Source of the DNA: an uncultured Flavobacteriaceae bacterium
Lineage (GTDB): Bacteria; Bacteroidota; Bacteroidia; Flavobacteriales; Flavobacteriaceae
Direction: 5' to 3'
Length of the DNA: 64,000 nucleotides
Assembly (NCBI GenBank): GCA_947500575.1
Contig: CANMSI010000006.1
Coordinates: 62,001-126,000 of the forward strand
Below are positions 1-64,000 of the stretch, piece after piece. Below the pieces are notes generated by a model, which worked only from the letters and a program-made list of their open reading frames with translations, ran no database searches and had not been told where the DNA came from. Numbering within the stretch: the first letter of the stretch is position 1; the number at the start of each line of letters is the position of its first letter. Position numbers and translations under genes: made by a program.

Positions 1-674
1 AAGGTTTTTTTGCCATTCAGGATAGAAACAATGCAGATGATCTTCTTTTAATGTTGGATTATGGAATTTTTTATGAGTTCATACCAATGAACACATATGG
101 TACCCCTCATCAGAAGGCGATTCCTTTATGGGAAGTAGAAGTTCATAAAAATTACGCTATCATCATTACCACCAATGCGGGCTTATGGCGCTACAAAATT
201 GGAGATACGGTACGGTTTACTTCTACAAGTCCGTACCGTGTAAAAGTTACGGGAAGAACAAAGCATCATATCAATGCCTTTGGTGAAGAATTGATTATTG
301 AGAATACGGAAGAGGCTCTTAAAAATATCTGTAAAAAAACAGGAGCAGAGATTAAGGATTACACCGTGGCTCCCATTTTTATGGCAGGCAAAGAGAAAGG
401 AGCGCACGAATGGATCATAGAGTTTAGAAAGGAACCAGATGAAATTAACTATTTTACTGAGTTTTTGGACAATGCCCTTAAATCTTTGAATTCTGATTAC
501 GAAGCTAAGCGTTATAATAATATGACACTTAAGATGCCTAAAGTGCATGTTGCCAGGGAAAATCTCTTTTATGATTGGTTAAAATCTAAAGACAAGTTAG
601 GAGGACAACATAAAATACCAAGACTTTCTAATGAACGAGATTATCTAGAAGAATTGCTTAAAATGAATGCTTAG
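1..674 (+). CDS. GH3-family acyl-adenylate-type protein (5'-truncated)
   Basis: Partial gene. The reading frame is open from the window edge (first full codon at base 3), so the N-terminus lies upstream; the ATG at 51 is internal. About 224 codons of the C-terminal part are visible. Seen: FFAIQD, the aromatic block YGIFYEFIPM and GLWRYKIGD, followed by a C-terminal alpha/beta region ending in LLKMNA. These match the GH3 family, acyl-acid amido synthetases of the ANL adenylating superfamily first known as plant auxin-responsive proteins. Flavobacteria carry GH3-like genes of unknown substrate, and a role in auxin metabolism should not be inferred. The AraC-type regulator starts 35 bases downstream on the same strand, so read-through is possible but a functional link is unproven. 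Confidence 0.85.
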   Translation, partial: GFFAIQDRNNADDLLLMLDYGIFYEFIPMNTYGTPHQKAIPLWEVEVHKNYAIIITTNAGLWRYKIGDTVRFTSTSPYRVKVTGRTKHHINAFGEELIIENTEEALKNICKKTGAEIKDYTVAPIFMAGKEKGAHEWIIEFRKEPDEINYFTEFLDNALKSLNSDYEAKRYNNMTLKMPKVHVARENLFYDWLKSKDKLGGQHKIPRLSNERDYLEELLKMNA

Positions 675-709
675 ATTAAATTTTACCCTATTCAAACACC
701 AATAGCGCC

Positions 710-1855
710 ATGGATGTAACCGCTGTTTTGAATTTTCTTTTAATTGCCGGCGCAATTCACGGTTTTATCTTCAATATTGCCACTTTTTTGGCACGGAAAA
801 AGATTGAAAAACCAGTGGTTTTTCTCAACCTTTTTGTGTTCTTTCTGTCTTTAAATAACCTTCAATCTTGGTTAATTGCCAAAGACTTTGTATTTGATTT
901 CTTTTTCCTCAAACACTTTGTTTTTCCTTGGTATGTGTTAATAGTTCCTATGTTCTATGCGTTTTTAGTGCATTACTTAGGTATTGAAAAAAAGCGATTG
1001 CCCTTTATAGGACTCAGTATAACCATCTTTGTAATAGCTGTCTTGGCAAGAACTGCCTTGTTAGTTTTAGTAGAAAAAAAATTGTTGGCATTAGAAAATG
1101 TAACGCTATATAATTCCTTAGAAGATGCAATTGCTTTGTTGTATTCGATCTTCATTTTTATAAAAGCAATTCGTGTACTTTATTCGTATCAAGAATTATA
1201 TCAATCGATTCTGACTTTTGATGATTTAAAGTGGATTAAAAGATTTATCAAGCTTGGGGGTATCATTTTTGTATTATGGGGTATTGCTGTCTTGCTCAAT
1301 ATTTTTTCAGATACCATAAAAGCCCCCTACAGTTATTATCCGCTTCGCCTGGGCTCTTCCATTCTTATTTATTGGATTGGATACCAAGCGTTTTTTAGAT
1401 ATATCGTTTTAAAAGATCGGATTGTTTTGAGACGGGAAATACGCAAAGCGGAGACAGTAACACTAGCTATATCTGCAAATCAAAAAGCTGATATATCCCA
1501 AAAAATTGATAAGCAAGAAATAGAGTTTAATCAGATTAACTCCTACGTCAGAGATACACAACGCTATTTTGATCCGTATTTAAGTTTGGAAAAGCTTGCA
1601 GAAGAACTACATCTTAGTACCAGTAAACTATCTATGCTCGTTAATCAATATAGCCAGCAAAACTTCTCTGATTACATTAATAGTATGCGTGTTGAAGATG
1701 CCAAAAAATTATTGGCGTCTTCAGATTTTGAAGCCTATACCATTGTTTCGATCGGTTTGGAATGTGGTTTTAATTCAAGATCTACTTTTTATTCTGCTTT
1801 TAAGAAATTTACAGGGCAAACTCCCTCTGCTTATAGAAATGAATACACTTCCTAA
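710..1855 (+). CDS. AraC-type regulator with multi-span membrane N-terminus
   Basis: 381 residues. Residues about 1-235 contain roughly seven hydrophobic segments, placing the sensor half in the inner membrane. A charged linker (about 240-285) joins it to a C-terminal AraC helix-turn-helix domain (about 285-380): the first helix lies around LSLEKLAEELHLSTSKLS, and the second HTH shows the usual GF.SRSTFYSAFKKFTGQTPSAYR signature. This architecture is common in Bacteroidetes; the ligand is unknown and no target can be read from the sequence. Since the DNA-binding domain is tethered to the membrane it probably senses an envelope or lipophilic signal (inference). ATG start with an upstream in-frame break. 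Confidence 0.88.
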   Translation: MDVTAVLNFLLIAGAIHGFIFNIATFLARKKIEKPVVFLNLFVFFLSLNNLQSWLIAKDFVFDFFFLKHFVFPWYVLIVPMFYAFLVHYLGIEKKRLPFIGLSITIFVIAVLARTALLVLVEKKLLALENVTLYNSLEDAIALLYSIFIFIKAIRVLYSYQELYQSILTFDDLKWIKRFIKLGGIIFVLWGIAVLLNIFSDTIKAPYSYYPLRLGSSILIYWIGYQAFFRYIVLKDRIVLRREIRKAETVTLAISANQKADISQKIDKQEIEFNQINSYVRDTQRYFDPYLSLEKLAEELHLSTSKLSMLVNQYSQQNFSDYINSMRVEDAKKLLASSDFEAYTIVSIGLECGFNSRSTFYSAFKKFTGQTPSAYRNEYTS

Positions 1856-1997
1856 GCGCTCAAGGTGTCCGAATTTCCACGTTTTGGATAATCTTGGATA
1901 GTTCTTTTTTGGTTGAAATATAGTTTTGAACAACTTTAAAACCGCGCCTATGAGATTTCGAAAATTTAATGGTAGAAAACACAAACCAACATACTGT

Positions 1998-2345
1998 ATG
2001 CTATATGTAGTGCTAGGCTGTGTATTACTTCAGAGTTGCTTTAGTTATAAAAAAATGCCAACAAATGCTCCGTTAGAGGCAGATGGGAAGTATAAAATAG
2101 TAACCAAAGATGGTAAAAAAAAGAAATTCAGAATGGCTACAATAAATGATAGCACGCTCACAGGAACAACTGGCTCTGGAAAGATTATTAGGGTTCACGT
2201 AAATGATATTCAAATTATTAAAAAGCGTAGATTCTCCCTTTTTAAAACAGCTGGATTAGCAAGTCTATTTATTGTTAGTTATGAATTCATAAAGAATGGA
2301 GCTGGTATTAATGTAAATCTGGATGGACTTCAGGTTCCCAATTAG
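1998..2345 (+). CDS. Small putative lipoprotein, unknown function
   Basis: I do not recognise the family. From the ATG at 1998 the product is 115 residues and begins with a compact lipoprotein signal (MLYVVLGCVLLQSC), the Cys at residue 14 being the likely lipid anchor. Longer starts exist in frame (TTG 1926, ATG 1950) and would add a basic n-region; the 1998 start gives the most canonical signal peptide, but 1950 is also plausible. The mature part has a KYKIVTKDGKKKKF beta-strand-like block and a hydrophobic stretch (TAGLASLFIVSYEF) near residues 85-98. Its genomic partners give no clue to function. Confidence 0.6.
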   Translation: MLYVVLGCVLLQSCFSYKKMPTNAPLEADGKYKIVTKDGKKKKFRMATINDSTLTGTTGSGKIIRVHVNDIQIIKKRRFSLFKTAGLASLFIVSYEFIKNGAGINVNLDGLQVPN

Positions 2346-2523
2346 GATCTACCTTAAATGCACTAATTCTGGAATGTTGGTATGATTCTTGGTATTAAGA
2401 AACTGGAATTAACTTGAATTTAACGAGGAATTATATCCACTGAACAAATAAAATGGGAGTTTTTACGTTTTATGATCATATTGAACCAAGCTTAACCGAA
2501 ACCAATACTTAAAAATATAAATT

Positions 2524-3069
2524 ATGGCAGAACGACTCGTCGTTTTATCCGATATGTGGGGTGCTAAAAAAGGCCTCTGGATTACTTCATATCTGGGTTA
2601 TTTACAACAATATTTTGATATCGTTTTTTATGACTGTCAACAATTGGCAAATATTAATCCTACGATAGACACTCAAGAAAATGTGCATGCAGAGTTTGTT
2701 AATGGTGGTATTTGCACTGCCGTGGCACATCTTTTAAAGAAAGAAACTACACCAAGTCATTATTTGGCTTTTAGTACGGGTGGTACCATTGCGTGGAAAG
2801 CAAACCTCTTAGGCTTGCCTATGAAGTCCTTGTATGCAGTTTCTGCAACAAGAATTCGCAAAGAAAATGAACTTATAAAAGGGCCAATGACCTTGCTATA
2901 CGGAGGTAATGATACACACAAACCATCAGAAGAGTGGGCAAAAGAGCTAGGTGTTTCAATGGAATTAATACCCAACTTTGGTCACGAGTTATATACGGAC
3001 GAGAAAATAATTCAAAAGGTATGTAAGGATTTACTGGGTACTGTAATTCAGCGTCATTACCAAGATTAA
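2524..3069 (+). CDS. Putative alpha/beta-hydrolase-fold protein
   Basis: 181 residues, small for the fold. After the first strand ([10 protein letters not shown]), AFSTGGT near residue 82 is in the position of the nucleophile elbow but departs from GxSx[16 protein letters not shown] supplies a possible acid and NFGHELYTD the histidine. The order Ser-Asp-His is that of an alpha/beta hydrolase, so an esterase-like role is reasonable, but no substrate can be assigned. It is preceded by a 178-bp intergenic stretch (2346-2523) in which I see nothing definite. It converges on clpX: the two stop codons share bases within a TTAA, leaving no room for a terminator between them. Confidence 0.65.
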
Positions 3070-4301
3070 GAAACTGCCTTTAACTTTTTAATAGTCTCAA
3101 AAGACAATTTATCTTCGGCGTAGGGCTTTGTTACCTTAAATTCTTTGTTGTCTGCACTAGGTAGTTCAAACATGGCATCAGTGAAAATAGCCTCACAAAG
3201 TGATCTAAGGCCCCTAGCTCCTAATTTGTATTCGATAGCTTTGCTAACAATATAATCTAGCGCCTGCTCGGTGATCTTAAATTTGATATCATCCATAGCA
3301 AATAACTTTTCATATTGCTTGATGATCGCATTTTTAGGCTCTGTTAAAATGGCTCTTAATGTTTTTTCATCTAATGGATTCATATGCGTGAGAACGGGTA
3401 ACCTACCTATGATCTCAGGAATTAATCCGAACTCTTTTAAATCTTTTGGGATGATATATTGTAGTACATTGGTATCATCTAAGTTGTCATCTGCTTTAGA
3501 TGCACTATAGCCCACAGCCTGCATATTTAAGCGTTTTGTAATAATACGCTCTATCCCATCAAAAGCACCCCCAGCAATAAACAAGATATTTTCTGTGTTT
3601 ACTTCGATAAATTTCTGATCTGGATGCTTTCTGCCTCCTTTAGGCGGTACATTTACTACTGTCCCTTCTAAGAGTTTTAACAGGCCTTGTTGCACGCCTT
3701 CTCCAGATACATCGCGTGTAATGGAAGGGTTATCACTTTTCCTTGCTATTTTGTCAATTTCATCAATAAAAACAATCCCTCGTTCTGCTTTTTCAAGGTT
3801 ATAGTCGGCTGCTTGAAGCAAACGCGTAAGAATGCTTTCTACATCCTCTCCTACATAACCCGCTTCTGTTAACACAGTGGCATCCACAATAGCTAAAGGA
3901 ACATTGAGCATACGTGCAATAGTTTTTGCCATCAAGGTTTTTCCGGTACCAGTCTGGCCCACCATTACAATGTTACTCTTTTGTATTTCTACGTCGTCTT
4001 CTTTGGAACTTGGTTGAAGTAGGCGTTTGTAGTGATTATATACAGCTACCGCCATCACTTTTTTAGTACGTTCCTGTCCAATGATAAAAGTGTCTAAAAA
4101 TTCTTTTATTTCAATAGGTTTTCTGAGCACAAGTTCTGAAGAGAGATCTTGACTTTTAGACTGCTTGGATTCTTCTGCAACTATACCATGTGCCTGCTCA
4201 ATACAGCGATCGCAGATGTGCGCGTCTAAGCCCGCTATTAATAAGTTGGTTTCTGGTTTTTTTCTTCCACAAAAAGAACACTCTAAATTTTCCTTAGCCA
4301 T
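3066..4301 (-). CDS. clpX: ATP-dependent Clp protease ATPase subunit ClpX
   Basis: 411 residues, full length for ClpX. The N-terminal zinc-binding domain has Cys8, Cys11, Cys30 and Cys33. The AAA+ module shows Walker A GQTGTGKT, Walker [12 protein letters not shown], the GGRKHPDQ segment of the pore-2 region and the GARGLRS sensor-2 arginine. ClpX unfolds tagged substrates and threads them into ClpP. It lies downstream of tig and clpP on the same strand (clpP ends 96 bp before its start), the classical tig-clpP-clpX order also seen in E. coli. No missing catalytic residue. Confidence 0.98.
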
Positions 4302-4397
4302 ATGATCTGGTAACTTTCATCTATAATAACGATACATTTCGGGTTTTGGTTTGTGGATTTACACATTTACCCTAGATTTCGCCCTTTTTGGTCGAAA

Positions 4398-5078
4398 TTA
4401 GTTCTTATCCCTTACCAAAATTTCATCTATCATGCCATACTTTTTAGCCTCATCGGCTTTCATCCAATAGTCTCGATCACTATCTTCATATACTTTTTTG
4501 AAGCTTTGTCCAGAGTGTTTGGCAATGATATTATATAATTCGTCTTTTATTTTTAATACTTCCTTCGCTGCTATTTCAATGTCGCTAGCTTGTCCTTGTG
4601 CTCCAGACAAAGGCTGATGTATCATTACTCTGGAGTGCGTTAGGCCGCTGCGTTTTCCCTCTTGACCCGCACATAGCAGTACAGCACCCATAGAAGCAGC
4701 CATTCCTGTACATATGGTGGCTACATCGGGTTTAATGAATTGCATGGTATCATAAATGCCTAATCCTGCATATACACTTCCTCCCGGAGAATTAATGTAT
4801 ATCTGAATATCCTTAGATGCATCTGCACTTTCTAGAAAAAGTAATTGTGCTTGGACAATATTGGCTACTTGGTCGTTGATTCCCGTGCCTAAAAAGATAA
4901 TTCTATCCATCATTAAACGAGAGAACACATCCATAGCGATCGCATTTAACTGACGTTCCTCAATGATATTCGGTGTCATGTTCGTAGGATACATGCTACT
5001 CAAAATTGAATCGTAGTACATGCTATTAATTCCGTGATGATTTATGGCGTAATTCTTGAACTCTTTTCCGTAATCCAT
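4398..5078 (-). CDS. clpP: ATP-dependent Clp protease proteolytic subunit ClpP
   Basis: 226 residues. The Ser-His-Asp triad is visible: Ser129 in MAASMGA, His154 in MIHQPL and an Asp near 203 in SDRDYW. YINSPGGSVYAGLGIYD is the substrate-binding/oligomer signature. The N-terminus (about 35 residues before NIIEER) is longer than the mature enzyme and is probably processed, as is usual for ClpP. It forms the barrel protease capped by the neighbouring ClpX. A strong hairpin-plus-T-run lies between tig and this start, so its transcription may be partly independent of tig. Confidence 0.98.
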   Translation of the reverse strand: MDYGKEFKNYAINHHGINSMYYDSILSSMYPTNMTPNIIEERQLNAIAMDVFSRLMMDRIIFLGTGINDQVANIVQAQLLFLESADASKDIQIYINSPGGSVYAGLGIYDTMQFIKPDVATICTGMAASMGAVLLCAGQEGKRSGLTHSRVMIHQPLSGAQGQASDIEIAAKEVLKIKDELYNIIAKHSGQSFKKVYEDSDRDYWMKADEAKKYGMIDEILVRDKN

Positions 5079-5099
5079 AGATGTTTATTCGTGTTTTTC

Positions 5100-5137
5100 T
5101 TAAAAAAAAGGTGCCGAAAAAAATAATCTTCAGCACC
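5100..5137 (-). terminator. Intrinsic terminator between tig and clpP
   Basis: Read on the minus strand, a 9-bp stem (GGTGCTGAA with TTCGGCACC, one T-G pair) closes an 11-nt loop and is followed directly by eight T residues (the A-run at 5102-5109). This is a textbook intrinsic terminator pointing away from tig. It sits 22 bases upstream of the clpP start, so it either ends tig mRNA or attenuates clpP transcription. Confidence 0.8.
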
Positions 5138-5166
5138 GTAAATATAACTAATATTTTGTTGGAAAA

Positions 5167-6489
5167 CTATCCATAAACTTCCTTCACAAAGTTTTCATAG
5201 GTCACCTCTTTTACTTTAAGATTGGCCTTTTCTTTGTAAAGACTAAGCAACTTTTGACTCATTAACTGCTCGGATAATCTTTTTACTTCGTCTTGATTTG
5301 ATAACACTCTTGTTGCGATGTTATCTAATTCTTCTTCCTGTGGATTTAACTGACCGTATTGGGCCATTTGTGATTTGATAAACCCTTTGGCAAATTCTTT
5401 CAATTCGTCAAATTGAACTTGCAAATCATTGTCAGCAATGATTTTGCCTTCTATTAATTGATAACGAAGCCCTTTTTCAGATTTTTCATACTCTTCATTG
5501 GCTTCTTCCACTGTTAAAGGATTCTCACCTGTCATTTGAATCCATTTTTTTAGGAAACCACTAGGTAAGTCAAACTTTGTATTTTCAATAAAATACTCCG
5601 TAACATCATTTAACAACTTCTGATCGGATTGCTGCTCAAATTGCTTTTCGGCGTCTTCTTTGATCTTCTCTTTCAACTCTTTTTCAGAGCTTACGGCATC
5701 TTTCCCTAAGGCTTTGTCAAAAAGTTCTTGATCTAAAGGAGCTAATTCTCTTTCATTGATCTCTTCGATTGTAAAATCAACATCAATGTTTAATTTTTCA
5801 GCCTTTTCTTTACTAATACCAAGAGAGCCAGGTAATACAAAATCTTCTTTAAAAAGACCTTTAGTTTTTAAAGTAACGGTATCTCCAACTTTCTTTTTAA
5901 GCAAGCTGTCTATGGCCTTCTTACTTTTAACACTGTCTAATTCAATGACTGCCTTATTATCTATTTCTTCTGCTTCGTTCTTAAAAACTCCGCTTACTTC
6001 ATCTTTCTTTTCTACTTCTTGCTTGTTCACCAACTTGCCATATTGTTTACGAATACGATCAACTTGTTCATCAATCATTTTTTTGTCAGCAACAATGCGG
6101 TACTGGGTGATGGCTTTTTTGGATTTTAACGATAATTCAAAATTCGGAGCTAGTCCTAGTTCAAACTCAAAATCAAAATCTTCGGCATCCCAATTGAAAT
6201 TATCACGTTGCTTTGGAAGTGGATTCCCTAATACATCTAACTTTTCTTCAGTAAGATACTTGTTCAAATTATCTTGTAATAATTTGTTTACCTCGTCTAC
6301 TAAAACGGCTTTTCCATACTGTTTTTTAATAAGACCCATAGGTACTTGTCCTTTTCTAAAACCAGGAATATTGGCCTGTTTTCTATAGTCTTTAAGGATG
6401 GTATCTACCTTATCTTGATAATCTTCCTTGGTGATCGCAACTTTTACAACGGCATTTAATTCGTCTATCTGCTCTTTTGTGATATTCAT
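5167..6489 (-). CDS. tig: Trigger factor (ribosome-associated chaperone)
   Basis: 440 residues. The N-terminal ribosome-docking domain carries the NIPGFRKGQVP signature (about residues 38-48) with the conserved FRK loop. The middle region, where other bacteria have an FKBP-type prolyl isomerase, is poorly conserved and strongly charged, as is normal for Bacteroidetes trigger factors, so isomerase activity is doubtful. The C-terminal helical arms are Lys/Glu/Gln-rich. It binds nascent chains at the ribosome exit. It is first in the tig-clpP-clpX block, with a promoter-like -7 element about 33 bases upstream of its start. Confidence 0.96.
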   Translation of the reverse strand: MNITKEQIDELNAVVKVAITKEDYQDKVDTILKDYRKQANIPGFRKGQVPMGLIKKQYGKAVLVDEVNKLLQDNLNKYLTEEKLDVLGNPLPKQRDNFNWDAEDFDFEFELGLAPNFELSLKSKKAITQYRIVADKKMIDEQVDRIRKQYGKLVNKQEVEKKDEVSGVFKNEAEEIDNKAVIELDSVKSKKAIDSLLKKKVGDTVTLKTKGLFKEDFVLPGSLGISKEKAEKLNIDVDFTIEEINERELAPLDQELFDKALGKDAVSSEKELKEKIKEDAEKQFEQQSDQKLLNDVTEYFIENTKFDLPSGFLKKWIQMTGENPLTVEEANEEYEKSEKGLRYQLIEGKIIADNDLQVQFDELKEFAKGFIKSQMAQYGQLNPQEEELDNIATRVLSNQDEVKRLSEQLMSQKLLSLYKEKANLKVKEVTYENFVKEVYG

Positions 6490-6521
6490 TTTGTCTTATT
6501 TTGCTTCTCTAAAATGGGATG

Positions 6522-6552
6522 CAAAAATAATACTTTTTGATTCCCCCTACAA
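6522..6552 (-). promoter_or_regulatory. Putative promoter of tig
   Basis: On the minus strand, TATTTTTG (complement of 6522-6529) fits the Bacteroidetes -7 consensus TAnnTTTG, with TTG (6550-6552) 20 bp upstream acting as the -33 element. The predicted start site is some 25 bases before the tig ATG. Confidence 0.5.
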
Positions 6553-6585
6553 GTTTTTTAAATCCTTGATGGCGTTATTTCTAGC

Positions 6586-6936
6586 TTACTTTTTCTTGTC
6601 TTCCTTGAGGAAGGAAAATAGTATGGACTGAAGAAAGGAAAGCAGGAGGCTAAAAAGCAAGGCCCACCAAATACTATTTACTGTAAATCCGTCGATTAAT
6701 CGATCAGCAAGTAAGATGATAACAGCATTAATTACCAACAAGAAAAGGCCTAAAGTAATAATAGTAACTGGCAAAGTTAAAACTACAAGAATGGGCTTTA
6801 CAATAAAATTTAGAAGGCTTAATACTACTGCTACAATAATAGCAGTTACATAGCCATCGACGCCAACACCGGGTAAAACATGGGCTAATACAAAAACGGC
6901 AACGGCACTCAGAAGAATTCTTAATAAAAGTTTCAT
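6586..6936 (-). CDS. Holin-like four-TM membrane protein (phage holin family IV type)
   Basis: 116 residues, almost entirely hydrophobic with about four transmembrane helices, ending in a basic tail KEDKKK. The VKPILVVLTLPVTIITLGLF segment is characteristic of the widespread family annotated as mycobacterial-type four-TM phage holin (PF04020). Despite the name these are single chromosomal genes of unknown function in most bacteria; nothing phage-like surrounds it here. It lies 77 bp downstream of the SGNH lipoprotein gene on the same strand, separated from it by a strong terminator. Confidence 0.8.
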   Translation of the reverse strand: MKLLLRILLSAVAVFVLAHVLPGVGVDGYVTAIIVAVVLSLLNFIVKPILVVLTLPVTIITLGLFLLVINAVIILLADRLIDGFTVNSIWWALLFSLLLSFLQSILFSFLKEDKKK

Positions 6937-6956
6937 ATGATTTAGATCTTTATGTG

Positions 6957-6988
6957 AAAAAAAAAGTACCGATACAATCGGTACTTTT
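6957..6988 (-). terminator. Intrinsic terminator after the SGNH lipoprotein gene
   Basis: A perfect 11-bp inverted repeat (AAAGTACCGAT at 6963-6973 and its complement at 6977-6987) closes a 3-nt loop. On the minus strand it runs into a long T tract (A-run 6957-6965). It ends transcription 26-57 bases past the SGNH stop codon. Confidence 0.85.
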
Positions 6989-7013
6989 AAAGATAATAAA
7001 TTATCGGTATATC

Positions 7014-8600
7014 TTATTCGATATATAGGCCTGTAAATTCCAGTGGGTTTACCCCTGGAAGATTTGAGCCATATTTCGTATTAATAGCGTCAACAAATAA
7101 ATTTGCTAGTAGCGCATACCCTCTTGGAGATGGGTGTACACCATCTAAAGAAAAGCCTCCTCCGGTACCGTAAGTATCAGTTACCACACTACCATCTGCT
7201 AGTGTTTGCCCATCAGCAGAGATAACATCGCGTAAATAAGCATTTGCATCTACCAAAGCCACATCGTACTGCATGGCTAAGGCTGCAATTGTTTGGTTAT
7301 AAGCAGTTACCGCAGTAGCTACAGCTGTTTGCTCTGTTGGTGTAAGCACCCATTGATCTTCCAATGGAAAAGTAACTCCATTGATGGCTAGCTGACCTGC
7401 ACTTTCTGGGGGTAAACCTAAACCTTGTAGCGTTGCAAAAGCCTCTTGATTAAGCGTTGCGATTACAGTCTGACTTGTAAAAACAATTAAATCATCTGGA
7501 GTTGCTTGTCTTGCTTGTCCATAAAGAAAGCCTGTTACAGCAGCCGTACCTTGGTCTACACCATTAGCAAGCAATACCTGGGTAATCTGTGCAGATAAGT
7601 CGGTTAAAGATTCGTCTTTAATTACTAAAGCACTAGGTCCCGTTTCTGAAAAGGTAATGGATCTTTCGGGTACTTGTAAGAAGGCAAAAACCTGATTCAG
7701 TAAAGTGAAATTTTGATTTAATGTTGGAATCTGAGGTCCAAAAGCTGGATTTGTAGGATCCAAAGGTGCATGTGGCACCGTTGTAAAGAAAGGAATAGAA
7801 GTTACATCTGGTATGTTGGCTACCACGCCTCCAGCACCATTGGCCGTTAAGGTTTGTAGTAGTGCATCATAAACTCCAGCAAAAGCCATTGGGTCTGTAA
7901 TGTCATTTCCGCCATAGGTTGATGGGTCTGGATTACCAGTTTGATCTACGCCCGCACCTCCAGAAGTTGCGTAACTTAAGATATCGTTGTTTCCAATCCA
8001 TAAGGAAAAGAAGCTAGGGTTTTGAACCGCAGCATCTGCCAAGACAGTTGTGTTTGGCGTAGATGCAAATCGAGCAAAATAGGGGTTGGCTGCACCTGTT
8101 GGAACACCCTGAAGATTTCCGTAACCAGGAGCTATCAAATGGAAACTCTTAGCACCAGGAACACCCATATTATTAAAGCTTCCGCTTAATACATTGGAAA
8201 TTTCCGTAGCACCCATTCCACTTACCGGAGTTGGAATAGGAGAACCTGAAGAGAATGATAGAAATAGTCTATTGCCTAGTATTGGAGTACCACCTAAAGT
8301 AGCACCACCTAAGTTATCTGCCATAAACGGTATGTTAAACTCACCTCCGCCAACCAAGGCGAAATTAGATGATAACATCGCTGGGTATGAAGCAGTTTGG
8401 CCATCAATAAAAAGAGCTGCATCCGAAAAACCTGCTGTAAGCGAGTTTCCAACGGAAACATAATTTGAAAAATCTGCAGAACCTGCAGTAAATTCTATAG
8501 CGGGTGGATCTACTGGGGGAAGTACTCCGGCATCGTCGTCATCACTACAAGAAACAAAAACAAGCCCGAAACACGCGAGCAAGGTTACAATCTTTTTCAT
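7014..8600 (-). CDS. SGNH/GDSL-type lipoprotein hydrolase
   Basis: 528 residues. A lipoprotein signal (MKKIVTLLACFGLVFVSC) puts the lipid anchor on Cys18, followed by an acidic SDDDD tract common in exported flavobacterial lipoproteins. SGNH blocks are visible: block I VSVGNSLTAGFSD with nucleophile Ser53, block III WIGNND and block V DGVHPSPRGYALLAN with the Asp-His pair. Family members are esterases or lipases; here it probably acts at the outer membrane. From memory, similar genes in flavobacteria often lie near FadL-type transporters, but none is adjacent here. Its promoter region holds a palindrome also found upstream of etfB, which hints at a link with fatty-acid metabolism (inference). 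Confidence 0.88.
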   Translation of the reverse strand: MKKIVTLLACFGLVFVSCSDDDDAGVLPPVDPPAIEFTAGSADFSNYVSVGNSLTAGFSDAALFIDGQTASYPAMLSSNFALVGGGEFNIPFMADNLGGATLGGTPILGNRLFLSFSSGSPIPTPVSGMGATEISNVLSGSFNNMGVPGAKSFHLIAPGYGNLQGVPTGAANPYFARFASTPNTTVLADAAVQNPSFFSLWIGNNDILSYATSGGAGVDQTGNPDPSTYGGNDITDPMAFAGVYDALLQTLTANGAGGVVANIPDVTSIPFFTTVPHAPLDPTNPAFGPQIPTLNQNFTLLNQVFAFLQVPERSITFSETGPSALVIKDESLTDLSAQITQVLLANGVDQGTAAVTGFLYGQARQATPDDLIVFTSQTVIATLNQEAFATLQGLGLPPESAGQLAINGVTFPLEDQWVLTPTEQTAVATAVTAYNQTIAALAMQYDVALVDANAYLRDVISADGQTLADGSVVTDTYGTGGGFSLDGVHPSPRGYALLANLFVDAINTKYGSNLPGVNPLEFTGLYIE

Positions 8601-8664
8601 GGATTCTATTTTGAGTTAGTTTTATGTTAAATCGCCGTTAATTTGGCATAAAACCAAAATTAAC

Positions 8665-8697
8665 CAAAATTATGACACTGGCAAGAAGAGAAGCAAA
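8665..8697 (-). promoter_or_regulatory. Putative promoter of the SGNH lipoprotein gene
   Basis: On the minus strand, TTTG (complement of 8694-8697) lies 21 bp before TAATTTTG (complement of 8665-8672), a full match to the Bacteroidetes promoter consensus. A second TAATTTTG copy lies exactly 10 bp further downstream (8655-8662). Confidence 0.6.
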
Positions 8698-8700
8698 AAA

Positions 8701-8716
8701 ATTATGCATGCATAAT
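8701..8716. promoter_or_regulatory. Palindromic putative operator ATTATGCATGCATAAT
   Basis: Perfect 16-bp palindrome immediately upstream of the predicted -33 box of the SGNH gene. Its core TATGCATGCATA is identical to that of the 32-bp palindrome upstream of etfB (28446-28477); I found no third intergenic copy in the window. The position suggests an activator site or the edge of a repressor site. Confidence 0.5.
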
Positions 8717-8732
8717 AAATTCCTCCATTTTT

Positions 8733-9503
8733 TTAGGAATTCATAAAAATGAGCGATTTTTCGAAAAATTGTAAAGGGTTTTCCGCATGTAACCAATGTC
8801 CTGCATTCGCAATTGTTTGTATGACCGCTTTTGGGAAGTGTCTCTTTATTTCTGGATAATCAGCTTCTACAACATATTCTGATCGATCTCCTTTTAGAAA
8901 TAGGGTTGGACCATTGTATAAAGCGGTAGCACTTATGTTTTCTCCTATCTCTTCCATTTTGGTGCTTAAAACGGCTAGATTGCATCTAAAACCAAGCTGC
9001 TCTTTTGTAATCCAATACAGATTTTTTAAAAGAAATTGACGCGTTCCAACATCCGTAATATCTTCTGCCAAAGCACGTTCTGCCCCTTTTCTAGATTGTA
9101 GGGCCTCAGTTGATAAGCCATTAAGAGCATCTATGATTGCGTTGTGATGCGGTGGATAGTATTTGGGTGCAATATCCGCAACCAATAGTCGTTCCACTAA
9201 CTCAGGTTGTGAACAAGCCATTTGCATTGCTGTTTTTCCACCCATAGAATGACCTATCAAAGATATTTTATCAAGTCTGTGGTGTCTAAGGTAATGCACA
9301 AGGTCCAGAGCTAAAATATCATAGTTAAAGTTGGGGTCATGAAAACTTTTTCCATGATTGCGCTGATCTATTAAATGTACCTCAAAGCCTTCATTTGCAT
9401 ATTTATTGCCGAGGGTTTTCCAGTTATCTGACATCCCCAAAAACCCATGTAAAATACATAGAGGTTTCCCTTCTCCAATAATTCGTGAATGAAGTACTTC
9501 CAT
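8733..9503 (-). CDS. Alpha/beta-fold hydrolase (YbfF-like esterase)
   Basis: 256 residues. Canonical features: oxyanion motif LHGFLGMSDNW, nucleophile elbow IGHSMGGK with Ser86, an Asp in LKGDRSEYV and the histidine in NAGHWLHAENP. The DIAPKYYPPHH stretch after the second strand is typical of the YbfF/ybfF-like acyl-CoA esterase group. The start ATG overlaps the last base of the pdxJ stop codon (TAATG), so translation is probably coupled. The substrate is unknown. Confidence 0.9.
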   Translation of the reverse strand: MEVLHSRIIGEGKPLCILHGFLGMSDNWKTLGNKYANEGFEVHLIDQRNHGKSFHDPNFNYDILALDLVHYLRHHRLDKISLIGHSMGGKTAMQMACSQPELVERLLVADIAPKYYPPHHNAIIDALNGLSTEALQSRKGAERALAEDITDVGTRQFLLKNLYWITKEQLGFRCNLAVLSTKMEEIGENISATALYNGPTLFLKGDRSEYVVEADYPEIKRHFPKAVIQTIANAGHWLHAENPLQFFEKSLIFMNS

Positions 9504-10216
9504 TATTGTAAACGATTTAAATACATGCTAACCACATTTTCTAGCCCTAAATAGATAGATTCACAGATAAGAGCATGTCCTATTGATACTTCTAATAAAT
9601 GAGGAACTTTTTCCTTGAAATAGGCAATGTTATCAAGGCTAAGGTCGTGCCCAGCATTGACGCCTATCCCTAATTTATAGGCAATTTCAGCAGCTTCGAT
9701 AAAGGGTTGTATGCTCTTTTCCTTGTCTATATTAAAGCCTTCAGCATAAGACTCTGTATATAATTCTATTCTATCTGTACCTGTTTGAGCAGCACCCTCA
9801 ATCATTGCAATCTCTGGATCTACGAAAATAGAAGTTCGAATGCCATGTTGTTTAAAAGTAGCAATGGTCTCTTTTAGAAATAATGCATGTGTTTTGGTAT
9901 CCCAGCCTGCATTGGAAGTAAGAGCATCCACAGCATCCGGTACTAAGGTTACCTGGGTAGGTTTTGTTGCCAGTACAAGATCAATAAATTTGGGAACTGG
10001 ATTTCCTTCAATGTTATATTCAGTGGTAACTATCTTTTTGAGATCATGTGCATCTTGATATCGGATATGGCGTTCATCTGGTCTAGGATGTATGGTAATG
10101 CCCTGGGCTCCGAAATCTTCAATATCCTTTGCGCTTTTTAATAAATTTGGAACGTTTCCTCCTCTTGCATTTCTAAGAGTGGCTAGTTTGTTGATGTTTA
10201 CACTTAGTTTTGTCAT
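9503..10216 (-). CDS. pdxJ: Pyridoxine 5'-phosphate synthase
   Basis: 237 residues from the ATG at 10216. An in-frame upstream ATG (10327) would add 37 non-homologous residues and overlap the divergent CBS gene, so I reject it. PdxJ condenses 3-amino-2-oxopropyl phosphate with deoxyxylulose 5-phosphate to make pyridoxine 5'-phosphate. Visible: the N-terminal SVNINKLATLRNARGG, the active-site block ITIHPRPDERHIR and the phosphate-loop NAGHDLSLDNI. It shares its mRNA with the downstream hydrolase through a one-base overlap. A -7-like TATTTTTG (complement of 10243-10250) lies 27 bases upstream. Confidence 0.96.
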   Translation of the reverse strand: MTKLSVNINKLATLRNARGGNVPNLLKSAKDIEDFGAQGITIHPRPDERHIRYQDAHDLKKIVTTEYNIEGNPVPKFIDLVLATKPTQVTLVPDAVDALTSNAGWDTKTHALFLKETIATFKQHGIRTSIFVDPEIAMIEGAAQTGTDRIELYTESYAEGFNIDKEKSIQPFIEAAEIAYKLGIGVNAGHDLSLDNIAYFKEKVPHLLEVSIGHALICESIYLGLENVVSMYLNRLQ

Positions 10217-10309
10217 TTTGGCAATTCTGCGTTTTACAACTACAAAAATACGAATAAGGCACGCCTTTTGATGTTTAAAATTAGTATTTTCGTTTGTAAT
10301 TAATAGCTT

Positions 10310-10966
10310 ATGCAGATTCAGTCTCACATACTTACTACCATCCCGGTTTTTCAGATAGAAGAATCACTGGAAGATGTAATTCAATTTTTTAAGGATACTA
10401 CTTTTTCTCATGTAGCCATTACTGAAAAAAATAGATTTTTAGGGGTCCTAGGAGAAAATGATGTGGAGAACTTTGAACCCAATAAAAAAATTGTAGACTA
10501 TCGCTATAGTTTGGATTCCTTTTTGGTTCGAAAAGAAACGGGTTGGTTAGATGTGCTTGAGGTTTTTGCTAGAAATGAAGCCAATTTATTGCCTGTGTTA
10601 GATACTCAGGATAAAGTGATTGGGTACTATGACCTGACTGATATTGTTGGTGTATTTATTGATACACCCTTTTTTACTGAACCAGGAAGTGTTTTGGTAG
10701 TTGCAAAGGGATCAAAAGATTATTCTTTTAGTGAGATAGCGCAGATTGTAGAAAGTAATAATACCAAATTTATTGGTGGATTTATTACCGATATGAAGAA
10801 CGATGTAGTTCAGGTGACTATAAAGATAGGTACTTCTCATATTAATGAAGTAGCTCAAACTTTTAGAAGATATAATTATACCATCGTTTATGGTAATAAC
10901 GATGATCAGTTTCTAGAAGATTTGAAACAACGATCTGATTACCTTGCCAAATATCTGAATGTATAA
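10310..10966 (+). CDS. CBS-domain protein
   Basis: 218 residues. Two CBS motifs occupy about residues 1-130 (the first around SHVAITEKNRFLGVLGENDV, the second around LLPVLDTQDKVIGYYDLTDI), followed by an ACT-like half (about 135-215). CBS pairs bind adenine nucleotides or related ligands; the target enzyme is unknown. The gene starts the plus-strand envelope block and ends 9 bases before nadK, so the two are very likely co-transcribed, a pairing that suggests but does not prove a nucleotide-sensing role. Confidence 0.88.
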   Translation: MQIQSHILTTIPVFQIEESLEDVIQFFKDTTFSHVAITEKNRFLGVLGENDVENFEPNKKIVDYRYSLDSFLVRKETGWLDVLEVFARNEANLLPVLDTQDKVIGYYDLTDIVGVFIDTPFFTEPGSVLVVAKGSKDYSFSEIAQIVESNNTKFIGGFITDMKNDVVQVTIKIGTSHINEVAQTFRRYNYTIVYGNNDDQFLEDLKQRSDYLAKYLNV

Positions 10967-10975
10967 TTCTTTTCT

Positions 10976-11857
10976 ATGAAGGTTGCCATTTACGGTCAGA
11001 CATATAGTGATAATTCTGTGGTATATGTCTCCGAGTTGTTAGATGAATTAAGAACTGTATCCGCTCAGGTGTATGTAGAAGAGGCGTTCTATGAAATGTT
11101 ATCCTCCAAAGAATCAATAGCATCTTATAAAACCTTTACAGAAGCGGCTGGCTTAGATACCTCTTTCGATATGTTTATCAGTTTTGGAGGAGATGGAACT
11201 ATCCTAAGGGCTATTACCTTTGTAAAGGATTTAGGGATTCCAATAATAGGAGTGAATACCGGTCGTTTAGGATTTTTATCTACCACTAAAAAGGAAGATG
11301 TTCGAAAAGTGGTGAAGGAGTTTGTCAATGGGGATTATCGCATTGTTGAAAGAAGCTTAGTTGAAATTTGTGCTGATTCGGAAATTGAAGAATTTGGAGA
11401 TGTGAACTATGCTTTAAATGAGATTACCATCAGTAGAAAAGATACAACCTCCATGATTACTGTAGAGACCTATCTGAATGATGAATATTTAACATCGTAT
11501 TGGGCAGATGGTTTAATTGTGGCCACACCCACTGGTTCTACTGGTTATTCCCTAAGCTGTGGGGGTCCAGTAATAGCTCCTTCCGCAAAGTCACTTATTC
11601 TTACGCCAATAGCGCCACATAATCTAAATGCGCGTCCTTTGGTGATTTCAGACGATACCATAATCCGATTAAAAGTTTCTGGAAGAGAGGAAAATCATCT
11701 GGTTTCTCTTGATTCTAGAATTGCCACTGTGGAGAATGGAAGGGAAATTATTTTACAGAAAGCCGATTTTAATATCAAGATGATAGAATACACTTCAGAG
11801 AGTTTTCTGAAAACACTTCGAAATAAATTATTGTGGGGAGAAGATCGACGTAATTGA
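10976..11857 (+). CDS. nadK: NAD kinase
   Basis: 293 residues. The family hallmarks are present: the FGGDGTILRA nucleotide-binding motif, GVNTGRLGFLS, and the conserved NE plus TPTGSTGYSLSCGGPV segment. It phosphorylates NAD to NADP with ATP in the cytoplasm. Tight spacing to the upstream CBS gene indicates an operon. The 116-bp gap after it (11858-11973) holds no clear terminator but probably the promoter of the next gene. Confidence 0.97.
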   Translation: MKVAIYGQTYSDNSVVYVSELLDELRTVSAQVYVEEAFYEMLSSKESIASYKTFTEAAGLDTSFDMFISFGGDGTILRAITFVKDLGIPIIGVNTGRLGFLSTTKKEDVRKVVKEFVNGDYRIVERSLVEICADSEIEEFGDVNYALNEITISRKDTTSMITVETYLNDEYLTSYWADGLIVATPTGSTGYSLSCGGPVIAPSAKSLILTPIAPHNLNARPLVISDDTIIRLKVSGREENHLVSLDSRIATVENGREIILQKADFNIKMIEYTSESFLKTLRNKLLWGEDRRN

Positions 11858-11973
11858 TCTTATTCCAAAACAATAAATAGGTCTAAAAGCTGTTTTACAA
11901 AAGAGAACATGATATATTACGAATTGGTAAGTGTGCTTACTCAATTTATTATATGTGCAAACTTTAAGAATTT

Positions 11974-12660
11974 ATGCGAAAATGTATTGTTGCATTGCTG
12001 GTATTGGCATTTGCTCAAATGAACGCCCAAACCTATGAAGTTGGAGTGTTTGCTGGTGGAGCAAATACGATTGGTGATGTGGGAAGAACTAATTATATAT
12101 TGCCGTCTGGCCCTGCCTTTGGAGCTATTTTTAAATGGAATCGAAGCAAGCGCTATGCATGGCGTGGTAGTATCATTTATGGAAGTTTTACAGCAGACGA
12201 TTCCAAATCTGACCTTTCTTCTAGACAGCAAAGAGGTTTTGTAGTGGATAATTCCGTTTTAGAAGCTTCTGTAGGCCTAGAGTTTAATTTTGTGGAATAC
12301 AATCTTCATAAATTAGGTCCGGCATTTACTCCTTATCTGTATACGGGCTTCACCTATTTTAGATATGATTACAACTATTTTGATGCAGGACAACTGCAAA
12401 ACCTGAATCAAGTAGATGGTTCCATTGCAATTCCTATGACTGTTGGAGCTAAATATCGCCTTAATCAATCGCTGATTTTAGGAGTAGAAATAGGAGCTAG
12501 ATACACTTTTACCGATAATTTAGATGCCAGTAACCCAGAAAAGTCTAATTTTGCACAATTTAATTTTGGTAATATTTTTAGTGACGATTGGTACGTTTTC
12601 TCTGGGATGACTTTAACTTACACCTTTGGTAGAAAACCATGTTCCGATTGTTTCGAGTGA
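11974..12660 (+). CDS. DUF6089-type outer-membrane beta-barrel protein
   Basis: 228 residues with a signal peptide (MRKCIVALLVLAFAQMNAQ). The mature part alternates polar and hydrophobic residues with many aromatic strand ends and finishes in a beta-strand (YVFSGMTLTYTFG) followed by RKPCSDCFE. This fits the DUF6089 family that sits just before uppS and bamA in flavobacteria. It is probably a small outer-membrane barrel; no function is established. It ends 7 bases before the uppS start. Confidence 0.8.
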   Translation: MRKCIVALLVLAFAQMNAQTYEVGVFAGGANTIGDVGRTNYILPSGPAFGAIFKWNRSKRYAWRGSIIYGSFTADDSKSDLSSRQQRGFVVDNSVLEASVGLEFNFVEYNLHKLGPAFTPYLYTGFTYFRYDYNYFDAGQLQNLNQVDGSIAIPMTVGAKYRLNQSLILGVEIGARYTFTDNLDASNPEKSNFAQFNFGNIFSDDWYVFSGMTLTYTFGRKPCSDCFE

Positions 12661-12667
12661 CAGAACA

Positions 12668-13408
12668 ATGGACACACTACAAGATCTTGAGGGTACTAAA
12701 TTGCCTAAACACCTTGCTATTATTATGGATGGCAACGGAAGATGGGCAAAACAAAAAGGCCGATTACGGGTTTTTGGACACAAACATGGCGTAAATAGAG
12801 TACGCGATACAGTAGAACATTGCGCCAGAATCGGTATTGACTTCCTCACATTATACACTTTTTCAACAGAAAACTGGAACAGACCTAAGGTAGAAGTAGA
12901 TACTTTAATGAACCTTTTGGTGTCTTCTTTGCGCAAGGAACTTAAAACATTAAATAAAAATAACATTCGTTTAAATACGATTGGAAATATCACTTCCCTG
13001 CCAAAAAAAGCATACAAAGAGCTGGTCGAAGTCATGGAAAAAACAAGTGTAAATTCAGGAATGACATTGACACTAGCGCTTAGTTACGGGGCAAGAGAAG
13101 AGATAAAAAATGCCGTACAACAAATAAGTATCAAAGTTAAAAATAATATAATTTCTCCTGAAAGTATTGATGAAACCATTATTAATACTCATCTTTACAC
13201 GCACAATTTGCCAGATGTAGACCTTCTTATTCGTACCAGCGGAGAGCATAGGATCAGTAATTTTTTACTTTGGCAGATTGCATATGCCGAATTATATTTT
13301 ATTGATGTATTTTGGCCCGATTTTAGTGAGCATCATTTGGTAGAAGCAATTAAAAATTACCAGAACAGAGAACGAAGATTTGGAAAAACAAGCGAACAAC
13401 TCAATTAA
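12668..13408 (+). CDS. uppS: Isoprenyl transferase (undecaprenyl diphosphate synthase)
   Basis: 246 residues from ATG 12668; an upstream TTG at 12626 would overlap the preceding gene and is not needed. It makes the C55 lipid carrier for peptidoglycan and surface polysaccharides from FPP and IPP. Visible signatures: IIMDGNGRWAKQKG with the catalytic Asp, LTLYTFSTENWNRP, and LLIRTSGEHRISNFLLWQ with the IPP-binding arginines. It is followed 4 bases after its stop by bamA and belongs to the envelope block. Confidence 0.97.
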   Translation: MDTLQDLEGTKLPKHLAIIMDGNGRWAKQKGRLRVFGHKHGVNRVRDTVEHCARIGIDFLTLYTFSTENWNRPKVEVDTLMNLLVSSLRKELKTLNKNNIRLNTIGNITSLPKKAYKELVEVMEKTSVNSGMTLTLALSYGAREEIKNAVQQISIKVKNNIISPESIDETIINTHLYTHNLPDVDLLIRTSGEHRISNFLLWQIAYAELYFIDVFWPDFSEHHLVEAIKNYQNRERRFGKTSEQLN

Positions 13409-13412
13409 AGAT

Positions 13413-16016
13413 ATGACAAGGTTCATATCCTTGAAACCCTTACTAACTACTTTTTTACTCCTATTTTTTACAATTAGTTCTATAGCACAGGAAGTGTCCT
13501 ATGAAAATGGTAAAAAGTATATTCTGGGTGGTTTAGAGGTTACAGGACTACAAAGTTACAATGAACAAACCGTTAAGACCTACACTGGTTTAAGAGCGGG
13601 GCAGCCTATAACCTTGCCAGGAGATCAAATTAGTGCGGTGCTAAAAAAGCTATGGGGTCTAGAGTTGTTTAGTGATATCTCTTTTTATATTACCAGAGTA
13701 GAAGGTGAAAAAGTTTTTCTTGAACTGAACATTTTGGAACGTCCTACCCTATCCAAAGTAACGGTCTATGGTGTTAAAAAACGAAAAGTTCCAGATATTA
13801 TAAAAGATACCGACCTTAAAAAGGGAAAGAAGATCACGGAGAGTCTTATTGCAAACACCAAAAATTACCTTCAGAACAAATACAAAAAACAAGGGTATTT
13901 GAATGCTAAAGTGGCTATTGCTACAGCAAAAGATACCTCGGCCACCAATGCTCAAAGCATGGTGATTAACGTAAAGAAAGGGGATAAAGTAAAGATTAGC
14001 GATATTGTTTTTGAAGGCAATGAGAAAATATCGGATAAAAAACTTAGAAAATCCTTAAAGAATACAAAGAAAAGAAAGTTTTATCGTTTCTGGAAAAAGT
14101 CTAAATACATTTCAGAGGATTACAAAGAGGATCTTACCAAACTAGTAGATAAGTATGCAGAGAATGGGTATAGAGATGCGAGAGTTTTGTCTGATACCAT
14201 TGAAAAGATTGACGATAATAATATTCTCTTAAAGATCAAGGTAGAGGAAGGAAATAAATACTATTTTGGAGACATTGATTTTGTTGGGAATACGGTATAT
14301 ACTGATCGCCAGTTAACCCAAGTGTTGGGTATTAAAAAAGGTGCCACCTATAACGGTGTATTACTAAGAGAACGTATTGCAGATGATTCTAAACCAGATG
14401 CACAAGATTTAACGAATCTATATCAAAACAATGGCTACCTATTTTCTAGTATTAATCCCGTAGAAGTTTCTGCTGAAAACGATACCATTAATTTTGAGAT
14501 TCGCATTATAGAAGGAAAAGAAACCTTTTTGAATAATGTAAGAGTAAAAGGAAACGATAAGACAAATGACCATGTAATCTTTAGGGAATTGCGCACAAGA
14601 CCTGGTCAAAAGTATAGCAAGGATAATATTGTACGTAGTATTCGAGATTTGCAGCAATTAGGCTTTTTTGATGCTGAACAAATTGTACCAGATATTCAGA
14701 ACCCAAACCCCAATGAAGGTACTGTAGATGTTGAATACAGCTTGGTAGAAGCTGGTTCTAGTCAGATCGAATTACAAGGAGGTTATGGCGGCGGTGGATT
14801 CATTGGAACGCTCGGACTATCCTTTAACAACTTTTCTTTGAAAAATATTTTCAAAAAGGAGGCATATAAACCCATTCCAATGGGAGATGGGCAAACTTTT
14901 GCGTTGCGCTTGCAGGCTAGTAGAACCTTTAGGGTGTATAGTCTTAATTTCTCAGAGCCTTGGTTGGGGGGTAAAAAACCAGTCCGTTTTAATCTTTCAC
15001 TTTCTAGAACGCAACAATTTCAGTTCGATTTTAGAACAAGAGATGTAGATAAGAACCGCCAATTCTCTATTACGGGAATCTCAGCTGGTTTGGCAAAAAG
15101 AGTACAATGGCCAGATGACTTCTTTACCATTTCACATTCATTGAGTTATCAATTATATAATTTCCAGAATTATAATATAGGACTCTTTAATTTTGGTAAT
15201 GGAAAATCTAACTCCTTCACCTATACTTTGGGAATTGCTAGAAACGCAACCAGAGGGGGTCGTATATACCCAAGAGAAGGATCTAACTTCGAAATTACAG
15301 CCAAATTTACACCGCCTTATTCGCTCTTTAATGATAAAGACTTCGGTGCTATTAGAGAAGAAAGTGAGGCCATTTTTGAAGAAATTGGAAACCTTGGTCC
15401 AAATGATCCCTCGATTACTCTTTTAAATGCTCGTAGAGAACAATTGGAAGAAGAGCGATTTAAATGGTTGGAATTTTATAAAGTGAAGTTCAAAGGAGAT
15501 TGGTATACTCGTTTAACAGGAGATTTAGTTTTAAGAACCAATGCTGAATTTGGCTTTTTAGGAAATTATAATAATGATATTGGCAATGTTCCTTTTGAAC
15601 GATTTTTCGTTGGGGGAGATGGCTTGGGTAACTTTACATTGGATGGTAGAGATGTAGTACAATTAAGAGGATATGAAAATCAATCCCTAACTCCAGTAGA
15701 CCCTGTAACAGGTGCGCAAGAAGGAGGTATTGTGTATAACAAATTCTCTTTAGAAATGAGATACCCACTTACCTTGAAACCTTCAGCTTCTATTTATGGA
15801 CTAGTTTTTTTAGAAGGGGGTAATGCTTTCAACAATTTTAATGAATTTAATCCGTTTCAAATAAAACGATCGGCCGGAGCAGGGCTGCGTATTTTTATGC
15901 CTGCTTTTGGTTTATTGGGAATCGATTTTGGTTATGGATTTGATTCGGATAATATCCCCGGTTCTGTAGGACCCAACGGATTGGAAGTTCATTTCATAAT
16001 AGGGCAACAGTTTTAA
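13413..16016 (+). CDS. bamA: Outer-membrane protein assembly factor BamA
   Basis: 867 residues from ATG 13413, which gives a clean signal peptide (hydrophobic core FLLLFFTISSIAQ); the TTG at 13380 would overlap uppS. POTRA repeats cover roughly residues 30-420, recognisable by repeated (V/G)xGN segments such as FEGNEKISDKKL and FVGNTVYTDRQL. A C-terminal 16-strand barrel follows, with GYGGGGFIGTLGLSFNNFS at its start and a final strand ending in phenylalanine (IIGQQF), the usual C-terminal signal. It folds barrel proteins into the outer membrane together with the periplasmic chaperones encoded next. Confidence 0.96.
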   Translation: MTRFISLKPLLTTFLLLFFTISSIAQEVSYENGKKYILGGLEVTGLQSYNEQTVKTYTGLRAGQPITLPGDQISAVLKKLWGLELFSDISFYITRVEGEKVFLELNILERPTLSKVTVYGVKKRKVPDIIKDTDLKKGKKITESLIANTKNYLQNKYKKQGYLNAKVAIATAKDTSATNAQSMVINVKKGDKVKISDIVFEGNEKISDKKLRKSLKNTKKRKFYRFWKKSKYISEDYKEDLTKLVDKYAENGYRDARVLSDTIEKIDDNNILLKIKVEEGNKYYFGDIDFVGNTVYTDRQLTQVLGIKKGATYNGVLLRERIADDSKPDAQDLTNLYQNNGYLFSSINPVEVSAENDTINFEIRIIEGKETFLNNVRVKGNDKTNDHVIFRELRTRPGQKYSKDNIVRSIRDLQQLGFFDAEQIVPDIQNPNPNEGTVDVEYSLVEAGSSQIELQGGYGGGGFIGTLGLSFNNFSLKNIFKKEAYKPIPMGDGQTFALRLQASRTFRVYSLNFSEPWLGGKKPVRFNLSLSRTQQFQFDFRTRDVDKNRQFSITGISAGLAKRVQWPDDFFTISHSLSYQLYNFQNYNIGLFNFGNGKSNSFTYTLGIARNATRGGRIYPREGSNFEITAKFTPPYSLFNDKDFGAIREESEAIFEEIGNLGPNDPSITLLNARREQLEEERFKWLEFYKVKFKGDWYTRLTGDLVLRTNAEFGFLGNYNNDIGNVPFERFFVGGDGLGNFTLDGRDVVQLRGYENQSLTPVDPVTGAQEGGIVYNKFSLEMRYPLTLKPSASIYGLVFLEGGNAFNNFNEFNPFQIKRSAGAGLRIFMPAFGLLGIDFGYGFDSDNIPGSVGPNGLEVHFIIGQQF

Positions 16017-16123
16017 ACCTCCTACTAAAGCGTTTTTTCAATAGTTTCCAAAAGTATAACCCGCTCATTTTAAAATATTTAGTTATTTTGGCACGATATT
16101 TTCTATGTAAAAAACGAAAACTA

Positions 16124-16942
16124 ATGAAACACAAAGTTCTTTTAATTTTAATCACTGTATTGTTTTCCTCTTACAGCTTTGCACAGCGGGGTGTTAGAAT
16201 AGGATATGTAGATATGGAATACATCCTAGAAAATGTTGAAGAATATAGAGAAGCAACCTCTCAGTTAGAAGCGAAGGCTGAGAAATGGAAAATAGAGATT
16301 GAGCAGAAGCAAAGTGTTGTTGAGCAAATGAAGAAGGATCTGATGGCGGAAAAAGTATTGCTTACAGACGAGCTTATTGCGGAGAGAGAAGAAGATATAC
16401 AGATATTAGAGAAAGAGATGTTGGAGTACCAACAAGATAGGTTTGGACCACAAGGAGATTTTGTAGTTCAAAAACGATTGTTAATTCAGCCTATCCAAGA
16501 TCAAGTGTTTAATGAGGTTCAAAAAATTGGAGCCAACAAAAAGTACGATTTTATTTTTGATAAATCTGCAGATGTTGTAATGTTGTACTCCGAAAAAAGA
16601 CACGACATTAGTGAGCTAATTTTACGAGGTATTGCTAGAACAAGAAAAATAAGCAAACCTAAGAAGAAGAAACAAGCGCGACTTGAAGATTTTGAAGGAG
16701 AAGAGGAAGAAGTAATAAGCGATGCTTTAAAAGAACGTCAGGACAAAGCGCAACAAGCAAATGATGCAAGAAAGAAAACAGCGCAAGAGAAAAGAGAAGA
16801 GCAATTAAAGCTTAGAGAGGAAAGAAAAAAGGCCTACGAGGCAAGAAGAAAAAAGTTGCTAGAAGAACGTGATGCAAAGAAAAAAGCAAAAGAAGAAGAT
16901 CGTAAAAAGTTAAAAGAGAAAGCAAAAGATACCATTAACTAA
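16124..16942 (+). CDS. OmpH/Skp-family periplasmic chaperone with long charged tail
   Basis: 272 residues from ATG 16124 (a TTG at 16088 would lengthen the signal peptide unnaturally). Signal peptide, then RIGYVDMEYILENV, the Skp/OmpH opening motif, and a long Lys/Glu/Arg coiled coil. A typical Skp has about 160 residues; here about 90 extra, highly charged residues follow RKISKPKKKKQ and continue as a single predicted helix. Skp trimers hold unfolded outer-membrane proteins for BamA, which is encoded just upstream. The tail might change client or envelope contacts (inference). Confidence 0.9.
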   Translation: MKHKVLLILITVLFSSYSFAQRGVRIGYVDMEYILENVEEYREATSQLEAKAEKWKIEIEQKQSVVEQMKKDLMAEKVLLTDELIAEREEDIQILEKEMLEYQQDRFGPQGDFVVQKRLLIQPIQDQVFNEVQKIGANKKYDFIFDKSADVVMLYSEKRHDISELILRGIARTRKISKPKKKKQARLEDFEGEEEEVISDALKERQDKAQQANDARKKTAQEKREEQLKLREERKKAYEARRKKLLEERDAKKKAKEEDRKKLKEKAKDTIN

Positions 16943-16989
16943 TAAATATTAATTCAAAAATTAACACTCAAAAAAGTAATTTAGAAATC

Positions 16990-17499
16990 ATGAAACACCT
17001 TAAGAAAATTGCAGTAGCCGTTGTTTTGTTTGTAGCAACAACTAGTTTTGTAAATGCGCAAAGCAAAGTTGCTCACATCAATGTACAGGAATTGTTGTCG
17101 GCGATGCCAGAAATGAAGTCGGCGGAAGCAGAATTAAAGAAATTACAAGAAACGTATAAAGCGGATATTGAAGGTTCCGTTACAGAGTTTAGAAATAAAG
17201 CAACACTTTATCAAAACGAAGCTCCTTCCAAGTCTAAGGAGGAAAATGAAAAAAGAGCTTTGGAATTACAAGGATACGAAAAGAATATTGGGCAAGCGCA
17301 ACAAGTAGCGCAGCAAGAACTACAGAAAAGACAAGCTGAACTTTTTGCTCCAATTTCAGATAAGGCCAAAGCTGCCATTGAGAAGGTAGCAGCAGCGTTA
17401 GGATATGATTATGTCTTAGATGCTACGCAAGGAGCTGGTGTTATCGTTTCCAACGGAAAGGATATACTTCCTGAGGTAAAAAAAGAACTAGGATTCTAG
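16990..17499 (+). CDS. OmpH/Skp-family periplasmic chaperone
   Basis: 169 residues, the normal Skp size. Signal peptide ending NAQ, then KVAHINVQELLSAMPEMK, a Lys/Glu/Gln-rich coiled-coil hairpin and a C-terminal beta strand segment ALGYDYVLDATQGAGV. It is the second Skp paralogue in tandem, 47 bases after the first, and closes the bamA block: a strong terminator follows 26 bases after its stop. Confidence 0.94.
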   Translation: MKHLKKIAVAVVLFVATTSFVNAQSKVAHINVQELLSAMPEMKSAEAELKKLQETYKADIEGSVTEFRNKATLYQNEAPSKSKEENEKRALELQGYEKNIGQAQQVAQQELQKRQAELFAPISDKAKAAIEKVAAALGYDYVLDATQGAGVIVSNGKDILPEVKKELGF

Positions 17500-17521
17500 A
17501 AGAATACTAATACAATTAAGG

Positions 17522-17556
17522 AAAAGCCATCTTGCTCTAGCAAGATGGCTTTTTTG
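17522..17556 (+). terminator. Intrinsic terminator after the bamA-ompH block
   Basis: A perfect 10-bp stem (GCCATCTTGC at 17526-17535 with GCAAGATGGC at 17540-17549), TCTA loop, then six T residues and further Ts. It clearly separates the envelope block from murI. Confidence 0.93.
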
Positions 17557-17605
17557 TTTTAAACTAGGCCCTGAAACCTGTATCTTTATTTCCAACTTAG
17601 ATAGA

Positions 17606-18397
17606 ATGAGCAATAACAATCCTATTGGTGTTTTTGATTCTGGAATAGGAGGTACTTCTATTTGGAAGGAAATCCACAAAATGTTGCCCTATGAGGGTAC
17701 TATCTACCTTGCGGATAGTAAGAATGCCCCTTATGGTGAAAAAGGGAAGGATCAGATTTTGCAGTTATGTATTAAGAATACAGAACTACTGTTAAAGAAA
17801 GGTTGTAAAATTATTGTAGTAGCTTGTAATACAGCTACTACAAACGCAATTGATTATCTACGAAATAACTACGCAGTTCCATTTATTGGTATTGAACCAG
17901 CTATAAAGCCAGCTGCCTTAGGTTCGCAATCTAAAAAAATAGGAATTTTAGCGACTAAAGGAACCCTATCAAGTGAGTTATTTTATAAGACTTCAATGCA
18001 ACATGCCCATACTATTTCTATTATTGAAAGAGAGGGAAAAGGATTGGTTCCGCTAATAGAAGCTGGAAAGGTACATGCGGAAGAAACCAAAGCACTCTTA
18101 AAACAATACTTGCATCCTATGATTGCGGAAAATATAGATTATCTAGTTTTAGGATGTACACATTATCCATACTTAATACCTTTGCTAAAAACTTTATTAC
18201 CCTTACAGGTGAAGATTATAGATTCAGGAGAAGCGGTAGCTCGGCAAACGAAAGCTATTTTGGATAGGAATGATCTTCTGTCAACTTCAAAAACGTCTAG
18301 CAAACACATTTTTTATACAAATTCTGAAGTGGCAATTTTGACACATTTTTTAAATGATGTCAAGGAACAGAAAGAAATTAAGTATTTAGCTTTTTAG
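17606..18397 (+). CDS. murI: Glutamate racemase
   Basis: 263 residues. MurI supplies D-glutamate for peptidoglycan. Both catalytic cysteines are visible, Cys74 in VVACNTATTN and Cys184 in VLGCTHYPYL, along with the N-terminal GVFDSGIGGTS motif. It follows the terminator of the envelope block, so it probably has its own promoter: TATCTTTA at 17581-17588 resembles a -7 element 18 bases before the ATG. It converges on folA with 14 bases between stops. Confidence 0.97.
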   Translation: MSNNNPIGVFDSGIGGTSIWKEIHKMLPYEGTIYLADSKNAPYGEKGKDQILQLCIKNTELLLKKGCKIIVVACNTATTNAIDYLRNNYAVPFIGIEPAIKPAALGSQSKKIGILATKGTLSSELFYKTSMQHAHTISIIEREGKGLVPLIEAGKVHAEETKALLKQYLHPMIAENIDYLVLGCTHYPYLIPLLKTLLPLQVKIIDSGEAVARQTKAILDRNDLLSTSKTSSKHIFYTNSEVAILTHFLNDVKEQKEIKYLAF

Positions 18398-18411
18398 ACG
18401 CTAGAAATTTG

Positions 18412-18903
18412 TTATTTCCGTCGTAGGTAGGTTAAATATGTAAAAGCAGATTTGTGTTTATCATCTTTTTTATGGTAAATAGAAGATTCTAACTTCCATT
18501 CAGTAGCATCAATTTCTGGAAAAAAAGTGTCTGCTTCAAACCTATCATGTACTCGAGTTAATTCTATTTTGTCTGTAAATTTTAGTCCTTGTTTATAGAT
18601 TTCTCCTCCACCAATTAAAAAGGAGAGTGCCTCTTTTTCTGCAAATTTTAGAGCGGCTTCTAGCGAGTGAACCACATAACAGTTTTCGAAACGAACTTTG
18701 TAATTGGTATCTCTTGTTATAATAATATGTGTTCTATTGGGTAGGGGTTTTGGAAAGCTTTCAAAGGTTTTTCTACCCATGATAATAAAATGTCCTGTGG
18801 TTAATTTTTTGAAGCGCTTAAAATCGTTTGGCAAATGCCAAAGCAACTTATTGTCTTGCCCCAAAGCATTGTTTTCAGAGGCGGCTGCAATCATTACAAT
18901 CAT
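18412..18903 (-). CDS. folA: Dihydrofolate reductase
   Basis: 163 residues. Reduces dihydrofolate to tetrahydrofolate with NADPH. Visible: MIAAASENNALGQDNKLLWH, the Met20-loop region, then LPNDFKRFKKLT, IIMGRKTFESF (NADPH phosphate contact) and LIGGGEIYKQ. An alternative start three codons in (18894) is equally possible. On the minus strand TATCTTTG (complement of 18953-18960) matches the -7 consensus about 50 bases upstream. thyA, its metabolic partner, lies some 5 kb away beyond the ergothioneine genes. Confidence 0.96.
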   Translation of the reverse strand: MIVMIAAASENNALGQDNKLLWHLPNDFKRFKKLTTGHFIIMGRKTFESFPKPLPNRTHIIITRDTNYKVRFENCYVVHSLEAALKFAEKEALSFLIGGGEIYKQGLKFTDKIELTRVHDRFEADTFFPEIDATEWKLESSIYHKKDDKHKSAFTYLTYLRRK

Positions 18904-18990
18904 TGTGTAGTTTTCTTTTTTTAGAGAACTTTGTAATTCCTATATTTAAGAACAAAGATACTGTAAATCCTTTCCTGTAATTAATCGCAT

Positions 18991-20076
18991 ATGCAAAAGT
19001 TTATTAATGAATTTCCGATGCTAAAACAATATACCTACGCAAACACAGCTGCTACTGGCTTATTGTCTGAGCGACTTTTAGAATGGCGTCAAGAGCACGA
19101 TTTGGACTATTTAATCGGAGGAAGTACAATGAAAGCAAAAAGTCTTCAATTAATAACGGCCACCAAAAAAGCGGTAAGCAGTTTTTTTAAATGTTCGCAA
19201 GAAAACGTTTCCTTGATACCTAACTTCTCTTTGGGATTAAATATGTTGTTAGAGGGTTTAGATAGGTCGCATCAAGTGTTGTTGTTAGAAGAGGATTATC
19301 CATCCGTGAATTGGCCTTTTGAACGCAGAGGCTTCTCTACTAGATATGTAAAAATTGATGCAAATTTAGAAGCAAACATTTTAAAGCAACTTCAAGAACA
19401 TAAAATTAGCGTACTGGCACTTAGTTTAATTCAATGGGCGAATGGGATAAAGATTGATTTGAAATTTTTAAAGCAAATAAAAGAGGCATACCCGCATTTA
19501 TTGATTATCGCAGACGGTACCCAATTTTGTGGTACTTGCGATTTTGATTTTGAAGATTCTGCTATTGATGTATTAGGTGCTAGTGCTTACAAGTGGATGT
19601 TAGCAGGCTATGGTAATGGTTTTTTACTTTTCAAAGATCGAGTAAAAGAGATCATCTCTATTAATACAATAGGCTTTTATGCGGCCAATGCAAATTTGGA
19701 GAATAGAGATCATGTTCGGTTTTCCAAACAATTTGAGCCAGGTCATTTGGATACCCTAAATTTTGGGAGCTTGCATTTTTCTATTGAAAACTTCATGCAA
19801 ATAGGAATGAAAAATATAGAGGAAAAAATAAAACTTTTATCTAGCAAAGCGAAACAGGTGTTTTCCGATCTAAATCTTTTAGAAGATTCCGTGCTTTTAA
19901 GAGGTGAACATAGCTCTATTTTTAATATAAAAGGAGACGATGCTCTTTTTCAAAAATTATCGGATCACGATATCATTTGCGCCCAGAGAGGAAGTGGAAT
20001 ACGGCTTAGTTTTCACTTTTATAATTCGGAGGCAGATATCAATCGGATTGAAGAAGTTCTTAAAAAGGCACTTTAA
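18991..20076 (+). CDS. Class V aminotransferase-fold PLP enzyme
   Basis: 361 residues. The PLP lysine is probably Lys201 in GASAYKWMLAGYGNG, and the cofactor-contacting Asp is in IIADGTQFCGTC; the overall layout is that of NifS/Csd-like class V enzymes. There is no obvious active-site cysteine loop of a cysteine desulfurase, so desulfurase activity is uncertain. The gene lies close to egtB/egtD on the opposite strand. EgtE, the C-S lyase of ergothioneine synthesis, is also a PLP enzyme of this superfamily, so this protein is a candidate EgtE counterpart; that is inference from context only. Confidence 0.8.
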   Translation: MQKFINEFPMLKQYTYANTAATGLLSERLLEWRQEHDLDYLIGGSTMKAKSLQLITATKKAVSSFFKCSQENVSLIPNFSLGLNMLLEGLDRSHQVLLLEEDYPSVNWPFERRGFSTRYVKIDANLEANILKQLQEHKISVLALSLIQWANGIKIDLKFLKQIKEAYPHLLIIADGTQFCGTCDFDFEDSAIDVLGASAYKWMLAGYGNGFLLFKDRVKEIISINTIGFYAANANLENRDHVRFSKQFEPGHLDTLNFGSLHFSIENFMQIGMKNIEEKIKLLSSKAKQVFSDLNLLEDSVLLRGEHSSIFNIKGDDALFQKLSDHDIICAQRGSGIRLSFHFYNSEADINRIEEVLKKAL

Positions 20077-20225
20077 GCTTTGTGTATTTGCCAAATTAAG
20101 GAGCGTTTTTTTATTGAAGTGAATTTATTGTTGACCATATTTTATCAAAATGATAAATCGCTCTTTTGTCGTTGGAAATGAGCATTTTAATAGCTTGTTT
20201 TGTACCATATTTAAAATCTAATATC

Positions 20226-20525
20226 ATGGCAATAGCAAAACAATATCTTAAAACAAAACCGATTTGTAAAGTTACTTTTACGGTACCGGTAGCAGAAGAA
20301 GCTAAAAATGTAGCCGTTGTTGGTGACTTCAACAATTGGAACACCAAGGAAAGCTCTTTAAAAAAATTAAAGAACGGTACCTTTAAGGGTACTTTTTATT
20401 TACCTAAAGAGAATACGTTTGAATTTCGTTACCTAATTGATGGAGCCTATGTAAATGATAGCGAAGCAGATGGTTACCAATGGAACGAGTATGCGGGTGC
20501 AGAAAATGCGGTCTTAGAAATCTAA
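20226..20525 (+). CDS. Small E-set/CBM48-like (isoamylase early-set) domain protein
   Basis: 99 residues from ATG 20226; an earlier in-frame ATG (20166) would add an unrelated hydrophobic start. The single domain shows VTFTVPVAEEAKNVAVVGDFNNW and FEFRYLIDG, the typical glycogen-binding E-set layout with its aromatic carbohydrate-contact residue (NNW). No catalytic domain is attached. It probably binds a polysaccharide or another protein; no function is established. In my recollection this small gene lies between thyA and folA in other flavobacteria. Confidence 0.85.
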   Translation: MAIAKQYLKTKPICKVTFTVPVAEEAKNVAVVGDFNNWNTKESSLKKLKNGTFKGTFYLPKENTFEFRYLIDGAYVNDSEADGYQWNEYAGAENAVLEI

Positions 20526-20554
20526 AAGAATTAGTAAGAGGTTACCGTTGAGGT

Positions 20555-20836
20555 TTATTCCTCAATGGTAACTCCTTTCCAAAAGGCCACATGTCCTTTA
20601 ATGGCTCTTGCCAATTCGCTTACTTCCGGATAGTACCAAGCGGCATCAGGATTGTCTTTCCCATCTACGGATAAGGTGTAATAGGAAGCCATTCCTTTCC
20701 ATGGACAATTGGTGTGTGTATCGCTAGTTTTAAAAAATTCCTTTTTAATACTCTCTGCTGGGAAGTAATGATTGTTCTCTACTACTACTGTATCTACGCT
20801 TTCGGCTATTACGGTGTTATTCCAAATTGCTTTCAT
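20555..20836 (-). CDS. DUF427-domain protein
   Basis: 93 residues. The fold signature is clear: MKAIWNNTVIAES, then HYFPAESIKKEFF, CPWKGMASYY, and AWYYPEVSELARAIKGHVAFW. The function is unknown. It is the last gene of a three-gene minus-strand set after egtB and egtD (13 bases from egtD), which suggests a role connected with ergothioneine or related thiol metabolism (inference). Confidence 0.9.
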   Translation of the reverse strand: MKAIWNNTVIAESVDTVVVENNHYFPAESIKKEFFKTSDTHTNCPWKGMASYYTLSVDGKDNPDAAWYYPEVSELARAIKGHVAFWKGVTIEE

Positions 20837-20849
20837 AATAATCTTTTCG

Positions 20850-21824
20850 TTACGTACTTTTCTTAAATATATAATCTTTATAAAATTGTCTCGAGTCGCT
20901 AAATTCTGTTAGCACTTCTAGATCTGCTTCTTCGGCCAACCAATTCACTATTTTATCATCATATTTTTGAGATATTTCAGTATGAATGGTTTCCCAAGCT
21001 TTAAATTCAATGGATAAGTCGAGTTTTTTTATGAAAACTTGCTGCTCTTTTTTCGAAACAAGATAACTCTTTGCGGTTCCGGTTTCAGGGTCATACACCT
21101 CCCAATGCAAAAATTGGTCTATTTCGAAGTTGGCTTCTAATTCACTATTTAGGCGTACGAGCACATTTTTATTAAAAGCTGCGGTAATTCCGGCAGCATC
21201 ATTGTATGCATCCAAAATGGTCTGTGGATTCTTTTTTTGATCAAAACCCATAAAAAGTAGATCTTCCGGGTACATTAATTTCCGAATACTCTTTAAAAAA
21301 TCAACTGCTTGCGGATGTAATAAATTACCAATATTAGAACCTAAAAAGAGAATTACATTTTTAGTGCCATTTCTATGATTTAAAGTTTCTAAAGTTTCAA
21401 AATAGGTACCCTGTAAAGGATTGATTTCGATTTCAGGTAATTCTTCTTTTACCGAACGCTCCAGGAGATCTAGCGCATTCTGGCTAATGTCAATTGGGGA
21501 ATAGACAAAATTAATTCCTTGTTCCACAAGATATCTCAAAAGAATTTTGGTTTTTTTTCCATCTCCAGCACCAAGTTCAATAATATTAATTTTATGGGTA
21601 TCTTTGGTAAATAAAGCAGTAATTTCTGCCTTATGCTCGCTAAGAATTTCGAACTCACAATCCGTTAAATAATATTCTGGCATTGCCATAATATCCTGAA
21701 AAAGCTTATCTCCTTTTTCATCATAAAAATACTTAGAGGAAAGATGCTTAGGAAAAGCTGTTAGTCCATTAAACACTTCTTGTTCAAATATTGATTCAAA
21801 AATCACTGCAGGTTTTTCTTGCAT
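20850..21824 (-). CDS. egtD: L-histidine N-alpha-methyltransferase
   Basis: 324 residues. EgtD trimethylates histidine to hercynine using SAM. The SAM-binding motif is IELGAGDGKKTKILLRYL, and the protein has the family's length, the SKYFYDEKGDKLFQDI N-terminal block, FLGSNIGNL and a C-terminal SDSRQFYKDYIF end. It starts 15 bases after the egtB stop and is followed closely by DUF427, forming an operon. Hercynine is the substrate of the EgtB protein encoded upstream. Confidence 0.94.
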   Translation of the reverse strand: MQEKPAVIFESIFEQEVFNGLTAFPKHLSSKYFYDEKGDKLFQDIMAMPEYYLTDCEFEILSEHKAEITALFTKDTHKINIIELGAGDGKKTKILLRYLVEQGINFVYSPIDISQNALDLLERSVKEELPEIEINPLQGTYFETLETLNHRNGTKNVILFLGSNIGNLLHPQAVDFLKSIRKLMYPEDLLFMGFDQKKNPQTILDAYNDAAGITAAFNKNVLVRLNSELEANFEIDQFLHWEVYDPETGTAKSYLVSKKEQQVFIKKLDLSIEFKAWETIHTEISQKYDDKIVNWLAEEADLEVLTEFSDSRQFYKDYIFKKST

Positions 21825-21839
21825 ACTTTTAGGTCGTAA

Positions 21840-23000
21840 TTATTTGGCTAACCTTAATCCAGTATATTGCCATCTTAAGTTGGGGTGAAAAAAATTGCGA
21901 TAAGTAGATCGCGTATGTTTTATTGGAGTGGCTACTGAGCCTCCCCTTAATACTTTTTGGTTTGCCATAAATTTACCGTTGTACTCGCCCAATGCTCCGT
22001 CAGCTTTTTGGTAATTTGGATACGGTAAATAGGCGCTTTCTGTCCACTCCCATCTAACACCCCACTGAAACTCCCTTTGCGCTATTTCCCATTCAAATTC
22101 TGTGGGAAGTCTACAGCCTTTCCATTGGGCAAAAGCAAATGCTTCATAGTAAGAGAGATGGGTTACGGGAGCATCTGGTTCAACAAGCTTTAAACCATCT
22201 AAGGAGTAATAATGCCATTCTTCTCCAATTTTATGCCAGTACAAGGGTGCCTCTATAGTATTTTGGCATACCCAATCCCAAGCTTCTGCATGCCAGAGGT
22301 CAAATTTTTGATACCCACCTGCCTTTATAAAAGCTATATATTCTGCATTGGTGGTGAGGCTATTAGATATCTCAAAAGGATGTACATAAACTTTGTGTCT
22401 TCCTAGTTCATTATCATAACAGAATTGGGTATTTGCATGACCAATTTCATAAACCCCCTCACTTATAAGAATCCAATCTTGAGGCTGCTGAGTTCTTGGG
22501 TGCTCATTAAAATTAGTGGAATATACAGGAAGTAAAGGATTATTTCCCAATATATATTTAATATCCGTGAGTAATAATTCTTGATGTTGTTTTTCGTGGT
22601 GAATGCCTATTTCAAGTAAATCATTCAAAACAGTATCTTGTTTTTCCTGAAACAACTTTTTTATTGCATCGGTTATATGTGATCTATACTCGTATACACT
22701 TTGTACCGATGGTCTAGACATATTACCTCTATCGGCTCTTACAACTCGCTTTCCTACAGTTTCATAATAGCTGTTAAAAACAAAGGAAAAATCGGAATTA
22801 AATTCTGTATAGTTAGCACTATGCGGCTTTAAAATAAATTCTTCAAAAAACCAAGATGTATGTCCTAAATGCCATTTAGGAGGAGACACATCTACAATAG
22901 GCTGAACCACATAATCTTCTATTTCAAGGGGAGCGCATAAGTGTTCTGTATGTGCTCTGGTTTCCAGAAAGAAATCGAGTAACGAATCCGTAAGTACCAT
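21840..23000 (-). CDS. egtB: Ergothioneine synthesis iron-dependent sulfoxide synthase EgtB
   Basis: 386 residues. An N-terminal DinB-like helical domain provides the iron ligands: a His in LGHTSWFFEE and the HHEKQHQE (HxxxHxE) motif. A C-terminal formylglycine-generating-enzyme-like domain follows (RLPTEFEWEIAQRE, LRGGSVATP, RNFFHPNLRWQYTGLRLAK). EgtB joins hercynine to cysteine or gamma-glutamylcysteine. No EgtA or EgtC is nearby; the cysteine-using route is possible but unproven. First gene of the egtB-egtD-DUF427 set; no methyltransferase is fused, arguing against OvoA. Confidence 0.93.
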   Translation of the reverse strand: MVLTDSLLDFFLETRAHTEHLCAPLEIEDYVVQPIVDVSPPKWHLGHTSWFFEEFILKPHSANYTEFNSDFSFVFNSYYETVGKRVVRADRGNMSRPSVQSVYEYRSHITDAIKKLFQEKQDTVLNDLLEIGIHHEKQHQELLLTDIKYILGNNPLLPVYSTNFNEHPRTQQPQDWILISEGVYEIGHANTQFCYDNELGRHKVYVHPFEISNSLTTNAEYIAFIKAGGYQKFDLWHAEAWDWVCQNTIEAPLYWHKIGEEWHYYSLDGLKLVEPDAPVTHLSYYEAFAFAQWKGCRLPTEFEWEIAQREFQWGVRWEWTESAYLPYPNYQKADGALGEYNGKFMANQKVLRGGSVATPIKHTRSTYRNFFHPNLRWQYTGLRLAK

Positions 23001-23154
23001 ACATTAAATAATTTACCTTAAAGGTAGGGAAATTAAGAGAAATCTTTCTTGTCTTTAACCTACTGTCTTTTGAATAAAAGGTTCAAAAATAACTACCATA
23101 AGATCAGTAATCTGTAAAGTGTAAAAAACAAGATACACTTATAAAAGCCCTTAT

Positions 23155-23979
23155 TTAAACAGCTACCACACCTTTAATATGTGGATGCGGGTTGTAATCT
23201 ACAAGTGTAAAGTCATCGAAAGTGAAGTCGAGAATATCTGTGATCTCTGGATTCAAGATCATTTTGGGCAAGACTCTCGGTGTTCTACTTAATTGCAAAT
23301 TCACCTGTTCTATATGGTTGTTATAGATATGCGCATCTCCAAAAGTATGTATAAAATCGCCCGCTTCATAACCACATACTTGTGCCATCATCATGGTGAA
23401 CAAGGCATAGGAAGCAATATTAAATGGCACTCCTAAAAAACTATCAGCACTACGCTGGTATAGCTGACATGAAAGCTTTCCATCGGCCACATAAAATTGA
23501 AAAAAAGCATGGCAGGGTGGAAGAGCGGCTTTGCCTTGCGCTACATTTTCAGAAAAGGAAAGAGATGTATCTGGTAATACACTAGGATTCCATGCAGAAA
23601 CTAACATCCTTCTGCTATTGGGATTGTTTTTTATACTGTGAATTACTTCTTTAATTTGATCAATTTCTTCGCTATTCCAGTTACGCCATTGATGTCCGTA
23701 AACAGGACCTAGATCTCCATTTTCATCTGCCCATTCGTTCCAGATGCGAACTCCATTTTCTTGTAGATACCCAATGTTGGTATCTCCCTTTAAGAACCAA
23801 AGTAACTCATGAACAATGGACTTTAAATGCAATTTTTTGGTAGTCACCATAGGGAAGCCTTCACTTAAATCAAATCGCATCTGATAGCCAAAAACGCTCA
23901 GTGTTCCTGTTCCTGTTCTATCTCCTTTTTGATGCCCGTTTTCAAGAACATGTTTTAGTAAATCGTGGTATTGTTGCAT
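23155..23979 (-). CDS. thyA: Thymidylate synthase
   Basis: 274 residues from the ATG at 23979; an upstream in-frame ATG (24063) would add 28 residues without homology. It methylates dUMP using methylene-tetrahydrofolate. Visible: [20 protein letters not shown], the active-site [11 protein letters not shown] with the nucleophilic Cys, [24 protein letters not shown] and [10 protein letters not shown]. It is on the same strand as the nucleoside transporter upstream. A weak inverted repeat (AAGTGTA/TACACTT, 23116-23141) follows its stop. Confidence 0.98.
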
Positions 23980-24087
23980 GGAAGTATTTATGTGTCTCTT
24001 CTGAGAGATCAAAGTAAGTAAAGGACTTTTACTTTTTGCTCTTTCTGGGGTAGATTTTTTCAAAAACTTATTAACGAGCTGTTGTTT

Positions 24088-25881
24088 TTATCCGAGGATC
24101 ATTCCGGCAATAGTAGCAGATAGCAAAGAGGCAAGAGAACCCCCTAAAACAGCTTTCATGCCAAATTCTGAAAGTACTTTCCTTTGTCCAGGAGCTAAAG
24201 AACCAATGCCTCCTATTTGAATGCCAATTGACGCAAAATTTGCAAATCCGCAAAGCATATAGGTGGCCATTATTACGGATTTGTTATAAGCAAGATGCGA
24301 GCTGTTTGCCATATTTTTTAATTCGGCAAGTTGTATGTATCCTATAAATTCACTTGCGGCTAATTTTACTCCCAGAAGCTGCCCCATTAACATCATATCT
24401 TCTTGCTCCACTCCTATAATCCACATAAGAGGTGCAAATAGAGTTCCTAGGATAGCTTCCAAGGAAAATTTATCATAAGAGGTGTGTTCTGCTATCCAAG
24501 TATTTAGAGAAGTGACATCGCCTAGCCAACCAAAAATTCCGTTAAGCATGGCTATAAATGCTACGAAGACTAAGAGCATAGCACCTACATTAACGGCCAG
24601 TCGAAGACCTTCGGTGGTTCCGTTGGCAATAGCATCTAAAATATTAGATCCAATTTTTTCGGAAGAAACTTTTACTTCGGTATTTACAGGCTCGGTTTGC
24701 GGGCATAGAATTTTAGAAATGATAATTGCTCCGGGTGCTGCCATTACTGAGGCAGCCAATAAGTGTTTTGCGAATTGTAATCGTAATACAGGATCATCAC
24801 CGCCCAAAAAACCAATATAAGCGGCTAATACTGCTCCGGCAACAGTTGCCATGCCACCTACCATTACTAGCAGTATTTCAGAACGATTCATTTTTTCTAA
24901 ATACGCTTTGATAAGCAAAGGTGCTTCTGTTTGTCCCAAAAAGATGTTACCTGCTACGGAAAGACTTTCAGCGCCAGAAATTCCCAAGAATTTAGATAAT
25001 AACCAGGCAAGTGCCTTCACTACTTTCTGAATTACTCCGAGGTAAAACAGTACCGAGGTAAGTGCAGAAAAGAATATAATAGTGGGGAGTACCTGAAAGG
25101 CGAATATAAATCCATAAGAATTCACATCAATAATCCCAGAAAAGAGAAATTCACTTCCCGCTCTGGTGTAGTCCAAAATACTGACAAAAATTTGCCCTAC
25201 TCTTTCAAATGCACTTTGCACAAAAGAAACTTTTAATACGCCAAAGGCAATAAAAATTTGAAGTGATAGGCCTATTCCAACGGTTTTCCAATTAATAGCT
25301 TTTCGATTACTGCTAAATAAAAATGCAATTAAAATTAGGAACAACATCCCTAGGACACCTCGAAAAAAACTCTTAGAGGTAAAACCTCCATTATCAATAA
25401 TGGTATCTTCTTTAGTGTCTATTTTTACATAGTCTGGATGTGATTCAGATAAAAATGAGAGCTTTGTATTCACATCTTTAAGTACCAAGGTGCGTTCTGT
25501 CTGTTCTGTAATTTCGTAGTAAACATCAACAGTAATAGGTACTTTTTGCTTAAATAAAAGTAGATTGTTATTCTTTAACCAATACCCACTGGTAAAAACC
25601 CCATTGATGAGCGATTGATACTTTCCACTTTCCTGCAAGGACAAGAAATCTGAACCTTGTTTTATTGGAGTTATGGCAGCAATACTATCTGGGTATATCT
25701 CAATATTTTCATAGCGTATATTATCTTTTAGTTGCCATGCTTTTTGTAGATCTAAAGGAAGTTGCATTTCCTCAGGGACCAATGCGTTAATAATACTATC
25801 TGTATTAGTGGTAACTTCTTGAGAGACGGAAGCAAAGGAGATTAAAAATACAAAAAGAGAAATCCAGAGTCCTTGCTTCAT
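24088..25881 (-). CDS. CNT-family nucleoside transporter with N-terminal extension
   Basis: 597 residues. The C-terminal ~400 residues are a concentrative nucleoside transporter: gate and nucleoside-recognition segments include GAESLSVAGNIFLGQTEAPLL and GGMATVAGAVLAAYIGFLG. About 175 residues precede it: a cleavable-looking signal (MKQGLWISLFVFLISFASVS) and a soluble, beta-rich extracytoplasmic domain of unknown function, followed by a transmembrane segment. Ordinary CNT proteins (about 400 residues) lack this part. It imports nucleosides with Na+ or H+. It starts 15 bases after the bifunctional nuclease gene. Confidence 0.9.
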   Translation of the reverse strand: MKQGLWISLFVFLISFASVSQEVTTNTDSIINALVPEEMQLPLDLQKAWQLKDNIRYENIEIYPDSIAAITPIKQGSDFLSLQESGKYQSLINGVFTSGYWLKNNNLLLFKQKVPITVDVYYEITEQTERTLVLKDVNTKLSFLSESHPDYVKIDTKEDTIIDNGGFTSKSFFRGVLGMLFLILIAFLFSSNRKAINWKTVGIGLSLQIFIAFGVLKVSFVQSAFERVGQIFVSILDYTRAGSEFLFSGIIDVNSYGFIFAFQVLPTIIFFSALTSVLFYLGVIQKVVKALAWLLSKFLGISGAESLSVAGNIFLGQTEAPLLIKAYLEKMNRSEILLVMVGGMATVAGAVLAAYIGFLGGDDPVLRLQFAKHLLAASVMAAPGAIIISKILCPQTEPVNTEVKVSSEKIGSNILDAIANGTTEGLRLAVNVGAMLLVFVAFIAMLNGIFGWLGDVTSLNTWIAEHTSYDKFSLEAILGTLFAPLMWIIGVEQEDMMLMGQLLGVKLAASEFIGYIQLAELKNMANSSHLAYNKSVIMATYMLCGFANFASIGIQIGGIGSLAPGQRKVLSEFGMKAVLGGSLASLLSATIAGMILG

Positions 25882-25896
25882 AAAATGGGTTGTTGG

Positions 25897-26529
25897 TTAG
25901 TTGCGTTTCGATATTTCATCGCGCAATTTAGCTGCTTTTTCGTAGTCCTCGTTAGCAACAGCTTTGTCTAATTCGTTATTCAATTCTTCCAAAGAAAGTT
26001 CTTTATATCCGGCAGTTGCAGCTCCGCTGTCTATCTCAACAGTTTCTCCTTCTTGTAAAATTTCATCTACCATAATGCTGTCATCTGCTTCCTCTTTATC
26101 CTTGTCTTTAGAAGAAAACTTAAGAAAAATACCAGCCTTGTCTAGGATGGTCTTATACGTAAATATAGGTGCGTCAAAACGCAAAGCAAGAGCAATGGCA
26201 TCGCTTGTTCTAGCATCAATAATCTCTTCGATCTTATCTCGTTCGCAGATTATACTTGAGTAAAATACACCATCTACTAGTTTATGAATAATTACCTGTT
26301 TGATGACAATATCGAAGCGATCCGAAAAATTTTTAAATAAATCGTGTGTAAGAGGTCTTGGTGGTTTTATCTCTTTTTCAAGAGCAATTGCAATAGATTG
26401 GGCTTCAAAGGCGCCAATTACAATAGGAAGTTTCCGATCACCTTCCACTTCATTCAATATAAGGGCATATGCACCATTTTGAGTTTGGCTGTATGATATT
26501 CCCTTTATTTTTAATTTTACTAAGCTCAT
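25897..26529 (-). CDS. Bifunctional nuclease-domain protein with UVR motif
   Basis: 210 residues. The N-terminal DUF151/BFN domain (about residues 1-140) shows the LPIVIGAFEAQSIAIALE core. A C-terminal UVR motif (about 175-208, LNNELDKAVANEDYEKAAKL) of the type found in UvrB/UvrC and ClpC follows, preceded by an acidic linker. Plant and bacterial BFN proteins have been reported with DNase/RNase activity; the UVR module suggests a protein-protein contact. It precedes the nucleoside transporter, consistent with nucleotide salvage (inference). Confidence 0.88.
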   Translation of the reverse strand: MSLVKLKIKGISYSQTQNGAYALILNEVEGDRKLPIVIGAFEAQSIAIALEKEIKPPRPLTHDLFKNFSDRFDIVIKQVIIHKLVDGVFYSSIICERDKIEEIIDARTSDAIALALRFDAPIFTYKTILDKAGIFLKFSSKDKDKEEADDSIMVDEILQEGETVEIDSGAATAGYKELSLEELNNELDKAVANEDYEKAAKLRDEISKRN

Positions 26530-26546
26530 ATATCAGGGTAAACCAC

Positions 26547-26593
26547 AAAGGGCTGTTTAAATAAAGAGTTGTTCCTTATTTAAACAGCCCTTT
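26547..26593 (-). terminator. Perfect 18-bp hairpin between etfA and the nuclease gene
   Basis: Bases 26547-26564 pair without mismatch with 26576-26593 (18 bp) around an 11-nt loop. In the minus direction it begins 21 bases after the etfA stop, the position of a terminator, but only three Ts follow. It could terminate, block 3' exonucleases or insulate the nuclease gene promoter. Confidence 0.55.
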
Positions 26594-26614
26594 AGGGGCA
26601 CAAATTAACAAAAA

Positions 26615-27583
26615 TTAAGCGTTTTGAGCTTTAAATTCTTTTAATTTTTCGATCAGTTTCGGTACAACTTCAAAAGCATCTCCAACAATGCCGTAATCGG
26701 CAGCTTTAAAAAATGGGGCTTCTGGATCGGTATTGATTACCACTTTTACTTTAGAAGAGCTTACTCCTGCTAAATGCTGTATGGCGCCAGAGATTCCGAT
26801 AGCAATATAAAGATTGCTTGCTACGGGTTTTCCAGTTTGGCCCACGTGTTCTCCGTGGGAACGCCATCCAAGATCAGAAACAGGCTTAGAACAAGCGGTC
26901 GCTGCTCCTAAAATATCTGCTAATTCTTCAATCATTCCCCAGTTTTCAGGACCTTTTAATCCACGGCCACCAGAAACTACAATATCAGCATCGGCTATGG
27001 TTGCTTTACCTACTACTTTGTCAATTTCAATGGATTTGGTACCGAAATCCGTGTCATTAATAGTAGGGTTAAAAACTTCTATTGAAGCAGTTGTAGGGTT
27101 TTCTACAATACCAAAAGCATTATTAGATACGCCAATTAATTTGCGGGAAGCATCAATTTGAGTATGCGCAAAACCTTTGTTACTAAAAGCAGTTCTTTTC
27201 ACTACAAATGGGCTTGTGCTTTCGGGAGCGCTTACTACATTGGGTACATACCCTGCTTTCAGTTGGCCAGCTAAAAGGGATGCCAAAAATTTAGTATCTG
27301 CACTAGAACTTACTACAATAATTTCTGCACTTTCTTTTTCCACTGCTTGTGCAATGGCATTTGCATAGGCTTTGGCATTGAAAGTCTGTAAGCTATCATC
27401 TGAGATTTGCAATACTTTGGAGATCCCGTATGTTCCTAGACTTTCATTATTTTCTGCATTAATGGATAAGGCGGTGGCAGAAGTGCCTAATTGTTTGGCG
27501 ACTTCAAATGCATAAGAAGCAGCTTCAAATGCGTTTTTTTTAAATGTACCGTTATCCGATTCTGTATATACTAATACTGACAT
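26615..27583 (-). CDS. etfA: Electron transfer flavoprotein alpha subunit
   Basis: 322 residues. The C-terminal FAD-binding half shows GGRGLKGPENWG, the SDLGWRSHGEHVGQTGK flavin-contact segment and LYIAIGISGAIQH. ETF takes electrons from acyl-CoA dehydrogenases in fatty-acid and amino-acid oxidation and passes them to the respiratory chain. It follows etfB (61 bases) on the same strand. A long hairpin lies beyond its stop. Confidence 0.97.
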   Translation of the reverse strand: MSVLVYTESDNGTFKKNAFEAASYAFEVAKQLGTSATALSINAENNESLGTYGISKVLQISDDSLQTFNAKAYANAIAQAVEKESAEIIVVSSSADTKFLASLLAGQLKAGYVPNVVSAPESTSPFVVKRTAFSNKGFAHTQIDASRKLIGVSNNAFGIVENPTTASIEVFNPTINDTDFGTKSIEIDKVVGKATIADADIVVSGGRGLKGPENWGMIEELADILGAATACSKPVSDLGWRSHGEHVGQTGKPVASNLYIAIGISGAIQHLAGVSSSKVKVVINTDPEAPFFKAADYGIVGDAFEVVPKLIEKLKEFKAQNA

Positions 27584-27644
27584 ATGTTTTTTTTAAGGGT
27601 TCAAATTCAAATCTTGAAGTAGTTTTTGAAATTTGTGTTTTTAT

Positions 27645-28391
27645 TTAAATAACTTTTGCCTCGTTGTGTAGCAAACTAATTAATTCGTCTACCTTATCTG
27701 CATCTACTAATTTTACAGCACCTTTGGCAGCAGGTTTTTCAAATTTTACATCCATTGTAGCTTTATCTGCAGCAACGGGTTCAACAACATTTAATTGCTT
27801 TTTACGCGCCATCATGATACCACGCATGTTAGGAATCCTTAAATCACTTTCTTCAACCAATCCTTTTTGTCCTCCAATAATGAGGGGAAGTGTGGTTGAG
27901 ATGGTTTCTTTACCACCGTCAATTTCGCGTTGCGCTGTGGCATTCGTACCGTCTACTTCTAGGCTAATACAGGTATTCACAAAGTTCATATCTAATAGAG
28001 TAGAAAGAATTCCTGGCACCATACCTCCATTATAATCTATAGACTCTCTTCCGGCAATGATTAAATCATAGGCACCGTCCTTTGCAATGCTCGCTAATTG
28101 CTGTGCAACAAAAAAACCGTCGGTAGGTTCTGCATTTACTCTAATGGCCTCATCTGCACCTATAGCCAACGCTTTTCTGATGGTTGGTTCTGTGGTTGCC
28201 GTTCCAACAGAAGCTACATGTACCGTGGCTCCTTGTTTCTCTTTAAACCACATGGCTCGGGTAAGCCCAAATTCATCATTGGGGTTAATTACAAATTGTA
28301 CCCCGTTGGTATCAAATTTGGTATCTCCTTCCGTAAAGTTAATTTTAGAAGTGGTATCTGGTACGTTACTAATGCATACTAATATCTTCAT
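27645..28391 (-). CDS. etfB: Electron transfer flavoprotein beta subunit
   Basis: 248 residues from ATG 28391, giving the standard start MKILVCISNVPDTT; the in-frame ATG at 28439 would add 16 unrelated residues. The AMP-binding subunit signature is visible at LIIAGRESIDYNGGMVP, and VNTCISLEVDG follows. It pairs with EtfA encoded next. Its promoter region contains a perfect 32-bp palindrome with a -7-like TATCTTTA (complement of 28427-28434) between palindrome and gene, so it is probably regulated there. Confidence 0.97.
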   Translation of the reverse strand: MKILVCISNVPDTTSKINFTEGDTKFDTNGVQFVINPNDEFGLTRAMWFKEKQGATVHVASVGTATTEPTIRKALAIGADEAIRVNAEPTDGFFVAQQLASIAKDGAYDLIIAGRESIDYNGGMVPGILSTLLDMNFVNTCISLEVDGTNATAQREIDGGKETISTTLPLIIGGQKGLVEESDLRIPNMRGIMMARKKQLNVVEPVAADKATMDVKFEKPAAKGAVKLVDADKVDELISLLHNEAKVI

Positions 28392-28445
28392 ACTTTCTAT
28401 TTTCAATCTTTTAAAATAAAACTGGGTAAAGATAACCATTAATTT

Positions 28446-28477
28446 TAAAATTTACTATGCATGCATAGTAAATTTTA
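28446..28477. promoter_or_regulatory. Perfect 32-bp palindrome, putative etf operator
   Basis: Bases 28446-28477 are an uninterrupted inverted repeat centred between 28461 and 28462; the core is TACTATGCATGCATAGTA. It starts 12 bases upstream of the putative etfB -7 element and covers the place where a -33 box would be. It is also between the divergent pdhB and etfB genes, so either could be controlled. TetR-like dimers bind palindromes of this size (inference). Confidence 0.65.
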
Positions 28478-28503
28478 TTACTTTTTTTTAAAGAAAGCAT
28501 TCC

Positions 28504-28532
28504 TATTTTTGAACAAAGTTTTCCTATTTTTG
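28504..28532 (+). promoter_or_regulatory. Tandem -7-like elements upstream of pdhB
   Basis: Two identical copies of TTCCTATTTTTG (28500-28511 and 28521-28532) each contain TATTTTTG, a match to TAnnTTTG. They are 21 bp apart and lie 31-60 bases before the pdhB ATG. They may be two alternative promoters or a repeated regulator site; no TTTG -33 box with good spacing is visible. Confidence 0.45.
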
Positions 28533-28562
28533 CTTGCATTTTAGCAATTCCAACATACGTTT

Positions 28563-29540
28563 ATGAAAACACTGCAATTTAGACAAGCGATCGCTGAGGC
28601 CATGTCAGAGGAAATGATAAGAGATGAATCCATTTATCTTATGGGTGAAGAAGTTGCCGAATATAATGGTGCTTATAAAGCTTCCAAAGGGATGTTAGAT
28701 GAATTTGGTCCAGAGAGAGTCATTGATACTCCTATATCCGAATTAGGTTTTGCTGGTATAGGAATTGGTTCAACTATGAATGGAAATAGGCCTATTATTG
28801 AGTATATGACCTTTAATTTTTCTTTGGTAGGGATTGATCAAATTATTAATAATGCCGCAAAGATTAGACAAATGTCTGGAGGACAGTTTAAGTGTCCTAT
28901 TGTTTTTAGAGGACCTACTGCATCAGCGGGTCAGCTAGCAGCTACTCATTCGCAAGCTTTTGAAAGTTGGTTTGCAAATTGCCCAGGTCTAAAAGTGGTT
29001 GTGCCCTCCAATCCAAATGACGCTAAAGGTTTGTTGAAGTCGGCAATTAGAGATGATGATCCGGTTATTTTTATGGAGTCAGAACAGATGTATGGAGATA
29101 AAGGAGAAGTGCCAGAAGGAGAGTATACCATTCCCTTAGGTGTTGCTGAAATTAAAAGAGAAGGAAAAGATGTCACCATTGTTTCTTTTGGTAAAATTAT
29201 AAAAGAAGCATATAAGGCAGCAGATGAACTTGAAAAAGAAGGAATTCATTGCGAGATTATTGATTTAAGAACGGTGCGTCCAATGGATACAGATGCCATT
29301 CTTACTTCTGTAAAGAAAACGAATAGATTGGTTGTTTTGGAAGAAGCATGGCCGTTTGGAAATGTTGCCACTGAAATTATTTACCAAGTGCAGACCCATG
29401 CTTTTGATTATTTAGATGCTCCTGTTGTAAAAATAAATACGGCAGATACACCCGCACCCTATTCGCCAGTGCTATTAGCAGAGTGGTTACCGAACCATAA
29501 TGACGTAATCAAGGCTGTTAAGAAAGTGTTATATAAATAA
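28563..29540 (+). CDS. pdhB: Pyruvate dehydrogenase E1 component, beta subunit
   Basis: 325 residues. Transketolase-like beta subunit of the 2-oxoacid dehydrogenase E1: LMGEEVAEYNGAYKASKG and DTPISELGFAGIGIGSTMNG are those of pyruvate-type enzymes, followed by FRGPTASAGQLAATHSQ and the C-terminal transketolase domain LRTVRPMD. A branched-chain 2-oxoacid E1 is the main alternative but fits less well. The alpha and E2 genes are not adjacent, so pdhB is transcribed alone, from a promoter region shared with etfB and ended by a strong terminator. Confidence 0.94.
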   Translation: MKTLQFRQAIAEAMSEEMIRDESIYLMGEEVAEYNGAYKASKGMLDEFGPERVIDTPISELGFAGIGIGSTMNGNRPIIEYMTFNFSLVGIDQIINNAAKIRQMSGGQFKCPIVFRGPTASAGQLAATHSQAFESWFANCPGLKVVVPSNPNDAKGLLKSAIRDDDPVIFMESEQMYGDKGEVPEGEYTIPLGVAEIKREGKDVTIVSFGKIIKEAYKAADELEKEGIHCEIIDLRTVRPMDTDAILTSVKKTNRLVVLEEAWPFGNVATEIIYQVQTHAFDYLDAPVVKINTADTPAPYSPVLLAEWLPNHNDVIKAVKKVLYK

Positions 29541-29568
29541 AGAAAATCATTTTGTAAAAGTATCTTCG

Positions 29569-29602
29569 CTTCGTCAACATATTGTTGGCGAAGTTTTTTT
29601 TT
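29569..29602 (+). terminator. Intrinsic terminator after pdhB
   Basis: An 11-bp stem (CTTCGTCAACA with TGTTGGCGAAG, one T-G pair) closes a TAT loop and is followed by nine T residues, 28 bases after the pdhB stop. Confidence 0.92.
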
Positions 29603-29708
29603 AATTTAAGGTATAGTATTTGATAATAGTTTTACACTAAAAAAAACCCTTTACAAACAATTGTTGTGCTTGCCTCATTTATGAGATCAGCACAATGTAT
29701 ACCTGCAC

Positions 29709-32204
29709 ATGAAAAAATACTTTCTTCTCCTATTATTTTTTAGTTCTTTTTATGTCTTTGCCCAAACCAAAGTAAGTGGTATTGTGGTTGACGAATCTGG
29801 GGCAAACGTGGCGTTTGCTAATATTCTATTTAAAGATTCTTTTGAAGGTACTATTACCAATGACAATGGTCGGTTTTACATGGAATCAGACAATACCTAT
29901 ACTACTTTGGTAGTTTCGTTTATAGGCTATGAGACCAAGGAAATAGTATTGACTAATAAGGTTAACTATGAAATGAAAATAGTGCTTACAGAGTCGAGTG
30001 AGCAACTAGATGAGGTCATTGTGTATACCGGAAAACAGTCTAAAAAGAACAATCCTGCCATAGATATTCTTCGGAAAATTTGGGCAAAAAAGCGGGTTAA
30101 CGGTCTTAAAAAGTTCAAACAATACAAGTACGATAAATACGAAAAGGTAGAGTTCGATTTAAATACCATCGACAGTGCGGTTATTAAAAGTAAAATGTTC
30201 AGAGGACTCGAGTTTGTTTTTGACGATTTAGATACCTCTCGCATTACGGGTAAAACCTATTTGCCTATTTTTTTAAATGAGGTTTTCTCCAAAGTGTATG
30301 GAGATAATGAACTGGGAGAAGAAAAAGAAGATGTGCTCGGAAACAAAAACTCGGGATTTAATAACAACCAGGCGATTACTGCTTTTGTAGAAGATTTGTA
30401 TTCAGATTATGATATCTACAACAACTACCTTAAGTTTTTTGATAAAAGTTTTACCAGTCCGCTTTCCAAGACGGGTATTGATACCTATAATTATGTCTTA
30501 TCAGATAGTACCTATATTGATAATAAGTGGTGCTATAACATCATATACTATCCTCGTCGTAAAAACGAGCTCACTTTTAAAGGCGATTTTTGGGTCAATG
30601 ATTCTACCTATGCTATTAAGAAAATTAATCTAGAGGTCACCAAAAGTGCCAATATTAATTGGGTGAAAGAGATTTATATAGAACAAGAATTTGATGTGGT
30701 GAACGATTCTGTTTTTCTCTTGAAACGAGATTATATGCTCAGTGATTTTAGTCTGAACAAAAAAGAGAAATCCAAAGGTATTTATGGAAAAAGAACTACT
30801 GTTTATGATGGGTATGAGTTCGATGTACCTAGACCAAAGAAATTCTATAAGGATGTAGCAGATCCTTTTGATCCAGTGGTGTTTTCTAGGGACAGTACCT
30901 TTTGGGAATCCAATAGGTTAGAAACTTTGAATAAGGACGAAAAAGGCATCTATCAACTCTTAGATACTCTTAAAACAGTGCCCAAATTTAAAACCTATTA
31001 TAACATTGTAAGTATTTTGGGGTCTGGTTATATCGAAGTTGATAAGTGGAATCTCGATATTGGAAATATCTACAGTGTTTTTGGCTTTAATGATGCTGAA
31101 GGAGCTCGCATTCGTCTGGGTGCCCGTACCTATTTTGGGCAAAACGATCCGTGGCGATTACAAGGGTATGTGGCTTATGGTTTTAAAGACCAAAAATTTA
31201 AACATGGTTTTTCCGCAAAATGGTTGATAGACAAAAAGAGTCGTCTTATCATCTCTGGAGGCAATCGGCGCGATGTGGAGCAACTGGGTTTAAGTCTAAC
31301 GGCCACCAACGATGTTTTAGGAAGAAGCATTGCTTCCTCTTCAGTATTGACTGTGGGAGCGAATGATAGACTTACCAATATCAACCTAAGTGCTTTAAAC
31401 ATAGAATTAGAGCCACTAAAGAACTTTAGAATGCGTTTTGGAAGTTCTTTTAGGACCTTGAGTTCTGCCTTACCAGAGGCTTTTAATTTAGATTATATAG
31501 ATGAAACGTCGCCCACCGGAATTTCTTCAGAAATAAAACAGTTCGATATCAGTACGCAATTGATTTATACGCCCGGAAGAAGAACCATTGGAACAGGGGT
31601 TGAACGCAATGATATTAATGATAACTACAGTACCATTTTAGTAAACTATACAAAAGGGATCGATGGTTTCTTGGAAAGTGATTTCAACTATCAGAAATTA
31701 CAATTTTCCTATTCACAACCCTGGCAAATAGGAGGTTTTGGAAGATTATTTAGCACTGTAGAAGTTGGAAAAACCTTTGGTGAGGTTCCTTTGAGTTTGC
31801 TCAATGTAATTCCAGGAAATCAAACCTTGTTTTCTATTTACAATACCTTTCCCAATCTAGATTTTTATGAATTTGTAACAGACACCTATGCCTCCGTACA
31901 TTTTGAACATAATTTTAATGGTCGCCTTTTTTCCAGAATTCCTCTGATTCGCAAATGGAATTTGAGAGAGATTGTGGGTTTAAGAGGTGTTTGGGGTGAT
32001 ATTTCTGATGCCAATATTGCATTAAGTGCTCCTACCAATATTCCACTACTTGCGCCTACCGATCAGATTTACTGGGAATATTCTTTTGGAGTAGGTAATA
32101 TTTTTAAAATTTTACGAATCGATTTTAATTTTAGAGGCAATTACCTAGATAATCCAAATGCGCGCCCGTTTAGTGTAACAGGCTCTTTTGGATTCAGTTT
32201 TTAA
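29709..32204 (+). CDS. DUF5686 outer-membrane protein with carboxypeptidase-regulatory-like domain
   Basis: 831 residues. Signal peptide (ending VFAQ), then a carboxypeptidase-D regulatory-like beta domain (about residues 20-105; KVSGIVVDESGANVAFANILF), then the DUF5686 region starting KNNPAIDILRKIWAKK and a long C-terminal barrel whose last strand ends in phenylalanine (GSFGFSF). Proteins of this layout are common in Bacteroidetes outer membranes but have no assigned function. It stands alone between two terminated units; no TonB box or plug is obvious. Confidence 0.9.
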   Translation: MKKYFLLLLFFSSFYVFAQTKVSGIVVDESGANVAFANILFKDSFEGTITNDNGRFYMESDNTYTTLVVSFIGYETKEIVLTNKVNYEMKIVLTESSEQLDEVIVYTGKQSKKNNPAIDILRKIWAKKRVNGLKKFKQYKYDKYEKVEFDLNTIDSAVIKSKMFRGLEFVFDDLDTSRITGKTYLPIFLNEVFSKVYGDNELGEEKEDVLGNKNSGFNNNQAITAFVEDLYSDYDIYNNYLKFFDKSFTSPLSKTGIDTYNYVLSDSTYIDNKWCYNIIYYPRRKNELTFKGDFWVNDSTYAIKKINLEVTKSANINWVKEIYIEQEFDVVNDSVFLLKRDYMLSDFSLNKKEKSKGIYGKRTTVYDGYEFDVPRPKKFYKDVADPFDPVVFSRDSTFWESNRLETLNKDEKGIYQLLDTLKTVPKFKTYYNIVSILGSGYIEVDKWNLDIGNIYSVFGFNDAEGARIRLGARTYFGQNDPWRLQGYVAYGFKDQKFKHGFSAKWLIDKKSRLIISGGNRRDVEQLGLSLTATNDVLGRSIASSSVLTVGANDRLTNINLSALNIELEPLKNFRMRFGSSFRTLSSALPEAFNLDYIDETSPTGISSEIKQFDISTQLIYTPGRRTIGTGVERNDINDNYSTILVNYTKGIDGFLESDFNYQKLQFSYSQPWQIGGFGRLFSTVEVGKTFGEVPLSLLNVIPGNQTLFSIYNTFPNLDFYEFVTDTYASVHFEHNFNGRLFSRIPLIRKWNLREIVGLRGVWGDISDANIALSAPTNIPLLAPTDQIYWEYSFGVGNIFKILRIDFNFRGNYLDNPNARPFSVTGSFGFSF

Positions 32205-32277
32205 TTAAATTGATCAAACACCTCTCATTTGCCCGTTTTTAGGACTTTTTTTTGATGTTTGACATAAGATTTTGACC

Positions 32278-32285
32278 TACCTTTG
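32278..32285 (+). promoter_or_regulatory. -7 promoter element of ppa
   Basis: TACCTTTG is an exact match to TAnnTTTG, 21 bases before the ppa ATG. TTTG at 32251-32254 (23 bp upstream) or TTG at 32259-32261 (16 bp) could be the -33 element. Confidence 0.6.
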
Positions 32286-32306
32286 TCCTCGTTAAATAAG
32301 GAACAA

Positions 32307-32834
32307 ATGAATGCAACAGATATCTCTTCTTTCGATGTTTTAATCGAAATTCCAAAGGGTAGTAGAAATAAATATGAATATGATTTTGAGTTGAAAAAAA
32401 TAAGGTATGATCGTATGATTTTCTCTTCAATGATGTATCCAGCAGATTATGGCTTTATCCCAGAGACTTTGGCTTTAGACGGAGATCCGTTGGATGTTTT
32501 AGTATTGGTAACCGAACCCACGTTTCCGGGCTGTGTAATGGAGGTAAAGCCCATAGGGGTCTTTCATATGGCCGATGAAAAAGGTCCAGATGAAAAAGTG
32601 ATTTGTGTTCCTGTATCGGATCCGATTGCCAGTAGGGTAAATGACTTAAATGAACTGAATGCACATCTTATCAAAGAGATTGAACATTTCTTTAAAGTGT
32701 ATAAGGATCTAGAGAAGAAAAAAGTAGATGTTGGTGGTTGGGGAGACGTAACAGAGGCCAAAGAAATTGTTGTGAAATGTATTGAAAGATTTAAAAATAG
32801 TGATGTTCCTACAAAAGAAGTAAGTATAAAATAA
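32307..32834 (+). CDS. ppa: Inorganic pyrophosphatase (soluble, family I)
   Basis: 175 residues from ATG 32307 (a TTG at 32283 lies inside the promoter region). Hydrolyses pyrophosphate to phosphate and drives biosynthesis. The family signature DGDPLDVLVL carries the metal-binding aspartates; YPADYGFIPETL precedes it and DPIASRVNDL follows. Immediately downstream, beyond a terminator, lies the membrane ion-pumping pyrophosphatase, so both pyrophosphate sinks are encoded side by side. Confidence 0.97.
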   Translation: MNATDISSFDVLIEIPKGSRNKYEYDFELKKIRYDRMIFSSMMYPADYGFIPETLALDGDPLDVLVLVTEPTFPGCVMEVKPIGVFHMADEKGPDEKVICVPVSDPIASRVNDLNELNAHLIKEIEHFFKVYKDLEKKKVDVGGWGDVTEAKEIVVKCIERFKNSDVPTKEVSIK

Positions 32835-32858
32835 TTTTTGTAAGATTTAAATAAGTAA

Positions 32859-32895
32859 AAAAGCAATATCCCATCAAGTGATATTGCTTTTTTTA
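32859..32895 (+). terminator. Intrinsic terminator between ppa and hppA
   Basis: A perfect 10-bp stem (AAGCAATATC at 32861-32870 with GATATTGCTT at 32880-32889), 9-nt loop and a T run. A -7-like TACTTTTG (32912-32919) for hppA follows, so the two genes are separate units. Confidence 0.9.
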
Positions 32896-32946
32896 TTCTG
32901 TTTGATTTTACTACTTTTGCCCAGCTAAATAATTAACAACGAACAA

Positions 32947-35349
32947 ATGGAATCAATGATGATTTATATGCCAATCGCAATGGCAGTATTAGGTTTAATT
33001 TATATGTTCATCAAAAGATCTTGGGTAATGAAACAAGATGCTGGCGATGGGAAAATGAAAGAAATTTCAGATCATATTTATGAAGGCGCATTGGCCTTTT
33101 TAAGTGCTGAATATAAACTTTTGGCTGGTTTTGTAGTAATAGTGAGTCTTGCGCTTACCGCTGTCTCTTTTATTGTGCCTACAACACACTGGCTTATTGT
33201 GGTTGCCTTTATTTTTGGAGCTGTTTTCTCAGCTTTTGCTGGAAATATAGGAATGAAAATAGCTACTAAAACAAATGTAAGAACTACCCAAGCTGCTAGA
33301 ACAAGCTTACCACAAGCCCTAAAAATTTCTTTTGGCGGTGGGACTGTTATGGGATTGGGTGTTGCTGGTTTAGCCGTATTAGGTTTAACAGCATTCTTTA
33401 TCTTTTTCTTTTGGTTTTTTATGGATAGTGTATGGACCTCTACCATGGACATGACTATTGTACTAGAAACCTTAGCAGGCTTTTCACTAGGAGCAGAATC
33501 TATTGCATTATTTGCCCGTGTTGGCGGCGGTATTTATACCAAAGCAGCTGACGTTGGTGCGGATTTGGTGGGGAAAGTGGAAGCTGGTATCCCAGAAGAT
33601 GATCCTCGGAACCCCGCAACAATTGCGGATAATGTAGGGGATAACGTGGGAGATGTTGCAGGGATGGGAGCCGATTTGTTTGGATCGTATGTTGCAACTG
33701 TGCTAGCGGCAATGGTTCTAGGAAATTATGTTATTAAAGATATGGGAGGAACTATTGCCGATGATTTTGGTGGTATTGGTCCTATTTTATTACCCATGGC
33801 CATTGCAGGTGCAGGTATTATCATTTCTGTAATTGGGACCATGTTGGTGAAAATTAAAAATAATGAGGCGAAAGAAGCGCAGGTAATGGGCGCTTTAAAT
33901 GTTGGAAATTGGGTATCTATAGGTTTGGTAGCTGCTTCTTGTTTTGCCTTGTGTACTTGGATGTTACCCGATACGATGAAAATGGACTTCTTTGGAGAAG
34001 ATTTACAAGAAATTTCTTCAATGCGTGTATTTTATGCAACACTTGTAGGTTTAGTGGTAGGAGCGGTTATATCATCTGTTACGGAATATTATACCGGATT
34101 AGGAAAGAAACCTATTTTAAAAATTGTTCAGCAATCTAGTACTGGAGCCGGGACTAATATCATTGCAGGATTGGCAACAGGTATGATTTCTACCTTTCCT
34201 TCTGTATTGCTTTTCGCTGGAGCCATCTGGGCATCTTATGCGTTTGCAGGTTTTTACGGTGTTGCTTTAGCTGCTTCTGCGATGATGGCCACAACAGCAA
34301 TGCAATTAGCAATAGATGCTTTTGGACCTATTTCTGATAATGCGGGTGGTATTGCAGAGATGAGCGAACAAGAACCAATAGTACGTGAACGTACTGATAT
34401 TTTAGATTCTGTAGGGAATACGACGGCTGCAACTGGAAAAGGATTCGCTATTGCATCTGCTGCCTTAACTTCCTTAGCACTTTTTGCTGCCTATGTAACT
34501 TTTACGGGAATAGACGGAATTAATATATTTAAAGCACCGGTACTAGCGATGCTATTTGTAGGTGGAATGATTCCAGTTGTATTCTCTGCCTTGGCTATGA
34601 ATGCAGTAGGGAAAGCGGCCATGGAGATGGTGGAAGAAGTAAGAAGACAGTTTAGAGAGATTCCTGGAATTATGGAAGGCACAGGAAAACCAGAATACGA
34701 TAAATGTGTTGCCATTTCTACAAAAGCTTCTTTAAAAGAAATGATGCTTCCTGGATTGTTAACTATTGGATTCCCATTGGTGATTGCTTTTCTTCCTATG
34801 GCTTTTGGAATGGATAACCAAGCTATTGCAGAAATGCTTGGTGGGTATATGGCAGGAGTTACCGTAAGTGGGGTTCTTTGGGCAATTTTCCAGAACAATG
34901 CTGGTGGTGCTTGGGATAACGCTAAAAAGTCCTTTGAAGCTGGAGTAATGATTAATGGTGAAATGACTTATAAAGGTTCTGATGCTCACAAAGCGGCAGT
35001 TACTGGGGATACCGTAGGAGATCCTTTTAAAGATACTTCAGGCCCCTCTATGAACATTCTTATTAAACTTACCTGCTTAATAGGTTTGGTTATAGCACCC
35101 ATCTTAGGAGGACATGCGGAAGAGGAAACAGGTTTGGCTACCGATGCGAAAGAAATCCAAGTAAAGGTAGATACAAAGAGTATTGATAATGCCAAAGCTA
35201 CTATTAGCTATACCAGTGTTGAAAATGGTGAGAAAGTGACTGAAGAAATCGCTTTTGAAGGCACCTTAGAGGAAGTAATGACACAAGTAGAGGCTTTTGA
35301 AGCTACGAAAGAAGGAGTTCATGTAAATGTAGAAATAGAAGAGGAATAA
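32947..35349 (+). CDS. hppA: Membrane ion-translocating pyrophosphatase
   Basis: 800 residues with about 16 transmembrane helices. Pyrophosphate-site motifs are seen: [43 protein letters not shown] and the C-terminal [14 protein letters not shown]. At the residue known to separate subfamilies, [10 protein letters not shown] has Ala rather than Lys, which in the literature marks the K+-dependent group (Na+- or H+-pumping). Odd: after GGHAEEETG the protein carries about 70 extra soluble, acidic residues not found in standard family members. It energises the membrane using pyrophosphate. Confidence 0.95.
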
Positions 35350-35365
35350 TAATAGTTCTTCTTTC

Positions 35366-35412
35366 AATAAAAAAAAGGGATGTACGTTAAAGTACATCCC
35401 TTTTTTAATAGT
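35366..35412. terminator. Bidirectional terminator between hppA and the kinase gene
   Basis: A 9-bp GC-rich core stem (GGGATGTAC with GTACATCCC) extended by A-T pairs, flanked by an A run on the left and a T run on the right, so it can stop transcription of both convergent genes. Confidence 0.9.
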
Positions 35413-35421
35413 ATTATTTTT

Positions 35422-36042
35422 CTAATGTTCGAATAATCCGTGAATCTCTGCATCAATTTTATTGATAACCTCTCCAAGGTGTTCAGGATTATCTACGAAG
35501 TCTAAATTATCTACATCTATAATAAGGAGATTGCCTTTTTCATAACTCTCTACCCAAGCTTCATACCGTTCATTAAGTCTGCTGAGGTAATCAATGGAAA
35601 TGGTGTTTTCGTAGTCTCTACCTCGTTTGTGAATCTGATTAACCAAATTAGGAATAGAACTTCTAAGATAGATGAGAAGATCTGGGGGTTGTACCAAGCT
35701 CTCCATTAGATCAAAAAGACTCGAATAATTATTAAAATCTCTATTCGTCATTAAACCCATTGCATGAAGATTGGGTGCGAAAATATGTGCGTCTTCATAA
35801 ATGGTTCTATCCTGAATAATGTTTTTACCACTTTCTCTAATCTGTAATATTTGTCTATAACGACTATTTAAGAAGTAAATCTGCAGATTAAAACTCCAAC
35901 GTTCCATCTGATTATAAAAATCGTCTAAGTAAGGATTATCAACAACATCTTCAAAATGGGCTTCCCATTTGTAATGTTTGGAAAGCAATCTGGTTAGTGT
36001 GGTTTTTCCGGCTCCTATGTTTCCAGCTACGGCAATGTGCAT
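35422..36042 (-). CDS. Deoxynucleoside kinase
   Basis: 206 residues. The Walker A motif GNIGAGKTTL at the N-terminus, the DRTIYED (DRS-like) motif and the lid arginines in HKRGRDYE identify a dNK/dGK-type deoxynucleoside kinase. It phosphorylates imported deoxynucleosides for salvage, matching the CNT transporter and thyA elsewhere in the window. Converges with hppA at a shared terminator. The 196-bp divergent gap to the first GLPGLI gene (36043-36238) shows no clear operator. Confidence 0.92.
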   Translation of the reverse strand: MHIAVAGNIGAGKTTLTRLLSKHYKWEAHFEDVVDNPYLDDFYNQMERWSFNLQIYFLNSRYRQILQIRESGKNIIQDRTIYEDAHIFAPNLHAMGLMTNRDFNNYSSLFDLMESLVQPPDLLIYLRSSIPNLVNQIHKRGRDYENTISIDYLSRLNERYEAWVESYEKGNLLIIDVDNLDFVDNPEHLGEVINKIDAEIHGLFEH

Positions 36043-36238
36043 ACAATGATTTTAATGGTGTGTTGGTTTTGTTTAAAATTGGTTGGGGATACAATATACA
36101 AGATATGAATAGGATGGTAAAATCTTTGAGGGAATATCCTCCGAAAAAAATATGTTTTAAGAATATTTGGTTTTTTTTAGGGAGTAATTAAACCAAAACC
36201 ATTTAACTTGGTCTAATACATAACCAAAAACACCACAC

Positions 36239-37168
36239 ATGAGCAAAAAACTATTCTTCATTCCTTTGCTTCTTTTCGTATATCAATTTGGATTTAGTCA
36301 AGACTTTCAAGGAAAAGCAGTCTATCAAAGTAAAACGACCATGGATATGGATTTTGGCGGAAGACAAATGTCAGAAGATCAAAAGAAAATGATCAAAGAG
36401 CGTATGAAAAGTTTTTTGGAAAAATCCTTCATATTGACTTTTGACCGCACTTCTGCTACTTATTTAGAAGAAGAAAAACTGGAGCAACCTGGGGGTGGCG
36501 GAGTTAATTTTAGGGCTTTTGGTATGGGAAGTGGTAAATATTACAAAAACATTCAGGAGCAAGCTTATACCAATCAAACAGAAATGTTTGGAAAAGTATT
36601 TCTAATAAAAGATAGCCTCAAAACTTTGGACTGGAAGTTAAGTTCCGAAAGCAGAAAGATTGGAAATTATACCTGCTACAAGGCAACCGCAGTGAAAGCC
36701 GTAGATTCTACAGATTTTTCAAATTTTAGAAGACGGGGGTCAAGGGGCAACAGGGGAAGCAGAGGTACTAGAGGAACTGAAGCTGAAGCTGAAGAAACAA
36801 CACAGAAACAAGATTCTACGGCAAAAGAAGACAAAGAAGATTCGTTATTCTCTCGCATCGAAATTCCAAAAGAAATAGAGATCACTGCATGGTATACTCC
36901 AGAAATCCCAATAAGTATGGGACCAGGTGAGTATTGGGGCTTGCCAGGCCTTATTTTGGAAGTAAGTTCTGGACGAACTACTATTTTGTGTTCAAAAATT
37001 GTGATGAACCCAGAAGAAAAAGTGGTCATAGAAGCTCCTACCAAGGGAAAAGAAGTAACCCAAGAAGCGTACAATAAAATAATGATGGATAAGGTGAAAG
37101 AAATGTCCGAACGTTTTGGAAGAGGCAATAGGCGTGGTAATGGTGGAGGCTTTAGAATTCGAAACTAG
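36239..37168 (+). CDS. GLPGLI-family secreted protein, copy 1
   Basis: 309 residues with a signal peptide (ending FGFSQ). The family motif GLPGLI is at about residues 234-239 within EYWGLPGLILEVS, preceded by ITAWYTPEIPISMGP. The family is specific to Bacteroidetes and its function is unknown. This copy contains a low-complexity Arg/Gly tract (about residues 164-180) followed by an acidic Glu-rich stretch, both absent from copy 2 (42144-42989), and ends in another Arg/Gly-rich tail. Its stop codon overlaps the start of the receptor gene by one base, so the pair is translationally coupled. Confidence 0.9.
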   Translation: MSKKLFFIPLLLFVYQFGFSQDFQGKAVYQSKTTMDMDFGGRQMSEDQKKMIKERMKSFLEKSFILTFDRTSATYLEEEKLEQPGGGGVNFRAFGMGSGKYYKNIQEQAYTNQTEMFGKVFLIKDSLKTLDWKLSSESRKIGNYTCYKATAVKAVDSTDFSNFRRRGSRGNRGSRGTRGTEAEAEETTQKQDSTAKEDKEDSLFSRIEIPKEIEITAWYTPEIPISMGPGEYWGLPGLILEVSSGRTTILCSKIVMNPEEKVVIEAPTKGKEVTQEAYNKIMMDKVKEMSERFGRGNRRGNGGGFRIRN

Positions 37169-39861
37169 TGGGGCATAGTAAAACACTTCAATACGGCGTA
37201 TTTTTTATATTATTTCTTCTGAGTCTTCATAGCAATGCTCAAAATATTACCATTACGGGTAGTGTTAAAGATAGTATCGGAAACCCTTTAGATATGGCCA
37301 ATGTGGTTGCTGTAAATGTAGCGACCAAAGGCTTAGATGGTTTTGGGATTACTTCGCCTCAAGGCATGTATAAAATTAAGGTAAAGGCGAATACAGAATA
37401 CCAGCTAAAGATTAGTTATTTAGGATTTGCGCCCAAAGAAATTCTCTTAAGAACCGAAGAAGCTGATATTGTTAAAAATGTAGTGCTTTTTCAACAAGCA
37501 GAAAATTTAGATGAAGTAGAAGTTACCTACGAAATGCCTGTTACTATTAAAGGAGATACCATTGTATATAATACAGATTCTTTTGTCTCTGGTACCGAAA
37601 AAAAATTAGAAGATGTACTTAAGAAGTTACCAGGAGTAGAAGTAAGTGATGAAGGTGAAATCCAAGTAGAAGGGAAGACGGTGAGCAAAGTAATGGTGGA
37701 AGGGAAAGACTTTTTTGATGGCGATTCTAAACTTGCTTCTAAGAATATACCTGCCAATGCATTGGATAAAATTGAAGTACTTCGTAACCATAGCGAGGTT
37801 TCCCAATTAAGAGGGGTTACTAATAATCAGGATAACGTTGCTATTAATATTAAATTAAAAGAGGGTAAAAAGAACTTTTGGTTTGGGGAAATTACCGCTG
37901 GCTTAGGGCTCGATGATCGTTATTTAGCACATCCTAAACTTTTTTATTACAGTCCAAAATACAGTTTAAATGTTTTAACTGATTTTAATAATATTGGAGA
38001 ACTTCCCTTTACTGCCCGTGACTATTTTAATTTTACAGGAGGTTTTAGAAATATAATGAGAAGAGGCGGCACAAGCTTTAGGGCTTCTTCCAATGATTTG
38101 GGTATTTCAGTTCTTCAAAACAATCGGGCAAAAGCCATTGACACCAAGTTTGGGGCAATGAATTTTAGCTATGCACCAACTGCAAATTGGGACCTTAGCG
38201 GTTTTGTAATCTATTCGTATACTTCAACAGATCTAGAAACCGTGGCAAGTAGAACCTTTATTTCTACGAATCAGCAAGAAATCACAAATACACTAACAGA
38301 CCAAAGTACTTCACTTGGTCTTGCCAAATTGAGTAGTAGTTATAAACCCAGTAGTAATTTTCAATTTGATTATGACGTGCTTTTAAAACTGTCAGATCAG
38401 CAAGAAGATATTAATCTAGAAACAATTTCTGATGTTACTGATAATATTGTTGAGAGAAAACGGCAAAAGCCCCTGAGTGTTAATCATAATGCTAATATAT
38501 ACTACACCTTAAATGAGCAAAATATTTTTGCGGTTGAAGCCCAATATTTCTATCAAGATGAAGATCCTTTTTACAATGCTATAAGAGAAATACAGCCTTT
38601 TTCAGGAATTTTACCATTAGATCAAGGACAAAGTAACTTTAATATTAATCAAGATCGGGTTGTACGCACTAATAAATTAGACGCCAAAGTGGATTATTAC
38701 TTTGTTACGGGTCCTAGAAGCAATTTAAATTTCACTTTGGGAACCATTCAGAGTTTTCAAGATTTTGATTCAGAAATTTTCCAAATTCTGGACGATACGA
38801 GTCGCACAGATTTTATAGAAGATGCTTTGAATAATGATGTTTCTTATGACTTTTCGGATTTATTTTTTGGATTTCATTACAAAGTAGTTGCTGGGAAGTT
38901 TACCATTAATCCAGGATTCAGCATTCATCAATACAAAGCAACAAATACCCAACTTGGGACTCAGGTGCAGGACGATCTTTTTAATCTGGTACCAGATGTA
39001 TTTGTAAACTTTCAACTAAAGCAATCAGAAAGTATTCGTTTGAACTATTCGGTTACTAGAGAATTTACGGATATCAATAAATTTGCGAGTGGATTTATCT
39101 TTAATAATTATAACTCTTTATTTCAGGGGAATAGAGATTTGGAAAGTGCACTATATCATAATGTATCGCTTAACTTTTTCAGCTTTAATATGTTTAATTT
39201 TCAAAACATATTTGCCAATTTTAGTTATAACCGACGTATTGATCCATTTAAAGGGAATAATACTATTATAGGAATTAATCAGGTAAACTCTACCATCAAT
39301 TCGAATTTGGAAGATGAAATTTTATCTGGTTCGGCTAATTTTCAACGCACTTTTGGAAAAATTAAGTTAAGCACTAGAGCTTCTTTATCTTCCTCTAAAC
39401 TTAATAACATAGTGAACAACCAGCCTCGACTATCCAAGTCCTTTACGCAAACTTATAGAGCTTCTGTAGCTACCAGTTTTAGAGATGCTCCAAATCTGGA
39501 AATAGGTTATAATTATACGGTAAATGATTATGATAATGGTGGTATTACTTCGAGTTTTTTTACAGATAGGCCTTTTGTAAAATTCGATGCTGCTTTTTTA
39601 AAGAATTTTATTTTCACCGCGGATTACGATTACTACCACTACCGGGATAAGGCCAATACCATAGATAACGAATATGCCTTCTTAGACACTGCTTTATCGT
39701 ATCAAAAGAAAGATAGTAAATGGGAATATAGTATTGAAATAACTAATTTATTGGACAACCAAGAATTAAATCAGGATAGTTTTAACGATCTCTTTTTTAG
39801 AACCTCTTCGTACATTGTACAACCTAGATATGTGATGTTTAAGATAAAGTACGATCTATAA
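37168..39861 (+). CDS. Carboxypeptidase-regulatory-domain outer-membrane receptor-like protein, copy 1
   Basis: 897 residues. It starts at a GTG (37168) embedded in the GLPGLI stop (TAGTG); the first ATG lies far inside. Signal peptide ending NAQ, then a carboxypeptidase-D-like beta domain (about 25-110; ITGSVKDSIGNPLDMANVV), a plug-like region (VYNTDSFVSGTEKKLEDVLKKLPG, then EGKDFFDGDSKLASKNIPAN) and a long barrel ending YVMFKIKYDL. It resembles TonB-dependent receptors but I see no clear TonB box. The plug-like part is closely similar to that of copy 2. The ligand is unknown; it presumably works with the GLPGLI protein. Confidence 0.9.
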   Translation: MGHSKTLQYGVFFILFLLSLHSNAQNITITGSVKDSIGNPLDMANVVAVNVATKGLDGFGITSPQGMYKIKVKANTEYQLKISYLGFAPKEILLRTEEADIVKNVVLFQQAENLDEVEVTYEMPVTIKGDTIVYNTDSFVSGTEKKLEDVLKKLPGVEVSDEGEIQVEGKTVSKVMVEGKDFFDGDSKLASKNIPANALDKIEVLRNHSEVSQLRGVTNNQDNVAINIKLKEGKKNFWFGEITAGLGLDDRYLAHPKLFYYSPKYSLNVLTDFNNIGELPFTARDYFNFTGGFRNIMRRGGTSFRASSNDLGISVLQNNRAKAIDTKFGAMNFSYAPTANWDLSGFVIYSYTSTDLETVASRTFISTNQQEITNTLTDQSTSLGLAKLSSSYKPSSNFQFDYDVLLKLSDQQEDINLETISDVTDNIVERKRQKPLSVNHNANIYYTLNEQNIFAVEAQYFYQDEDPFYNAIREIQPFSGILPLDQGQSNFNINQDRVVRTNKLDAKVDYYFVTGPRSNLNFTLGTIQSFQDFDSEIFQILDDTSRTDFIEDALNNDVSYDFSDLFFGFHYKVVAGKFTINPGFSIHQYKATNTQLGTQVQDDLFNLVPDVFVNFQLKQSESIRLNYSVTREFTDINKFASGFIFNNYNSLFQGNRDLESALYHNVSLNFFSFNMFNFQNIFANFSYNRRIDPFKGNNTIIGINQVNSTINSNLEDEILSGSANFQRTFGKIKLSTRASLSSSKLNNIVNNQPRLSKSFTQTYRASVATSFRDAPNLEIGYNYTVNDYDNGGITSSFFTDRPFVKFDAAFLKNFIFTADYDYYHYRDKANTIDNEYAFLDTALSYQKKDSKWEYSIEITNLLDNQELNQDSFNDLFFRTSSYIVQPRYVMFKIKYDL

Positions 39862-39869
39862 TTTTGTCT

Positions 39870-40550
39870 TTAACAGATTAGCTTATACCCATAGCCACGT
39901 ACATTCACTATTTGTATGTTACTATCTTTTTTTAATTTCTTACGAAGTTTTGTGATAAAAACGTCCATACTTCGTGCATTGAAAAAATCGTCATCGCCCC
40001 AAATTTTTTTTAGAATTTCTGACCTATCTAAAATGGCATTGCTTTTTTCAGTGAGATGAAACAGCAACTCGGCCTCTCTATGAGTAAGTGGTTGTGTTTC
40101 TTCTTCGAAAACTAAGGTTTGTTTGGTATAGTTAAATAGGTAGTTTCCAATTGTTATATGATTTTTAGCCTGTTTTAGCTGAGATCTATTTAAAAGAGCA
40201 TGAATCCTAACAATCAATTCTTCCATACTAAAAGGTTTTTTTAAATAATCATTACCCCCATGTTCAAAACCCTCTATAACATCTTTAGTTTGTGATTTTG
40301 CTGTTAGAAAAATAATAGGAATGCTACTATCTTCTTTGCGAATTTCTTTGGCTAATGTAAACCCATCTTTTTTTGGCATCATTACATCGAGTACCAAAAG
40401 ATCTGGTTTTTTTATTTGATATATCCGTAACGCTTCTTCTCCGTTCTTGCAAAAGAGGACCTCAAAATCTCTGGTTTCTAAACTTTCCTTAACAATTAGA
40501 CCAAGTGCGGGTTCATCTTCCGCTAAAAGTATTTTTATAGATTCTTTCAT
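39870..40550 (-). CDS. OmpR-family response regulator
   Basis: 226 residues. Receiver domain with the acidic pocket (AEDE) and phospho-acceptor Asp55 in LLVLDVMMPKKDG, Lys in YLKKPFSMEEL, and a C-terminal winged-helix DNA-binding domain (REAELLFHLTEKSN, SMDVFITKLRKKLKKD, GYGYKLIC). OmpR-type regulators bind direct repeats about one helical turn apart; three such repeats lie upstream of the kinase gene. Its start overlaps the kinase stop by 4 bases, so the two are made together. It lies between two GLPGLI cassettes. Confidence 0.96.
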   Translation of the reverse strand: MKESIKILLAEDEPALGLIVKESLETRDFEVLFCKNGEEALRIYQIKKPDLLVLDVMMPKKDGFTLAKEIRKEDSSIPIIFLTAKSQTKDVIEGFEHGGNDYLKKPFSMEELIVRIHALLNRSQLKQAKNHITIGNYLFNYTKQTLVFEEETQPLTHREAELLFHLTEKSNAILDRSEILKKIWGDDDFFNARSMDVFITKLRKKLKKDSNIQIVNVRGYGYKLIC

Positions 40551-42016
40551 AAAACTACTTTAAAGATGGTATTACTTGCATGAGGTATTAAGTGTACATT
40601 GCCTCCATGCTTTTCAATAATTTTTCTTGTGTAGAATAGACCAATTCCAAAACCCTTTACATCGTGTTGGTTCCCCGTAGGCACGCGGTAGAATTTGTCA
40701 AATATTTTTTCTGCCTGACTTTTATCTAAGTTGCCTCCATTATCTATCACCGTAATTTCATGAGTATTTAAAAGGGAACTTAAATGCACCTCTACCGTAT
40801 CTCCTCCGTATTTCAAAGCATTGTCAATAAGATTGGAAATAGCATTCTCGAAATGAAAAGGATCTACCATGGTTTCAAAAGTGGAAACATTGGATTTAAA
40901 AGCAATACTTTTTTCCTTAAAGAATAATTGGTATTTCTCTACAATACTTTGAAGCATAAAAACTAAGTCTGTAGATTCTTTGTTTAGTATAAGTTTATCG
41001 CTATCTAAGGTTGCAGTCTCTAATAGTTTTTCTACCATTTGATGCAGTTTTTTAAGTTGCTGGTTAGAGATATCTAGATAGGCTTTAGTTTTCCCGGGAT
41101 CATTGGCAGTGTTGAAATTTTGAATGCCTTCAACAGCAGCAGAAACTGTAGCAATGGGCGTTTTAAATTCGTGCGTAATATTACTAATAAGATCATTTTT
41201 AATTTCTGCTAACTCTTTCTGTTTATTTATGACGCGCAGCAGATAAAACAGACAGGCAATTATACTTGCTGAAAGTAAGAGCGATAATAAAATACCTGTA
41301 AGACTTCTTTTAAGAATTGTCAAGGTAGGATTGGAAAAGAAGAGTTGTAATTTTTCGGAATAAGGTAAATAGGTAGTTTTTGCAAAAGTGTTTAGTTGAA
41401 AAGAAGTGGCGTTGTCAAGATTGAAACTATCTACCATAGCATCTTCTTTAAAATGCTTTAGAGCATAGGTAATCTGGATGTCTTTACGTTTAAATTCACT
41501 TTGAAGCAAGGTGTCTAGTTTTTCAAAATTCAGGGAATCCCGAATAATGGATACAATAATTTTATTTGCAAGATTTTGTAAACCTTTAATACTATCAACC
41601 ACGCCCTTACCTTTAAAAACCGAAACAGAAGAATAATGTCCGGGTCGCATGGAGCTTATACCTCTAGAAGAATCTAACATCTGGGTAAACCCTCTAATAT
41701 CGGCAGTGTATTCAATACTGTCTGACTGGATTTCGAAAAAGGTTGAATCTTTGTGAAACTGATCCCAGGTTAGATTGTGTTGAATATCTAATTGAATGCT
41801 ATCATTGGAATCTTCGATAAATGCAAAGAAATCCGTTTTGGCTAAATCGGCATAATAGGCTTCCAAACCATTGTCCAGGCTAATTTGTACCTCATTGATT
41901 AAGCGTTGTTTATTCACCTTGTAGTTCTGTATATTCCAATACAACTGAATAGCAATAGTAACCACAATAGTGGCGCTTATAAAATAAATAAGTGATTTGT
42001 AGTTTTTTTGTCCCAC
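40547..42016 (-). CDS. Sensor histidine kinase
   Basis: 489 residues. TM1 about 10-28, an extracytoplasmic sensor of about 200 residues (30-235) that I do not recognise, TM2 about 238-260, then the catalytic part: His282 in NITHEFKTPIATVSAAVEG (H-box), N-box ENAISNLIDNALKYGG, G1 ITVIDNGG and G2 GFGIGLFYTRKIIEKHGG. It phosphorylates the downstream response regulator. It is transcribed divergently from GLPGLI copy 2; the intergenic region between them carries three GTTAAC repeats. Confidence 0.96.
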   Translation of the reverse strand: MGQKNYKSLIYFISATIVVTIAIQLYWNIQNYKVNKQRLINEVQISLDNGLEAYYADLAKTDFFAFIEDSNDSIQLDIQHNLTWDQFHKDSTFFEIQSDSIEYTADIRGFTQMLDSSRGISSMRPGHYSSVSVFKGKGVVDSIKGLQNLANKIIVSIIRDSLNFEKLDTLLQSEFKRKDIQITYALKHFKEDAMVDSFNLDNATSFQLNTFAKTTYLPYSEKLQLFFSNPTLTILKRSLTGILLSLLLSASIIACLFYLLRVINKQKELAEIKNDLISNITHEFKTPIATVSAAVEGIQNFNTANDPGKTKAYLDISNQQLKKLHQMVEKLLETATLDSDKLILNKESTDLVFMLQSIVEKYQLFFKEKSIAFKSNVSTFETMVDPFHFENAISNLIDNALKYGGDTVEVHLSSLLNTHEITVIDNGGNLDKSQAEKIFDKFYRVPTGNQHDVKGFGIGLFYTRKIIEKHGGNVHLIPHASNTIFKVVL

Positions 42017-42056
42017 ATATCAAAAGTAAGAACAATAGCTGGGGAATATCCTATCG

Positions 42057-42082
42057 GTTAACACTCGTTAACACTGGTTAAC
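42057..42082. promoter_or_regulatory. Three GTTAAC hexamers at exact 10-bp spacing, putative response-regulator site
   Basis: GTTAAC occurs at 42057, 42067 and 42077; the first two decamers are GTTAACACTC and GTTAACACTG. Exact one-turn direct repeats are the known binding mode of OmpR/PhoB-type regulators. The site is 41 bases upstream of the kinase start and 62 upstream of GLPGLI copy 2, so it could control both. Confidence 0.7.
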
Positions 42083-42083
42083 C

Positions 42084-42112
42084 TTGTTTGCCCAAGATAT
42101 GCTTCAAATTTG
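42084..42112 (+). promoter_or_regulatory. Putative promoter of GLPGLI copy 2
   Basis: TTG (42084-42086), 18 bp, CAAATTTG (42105-42112), one mismatch from TAnnTTTG. The third GTTAAC repeat abuts the TTG, the usual place for an activator. Weak match, so dependence on an activator is plausible. Confidence 0.4.
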
Positions 42113-42143
42113 TGATGTAATTGTTCAACTAAAACGCATAGAA

Positions 42144-42989
42144 ATGAAAACAACATCACTTTTTTTGGTTCTGCTATTCATCAGTTTTACTACAGGAGCT
42201 TTTGCTCAAGAGTTTACTGGGGTTGCCACTTATAAGACAGATATGAAAATGTCTATTACAATGGATAGTACGAAAACTACCTCCGATCAGCAAAGCCTCA
42301 TCAATGAGCAAATTTCTTTGGCCATGCAAAAAGACTATGAGCTCACTTTTACTAAATCTGAGTCCAATTGGAAGGAAATCCAAGAGTTAGACAAAATGTC
42401 TGGACCTAGCAGTGGTATTCAAATTCAGATGGTTGGAATGGGCGGAGGCGTAGATGGCCTCTTGTATAAAAATACCAAGGATAAGACACGTTTAGAAACT
42501 ACAGACGCTTTTGGGAAACTTTTTTTAGTCTCTGGTGAACTCACTCCTTTTGAATGGGAATTAACTTCAGAAACTAAACAAATAGGGAGTTACAGTTGTT
42601 ATAAAGCAATAGCCAAACGTGAAGTTACAGAAATGCATATTTCAGAGGTGAACGGGGAACGCGAAGAGGAAGAGAAAACCCATACCCAAACGATCACTGC
42701 TTGGTATGCACCAGAAATTCCGGTAAGTCATGGACCAGAATCCTATTGGGGTTTGCCAGGTTTAATCTTAGAAGTTAGCAACGGTAGCAGAGTAATGGTT
42801 TGTAGTAAGGTAGTTCTTAACCCTGAAGAAAAAGTGGCGGTAGAAATCCCATCAAAAGGAAAAAAAGTGACCTCCGAACAATATGAGGAAATTATGGAAG
42901 AACAGGCAAGAAAGATGAACAAAATGTATGGAGGTGGAAAGAAAAAAGGCAAAAACAATTCCTCTTTTGAAATTCGAATAGACGGATAG
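42144..42989 (+). CDS. GLPGLI-family secreted protein, copy 2
   Basis: 281 residues from ATG 42144, which starts a clear signal peptide (ending GAFAQ); an in-frame ATG at 42084 lies within the promoter. GLPGLI is at about residues 203-208 in YWGLPGLILEVS, with ITAWYAPEIPVSHGPES before it, closely matching copy 1. It lacks the Arg/Gly tract of copy 1. The function is unknown. The receptor gene follows after 43 bases rather than overlapping as in the first cassette. Confidence 0.9.
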   Translation: MKTTSLFLVLLFISFTTGAFAQEFTGVATYKTDMKMSITMDSTKTTSDQQSLINEQISLAMQKDYELTFTKSESNWKEIQELDKMSGPSSGIQIQMVGMGGGVDGLLYKNTKDKTRLETTDAFGKLFLVSGELTPFEWELTSETKQIGSYSCYKAIAKREVTEMHISEVNGEREEEEKTHTQTITAWYAPEIPVSHGPESYWGLPGLILEVSNGSRVMVCSKVVLNPEEKVAVEIPSKGKKVTSEQYEEIMEEQARKMNKMYGGGKKKGKNNSSFEIRIDG

Positions 42990-43032
42990 TAAATAGCATC
43001 CTAGTTTTAAATTCCAAAAACATCAATCAAAA

Positions 43033-45717
43033 ATGAACAGAATACTCATCACCTTTTTGGTAGGGCTAGGATGCTTTTGCCATAATTTAAATGCGCAGAA
43101 GATAAGCTTAGAAGGAAAAGTATTAGATAGTTTACAACAGCCCTTAGAATTAGCAAACGTACTTGCAATTAATAAAAATTCTAAAGCAATTGCTTCTTAC
43201 GGGATTACAGATAGCGAGGGGAAGTTTAAACTCTTTTTGAAAAAAGATAGCGTATATATTTTAAAAGCCAGTTATCTAGGTTTTGAAACATTTCAAGAAG
43301 AATTCAAAGCTACTGATTCGCAAAGCAAAACCCTTATTCTAAAACCTGCAGCCAACCAATTGGAAGGTGTGGAATTGGTAGAAGAATTTCCCGTAACGGT
43401 TAACGGAGATACCATTACCTATAGAACCGATGCTTTTACTACTGGTAAGGAGAAAAAACTGGAAAATGTGTTAGAGCAATTACCAGGTTTTGAAATTGAC
43501 GATGAGGGGCAAATAAAAGTTCAAGGAAAAGAAGTGAGCAAGGTATTGGTGGAAGGGAAAGAGTTTTTTGATGGCGATACTAAAATGGCTACCAAAAACA
43601 TTCCTGCCAATGCTGTTGATAAGGTACAGGTACTCAGAGATTTTAATGAAATTGGACCATTGAAGGGTGTGAATAATAGCGATGCTTTAGCACTAAATAT
43701 AAAATTGAAAGATGGTAAAAAGAATCTATGGTTTGGAGATGTTTCAGTAGCCGCAGGCCCCCAAGAGCGTTATTTGGCGCATCCTAATCTTTTTTATTAC
43801 TCTACCAAGCTCAGTGTTAATTTTATAGGAGATTTAAATAATATTGGAGAACAGGCATTTACCTTAAGAGATTACTTTAGATTTAGTGGAGGTCTATCTA
43901 GTTTGGGAAGAAGATCGGGTTCTTCGGTGAACCTTTCTAGTGATGATATTGGTTTATCGCTATTACAAAATAACAGAGCCCTAAATGTAGCATCTAAATT
44001 GGGAGCGCTTAATTTTACCTATACTCCTAATAAAAAGATAAGTTTTACGGGTTTCGGAATTGTATCTGGTGTTAAAACAGATCTGTCTAGCGTTTCGCAG
44101 CGTACCTATATCAGAGAAGAGGGGAATAATGAAGAGTTACTATCTTCTAATGTATTGCAAGAGAATACCGCGGGTCTATTAAAGTTCTCCACTACCTATA
44201 CGCCCAATGCTAAATGGTATGTAAACTACGACGGTTTTGTAAAGGGGTCGGATATTAGAGATCAAAACCAATTAAATTCTAATTTTGATAGTTTTAATAA
44301 TGACATTAGATCTATTAATACTAGAAGACCCTTTTCTGTAGAGCAGTTGCTGAATGCTTTTTATGCAAAAAACGATAATAATATTTTTTCTTTTGAAACT
44401 ACCCATCTCTATAAAAGACAGCGACCCGACTATGATCTATTGACAACACAACAACCTTTTCCTGGAAGCATACCCCTGTTAGGAGAAAATCCGTTTAATC
44501 TTTTTCAAAATAAGGAAGTTTTTACAAATGTGTTAGATGCAGAACTTAATTATTATAGAGTATTGAATGCAACAAATCATATAAGCTTTAAAGCCGGAAT
44601 TAGTGTCAATAATCAACGCTTAACATCTAATTTGACAGAGCGTTTAGAGGATGGAACAGAAAATATCCTAGATGAAACCACCTTTGGGAATGATACCACT
44701 TTCGACTTCTTAGATGTATATTTCGGTATTGGTTATCGTGTAAAATTTGGAAAGCTGGTGGTAAGTCCTGGACTTAACTTTCACATGTATAATACAGAAA
44801 ATGCCCAAGGAGGATCAGTATTTGAATTAGACAAAACCCTATTGCTACCCAGGCTAAGAGCAAAGTATGAGATTAATAGTTCGCAAAGCGTGCAATTAAA
44901 TTATGATATTCAGGCAGAGTTTAGCGATATCCAAAATTTTGCCTCAGGAGTTCAGCTTAGTGGCTATAACCGTCTTTTTTCGGGAAATCCTAATTTAAGA
45001 AACGCGTGGTATCATAATGCTACTTTGAACTACTTCAATTTTAGTGGGTTTAATTTTACCAATATTAATGGTGGACTTAGCTATCAAAAGCGCTATGATA
45101 ATATAGGAACTACAGTAAATTTTTTAGGATTAGACAGGGTAGCGAGTCCCATTAATATTGATGCACCTAACGAAACGCTTTCACTTTTTGGTAGTTACGA
45201 AAGAAGATTTCCGTTTTTGAAAGGTAAATTTGAAGCCAGAGTTGCCTATAGTAAGTTTAACAATGAGATAGATGGTGCTAGCAATTTTAATAGATCATTT
45301 AATCAGCAATATAAACTAGCATTGGAAACCAGGTTTAAAGAAGCGCCTAATGTAGAGATAGGTTTTGAAAAAATATGGAACGATTATGCCAGTGCTACCA
45401 TAAATAATAGGTTTGTTACCAATAGGCCATTTGCCAATATAGAAGCCTATTTTCTAAATGGCTTTGCGATTACCGCAGACTACCAATACAATGCATATAA
45501 AAACACCAATGGAGGTAGTACTAGTTATTATGATTTTTTAAATGCAAGCCTCTTCTATCAGAAAGAAGACAGTCATTGGGAATTTAAAATTCAGGCCCTA
45601 AATCTATTAAATACCACTTCGATACGCCAAGATTCTTTTTCTAATAACCTAATTAGCACCTATGAGTACCTAGTGCAACCCCGGTATTTTGTTTTAGGGA
45701 TTACATATGAACTTTAA
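43033..45717 (+). CDS. Carboxypeptidase-regulatory-domain outer-membrane receptor-like protein, copy 2
   Basis: 894 residues. Signal peptide ending NAQ, a carboxypeptidase-D-like domain (about 22-105; ISLEGKVLDSLQQPLELANV), a plug-like region (YRTDAFTTGKEKKLENVLEQLPG; EGKEFFDGDTKMATKNIPAN) and a barrel ending YFVLGITYEL. It aligns along its whole length with copy 1 (897 residues) and the two have near-identical segment order, so they arose by duplication. With GLPGLI copy 2 it forms the second cassette beside the two-component system. Confidence 0.9.
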   Translation: MNRILITFLVGLGCFCHNLNAQKISLEGKVLDSLQQPLELANVLAINKNSKAIASYGITDSEGKFKLFLKKDSVYILKASYLGFETFQEEFKATDSQSKTLILKPAANQLEGVELVEEFPVTVNGDTITYRTDAFTTGKEKKLENVLEQLPGFEIDDEGQIKVQGKEVSKVLVEGKEFFDGDTKMATKNIPANAVDKVQVLRDFNEIGPLKGVNNSDALALNIKLKDGKKNLWFGDVSVAAGPQERYLAHPNLFYYSTKLSVNFIGDLNNIGEQAFTLRDYFRFSGGLSSLGRRSGSSVNLSSDDIGLSLLQNNRALNVASKLGALNFTYTPNKKISFTGFGIVSGVKTDLSSVSQRTYIREEGNNEELLSSNVLQENTAGLLKFSTTYTPNAKWYVNYDGFVKGSDIRDQNQLNSNFDSFNNDIRSINTRRPFSVEQLLNAFYAKNDNNIFSFETTHLYKRQRPDYDLLTTQQPFPGSIPLLGENPFNLFQNKEVFTNVLDAELNYYRVLNATNHISFKAGISVNNQRLTSNLTERLEDGTENILDETTFGNDTTFDFLDVYFGIGYRVKFGKLVVSPGLNFHMYNTENAQGGSVFELDKTLLLPRLRAKYEINSSQSVQLNYDIQAEFSDIQNFASGVQLSGYNRLFSGNPNLRNAWYHNATLNYFNFSGFNFTNINGGLSYQKRYDNIGTTVNFLGLDRVASPINIDAPNETLSLFGSYERRFPFLKGKFEARVAYSKFNNEIDGASNFNRSFNQQYKLALETRFKEAPNVEIGFEKIWNDYASATINNRFVTNRPFANIEAYFLNGFAITADYQYNAYKNTNGGSTSYYDFLNASLFYQKEDSHWEFKIQALNLLNTTSIRQDSFSNNLISTYEYLVQPRYFVLGITYEL

Positions 45718-45777
45718 TTCTTAATGGTTTTAGAATGCTCTTCATTGGATCATTTATGGAAATCTTAACACCATCAT

Positions 45778-45808
45778 TTTGCTAACAAAAGCATTTCCGC
45801 TACTTTTG
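45778..45808 (+). promoter_or_regulatory. Promoter of the metK transcript
   Basis: TTTG (45778-45781), 19 bp, TACTTTTG (45801-45808): an excellent Bacteroidetes promoter. The predicted start site falls just before the SAM-II-like aptamer. Confidence 0.7.
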
Positions 45809-45823
45809 TCCTTCAATAAAAAA

Positions 45824-45872
45824 AAGAGGACAGATTTGACTGATTGCAACCTCAAAAAAATGCTAAAGCAGT
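45824..45872 (+). promoter_or_regulatory. SAM-II-like riboswitch upstream of metK
   Basis: The stretch follows the SAM-II (metA-motif) plan: a short P1 stem (GAGG 45826-45829 with CCTC 45850-45853) encloses GATTTGACTGATTGCAA, which has the conserved GATTTrAC and ATTGCAA segments, followed by an A-rich linker and the conserved ATGCTAAAG. It lies in the 5' leader of metK, which makes SAM, so feedback repression by SAM is expected. About 90 bases separate it from the start codon. Confidence 0.75.
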
Positions 45873-45958
45873 TGCTGTTGAATAGAAGGTTCAACACCAG
45901 TTACTTTCGCTTGCAATCGTCGGTATTTTTTCCTTGTTTATAATCTATAAGAGAAGCC

Positions 45959-47215
45959 ATGGCGTATTTATTTACTTCAGAATCTGTTAGCGAAGGACAT
46001 CCAGATAAAATTGCAGATCAGATTAGTGATGCATTACTAGATCATTTTTTGGCCTTTGATCCCGAAAGCAAAGTAGCATGTGAAACCTTGGTAACCACAG
46101 GGCAGGTGGTATTGGCAGGGGAAGTAAAGAGCGCTACTTATTTAGATGTGCAGGGTATTGCCAGAGATGTGATTAATAAAATTGGATATACTAAGGGTGC
46201 CTACCAATTTAGTGGAGATTCCTGTGGAGTAATTTCTTTAATTCACGAGCAATCGCAAGATATTAATCAAGGGGTAGATAGAGGTGCAAAAGAAGAGCAG
46301 GGTGCTGGTGACCAAGGAATGATGTTTGGTTATGCCACTAAAGAAACGGCTAATTATATGCCATTGGCTTTAGACATTTCTCATAAAATTTTACAGGTAT
46401 TAGCGGATCTTAGGAAAGATGGCACCGAAATTTCTTATTTGAGACCAGACGCTAAGGCGCAGGTAACCATTGAGTATTCTAATGCCAACATACCGCGAAG
46501 AATAGATACGATCGTAATTTCTACCCAGCACGACCCTTTTGAAGCGGATGATAGCGTGATGCTGACAACAATTAAAGAAGATCTTATTGGAATCTTAATG
46601 CCGAAGGTAATTGCTCAATTCCCCGAAAATGTTCAGGCTTTGTTCGATGCAAATATTACCTACCATATTAACCCAACAGGAAAATTTGTTATTGGAGGCC
46701 CGCATGGCGATACAGGGCTCACGGGAAGAAAAATTATAGTAGATACTTACGGCGGAAAAGGAGCGCATGGAGGAGGTGCTTTTAGTGGAAAAGACCCTAG
46801 TAAGGTAGACCGAAGTGCAGCTTATGCCGCAAGGCACGCTGCTAAGAATTTGGTAGCGGCAGGGGTTGCAGATGAGATTTTGGTGCAGGTAAGTTACGCG
46901 ATTGGTGTTGTAGAACCTACTTCTATTTTTGTAGACACTTATGGGACTTCAAAACTGAATTTGAGCGATGGGGAAATTGCTCAAAAAGTAAGTGCATTAT
47001 TTGATATGCGTCCTTTTGCCATCGAAGAACGATTAAAACTTCGAAATCCTATTTATTTAGAGTCTGCTGCTTACGGACATATGGGAAAAGAGCCAAAGAT
47101 GGTAACCAAAGTTTTTGAATCCCCATACAATGGAAAGGTAGAAATGGAAGTAGAATTATTTACTTGGGAAAAGTTAGATGCTGTAGCTGAAGTTAAAGCT
47201 GCGTTTGGGATTTAG
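45959..47215 (+). CDS. metK: S-adenosylmethionine synthetase
   Basis: 418 residues, a typical length. Makes SAM from methionine and ATP. Motifs: [35 protein letters not shown], and [22 protein letters not shown] with the phosphate-binding loop. It is transcribed from its own promoter through a SAM-II-like leader, and a SAM-I riboswitch precedes the next gene, so the production and use of methionine are controlled by the same metabolite. Confidence 0.98.
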
Positions 47216-47365
47216 TTTTTTAGTCATTAACGAGGAACGTAATGCCGAAGTAATCTCTTGAATTCTTATTTTGATCATAAGATTGAGTTATCTTTTTAAA
47301 AGATTCGCAATGACCCTAAACATAAATTTCTTTTAAAAAATTAGGAAATTAAAATTTTCCGGCCT

Positions 47366-47373
47366 TATATTTG
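47366..47373 (+). promoter_or_regulatory. -7 element of the metY leader
   Basis: TATATTTG matches TAnnTTTG and lies 29 bases before the SAM-I aptamer. No good -33 box is visible. Confidence 0.45.
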
Positions 47374-47401
47374 TCCTTCAAAGTTCAAACACATATTGAA
47401 T

Positions 47402-47509
47402 CGTTATCAAGAAAGGTGAAGGGAATAGACCCTATGAAGCCTTAGCAACCCTTTGTTCTATACAAAGAAGGTGCTACATTCTATCATGCAGATGCATGGC
47501 AGATAACAC
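47402..47509 (+). promoter_or_regulatory. SAM-I (S-box) riboswitch upstream of metY
   Basis: The S-box consensus is clear: P1 GTTATC (47403-47408) closes with GATAAC (47502-47507), and AAGAAAGGTGAAGGGAATAG, CCTTAGCAACC and GGTGCTACATTCT follow in order. It fills the middle of the 408-bp gap 47216-47623; beyond it lies a hairpin (ACCAATT with AATTGGT, 47514-47530) without a strong T run, possibly part of the expression platform. It should switch off metY and the genes behind it at high SAM. Confidence 0.93.
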
Positions 47510-47623
47510 AGAAACCAATTTCTAATTGGTATGTTTCTCCTTCTTATAACTTTTTGATTTTGCTGCTAGCCATGAAATGGAGCAGTTCGTGTTTTTATAT
47601 TATTAATTTAAAAAAACGAAGTC

Positions 47624-48916
47624 ATGAGTGATCAAAAATTTTCAACAAATGCCCTTCACGCCGGTCACGATACCAAGGCAACGGCAGGGACAAGAGCAGT
47701 ACCTATTTATCAAAGCACGGCCTATGTATTCAATGATACGGACCATGCTGCGAATGTATTTTCCTTGGCAGAACCTGGTTTTATTTATACCAGATTGAAC
47801 AATCCTACCAATGATATTTTGGAACAGCGTTTAGCCGCACTAGAGGGAGGTATTGCAAGTGTGGTAACTGCTTCTGGTACAGCCGCTATTTCTACCGCCT
47901 TATTGGTCTTATTAAAATCTGGAGATCATATCGTAGCTTCCAATAGTCTGTATGGAGGCACTTATAATTTATTAAGTGTAACCTTACCTCGTTTCGGAAT
48001 CACAACCACTTTTGTAGACCCTTCGGATCCTACTAATTTTGGAAGGGCAGTTCAAGAAAATACCAGAGCAGTATTTGTAGAATCTCTAGGGAATCCTAAG
48101 CTAGACGTTTTGGACTTAAAGGCAATTGCTTCGGAAGCAAAAAGTGCAAAAGTGCCTTTTATTGTAGATAATACGGTAGCTACTCCGGCTCTTTTAAATC
48201 CTATAGCGCATGGAGCAAATATTGTGATTCATTCGCTTACCAAATATATTAATGGAAATGGTACGGCTCTAGGAGGGGCAATTATTGATGCTGGTACTTT
48301 TGATTATAGTAATGGGAAGTTTCCAGAGTTTACAGAACCATCTGCAGGATATCACGGATTGGTCTATCATGAGGCATTAGGCCCTGCTGCTTTTATTGCC
48401 AAGGTGCGCATAGAAGGTTTAAGAGACCATGGCGCTGCTTTAAGTCCCTTCAATGCTTTTCAGATCATTCAGGGACTAGAAACATTGGAAGTGCGTATTA
48501 AAAAGCATAGCGAAAATGCCTTGGCTTTGGCACAATGGTTAGAGGGAAGAGATGAGGTAGCTTGGGTAAATTATCCAGGCTTAGCAAGCAGTAAATTTAA
48601 AGCTCAAGCGGATGCCTACTTACCTAAAGGACAAAGCGGTATAGTCACTTTTGGAGTAAAAGGTGGATTTGAATCTGCAAAAAAGGTAACGGATGCAACC
48701 AAAGTGTTTTCTCTGTTAGCCAATATTGGTGATACCAAATCCCTGATTATTCATCCTGCTAGCACAACGCATCAACAATTGGATGAAGCCGCCCAAGTAG
48801 CTACAGGAGTAAGCCAAGATTTAATTCGACTATCTGTAGGCTTGGAAAACATAATAGATTTAACGGCAGACTTAGAACAGGCATTTACTAGTATTGATGC
48901 TGCTATTTTATCTTAA
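47624..48916 (+). CDS. metY: O-acetylhomoserine sulfhydrylase
   Basis: 430 residues, the length of MetY-type enzymes (longer than MetB/MetZ). PLP lysine in VIHSLTKYINGNGTALGG; other family signatures are PIYQSTAYVFNDTDHAANVF, YTRLNNPTNDILEQRLAALEGG and HPASTTHQQLDEA. It converts O-acetylhomoserine and sulfide to homocysteine, and may also act on O-acetylserine. It is preceded by a SAM-I riboswitch and followed by the metX fusion that makes its substrate. Confidence 0.95.
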   Translation: MSDQKFSTNALHAGHDTKATAGTRAVPIYQSTAYVFNDTDHAANVFSLAEPGFIYTRLNNPTNDILEQRLAALEGGIASVVTASGTAAISTALLVLLKSGDHIVASNSLYGGTYNLLSVTLPRFGITTTFVDPSDPTNFGRAVQENTRAVFVESLGNPKLDVLDLKAIASEAKSAKVPFIVDNTVATPALLNPIAHGANIVIHSLTKYINGNGTALGGAIIDAGTFDYSNGKFPEFTEPSAGYHGLVYHEALGPAAFIAKVRIEGLRDHGAALSPFNAFQIIQGLETLEVRIKKHSENALALAQWLEGRDEVAWVNYPGLASSKFKAQADAYLPKGQSGIVTFGVKGGFESAKKVTDATKVFSLLANIGDTKSLIIHPASTTHQQLDEAAQVATGVSQDLIRLSVGLENIIDLTADLEQAFTSIDAAILS

Positions 48917-48932
48917 TGAATTATAGAATAGG

Positions 48933-48965
48933 GGAGTGTCACTTTATTGCAAATAAGTGACCTCC
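48933..48965 (+). other. Long mRNA hairpin between metY and the metX fusion gene
   Basis: GGAG-GTCACTT-ATT pairs with AAT-AAGTGAC-CTCC (14 pairs, two single-base bulges, 3-nt loop). No T run follows, so it is not a standard terminator; it may protect the upstream mRNA end or affect translation of the next gene, whose ATG is 20 bases on. Confidence 0.55.
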
Positions 48966-48984
48966 TTATAATGCAACATATCCT

Positions 48985-51900
48985 ATGCTAGAGCATCTTA
49001 AAATCACTAATTATACCACACATGGTGGCAGTACTCAAGACATTTCGTTGTCGTATCAAATTTTTGGTCCGCCTTTACATACGGCTCCAATCGTTTTGGT
49101 GAATCATGCGCTTACGGGTAATTCGGAAGTCGCAGGAAAAACTGGCTGGTGGTCTGCCTTAATAGGAAATGGAAAGTGTATAGATACTAGAAAGTACACC
49201 GTATTGGCATTTAATATTCCGGGCAATGGGTATGATAGTTTTGTCATAGATAATTACAAAGATTTTGTAGCCAAAGATATTGCCCAATTATTTTTAGAAG
49301 GGTTGAGATTACTAAAAATTACGAAGCTCTATGCGATGATTGGGGGGTCTTTGGGCGGAGGTATTGCTTGGGAAATGGCGGCATTAGACACTAATTTAGC
49401 AGAGCACCTAATTCCTGTTGCTTCGGACTGGAAATCTACAGATTGGCTAATTGCTAATTGCCAGATACAAGAACAATTTTTGACTAATTCTAAACAACCA
49501 GTGCATGATGCAAGAATGCATGCTATGTTATGTTATAGAACACCAGAATCTTTTAAAGAACGATTTCATCGCAGTACGAACGATTCGTTGCAGGTTTTCA
49601 ATGTAGAGAGCTGGTTGTTACATCATGGCGAAAAATTACAAGAAAGATTTCAATTGTCGGCTTATAAATTGATGAATCAGTTGTTAAAAACTATTGATGT
49701 CACCAGAGATGGTGAAGAAGGCTTTATAGCCTTGCAACAGAGCACTACCAATATTCATATCATTGGGGTAGATTCTGATTTGTTTTTTACTGCCAAAGAG
49801 AATAAAGAGACTTTTAAACGTTTGGCCCAAGCTAATAGCAATGTCACCTATGGTGAAATAGAATCATTACATGGTCATGATGCTTTTTTAATAGAGTTTG
49901 AGCAATTGGAAGAGTTGCTCAAAAATGTGTTTCCAAAAAATGGAAAAACGAATAAAATTAAGGTACTAAAATTTGGAGGGAAATCACTTTCCAATGGAGA
50001 AGGGCTTGGGCGCGTTCTACAGATAGTAGAAACGAAAATAGCACAAAAAGAAAATATTGCTTTGGTATTGTCTGCTAGGGAAAAAGCAACTAACCAGTTA
50101 GAAAGTATACTGAAGAAAGCAGCAAAAGGGAAGCCATATGTGAAAGACTTTGAGGCATTTGAGAAATATCAAAAGCATAGCTTTAAAAATATTAACCTTT
50201 CTAGCGAATTTGCTGAGCTGGCAAAGTTGTTCGAAGGAGTTGCTTTACTAGGAGATTATAGCGCTAAAATAAAGGATCAAGTATTGGCATATGGGGAGGT
50301 GATTTCGGCAAAACTGCTTACTAAGCTTTTAATTGGTAAGGGCATCAAAGCACATTTAATTGATACCAGAGATTTTATTAAAACAGATACCTCTTTCGGA
50401 AACGCCAAAGTGTTGGAGACACTTTCTAAAGATTATATTTTAAAGGAGTTCTCTAAATTAGAAGGAGACTGTGTTCCTGTGATTACAGGGTTTATTGCTT
50501 CTAATGAAGCAGGCGAGACTACTACTTTAGGTAGAAATGGAAGTAATTATACTGCTGCATTGTTAGCGAATTTTTTAAATGCGGAGGAATTGCAGAACTA
50601 TACCCATGTGGATGGTATTTTTACGGCAAATCCCGATTTTGTTCCAGATGCGCAACGAATTGCAAATCTCTCGTACTCTGAAGCCAATGAATTAGCAAAC
50701 TTTGGAGCTACTATATTGCACGCAAAAACCATCATTCCTTTAATTGAAAAGAACATTCCACTTCGTATTTTAAATACATTCAATAACGACAACGCGGGTA
50801 CGCTTATTAGTGCTAAGAGCAGTAAAGATGGGATAAAATCTTTATCTGTTAGTGACGATGTGACCTTGGTAAATCTAGAGGGACGAGGTTTACTTGGAAA
50901 AGTAGGAGTAGATGCCAGGATTTTTAAATCTTTAGGTGAAAATGACATTAGCGTAAGCATCATTTCTCAAGGTTCTTCGGAAAGGGGAATAGGTCTTGTG
51001 GTGGCATCTGAAAAAGCATCTAAAGCGAAAAAAGCCTTGGAAAAGGAGTTTAAGCACGATTTCCAATCCAAAGATATCAATAGAATTACGGTCATTGAAG
51101 ATGTTTCTGTGATTTCCATTGTAGGGCAAGACTTGAGTACCTTTCATAAACCCTATAATGCACTTATTAAAAACCAAGTAGTTCCTTTGCTATTGAACAA
51201 TACAGTTTCTGGGAGAAATGTAAGTTTAGTGGTAAAAAAATCAATTTTAAACAAGGCCCTTAATGTGGTTCATGGGCAAATTTTTGGAATCAATAAAAAA
51301 GTAAACCTTGCTATTTTTGGACATGGAAATGTTGGGGGAACACTAGTAGATCAAATTTTAAAATCGGCCAAGAAAATAGAAGAAAGAAAAAATATTCAAC
51401 TCAATATTTTTGCGCTGGCAAATTCTAAAAACCTGTTGCTGAATAAAAATGGAGCTCCAAAGAATTGGAAATCGGCTATTCACAAGAAAGGGATACCGTA
51501 TTCCATTAAGCGAGTGTTAGCTTTTGCCAAAGAACATCATTTAGAGAATTTAATAGCTATAGATAATACCGCCAGCGAAGATTTTGTAGCAAACTATTTT
51601 GAGTTCGTGGAAAATGGATTCGATTTAGTATCCTCTAATAAGATTGCCAATACTTTAGGTTTTGATTATTATCAAATTTTGAGAGAAGAACTTCTAAAAA
51701 ATCAGAAGAAGTACCTCTATGAAACCAATGTAGGTGCTGGTCTACCTTTGATAGATACTATTAAATTGTTGCACCTATCTGGCGAAAATATAACACGGAT
51801 CAAAGGAGTGTTTTCTGGTTCTTTAAGTTATATTTTTAATACGTTTTCAGAAGTAAACGCCCCCTTTTCTTTTATTTTAAAGGAGGCCATGAAAAAAGGA

Positions 51901-52371
51901 TATACAGAACCAGATCCAAGAGAAGATTTATCTGGGAACGATGTGGGAAGAAAATTATTGATTTTGGCTAGAGAGTTAGACTTGCGAAATGAATTTTCGG
52001 ATATTAAAATACAAAACCTTATTCCAAGCGTATTACAAGAAGGAAATGTGGATGAATTTTTACGGCATTTAGAAATTTTGGACGATACTTTTAATGAGAT
52101 TAAAAAAATACAAAAACCAGGACATGTGCTAAGGTATGTTGGCGAATTATCTGGAGATTTACAAAAAGAAAAAGGAGTTTTAGAAGTAAAGCTCATATCG
52201 GTGCCAAAAGAAAGTACTTTAGGGCAGGTGAAGGGGTCGGACTCTATCATTGAGATTTATACCGAATCTTATGGAAAAAATCCATTGGTGATTCAAGGAG
52301 CAGGAGCTGGGGCCGCTGTAACCGCTAGAGGTGTTTTCGGAGATATTTTAAGAATCGCAGAACAAAGCTAA
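48985..52371 (+). CDS. Trifunctional fusion: homoserine O-acetyltransferase, aspartokinase, homoserine dehydrogenase
   Basis: 1128 residues in three parts. Residues 1-322: an alpha/beta-hydrolase MetX-type acetyltransferase with nucleophile Ser122 (IGGSLGGGIA), Asp263 or Asp265 in GVDSDLF and His298 in SLHGHDAF. Residues 325-765: aspartokinase (LKFGGKSLSNGEGLG, TTTLGRNGSNYTAALLANF) with ACT domains (GRGLLGKVGVDARIF). Residues 771-1128: homoserine dehydrogenase (NLAIFGHGNVGGTL; GYTEPDPREDLSGNDVGRK). Thus one protein makes homoserine and activates it for MetY/MetZ. KFGGKS replaces the usual KFGGTS. Its place behind a SAM-I riboswitch suggests a methionine-dedicated isozyme. Confidence 0.93.
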   Translation: MLEHLKITNYTTHGGSTQDISLSYQIFGPPLHTAPIVLVNHALTGNSEVAGKTGWWSALIGNGKCIDTRKYTVLAFNIPGNGYDSFVIDNYKDFVAKDIAQLFLEGLRLLKITKLYAMIGGSLGGGIAWEMAALDTNLAEHLIPVASDWKSTDWLIANCQIQEQFLTNSKQPVHDARMHAMLCYRTPESFKERFHRSTNDSLQVFNVESWLLHHGEKLQERFQLSAYKLMNQLLKTIDVTRDGEEGFIALQQSTTNIHIIGVDSDLFFTAKENKETFKRLAQANSNVTYGEIESLHGHDAFLIEFEQLEELLKNVFPKNGKTNKIKVLKFGGKSLSNGEGLGRVLQIVETKIAQKENIALVLSAREKATNQLESILKKAAKGKPYVKDFEAFEKYQKHSFKNINLSSEFAELAKLFEGVALLGDYSAKIKDQVLAYGEVISAKLLTKLLIGKGIKAHLIDTRDFIKTDTSFGNAKVLETLSKDYILKEFSKLEGDCVPVITGFIASNEAGETTTLGRNGSNYTAALLANFLNAEELQNYTHVDGIFTANPDFVPDAQRIANLSYSEANELANFGATILHAKTIIPLIEKNIPLRILNTFNNDNAGTLISAKSSKDGIKSLSVSDDVTLVNLEGRGLLGKVGVDARIFKSLGENDISVSIISQGSSERGIGLVVASEKASKAKKALEKEFKHDFQSKDINRITVIEDVSVISIVGQDLSTFHKPYNALIKNQVVPLLLNNTVSGRNVSLVVKKSILNKALNVVHGQIFGINKKVNLAIFGHGNVGGTLVDQILKSAKKIEERKNIQLNIFALANSKNLLLNKNGAPKNWKSAIHKKGIPYSIKRVLAFAKEHHLENLIAIDNTASEDFVANYFEFVENGFDLVSSNKIANTLGFDYYQILREELLKNQKKYLYETNVGAGLPLIDTIKLLHLSGENITRIKGVFSGSLSYIFNTFSEVNAPFSFILKEAMKKGYTEPDPREDLSGNDVGRKLLILARELDLRNEFSDIKIQNLIPSVLQEGNVDEFLRHLEILDDTFNEIKKIQKPGHVLRYVGELSGDLQKEKGVLEVKLISVPKESTLGQVKGSDSIIEIYTESYGKNPLVIQGAGAGAAVTARGVFGDILRIAEQS

Positions 52372-52378
52372 TAATAGA

Positions 52379-53557
52379 ATGAAACAACCTAAGAACAAAT
52401 TTGAAACTGAGGCCATACGCACGCAGATGGAACGCACAAAATTTTTAGAGCATTCTAGTCCAATGTACCTCACTTCAAGTTTCGTATTTGAAGATGCAGA
52501 AGATATGAGGGCATCCTTTGCAGAAGAAAAAGATAGAAATATCTATTCTAGGTACTCCAACCCCAATTCTTCAGAGTTTATAGAGAAAGTCTGTAAAATG
52601 GAAGGGGCAGAAGCTGGTTTTGCCTTTGCTTCTGGAATGGCTGCTGTATTCTCTACTTTTGCAGCCTTATTGGATAGTGGTGACCATATTATATCTGCAA
52701 GAAATATCTTTGGATCTACGCATACGCTTTTTACGCAGTTTCTTCCAAAATGGGGTATCAATACTAGTTATTTTGAGATAAAAAATTTGGAGAGTATAGA
52801 AGCAATGATTACGCCCAAAACCAAGGTGATCTATGCAGAATCGCCCACGAATCCTGGAGTAGATATTTTAGATTTACAAGTGCTAGGGAATATAGCAAAG
52901 AAGCATCAACTGCTTTTGGTGATCGATAATTGTTTTGCTTCTCCTTACTTACAGCAGCCTATTAAATACGGTGCAGATTTGGTGATTCATTCCGGAACAA
53001 AGCTTATGGATGGTCAAGGCAGAGTCCTCGCAGGTATTACAGTAGGGAGTGAGGAACTTATTGATAAAATTTACCGCTTTTCTAGAATTACAGGACCCGC
53101 CTTATCGCCTTTCAATGCTTGGGTATTATCCAAAAGTTTGGAAACATTGGCCCTAAGAGTAGATCGTCACTGTGAGAACGCTTTGAAATTAGCAGAATTT
53201 TTAGAAGCACATTCCAGCGTGAATTGGGTAAAGTATCCTTTTTTAAAATCGCATCCGCAATATAAGATTGCAAAAAAACAGATGAAAGCAGGTGGCTGTG
53301 TGGTCGCTTTTGAAATTCAGGGTGGACTTAAAGCTGGACAAAAGTTCTTTAATAGTATTCAATTACTATCCCTTTCCGCTAACTTAGGGGATGCTAAAAG
53401 TATTGTAACACACCCCGCTTCAACTACGCATAGCAAATTGTCTGTGGAAGATAGGATAGCCGTGGGAATTACGGATGGAACCGTGAGAGTATCGGTAGGG
53501 CTGGAACATATAGATGATATTATAAAGGATATATCTCAAGCACTTGCTGCCATTTAA
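52379..53557 (+). CDS. metZ: Trans-sulfuration PLP enzyme, MetZ/MetB-like
   Basis: 392 residues, shorter than metY and of the Cys/Met-metabolism PLP family. PLP lysine in VIHSGTKLMDGQGRVLAG; SRYSNPNSSEFIEKVCKMEGAE and HPASTTHSKLSVEDR are conserved. The GTKLMDGQGR context and length fit O-succinylhomoserine (or O-acetylhomoserine) sulfhydrylase MetZ better than cystathionine gamma-synthase, but the two cannot be separated from sequence alone. Starts 7 bases after the fusion gene, clearly in its operon. Confidence 0.88.
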   Translation: MKQPKNKFETEAIRTQMERTKFLEHSSPMYLTSSFVFEDAEDMRASFAEEKDRNIYSRYSNPNSSEFIEKVCKMEGAEAGFAFASGMAAVFSTFAALLDSGDHIISARNIFGSTHTLFTQFLPKWGINTSYFEIKNLESIEAMITPKTKVIYAESPTNPGVDILDLQVLGNIAKKHQLLLVIDNCFASPYLQQPIKYGADLVIHSGTKLMDGQGRVLAGITVGSEELIDKIYRFSRITGPALSPFNAWVLSKSLETLALRVDRHCENALKLAEFLEAHSSVNWVKYPFLKSHPQYKIAKKQMKAGGCVVAFEIQGGLKAGQKFFNSIQLLSLSANLGDAKSIVTHPASTTHSKLSVEDRIAVGITDGTVRVSVGLEHIDDIIKDISQALAAI

Positions 53558-53565
53558 AAGAACAA

Positions 53566-54027
53566 ATGAAAGTAGAAATTATTCCATTTGAGAGTAGATA
53601 CGCTAAAGATTTTGCGCAACTGAATATAGCATGGTTAGAAAAGTACTTCGCGGTAGAACCCCATGATTCTGAACTTATGGAACAATGCGAGGATACCATT
53701 ATAAAACCAGGAGGACATATTTTTTTTGCAAGAGTAGGCGACAAGATTGCAGGGACCTTTTCGCTGATCAAAATTGAGGAAGGTATCTATGAATTAGGTA
53801 AAATGGCAGTTTCTCCGAGCTTTCAAGGACTAAAAATTGGTCAGCAATTAATGCAACATTGTATCGATTTTTCTATAAGTAATGGCTGGAAAATGTTACA
53901 ATTGTATTCACATACCAGTTTGGAAAACGCCATTTATATTTATAAAAAGTTTGGCTTTGTAACCATTCCTATGGAAGAAATACCTCCTTACGATAGGAGT
54001 AATATAAAAATGGAGAGAAGACTATAG
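53566..54027 (+). CDS. GNAT-family N-acetyltransferase
   Basis: 153 residues. The acetyl-CoA-binding motif A is visible as LGKMAVSPSFQGLKIGQQLMQHC, and LYSHTSLENAIYIYKKFGF is typical of motif B. The substrate is unknown. It starts 8 bases after metZ and so is probably the last gene of the methionine operon; similar GNAT genes in such operons may acetylate amino-acid-like metabolites (inference). Confidence 0.9.
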   Translation: MKVEIIPFESRYAKDFAQLNIAWLEKYFAVEPHDSELMEQCEDTIIKPGGHIFFARVGDKIAGTFSLIKIEEGIYELGKMAVSPSFQGLKIGQQLMQHCIDFSISNGWKMLQLYSHTSLENAIYIYKKFGFVTIPMEEIPPYDRSNIKMERRL

Positions 54028-54039
54028 TCCATCCCTGTT

Positions 54040-54066
54040 TATAGGATTTGTTGATAATTTCCTATA
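54040..54066. promoter_or_regulatory. Inverted ATAGGA half-sites in the Rrf2-gene promoter
   Basis: TATAGGA (54040-54046), 13 bp, TCCTATA (54060-54066), just before the Rrf2-type start codon at 54075 and overlapping a -7-like TATATTCG (54063-54070). Suggests autoregulation. Confidence 0.5.
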
Positions 54067-54074
54067 TTCGTAAG

Positions 54075-54485
54075 ATGCTATCCAAAAAAACCAAATACGG
54101 GCTTAAGGCACTTACGTTTCTAGCGTTGCAAAAGGATAGAGAGCCTGTGCAAATTGCAGAAATCGCAAAGCAGGAAAATATCTCGCAAAAGTTTTTGGAG
54201 AGTATCTTACTTTCGCTCAGAAAAACTGGTTTTTTGGGATCTAAGAAGGGAAAAGGAGGGGGCTATTACCTAATAAAAGATCCTGAAGAAATCCAAATGA
54301 CCTCCGTAATCCGTGTGCTAGAGGGGCCCATAGCTTTGGTTCCCTGTGTGAGTCTTAATTTCTACGAAAAATGCGACGATTGCCCGGATGAACGCGTCTG
54401 CTCTGTTCATAAATTAATGCTACAAGTTAGGGACAGTGCTTTAGAGGTATACCGTTCCAATACCTTGGCAGATTTAATTTCTTAA
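54075..54485 (+). CDS. Rrf2-family transcriptional regulator
   Basis: 136 residues from ATG 54075, which gives the standard start MLSKKTKYGLKALTFLA; the TTG at 54048 falls within the promoter. Winged-helix domain with VQIAEIAKQENISQKFLESILL, then GGGYYLIKDP, and a C-terminal Cys cluster (PCVSL, KCDDC, RVC) that could hold an Fe-S cluster or sense thiols. Rrf2 proteins include IscR and the cysteine repressor CymR. Position before the sulfate-reduction operon and shared half-sites in both promoters indicate control of sulfur assimilation (inference). Confidence 0.93.
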   Translation: MLSKKTKYGLKALTFLALQKDREPVQIAEIAKQENISQKFLESILLSLRKTGFLGSKKGKGGGYYLIKDPEEIQMTSVIRVLEGPIALVPCVSLNFYEKCDDCPDERVCSVHKLMLQVRDSALEVYRSNTLADLIS

Positions 54486-54549
54486 TGTTCTTCATGCTTT
54501 ACTGAAAATATGATAATTGAAATCTAAAAATTCAATTAATCTACTAAAA

Positions 54550-54640
54550 CTATAGGATAAATGTAATATTTATGTTTTTTTAACGTCTTAGAATACAAAA
54601 TAATAGTATTTTTGATTATCCTATTAAATCTATGGGGTAA
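54550..54640. promoter_or_regulatory. Three ATAGGATAA-like half-sites upstream of the sulfate-reduction operon
   Basis: CTATAGGATAA (54550-54560), ATTATCCTATT (54615-54625, reverse copy) and CTATGGGGTAA (54630-54640). The last two form a dyad, CCTAT-N7-ATGGG, ending 18 bases before the DUF2061 start. They share the half-site with the Rrf2-gene promoter and the sulfite reductase leader, so an Rrf2 operator is likely. The 173-bp gap holds nothing else obvious; TATAGTTT (54647-54654) may be a weak -7 element. Confidence 0.5.
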
Positions 54641-54658
54641 TTAATTATAGTTTTAAGA

Positions 54659-54922
54659 ATGATTACAGACCAATTCATTTTAAATAAAAAGTCGACCAAT
54701 GCAAGCTATAAAACGGATAAAAAATCCGAGAAACCTGCAAGAAGCGTTGTAAAATCTATTAGCTGGCGCATAATAGGTACTTTGGATACAATTCTTATCT
54801 CCTGGTTTGTTACTGGGACACTAGCGGTGGCATTTTCTATAGGTATTGTAGAACTTTTTTCTAAAATGATTTTGTATTTTTTTCACGAACGTATTTGGAA
54901 TAATATTAGTTGGGGGAAATAA
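54659..54922 (+). CDS. DUF2061 membrane protein
   Basis: 87 residues. The domain runs from SVVKSISWRIIGTLDTILISW to the C-terminal KMILYFFHERIWNNI, with two hydrophobic segments. DUF2061 proteins frequently head sulfate-assimilation operons in Bacteroidetes and Proteobacteria, and a transport or sulfite-related role has been suggested but not shown. It starts the cys operon here, with the putative Rrf2 sites immediately upstream; cysH starts 36 bases after it. Confidence 0.9.
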   Translation: MITDQFILNKKSTNASYKTDKKSEKPARSVVKSISWRIIGTLDTILISWFVTGTLAVAFSIGIVELFSKMILYFFHERIWNNISWGK

Positions 54923-54958
54923 ATGCGGCAATTATTTCAATGGATATAAAATGACCAT

Positions 54959-55582
54959 ATGAGTTTTACAGAAGAACAGATTAAGAATTTAAATGCTCAG
55001 TTCAAGGGAATTCCTCCTGAAGAAATCATTTCTTGGGCCATACAGTATGGGAACAAAGCAGTGGTTACCACCAACTTTAGACCTTATGAGGTAGCTATCC
55101 TACATGCCGTAACGGATGTAGATCGTAGTATTCCGGTAATTTGGTGCGATACAGGATACAATACCCCAAATACCTATAAACATGCGGAAGAACTTACAAA
55201 CTTATTGGGATTAAATATCCATTTATATGTTCCAAAACAAACAGCTGCGCATAGAGATTCCATAATGGGCATTCCTGGAATTGAAGACGCTAGGCATGCT
55301 AAGTTTACGGAGCAAGTGAAGCTAGAACCTTTTAGAAGAGCAATGTTAGAACATAAGCCAGATGTTTGGTTTACGAATCTTAGAAAAGGACAGACAGCAC
55401 TTAGAGATACCTTAGATATTTTAAGTTTAAGTAAAGACGGAACGCTAAAAGTAAGTCCATTTTATCATTGGAATGATGCACAACTAGATGCCTATTTAAA
55501 CGAACACAATTTACCCAATGAGCATCGGTATTTTGACCCAACAAAAGTTTTAGAGCACAGAGAATGTGGATTGCATACCTAA
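54959..55582 (+). CDS. cysH: Phosphoadenylylsulfate reductase, PAPS-type
   Basis: 207 residues. Adenylyl-sulfate reductase fold with the C-terminal active-site ECGLH. The only other Cys is in IWCDTGYN; the CC and CxxC pairs that hold a [4Fe-4S] cluster in APS reductases are missing, so by the family rule this is the PAPS-using type that takes electrons from thioredoxin or glutaredoxin. No APS kinase (CysC) is encoded nearby, and CysN here is not fused to CysC. Part of the DUF2061-cysH-cysD-cysN operon. Confidence 0.92.
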   Translation: MSFTEEQIKNLNAQFKGIPPEEIISWAIQYGNKAVVTTNFRPYEVAILHAVTDVDRSIPVIWCDTGYNTPNTYKHAEELTNLLGLNIHLYVPKQTAAHRDSIMGIPGIEDARHAKFTEQVKLEPFRRAMLEHKPDVWFTNLRKGQTALRDTLDILSLSKDGTLKVSPFYHWNDAQLDAYLNEHNLPNEHRYFDPTKVLEHRECGLHT

Positions 55583-55632
55583 GTCGAGTACACTAAGACA
55601 AAGAAATATCCCTAAATAGATTTCATAAAAAT

Positions 55633-56583
55633 ATGTTACATACCCTATCAGCTGTATTGGAGAAAGAAGTGGAAGAAGCTTCTTTAAAGACTTTAAGAAT
55701 TAATGCATTGGAAAATGAGGCTATCTATATTTTCAGAGAAGTAGCAGCGCAATTTGAGAAACCAGTGCTTCTGTTTTCGGGAGGAAAAGATAGTATTACC
55801 TTGGTAAGGCTAGCCCAAAAAGCTTTTTACCCCGGAAAAATTCCTTTTCCATTAATGCATATAGATACTGGACATAATTTTCCAGAAACTATTGCTTTTA
55901 GAGATCAATTAGTAAAAGAGTTAGGGGTAGAATTGATTGTAAGAAATGTTCAAGATTCCATTGATCAGGGGAAGGTAATTGAAGAGACTGGCAAGTATGC
56001 GAGTAGAAATAGTTTACAAACCACTACACTCCTAGATGCAATAGAAGAATTTAAGTTCGATGCTTGTATGGGTGGAGCCAGAAGGGATGAAGAAAAAGCA
56101 CGAGCCAAAGAGCGTATATTTTCAGTTAGGGACGATTTTGGGCAGTGGGATGAAAAGAACCAAAGACCGGAACTCTTTGATATGCTCAATGGAGAAATAG
56201 AAATTGGACAGAATGTTCGGGTTTTTCCTATTAGTAATTGGACAGAATTGGATGTTTGGAGCTATATCCAAAAAGAGAAGATAGAAATCCCTTCCATTTA
56301 TTTTGCCCATAAAAGAGCGGTTTTCATGAGAGATGGACTCATCTGGTCTGCAGAAGATGAGGTGGTTTTTAGAGCAGAAGATGAACTGGTAGAAGAAAAA
56401 ATGGTCCGTTTTAGAACCGTTGGAGATATGTCTTGTACTGCTGCAGTACTATCCTATGCGGATACGATAGATAAGGTGGTAGCAGAAATTAGAGAATCCA
56501 AAATATCAGAGAGAGGGGCTCGTATCGATGACAAACGTTCAGAAGCTGCCATGGAAAAGCGGAAACAACAAGGATACTTTTAA
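55633..56583 (+). CDS. cysD: Sulfate adenylyltransferase subunit 2
   Basis: 316 residues. PP-loop ATP pyrophosphatase-type subunit with the signature FSGGKDSITLVRLA, followed by HIDTGHNFPETI, MGGARRDEEKARAKER and VFPISNWTELDVW. With CysN it activates sulfate to APS. The cysD start is 50 bases after cysH and its stop 37 bases before cysN, an operon order of reductase, then the two transferase subunits. Confidence 0.97.
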   Translation: MLHTLSAVLEKEVEEASLKTLRINALENEAIYIFREVAAQFEKPVLLFSGGKDSITLVRLAQKAFYPGKIPFPLMHIDTGHNFPETIAFRDQLVKELGVELIVRNVQDSIDQGKVIEETGKYASRNSLQTTTLLDAIEEFKFDACMGGARRDEEKARAKERIFSVRDDFGQWDEKNQRPELFDMLNGEIEIGQNVRVFPISNWTELDVWSYIQKEKIEIPSIYFAHKRAVFMRDGLIWSAEDEVVFRAEDELVEEKMVRFRTVGDMSCTAAVLSYADTIDKVVAEIRESKISERGARIDDKRSEAAMEKRKQQGYF

Positions 56584-56620
56584 AAGAAGAATACAAACAA
56601 GAGAATAGCCAGTAAGAAAC

Positions 56621-57868
56621 ATGGAAGTACTAAAAATAGCAACAGCAGGTAGTGTAGATGATGGTAAAAGTACCCTCATAGGAAGATTGCTTTATGATAC
56701 CAAATCCTTAACCGATGATAAGCTAGAAGCAATTAAAAAAAGCAGCGAACAAAGAGGATACGACTACCTCGATTTTTCTTTGGCAACAGACGGTCTGGTG
56801 GCAGAAAGAGAGCAGGGGATCACCATAGATGTGGCTCATATTTATTTTTCTACACCCACTAAAAGTTATATTATCGCAGATACTCCTGGGCATGTAGAGT
56901 ATACCAGAAATATGGTTACAGGCGCTTCTACCTCTCAGGTAGCGATTATTCTGATTGATGCTAGAAGGGGAGTAATAGAGCAAACCTACCGTCACTTTTT
57001 TATAAACAACTTACTGAGAGTTAAAAATGTGATTGTTGCGGTAAATAAGATGGATTTAGTAGACTATGACGAGACCATTTTCGAGGATATTAAAAGAGAC
57101 TTCGAAGCTTTAAATCAGAAAAGTACCTATGCGGAGCAGCAATTAAGTTATATTCCTGTGAGTGCACTTAAAGGAGATAACGTGGTCTCAAAAACGGAGA
57201 CTATGCCGTGGTATAATGGCGATACAATCTTAGAGCATCTGGAAAAATTGGAAACAACGGATGTTTTTGATGGAGAACAAGTGCGTTTCCCTATTCAGAC
57301 AGTTATTCGTCCTAAAACTACAGATTTTCACGATTTTAGAGGCTATGCTGGTAAAATTTACGGTGGAAGTCTTAAAGTTGGAGATACGGTTACCGTACTA
57401 CCTTCATTAACGCAATCTAGAATAAAGGAGATCTATTTTTTTGATCAAACCTACAAGGAAGCGATAGCAGGAAGTTCTGTCAATATTACCTTAGAGGACG
57501 ATATCAATATCACCAGGGGAGATATGTTAGTAAAAACGAATGAACTTCCCAAAGTAGAAAAACACATAAGAGCTACGGTCTGCTGGATGGATGGAAAGCA
57601 GCTTGCATCCGGAGCTAAATATATTATTCAGCATAATACCAATAAAGTATTATCTAAAATAGATGCTGTTCATAATGTAATTGCAACTGATTATTCAGGT
57701 GTAGATATCACTAAAAATCAACTGGCATTGAATGAAATTGGGGAGGTAAGTATTAGATTAAGCAAACCTATTTATTACGATGCTTATAAAAATCATAAGT
57801 CAAATGGTGCCTTTATTTTAATAGATGCTCATACCAATGCCACGGCGGGTGTAGGCTTTATTAATTAA
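56621..57868 (+). CDS. cysN: Sulfate adenylyltransferase subunit 1 (GTPase)
   Basis: 415 residues. EF-Tu-like GTPase: P-loop AGSVDDGKSTLIGRLLYDTK, G3 DTPGHVEYTRNM and NKMDLV, then EF-Tu-type beta domains. It couples GTP hydrolysis to APS formation by CysD. The length covers only CysN; no APS kinase domain is fused. A 114-bp gap separates it from the sulfite reductase gene. Confidence 0.97.
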   Translation: MEVLKIATAGSVDDGKSTLIGRLLYDTKSLTDDKLEAIKKSSEQRGYDYLDFSLATDGLVAEREQGITIDVAHIYFSTPTKSYIIADTPGHVEYTRNMVTGASTSQVAIILIDARRGVIEQTYRHFFINNLLRVKNVIVAVNKMDLVDYDETIFEDIKRDFEALNQKSTYAEQQLSYIPVSALKGDNVVSKTETMPWYNGDTILEHLEKLETTDVFDGEQVRFPIQTVIRPKTTDFHDFRGYAGKIYGGSLKVGDTVTVLPSLTQSRIKEIYFFDQTYKEAIAGSSVNITLEDDINITRGDMLVKTNELPKVEKHIRATVCWMDGKQLASGAKYIIQHNTNKVLSKIDAVHNVIATDYSGVDITKNQLALNEIGEVSIRLSKPIYYDAYKNHKSNGAFILIDAHTNATAGVGFIN

Positions 57869-57889
57869 TCGCCTTAAGAAAAGTACCAG

Positions 57890-57950
57890 AGAGCCTTTGC
57901 AAAAGGAGTTGGAAGTGCTCTTTAATTATTAACCTATTATTCCGATAGGA
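57890..57950. promoter_or_regulatory. Hairpin and ATAGGA-type dyad between cysN and the sulfite reductase gene
   Basis: CCTTT-gca-AAAGG lies within a wider AGAGC/GCTCT stem (57890-57922 region), with a weak T tract. Further on, CCTAT (57933-57937), 7 bp, ATAGG (57945-57949) has the same half-sites and spacing as the dyad upstream of DUF2061, so the sulfite reductase gene may have its own regulated promoter. Confidence 0.45.
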
Positions 57951-57982
57951 ATTATATAAATAAGACTTGACTTGCAATAGTC

Positions 57983-60097
57983 ATGTTTCTAGAAGTAGAA
58001 GAAATTATGCAAAGTTTTAGAACAGAAATAGAAAATCCGATTGTAGAAAAGGATATTATAGAACTAGAAGCGAAGATTCGTCAGTTTAAAGAAGGGAAAC
58101 TAGACGAGGAAAAATTTCGTAGTTTACGTTTGGCAAGAGGGGTATATGGACAACGCCAGGAAGGAGTCCAAATGATTCGTATTAAACTCCCCTATGGCAA
58201 AGTAACATCTCAGCAACTACATAGAATTTGCAATGTTTCTGATGAATATTCTAGAGGACGTTTACATATTACTACGCGCCAAGATATCCAAATTCACTAT
58301 GTAGCACTAGACAGAACACCCGAACTTTGGGCAGAACTAGAAAAAGATGATGTTACGCTAAGAGAAGCCTGTGGTAATACTGTTAGAAATATTACCGCAA
58401 GTGAAACTGCCGGAATAGATGTAGATGAACCCTTCGATGTTTCTCCATATGCGCATGCCTTATTTCAATACTTTTTACGAAACCCAATTAGTCAAGAAAT
58501 GGGTAGAAAGTTCAAAGTATCCTTTTCTGCAAGCGATGCAGATACAGGGCTTTCCTATATGCACGATTTAGGTTTTATTGCTAAAATCCAAGATGGAGTT
58601 CGCGGTTTTAAAGTAATGTTGGGAGGAGGCTTAGGCTCTCAACCACGTCATGCAGATGAGCTCTATTCTTTTTTAGCAGCAGACAAGATAATTCCTTTAA
58701 TGGATGGTGTTATCCGGGTATTTGATCGCTATGGAGAACGTAAGAGTAGAGCAAAAGCCAGAATGAAGTTTTTAATAAAAGATGTTGGTCTAGACGGTTT
58801 TGTTTCACTCTTAGAAGAGGAGCAGAAAGCAGTACCTTTTAAAACGTACCCCATAGACGCAGCTGCCTATCCAAAGGTAGAAGTAGCGAAAACGTCTATT
58901 CCACCAGTAGATATTCAAGATCAAACTGCCTTCGAAAAATGGAAGAGTACCAATTTGGTACCTCAAAAGCAAGCTGGTTATGTAGCTATTGGAATTAAGG
59001 TAAAGCTAGGAGATTTTTATACGGATAAAGCTCGCTTATTAGCAGATTTAGTACAACACTATGCAGCAGGTGAATTGCGGTTGTCGCTTCGTCAAAATAT
59101 ACTAATTCCCTACGTAAAGGAAGAGTTGGTTCCTTTCTTTTACAATGCATTAGAGATGCTGGGATTTGCAGAGGCAGGATACAATAAAGCAATTGATATC
59201 ACCGCTTGTCCAGGGACAGATACGTGTAATTTGGGAATTTCAAGCAGTACCGGAATAGCAGATGAGTTAGAACGAGTAATTGCCGCAGAATACCCTCAAT
59301 ATATAGCTAATAAGGATGTAGTAATCAAAATTAGTGGGTGTATGAATGCCTGTGGTCAGCACAATATGGCACATATTGGTTTTCAAGGAATGTCAATTCG
59401 TACCAAAGATAAATTGGTAGCGCCTGCCTTACAAGTGCTATTGGGTGGTGGAAATACAGGAAATGGAAAGGGTCGTTTTGCGGATAAAGTAATTAAAATA
59501 CCAAGTAAAAGAGGACCAGAGGCACTGCGTCTAATTCTGAACGATTTTGATGCCAATGGAAAGGGCACTTCTTTCACTGAATACTATTTGAAACAGGGAG
59601 AACCCTACTTCTATGATTTTCTAAAGCCTTTGGCTTCTATTGACAATTTAACACAAGAAGATTTTATCGATTGGGGAAATACAGAGCGTTATGAAAAAGC
59701 AATAGGTATTGGGGAGTGCGCAGGTGTGGTTATTGATTTAATTGCTACGCTGTTGTTTGAAAGTGAGGAAAAAATTCAAAATGCCCAGGCGGCTTTCAAT
59801 AATGAAAATTGGACTGCAAGTATCTACCATGCGTATGCTGCGATGGTAAATTCTGCAAAGGCCTTACTAACTGCAGAAAAAACAAAAGTGAATACACATC
59901 ATAGTATTATCAAAGATTTTGATTCTCACTTTATCGATACAGCAAGAATATCCTTAAATACGGATTTTAAGTCGTTGGTATTACAGATAAAAGCAAATGA
60001 ACCTACAGCCAATTTTGCTGAAAAGTATATAGCAGACGCCAAGGGTTTTTTAGAAAAAGTAGAAACCTTTAGAAAACTAGATTTAGCCCATGTATAA
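57983..60097 (+). CDS. HEPN-fused sulfite/nitrite-type reductase
   Basis: 704 residues (ATG 57983; 58007, giving MQSFRTEIENP, is equally likely). The N-terminal ~560 residues form a siroheme-type reductase: repeated ferredoxin-like halves, RLHITTRQDIQIHYV, and cluster cysteines in TACPGTDTCNLG and SGCMNACGQHN. The C-terminal ~130 residues (starting near NTERYEKAIGIGECAG) are a HEPN helical domain. Context (cysH, cysDN, siroheme methyltransferase) argues for assimilatory sulfite reduction to sulfide rather than nitrite. The role of the HEPN domain is not known; its stop overlaps the cobA start by 8 bases. Confidence 0.93.
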   Translation: MFLEVEEIMQSFRTEIENPIVEKDIIELEAKIRQFKEGKLDEEKFRSLRLARGVYGQRQEGVQMIRIKLPYGKVTSQQLHRICNVSDEYSRGRLHITTRQDIQIHYVALDRTPELWAELEKDDVTLREACGNTVRNITASETAGIDVDEPFDVSPYAHALFQYFLRNPISQEMGRKFKVSFSASDADTGLSYMHDLGFIAKIQDGVRGFKVMLGGGLGSQPRHADELYSFLAADKIIPLMDGVIRVFDRYGERKSRAKARMKFLIKDVGLDGFVSLLEEEQKAVPFKTYPIDAAAYPKVEVAKTSIPPVDIQDQTAFEKWKSTNLVPQKQAGYVAIGIKVKLGDFYTDKARLLADLVQHYAAGELRLSLRQNILIPYVKEELVPFFYNALEMLGFAEAGYNKAIDITACPGTDTCNLGISSSTGIADELERVIAAEYPQYIANKDVVIKISGCMNACGQHNMAHIGFQGMSIRTKDKLVAPALQVLLGGGNTGNGKGRFADKVIKIPSKRGPEALRLILNDFDANGKGTSFTEYYLKQGEPYFYDFLKPLASIDNLTQEDFIDWGNTERYEKAIGIGECAGVVIDLIATLLFESEEKIQNAQAAFNNENWTASIYHAYAAMVNSAKALLTAEKTKVNTHHSIIKDFDSHFIDTARISLNTDFKSLVLQIKANEPTANFAEKYIADAKGFLEKVETFRKLDLAHV

Positions 60098-60863
60098 TCA
60101 ATCAAAACTCACAGTAGTTGGTGCAGGTCCAGGAGATATAGATTTGATTACCATAAAAGCGGTAAAAGCCCTGGAACAGGCTGCTGTGGTATTATATGAC
60201 GCTTTGGTAAACCCAGATTTACTTTCGTACGCACCCCAAGCAGAACATATTTTTGTGGGGAAACGAAGAGGATGTTATGCCTATCAACAAGAACAAATCA
60301 ATGACCTCATTGTGAGCAGAGCCATGACCCATGGGCATGTGGTGCGCTTAAAAGGGGGAGACCCTTTCGTATTTGGGAGAGGTGCTGAAGAAATGGAGTA
60401 TGCTACAAAATTTGGTATTGAGGTGGCTATGGTACCTGGAATTTCTTCTTCTTTAGCGGTGCCAGCGGCGCAGCATATTCCTGTTACTAAAAGAGGATCT
60501 TCAGAGAGCTTTTGGGTAATTACGGGCACTACCAAAGCACATAAATTATCAACTGACATTCCCTTGGCGGCTAAATCAAACGCTACCGTGGTCATCTTAA
60601 TGGGTATGAGCAAGCTGGCGCAGATTGTGGCCTTATTCAAAGGCGAGGGCAAAGCAGAAACGCCTATTGCAATTATTCAGAATGGAACAAGAGTAGACGA
60701 AAAAGTTGGGATAGGTACCATTGCATCTATTGAAGAAATAGTTGCTAAGCAAGCCTTAACAAATCCTGCTATTATCATTATTGGAGAGGTAGTGAGACAT
60801 AGAGAAAGATGGATGCAATACATACAAGAAAATGAACAATTAGTAGGGCATACAGATTTCTAA
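60090..60863 (+). CDS. cobA: Uroporphyrinogen-III C-methyltransferase
   Basis: 257 residues. Makes precorrin-2, the siroheme precursor. Signatures: VGAGPGDIDLITIKAVKALE, the YDALV segment, RLKGGDPFVFGRGAEE and VPGISSS. Only the methyltransferase half is present (SUMT/CobA); the dehydrogenase/ferrochelatase part of CysG is not encoded in the window. It overlaps the sulfite reductase gene by 8 bases, consistent with supplying its siroheme. Confidence 0.96.
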   Translation: MYNQSKLTVVGAGPGDIDLITIKAVKALEQAAVVLYDALVNPDLLSYAPQAEHIFVGKRRGCYAYQQEQINDLIVSRAMTHGHVVRLKGGDPFVFGRGAEEMEYATKFGIEVAMVPGISSSLAVPAAQHIPVTKRGSSESFWVITGTTKAHKLSTDIPLAAKSNATVVILMGMSKLAQIVALFKGEGKAETPIAIIQNGTRVDEKVGIGTIASIEEIVAKQALTNPAIIIIGEVVRHRERWMQYIQENEQLVGHTDF

Positions 60864-60888
60864 AATAATAATAAGAATAGATTAAATT

Positions 60889-61950
60889 ATGATACAGACA
60901 GATCTTTTAATTATTGGTGCAGGACCCACAGGGCTTTTCACTGTTTTTGAAGCAGGTTTATTAAAACTAAAAACACATTTAATAGATGCGTTGCCCCAAC
61001 CTGGAGGGCAATGTTCAGAGATTTACCCCAAAAAACCTATCTATGATATTCCTGCCTATCCAGAAATCCTAGCAGGTGATTTGGTAGCTAATTTAATGGA
61101 ACAAATAAAACCTTTTGATCCAGGTTTTACCTTAGGAGAACGCGCAGAAACTTTAGAGAAATTAGAAGATGGTTCTTTTATAGTAACTACCAATAAGGGA
61201 ACAAAACACCACGCGCCTATTGTGGTAATTGCAGGAGGATTGGGTTCTTTTGAACCTAGAAAACCCCCAATTGCTAATATCCAGGACTATGAAGACAAAG
61301 GAGTCTCCTACATCATAAAAGATCCAGAGATATATAGAAACAAAAGAGTGGTTATTTCTGGGGGTGGAGATTCTGCTTTGGACTGGTCTATTTTTCTAGC
61401 AGATGTGGCCTCCGAAGTATCTTTGGTACACAGGAGAAATGAATTTAGAGGAGCACTAGATTCTGTAGAGAAAGCATCAGAGCTAGCCAAACTTGGTAAG
61501 ATTAAGTTGTATACAGAAGCCGAAGTAAAAACCTTGCACGGTACAGACAGTTTAAGCGCAGTAGTTATTAAACATAAAGATCCCGAAAAAGGAGAGAGTT
61601 ATGTGGAAACAGACCACTTTATTCCTTTGTTTGGATTATCGCCAAAATTGGGACCAATTGGAGACTGGGGCTTGGAAATTGAAAAGAATGCTATTAAAGT
61701 GAATAATTCTTACGATTATCAAACTAATATTCCAGGTGTTTTCGCTATTGGGGATGTAAATACCTATCCTGGGAAATTAAAATTGATTTTATCTGGTTTT
61801 CACGAAGCGGCAGTGATGTGTCAAAGTGCTTATCAAATTATCAATCCAGGTAAACGATATGTAATGAAATATACAACCGTAGGAGGTGTAGAAGGTTTTG
61901 ATGGCACAAAAAAGGAAGCGAAAAAGGAAGTGGTACAGAGTATTTTATAA
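60889..61950 (+). CDS. Ferredoxin-NADP reductase-like flavoprotein (thioredoxin reductase fold)
   Basis: 353 residues. FAD-binding LLIIGAGPTGLFTVFEAG, then ALPQPGGQCSEIYPKKPIYDIPA, NADPH motif VVISGGGDSALDWSIFL and the C-terminal flavin contact GVFAIGDVNTYPGKLKLILSGFHEAA. The CxxC pair of thioredoxin reductases is absent, which with PKKPIYDIPAYP identifies the YumC-type FNR. As the last gene of the set it may pass NADPH electrons, through ferredoxin, to the sulfite reductase (inference). A terminator follows 23 bases after its stop. Confidence 0.9.
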   Translation: MIQTDLLIIGAGPTGLFTVFEAGLLKLKTHLIDALPQPGGQCSEIYPKKPIYDIPAYPEILAGDLVANLMEQIKPFDPGFTLGERAETLEKLEDGSFIVTTNKGTKHHAPIVVIAGGLGSFEPRKPPIANIQDYEDKGVSYIIKDPEIYRNKRVVISGGGDSALDWSIFLADVASEVSLVHRRNEFRGALDSVEKASELAKLGKIKLYTEAEVKTLHGTDSLSAVVIKHKDPEKGESYVETDHFIPLFGLSPKLGPIGDWGLEIEKNAIKVNNSYDYQTNIPGVFAIGDVNTYPGKLKLILSGFHEAAVMCQSAYQIINPGKRYVMKYTTVGGVEGFDGTKKEAKKEVVQSIL

Positions 61951-61973
61951 AGGGTTTTACCAGAATTAGCTTC

Positions 61974-62008
61974 AACCTTCTGAACTTTTATAGTCAGAAG
62001 GTTTTTTT
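61974..62008 (+). terminator. Intrinsic terminator after the sulfate-reduction operon
   Basis: A perfect 10-bp stem (AACCTTCTGA 61974-61983 with TCAGAAGGTT 61994-62003), 10-nt loop, and seven Ts. Confidence 0.92.
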
Positions 62009-62098
62009 ATGGATTAGATACAAGTAAAAAATACATACTTTCCTTGCGTATAAGTGCTGTGTAGTGTTTCTTTGTAATCAGTTCATAGACATTATAAT

Positions 62099-62216
62099 TG
62101 TTATCAAGAAAGGTGGAGGGATTAGACCCAGTGAAACCTTAGCAACCCTTTAGCTATAAAGAAGGTGCTACATTCTATCTATTATTGAAACCTATTCAAT
62201 ATACAGGCAGATAACT
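62099..62216 (+). promoter_or_regulatory. SAM-I (S-box) riboswitch upstream of metH
   Basis: P1 GTTATC (62100-62105) closes with GATAAC (62210-62215). The aptamer contains AAGAAAGGTGGAGGGATTAG, CCTTAGCAACC and GGTGCTACATTCT, nearly the same as the metY riboswitch. It lies in the 468-bp gap 61951-62418; a small hairpin (AAAGAC with GTCTTT, 62222-62238) follows it, and the rest (62240-62418) shows nothing definite. It should repress metH at high SAM. Confidence 0.93.
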
Positions 62217-62418
62217 CAAAAAAAGACATTTGGTCTTTACTTTTCCTTACTTGATATTTTTAATAACAGCGTTTTCTCCTTTTACTCTGCGCAAGCTTTG
62301 AGTTCCGGAGAACCGGGCTTTTGGTAGTCGCTTCTTCCCAGCTTTGGCAAGGGAAGAGAGCTTCAATAATACCGCAATCCCTAACGCAAATGACCTGAAA
62401 AGGTTAAATACAGATTTG

Positions 62419-63420
62419 ATGAAAAAGATTCAGGAGATATTGGAAGAACGAGTGCTAATTCTAGATGGCGCCATGGGTACCATGTTGCAACGCTATAAAT
62501 TTACGGAGGCCGATTTTAGAGGAGAGCGGTTCAAGGACTGGAAACATCCGTTGCAGGGAAATAACGATTTGCTTTCGCTTACACAACCACAGGCTATTGC
62601 CGAAGTACATCGAAAGTACTTTGAGGCTGGTGCAGATATTGTAGAAACCAATACTTTTTCTGGGACCACCATTGCCATGGCCGACTATCATATGCAAGAA
62701 TTGGTGTACGAACTCAACTATGAATCAGCAAGAATTGCAAAAGAAGTTGCGAAAGAATTTACAGAAAAGGAACCACAAAAACCAAGATTTATAGCAGGTA
62801 GTATTGGGCCTACCAATAAAACAGCAAGCATGTCTCCAGACGTAAACGATCCTGGTTTTAGAGCTATTTCTTTTGACGAATTAAGACTTGCTTATAAGGA
62901 ACAAGTGGAAGCCCTATTAGATGGAGGCTGCGATCTACTCTTAGTAGAAACAATTTTTGATACCCTCAATGCGAAGGCAGCTTTGTTTGCTATAGAAGAG
63001 GTGAAAGAAGAAAGGGCTATTGAAGTACCCATTATGGTAAGTGGTACCATCACCGATGCTTCTGGAAGAACACTTTCCGGGCAAACCGCAGAAGCTTTCC
63101 TCATCTCCATTTCTCATATTCCTATTTTATCTGTGGGTTTTAATTGTGCCTTAGGAGCTAGCCAATTAGTACCCCATTTAGAGGTGTTATCGGCTCGAAC
63201 AGAAGCTGCGGTTTCTGCACACCCCAATGCCGGATTGCCTAATGCCTTTGGTGAATATGACGAGACACCAGAGCAAATGGCTAGTCAGATTAAAGAGTAT
63301 TTAGAAAAAGGATTGGTAAATATTGTAGGTGGGTGTTGTGGAACTACCCCAGAACATATAAGGGCTATCACGGATTTAGCAAAACAATATGACCCAAGGT
63401 CGTTTGCCCTTAATAGTTAA
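62419..63420 (+). CDS. metH: Methionine synthase, homocysteine-binding part (split MetH N-terminal half)
   Basis: 333 residues from ATG 62419 (a TTG at 62344 would add 25 unlikely residues). The Hcy-methyltransferase barrel carries [10 protein letters not shown] and the zinc ligands: Cys in GFNCALG and the paired Cys in [13 protein letters not shown]. It activates homocysteine for methyl transfer. The remaining MetH domains are encoded by the next gene, a split seen in many Bacteroidetes and not a frameshift: each part has its own start and stop. Confidence 0.95.
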
Positions 63421-63452
63421 TTTTTTTTTGAGTGTCAAGGAGTAGAAAAATT

Positions 63453-64000
63453 ATGAATAAGATTCGCGAACAACATAGTACAGACGGTAAAGAACGACTT
63501 CTAAAACTATCGGGCTTAGAACCCTTGATAGTGACTCCAGAAAGTAACTTTATTAATGTAGGGGAGCGCACCAATGTAGCGGGGTCTAAAAAATTTCTTC
63601 GGTTAATAAAGGAAGAAAAATTTGAGGAAGCCCTAGAAGTTGCCAGACATCAAGTAGAAGGTGGGGCTCAAATTATCGATATTAATATGGACGATGGTCT
63701 TATTGATGGTAAAGAAGCCATGGTGAGATTCTTAAACCTCATTGTTGCAGAACCAGATATTGCGCGCGTACCAATCATGATAGACAGTTCCAAATGGGAT
63801 ATTATAGAAGCAGGTTTGCAGGTGGTGCAAGGGAAATGCGTAGTAAATTCTATAAGTCTTAAAGAGGGAGAAGCAGCTTTCATAGAACAGGCCAAATTGA
63901 TTAAAAGATATGGGGCAGCGGTTATTGTAATGGCTTTTGATGAGGTTGGGCAGGCAGATAATTATGAGCGTCGTTTGGAAATTTCAAAACGTTCGTATGA
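63453..64000 (+). CDS. metH: Methionine synthase, pterin/cobalamin part (3'-truncated)
   Basis: The frame is open from ATG 63453 to the window edge (182 full codons), so the C-terminus is missing. AAGGAG lies 11 bases before the ATG, a rare good Shine-Dalgarno for this genome. Visible: [16 protein letters not shown] and [16 protein letters not shown], the start of the pterin-binding (methyltetrahydrofolate) domain; cobalamin and activation domains are expected downstream. It works with the N-terminal subunit encoded 32 bases upstream. Confidence 0.93.

Follow-up and report, generated by a model that had tools for sequence, protein, structure and literature searches.

A GLPGLI/receptor operon with a putative dedicated two-component switch and a conserved operator array in a Flavobacteriaceae bacterium

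The window, a stretch of 64,000 nucleotides from an uncultured Flavobacteriaceae bacterium, encodes a histidine kinase (HK) and a response regulator (RR) that may well act as a two-component switch dedicated to the divergently transcribed operon of GLPGLI-2 and receptor-2, whose products would serve as carrier and gate. A near-invariant predicted operator/promoter element links the kinase gene to GLPGLI-2, and on the basis of sequence we strongly infer that the HK/RR pair regulates GLPGLI-2 and receptor-2. The composite found between HK and GLPGLI-2, an array of GTTAAC units with a spaced TTTG, is a new observation.

The locus and its two cassettes

All six genes of the locus are present in the order given by an earlier note on this DNA, which had described two GLPGLI/receptor pairs flanking an opposite-strand HK/RR pair: GLPGLI-1 and receptor-1 (36239-39861), RR and HK (39870-42016, minus strand), and GLPGLI-2 and receptor-2 (42144-45717). 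Domain and profile matches bear out this description (Table 1). The ORF list starts GLPGLI-2 at the TTG at 42084, but the ATG at 42144 is the most likely start, given that the conserved TTTG promoter element occupies positions 42109-42112. The flanking synteny is kept across loci as well (H+-pyrophosphatase, dNK, a 260-aa protein, and MetK). The neighbors called H+-pyrophosphatase, pyrophosphatase, and MetK are ones that we take to be such by recognition, the name dNK comes from Pfam, and the gene labels of the loci come from HMMs built from the loci themselves, not from curated models.

Table 1. Genes and putative regulatory elements of the locus, in window positions
Feature	Position	Strand	Properties
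GLPGLI-1	36239..37168	+	309 aa, signal-peptide-like start; Porph_ging PF09697; tree side with mostly receptor-adjacent genes
receptor-1	37168..39861	+	897 aa; CarboxypepD_reg domain, OMP_b-brl_3 barrel; Plug below cut-off; main receptor clade
response regulator	39870..40550	-	OmpR/PhoB type; Response_reg and Trans_reg_C; top NCBIfam model RprY
histidine kinase	40547..42016	-	489 aa; HisKA and HATPase_c; sensor part forms its own family
promoter-like TAnnTTTG, kinase-facing	42021..42028	-	CAAAAGTA on the + strand; 4 nt ahead of the HK start
putative operator	42057..42082	+	three GTTAAC units, exact 10-bp spacing
-7-like element CAAATTTG, putative GLPGLI-2/receptor-2 promoter	42105..42112	+	TTTG 26 nt past the operator
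GLPGLI-2	42144..42989	+	281 aa, signal-peptide-like start; tree side with mostly kinase-adjacent genes; predicted half-barrel
receptor-2	43033..45717	+	894 aa; CarboxypepD_reg domain, plug-like part, and barrel; separate receptor clade

The earlier note had called the cassette duplicated, which is misleading. The two receptors are 42% identical and the two GLPGLI proteins 35% identical, and each copy clusters with genes of other genomes: receptor-1 and receptor-2 fall in different supported clades of the receptor tree, and the GLPGLI copies lie on opposite sides of a split with support 92/95. The near-identical plug-like motifs to which that note pointed are present, but they are no mark of a recent copy, as FFDGDxKxAxKNIPAN is a family feature with variants across 37 aligned receptors. 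A recent tandem duplication that left two equivalent cassettes under one regulator would explain the identical gene order on either side of the HK/RR pair, but we rejected it on the identities and the trees, which contradict it; the operator, moreover, stands at one cassette only, and we find such a duplication hardly credible. A single operator serving both cassettes was also ruled out, as no array was found upstream of cassette 1 or in its surroundings even when 3 mismatches were allowed. In place of one symmetric unit under one regulator, as had been proposed, the cassettes are older paralogs with the operator at cassette 2 only.

The operator array and the linkage of GLPGLI to the kinase

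The HK/GLPGLI-2 intergenic region contains three GTTAAC units 10 bp apart, and this array is the sole exact occurrence in the 4.2-Mb assembly of its own genome. The three-unit array was found in 125 of 131 kinase loci and never in shuffles. The 58 GLPGLI loci classed as kinase-less, although two do have a pair, gave no array; at one of these 58 (L078) the kinase is cut by the contig end, and the operator stands upstream of a small gene, outside the scanned stretch. A promoter-like TTTG lies exactly 26 nt downstream of the array in 122 of the 125 loci, and a kinase-facing TAnnTTTG starts 26-28 nt from the array in 117. For the GLPGLI promoter, a TTG -33 box of the canonical kind was considered and rejected, because the pair of TTG and -7-like element occurs in only 10 of the 125 loci, with ∼9.1 in shuffles. 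In most loci the -33 box is absent at the GLPGLI-2 promoter, and the operator would occupy its place.

Surveys of Bacteroidota for GLPGLI genes near the kinase or receptor found linkage above chance. Of 41 family loci with this kinase, 39 have a divergent GLPGLI gene at most two genes away, and GLPGLI is equally close in 80/80 named loci (the best 80 of 363 relatives; seven of the 80 may repeat loci of another 40-locus set). In a phylum survey of 296 genomes, GLPGLI lies beside the kinase in all 13 genomes with a sensor match of at least 160 bits. Of 42 genomes with the kinase, 38 have the exact array beside it and four do not; one of these four, G055, has an array with one mismatch. The loci behind the 39/41, 80/80, and 125/131 counts partly repeat genomes, so the cleaner count is that of the composite of array and 26-nt TTTG over 397 family genomes: 117 sites in 110 genomes, and 0 for the reversed control. 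When the motif was searched first, 32 single-site genomes (part of 105 such genomes) had GLPGLI at 31/32 sites and the kinase at 32/32; six of these loci (L260, L270, L271, L280, L281, and L286) may repeat earlier named loci, and the counts are 25/26 and 26/26 when they are set aside. The fixed neighborhood with a dedicated sensor that the earlier note proposed thus holds up, with the kinase divergent beside GLPGLI in almost every genome having the kinase and the conserved operator-promoter element between them.

The reverse dependence does not hold. GLPGLI-receptor pairs are found in 19 of 20 family loci that were picked for GLPGLI in genomes with no full kinase match, and a receptor-type barrel adjoins GLPGLI in 33 of 41 phylum loci not picked for the kinase (one listed match per genome, from 41 of the 94 with matches; at one of these loci, L223, the barrel is present and GLPGLI was missed by ORF picking). 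The sensor is not required for the pair; since the carrier-gate pair persists without the kinase, the switch is optional. One GLPGLI locus, L190, has seven GLPGLI ORFs and one receptor; its kinase and that of L229, also a GLPGLI locus, lie on long branches and were not counted as this kinase. The backbone of the kinase tree has no resolution, and the tree gives no answer on transfer of the module between families as a unit.

Composite sites away from the locus are few and differ from genome to genome. There are seven, in five genomes, and the genes at these sites encode a protease with retropepsin and PDZ domains, a TlpA-like thioredoxin, two OMP_b-brl receptors, a second GLPGLI protein, and a 110-aa secreted protein; at one site no gene was picked. 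Bare exact arrays, when they lack the 26-nt TTTG, were not scored as promoters. Fifteen extra exact arrays lie off the locus in kinase genomes and 13 in 78 others (in 11 genomes), and a backwards-control array gave 8 sites in 120 genomes; the bare arrays can be chance occurrences. The seven inspected in kinase genomes that lack the TTTG, a set that leaves out those of G005 (four), G095, G084, and G047, are all intergenic. The adjacent genes encode a retropepsin-like lipoprotein (G058), similar secreted proteins (G089 and G081, with a DUF4440 match below cut-off in G089 only), an LTXXQ-like protein below cut-off (G078), and a DAP epimerase (G117), and the gene next to a second G058 site and that in G068 were given no name. 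Of the 11 genomes with an array and no kinase match, G042 and G111 were looked at, and in G111 (64% complete) an array with the 26-nt TTTG lies between GLPGLI and the receptor.

Predicted folds and known relatives

Both GLPGLI proteins contain the GLPGLI motif and belong to TIGR01200, at 170.8 bits for GLPGLI-1 and 191.9 for GLPGLI-2 (cut-off 50). Such proteins are common in Bacteroidota: among 120 family genomes, 97 have a match at E 0.001 and 95 one over cut-off, and among 296 phylum genomes the numbers are 94 and 84. Pfam describes the GLPGLI domain as a protein of unknown function, and in a literature search of mainly open papers GLPGLI was seldom named and its Pfam and TIGR names were not found. 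The nearest solved structures to the predicted GLPGLI-2 fold are those of the PNGase F-II N-domain (4r4x, 4r4z, and 7zgn; Z 15.3-15.7, rmsd 3.2-3.5 Å over 171-173 residues), with weak sequence similarity (E 0.002). Both GLPGLI proteins score under the 27.6-bit cut-off of PF22252 (14.9 and 19.8 bits), and GLPGLI-2, at 281 aa compared with 529-544 for PNGase F-II, has no room for the catalytic part; a literature search on the PNGase domain returned nothing useful. Next come MucB (6in9, Z 9.2), RseB (2v42, Z 9.1), and Pseudomonas aeruginosa LolA (2w7q, Z 9.0), at rmsd 3.6-4.6 Å. After the PNGase entries, a large share of the ranking is of the LolA/RseB kind, with Z of about 7-9, little above the tool's level for a common arrangement, and rmsd mostly 3.6-5 Å, and Foldseek gave E 0.06-0.07 for LolB. 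The likeness to LolA, LolB, RseB, and MucB is thus a loose one in a predicted half-barrel arrangement and points to no cargo; no sequence similarity to them was found, no LolA model is among the Pfam matches of the GLPGLI proteins, and, unlike these proteins, GLPGLI-2 goes together with a histidine kinase and a TonB-type barrel. By reading, neither GLPGLI start contains a lipobox cysteine. RseB and MucB act beside an envelope-stress signaling system.

Both receptors contain a CarboxypepD_reg domain, and receptor-1 is also over the OMP_b-brl_3 cut-off. The Pfam Plug and barrel models gave no match to receptor-2 at 0.01; among the 37 aligned family members, Plug matches 26 and OMP_b-brl_3 14. 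In an AF2 model of receptor-2 (pLDDT 80.8, pTM 0.74), the predicted fold is that of a TonB-dependent transporter, with plug and barrel: the best 50 Foldseek rows are all such transporters (best E 1.3e-16, Cir), and VIA gave Z up to 15.8 for them, a value tied by Mtr complex chain 6r2q_B (Z 15.5), a barrel that is not of the TonB type. The predicted plug-like part and barrel resemble those of Cir, FhuA, FecA, and BtuB, and the N-terminal CarboxypepD_reg domain and the missing Pfam Plug and barrel matches set receptor-2 apart.

The HK/RR pair is of the OmpR type (HisKA and HATPase_c in HK, receiver and Trans_reg_C in RR). It shares with RprX/RprY of Bacteroides and Porphyromonas a membrane kinase and an OmpR-type regulator, but RR scores 280.5 bits against its top NCBIfam model, RprY (NF051850), below the cut-off of 370 for this equivalog. 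The RprY paper makes no use of the words consensus, binding site, or motif. By eye, two hydrophobic stretches in the N-terminal region of HK bracket the sensor part, for which a sequence search of the PDB up to E 1 gave no match. A second, weak kinase match (46.6 bits, profile positions 89-266) lies on another contig of the same genome. According to excerpts of two papers, GLPGLI genes are 5 of 50 direct targets of Riemerella PhoP (PMC9603813), and two are affected in a Porphyromonas PG0720 mutant (PMC8757827); these are other regulators, whose kinship to this RR we do not assume.

A candidate envelope switch and its alternatives

We propose that the kinase senses the state of the periplasm or outer membrane and that phosphorylated RR would bind the three GTTAAC units at 42057-42082, activating the GLPGLI-2 promoter from an operator that stands in for the -33 box and controlling its own promoter on the other side of the array. 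The operon would then yield the secreted half-barrel GLPGLI-2, loosely LolA/RseB-like, and the TonB-dependent-transporter-like gate receptor-2. Within the periplasm, GLPGLI would most likely hold hydrophobic or peptidic cargo and hand it to, or receive it from, the gate, and the switch would match supply to envelope condition. Here we infer RR binding, promoter activation, and cargo binding alike. Cassette 1, though it adjoins the switch, would be a related, older carrier-gate pair that this operator does not wire in. Envelope sensing is a reasonable guess, because the fold modeled for GLPGLI-2 bears a loose likeness to LolA/RseB and because, in a few genomes, extra sites lie ahead of genes for other barrels, a TlpA-like thioredoxin, and a PDZ aspartyl protease.

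Nutrient uptake, in which receptor-2 imports a hydrophobic or peptide nutrient, GLPGLI-2 binds it in the periplasm, and the kinase senses it and induces the importer, is possible, though we doubt it. A sensor beside an importer under its control is a common design, receptor-2 resembles TonB-dependent importers, and the predicted half-barrel is a cleft fold. However, no nutrient-pathway enzyme was seen among the recurrent neighbors of the loci, beyond which only a minority of the nearby ORFs have a name, the seven GLPGLI ORFs with one receptor at L190 suit a single binding protein poorly, and the protease and TlpA-like partners suit proteostasis equally well or better. Export or assembly, with GLPGLI proteins as cargo or chaperones for the delivery of surface lipoproteins or lipids and receptor-2 as the exit gate, seems to us improbable. 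We know of no established export through a TonB-dependent transporter fold, and the lack of a lipobox cysteine and of a LolA model match also counts against it; in its favor are the places of LolA, LolB, RseB, and MucB among the solved folds ranked closest behind the PNGase domain and, according to portions of two papers, several LolA/LolB paralogs in Bacteroidota (PMC11885536 and PMC13103446). The kinase could also be a passenger in a conserved gene block that regulates other genes, as the conserved flanking synteny would allow, but the near-invariant operator that separates kinase and GLPGLI has no other exact site in its own genome and was not found at the 58 GLPGLI promoters classed as kinase-less, which makes this very improbable.

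A bolder extension of the dedicated switch, which we consider unlikely, is a Bacteroidota-specific envelope-response pathway with the logic of Cpx/sigma-E and unrelated parts, in which a private operator is used, GLPGLI proteins serve both as carriers of cargo to a TonB-type gate and as reporters on it to the kinase, and a PDZ aspartyl protease and thiol reductase are recruited in some lineages. The likeness to Cpx and sigma-E is at most one of working (a periplasmic-side sensor, a dedicated regulator, a loosely RseB-like protein, and, at some of the extra sites, a thioredoxin and a PDZ protease), whereas the locus has no shown homologous components and usually a single target operon; a literature search on envelope stress returned one unrelated paper.

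These findings give three handles on GLPGLI: a predicted fold, a standing partner in the receptor-type barrel, and a highly conserved operator. The conservation of the operator makes the regulator, the target, and the inducing condition directly testable, and the unexplained GLPGLI family gains a candidate role, in the upkeep or supply of the cell envelope, that can be put to the test.

Two diverged cassettes around one two-component pair

The six genes and the order that the earlier note had read from the sequence, a GLPGLI/receptor pair on each side of an opposite-strand response regulator (RR) and histidine kinase (HK), were all recovered. The note had also called the cassette duplicated; a recent duplication was not borne out: the receptors are 42% and the GLPGLI proteins 35% identical, and the copies fall in different tree groups. 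Among 42 receptors placed in a tree, receptor-1 groups with the main clade, close to those of genomes G101, G119, G001, and G031, and receptor-2 falls in a supported clade of seven, with G085, G095, G101, G076, and two other-family genomes. A tree of 57 GLPGLI proteins (split support 92/95) places GLPGLI-1 on the side of mostly receptor-adjacent genes and GLPGLI-2 on that of mostly kinase-adjacent genes. The usual family order is RR-HK, then one GLPGLI of each kind, first before second, and a single receptor; in the window, the two kinds are separated by RR/HK, each with its own receptor. This split order is also found in G101 (locus L039), and in G119 (L040) the operator and a kinase of the same clade lie ahead of a GLPGLI/receptor pair of the other type.

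Features of the locus and of related loci (window coordinates unless a locus, L, is named)
Feature	Position	Strand	Match or context
CarboxypepD_reg + DUF5686 protein	29709-32204	+	part of the same conserved block
GLPGLI-1	36239-37168	+	TIGR01200, 170.8 bits (cut-off 50); Porph_ging
Receptor-1	37168-39861	+	CarboxypepD_reg; OMP_b-brl_3
RR	39870-40550	-	Response_reg/Trans_reg_C
HK	40547-42016	-	HisKA/HATPase_c
HK start codon and kinase-facing TAnnTTTG (42021-42028)	42014-42028		
Array, GTTAAC x3 at exactly 10 bp	42057-42082		HK/GLPGLI-2 intergenic region
GLPGLI-2	42144 (ATG)-42989	+	TIGR01200, 191.9 bits (cut-off 50); Porph_ging
Receptor-2	43033-45717	+	CarboxypepD_reg; without OMP_b-brl_3 match
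260-aa secreted protein	L064:6416-7198	-	beside dNK
Small secreted protein	L101:9504-9878	-	between kinase and GLPGLI
Retropepsin-like aspartyl protease with PDZ domain; TlpA-like thioredoxin	L163:7132-8295 and 9150-9872	-	inside GLPGLI cassette

Linkage of kinase, GLPGLI, and receptor

A fixed neighborhood with a sensor, for which a survey had been suggested beforehand, was confirmed. Of 41 loci whose kinase scores above 500 bits (the window and 40 relatives), 39 carry a divergent GLPGLI either directly next to the kinase or one gene further on, at a distance of 26-988 bp; in L051 and L075, neither position has one. From named genomes (among them Winogradskyella, Psychroserpens, and Aquimarina), the 80 best of 363 relatives were scanned, and all 80 loci have GLPGLI within two genes of the kinase; 7 of them are apparently shared with the first set. 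Across the phylum, 59 of 296 genomes have a sensor match at 1e-10, and only 13, including the source genome, reach at least 160 bits; GLPGLI stands beside the kinase in all 13, three of which belong to another family. The remaining 46 score below 70 bits, and their matches mostly cover the C-terminal half of the profile. In L045, L060, L065, and L126, the main pair has a second, related HK/RR pair immediately beside it.

Profile search found the kinase sensor region in 42 of 120 family genomes; GLPGLI is present in 97. The receptor adjoins GLPGLI in 33 of 41 phylum loci not selected for kinase, the loci without a counted pair being L189 and L198-L201 (all family f2), L219, L223, and L229. It is also adjacent in 19 of the 20 family loci that were selected for GLPGLI from genomes lacking a full kinase hit, many of which lie beside dNK and lack HK/RR. 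The f2 genomes, whose GLPGLI genes at these loci have no adjoining receptor, each have at least nine scored GLPGLI matches, and L190 (G346) has seven consecutive GLPGLI ORFs (one short) and one receptor, with a different, distantly related HK/RR close by. A conserved 260-aa secreted protein is encoded beside dNK in 42 of 61 loci; the single member scanned (L064) has no Pfam match, and the protein is absent from the window.

A probable operator between kinase and GLPGLI

Three TTAAC units at 10-bp spacing recur in 125 of 131 kinase loci, with none in shuffled sequences and none in 58 GLPGLI loci scored kinase-less (a pair of units occurs in two). The consensus is AATCGgTTAACACaCGTTAACAcTngTTAAC, flanks included, though these were not selected for. 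TTTG follows exactly 26 nt past the array on the GLPGLI side in 122 of the 125 loci, and TAnnTTTG begins 26-28 nt from it on the kinase side in 117. Bacteroidota promoters have the form TTG / TAnnTTTG. Since the GLPGLI side mostly lacks the TTG box and the array occupies its place, the natural inference from sequence is that a regulator bound to this predicted operator would activate the GLPGLI promoter. The kinase-facing TAnnTTTG of the window ends 4 nt ahead of the HK start codon, a hint that the kinase transcript is leaderless or that HK starts further on.

When 120 whole family genomes were scanned, 38 of the 42 that have the kinase showed the exact array at that gene (missing in G002, G016, G046, and G055). 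Of 397 family genomes, 110 carry the composite of array, 26 nt, and TTTG, for a total of 117 sites: 105 have a single site and five have two or three. The reversed control gave zero sites across the 397. In 32 single-site genomes chosen blind to genes, 6 of them already among the named loci, a kinase lies on the other side of the site in all 32 and GLPGLI downstream in 31; in the sole exception, L265, a small secreted protein and then MetK follow. The kinase of L267 is split into two ORFs, and those of L288 and L290 lie ∼0.9-1.2 kb from the site. The exact array is unique in the source genome, where none was found near cassette 1 with up to three mismatches. Profile search found three GLPGLI matches in the source assembly; the third (contig C4, L250) also adjoins a barrel gene, with no exact array in the surrounding 12 kb. 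Judged from sequence, only cassette 2 appears connected to the two-component pair through this operator.

GLPGLI genes are reported under regulators elsewhere. In Riemerella anatipestifer, they make up 5 of 50 genes called direct PhoP targets, 2 up and 3 down in the PhoP mutant, with TTTAACA as the reported motif core (PMC9603813); in Porphyromonas gingivalis, two GLPGLI genes are reported to decrease in a PG0720 regulator mutant (PMC8757827).

Partner genes and predicted folds

Seven additional composite sites, distributed over five genomes, lie upstream of a gene for a retropepsin-like protease carrying a PDZ domain (G413), one for a TlpA-like thioredoxin (G479), genes for OMP_b-brl receptors (G118; also G207, where the start is 135 nt off), another GLPGLI within the same locus (G643), and a gene for a 110-aa secreted protein (G207); at the last (G643, contig C15), no gene was picked downstream. 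Genes related to this protease and thioredoxin, which follow lone sites in G413 and G479, lie within the cassette in some lineages, e.g., Aquimarina (L163, L172); the protease is also in-cassette in L042 and, by likeness, L041, and the thioredoxin in L046. That the same kinds of partner are reached by both routes suggests a common envelope task. A small secreted protein (∼120 aa) occurs in 41 of the 80 named loci, its gene lying between those for kinase and GLPGLI in the loci listed; the single member scanned has no Pfam match, and it is possibly an accessory regulator of the kinase. L051 and L265 have this protein and lack GLPGLI.

The predicted model of GLPGLI-2 (73-sequence alignment, pLDDT 87.4, pTM 0.82) is nearest in fold to the N-terminal domain of PNGase F-II type enzymes (Foldseek 1.9e-7; Z 15.7, 3.2 Å, 171 residues). 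VioE, MucB, RseB, LolA, and ependymin-related proteins score far lower (Z ∼8-10), as does P. gingivalis LolB (Z 7.3); the likeness to these folds is loose. Of 444 aligned rows, 336 have both cysteines 152 and 220, 88 have one of the two, and 20 have neither; a disulfide between the two cysteines, with the TlpA-like protein as partner, is our guess. The receptor-2 model (37 sequences, pLDDT 80.8) resembles TonB-dependent transporters, with Cir at 1.3e-16 (Foldseek) and FhuA, FecA, and BtuB at Z ∼14-16; an Mtr-complex barrel ties at 15.5.

The neighborhood is real and by all signs more tightly regulated than the earlier reader could know. Because GLPGLI-receptor pairing is distributed more widely than the kinase, GLPGLI and receptor look like the core, and the RR/HK pair with its operator looks like an add-on.
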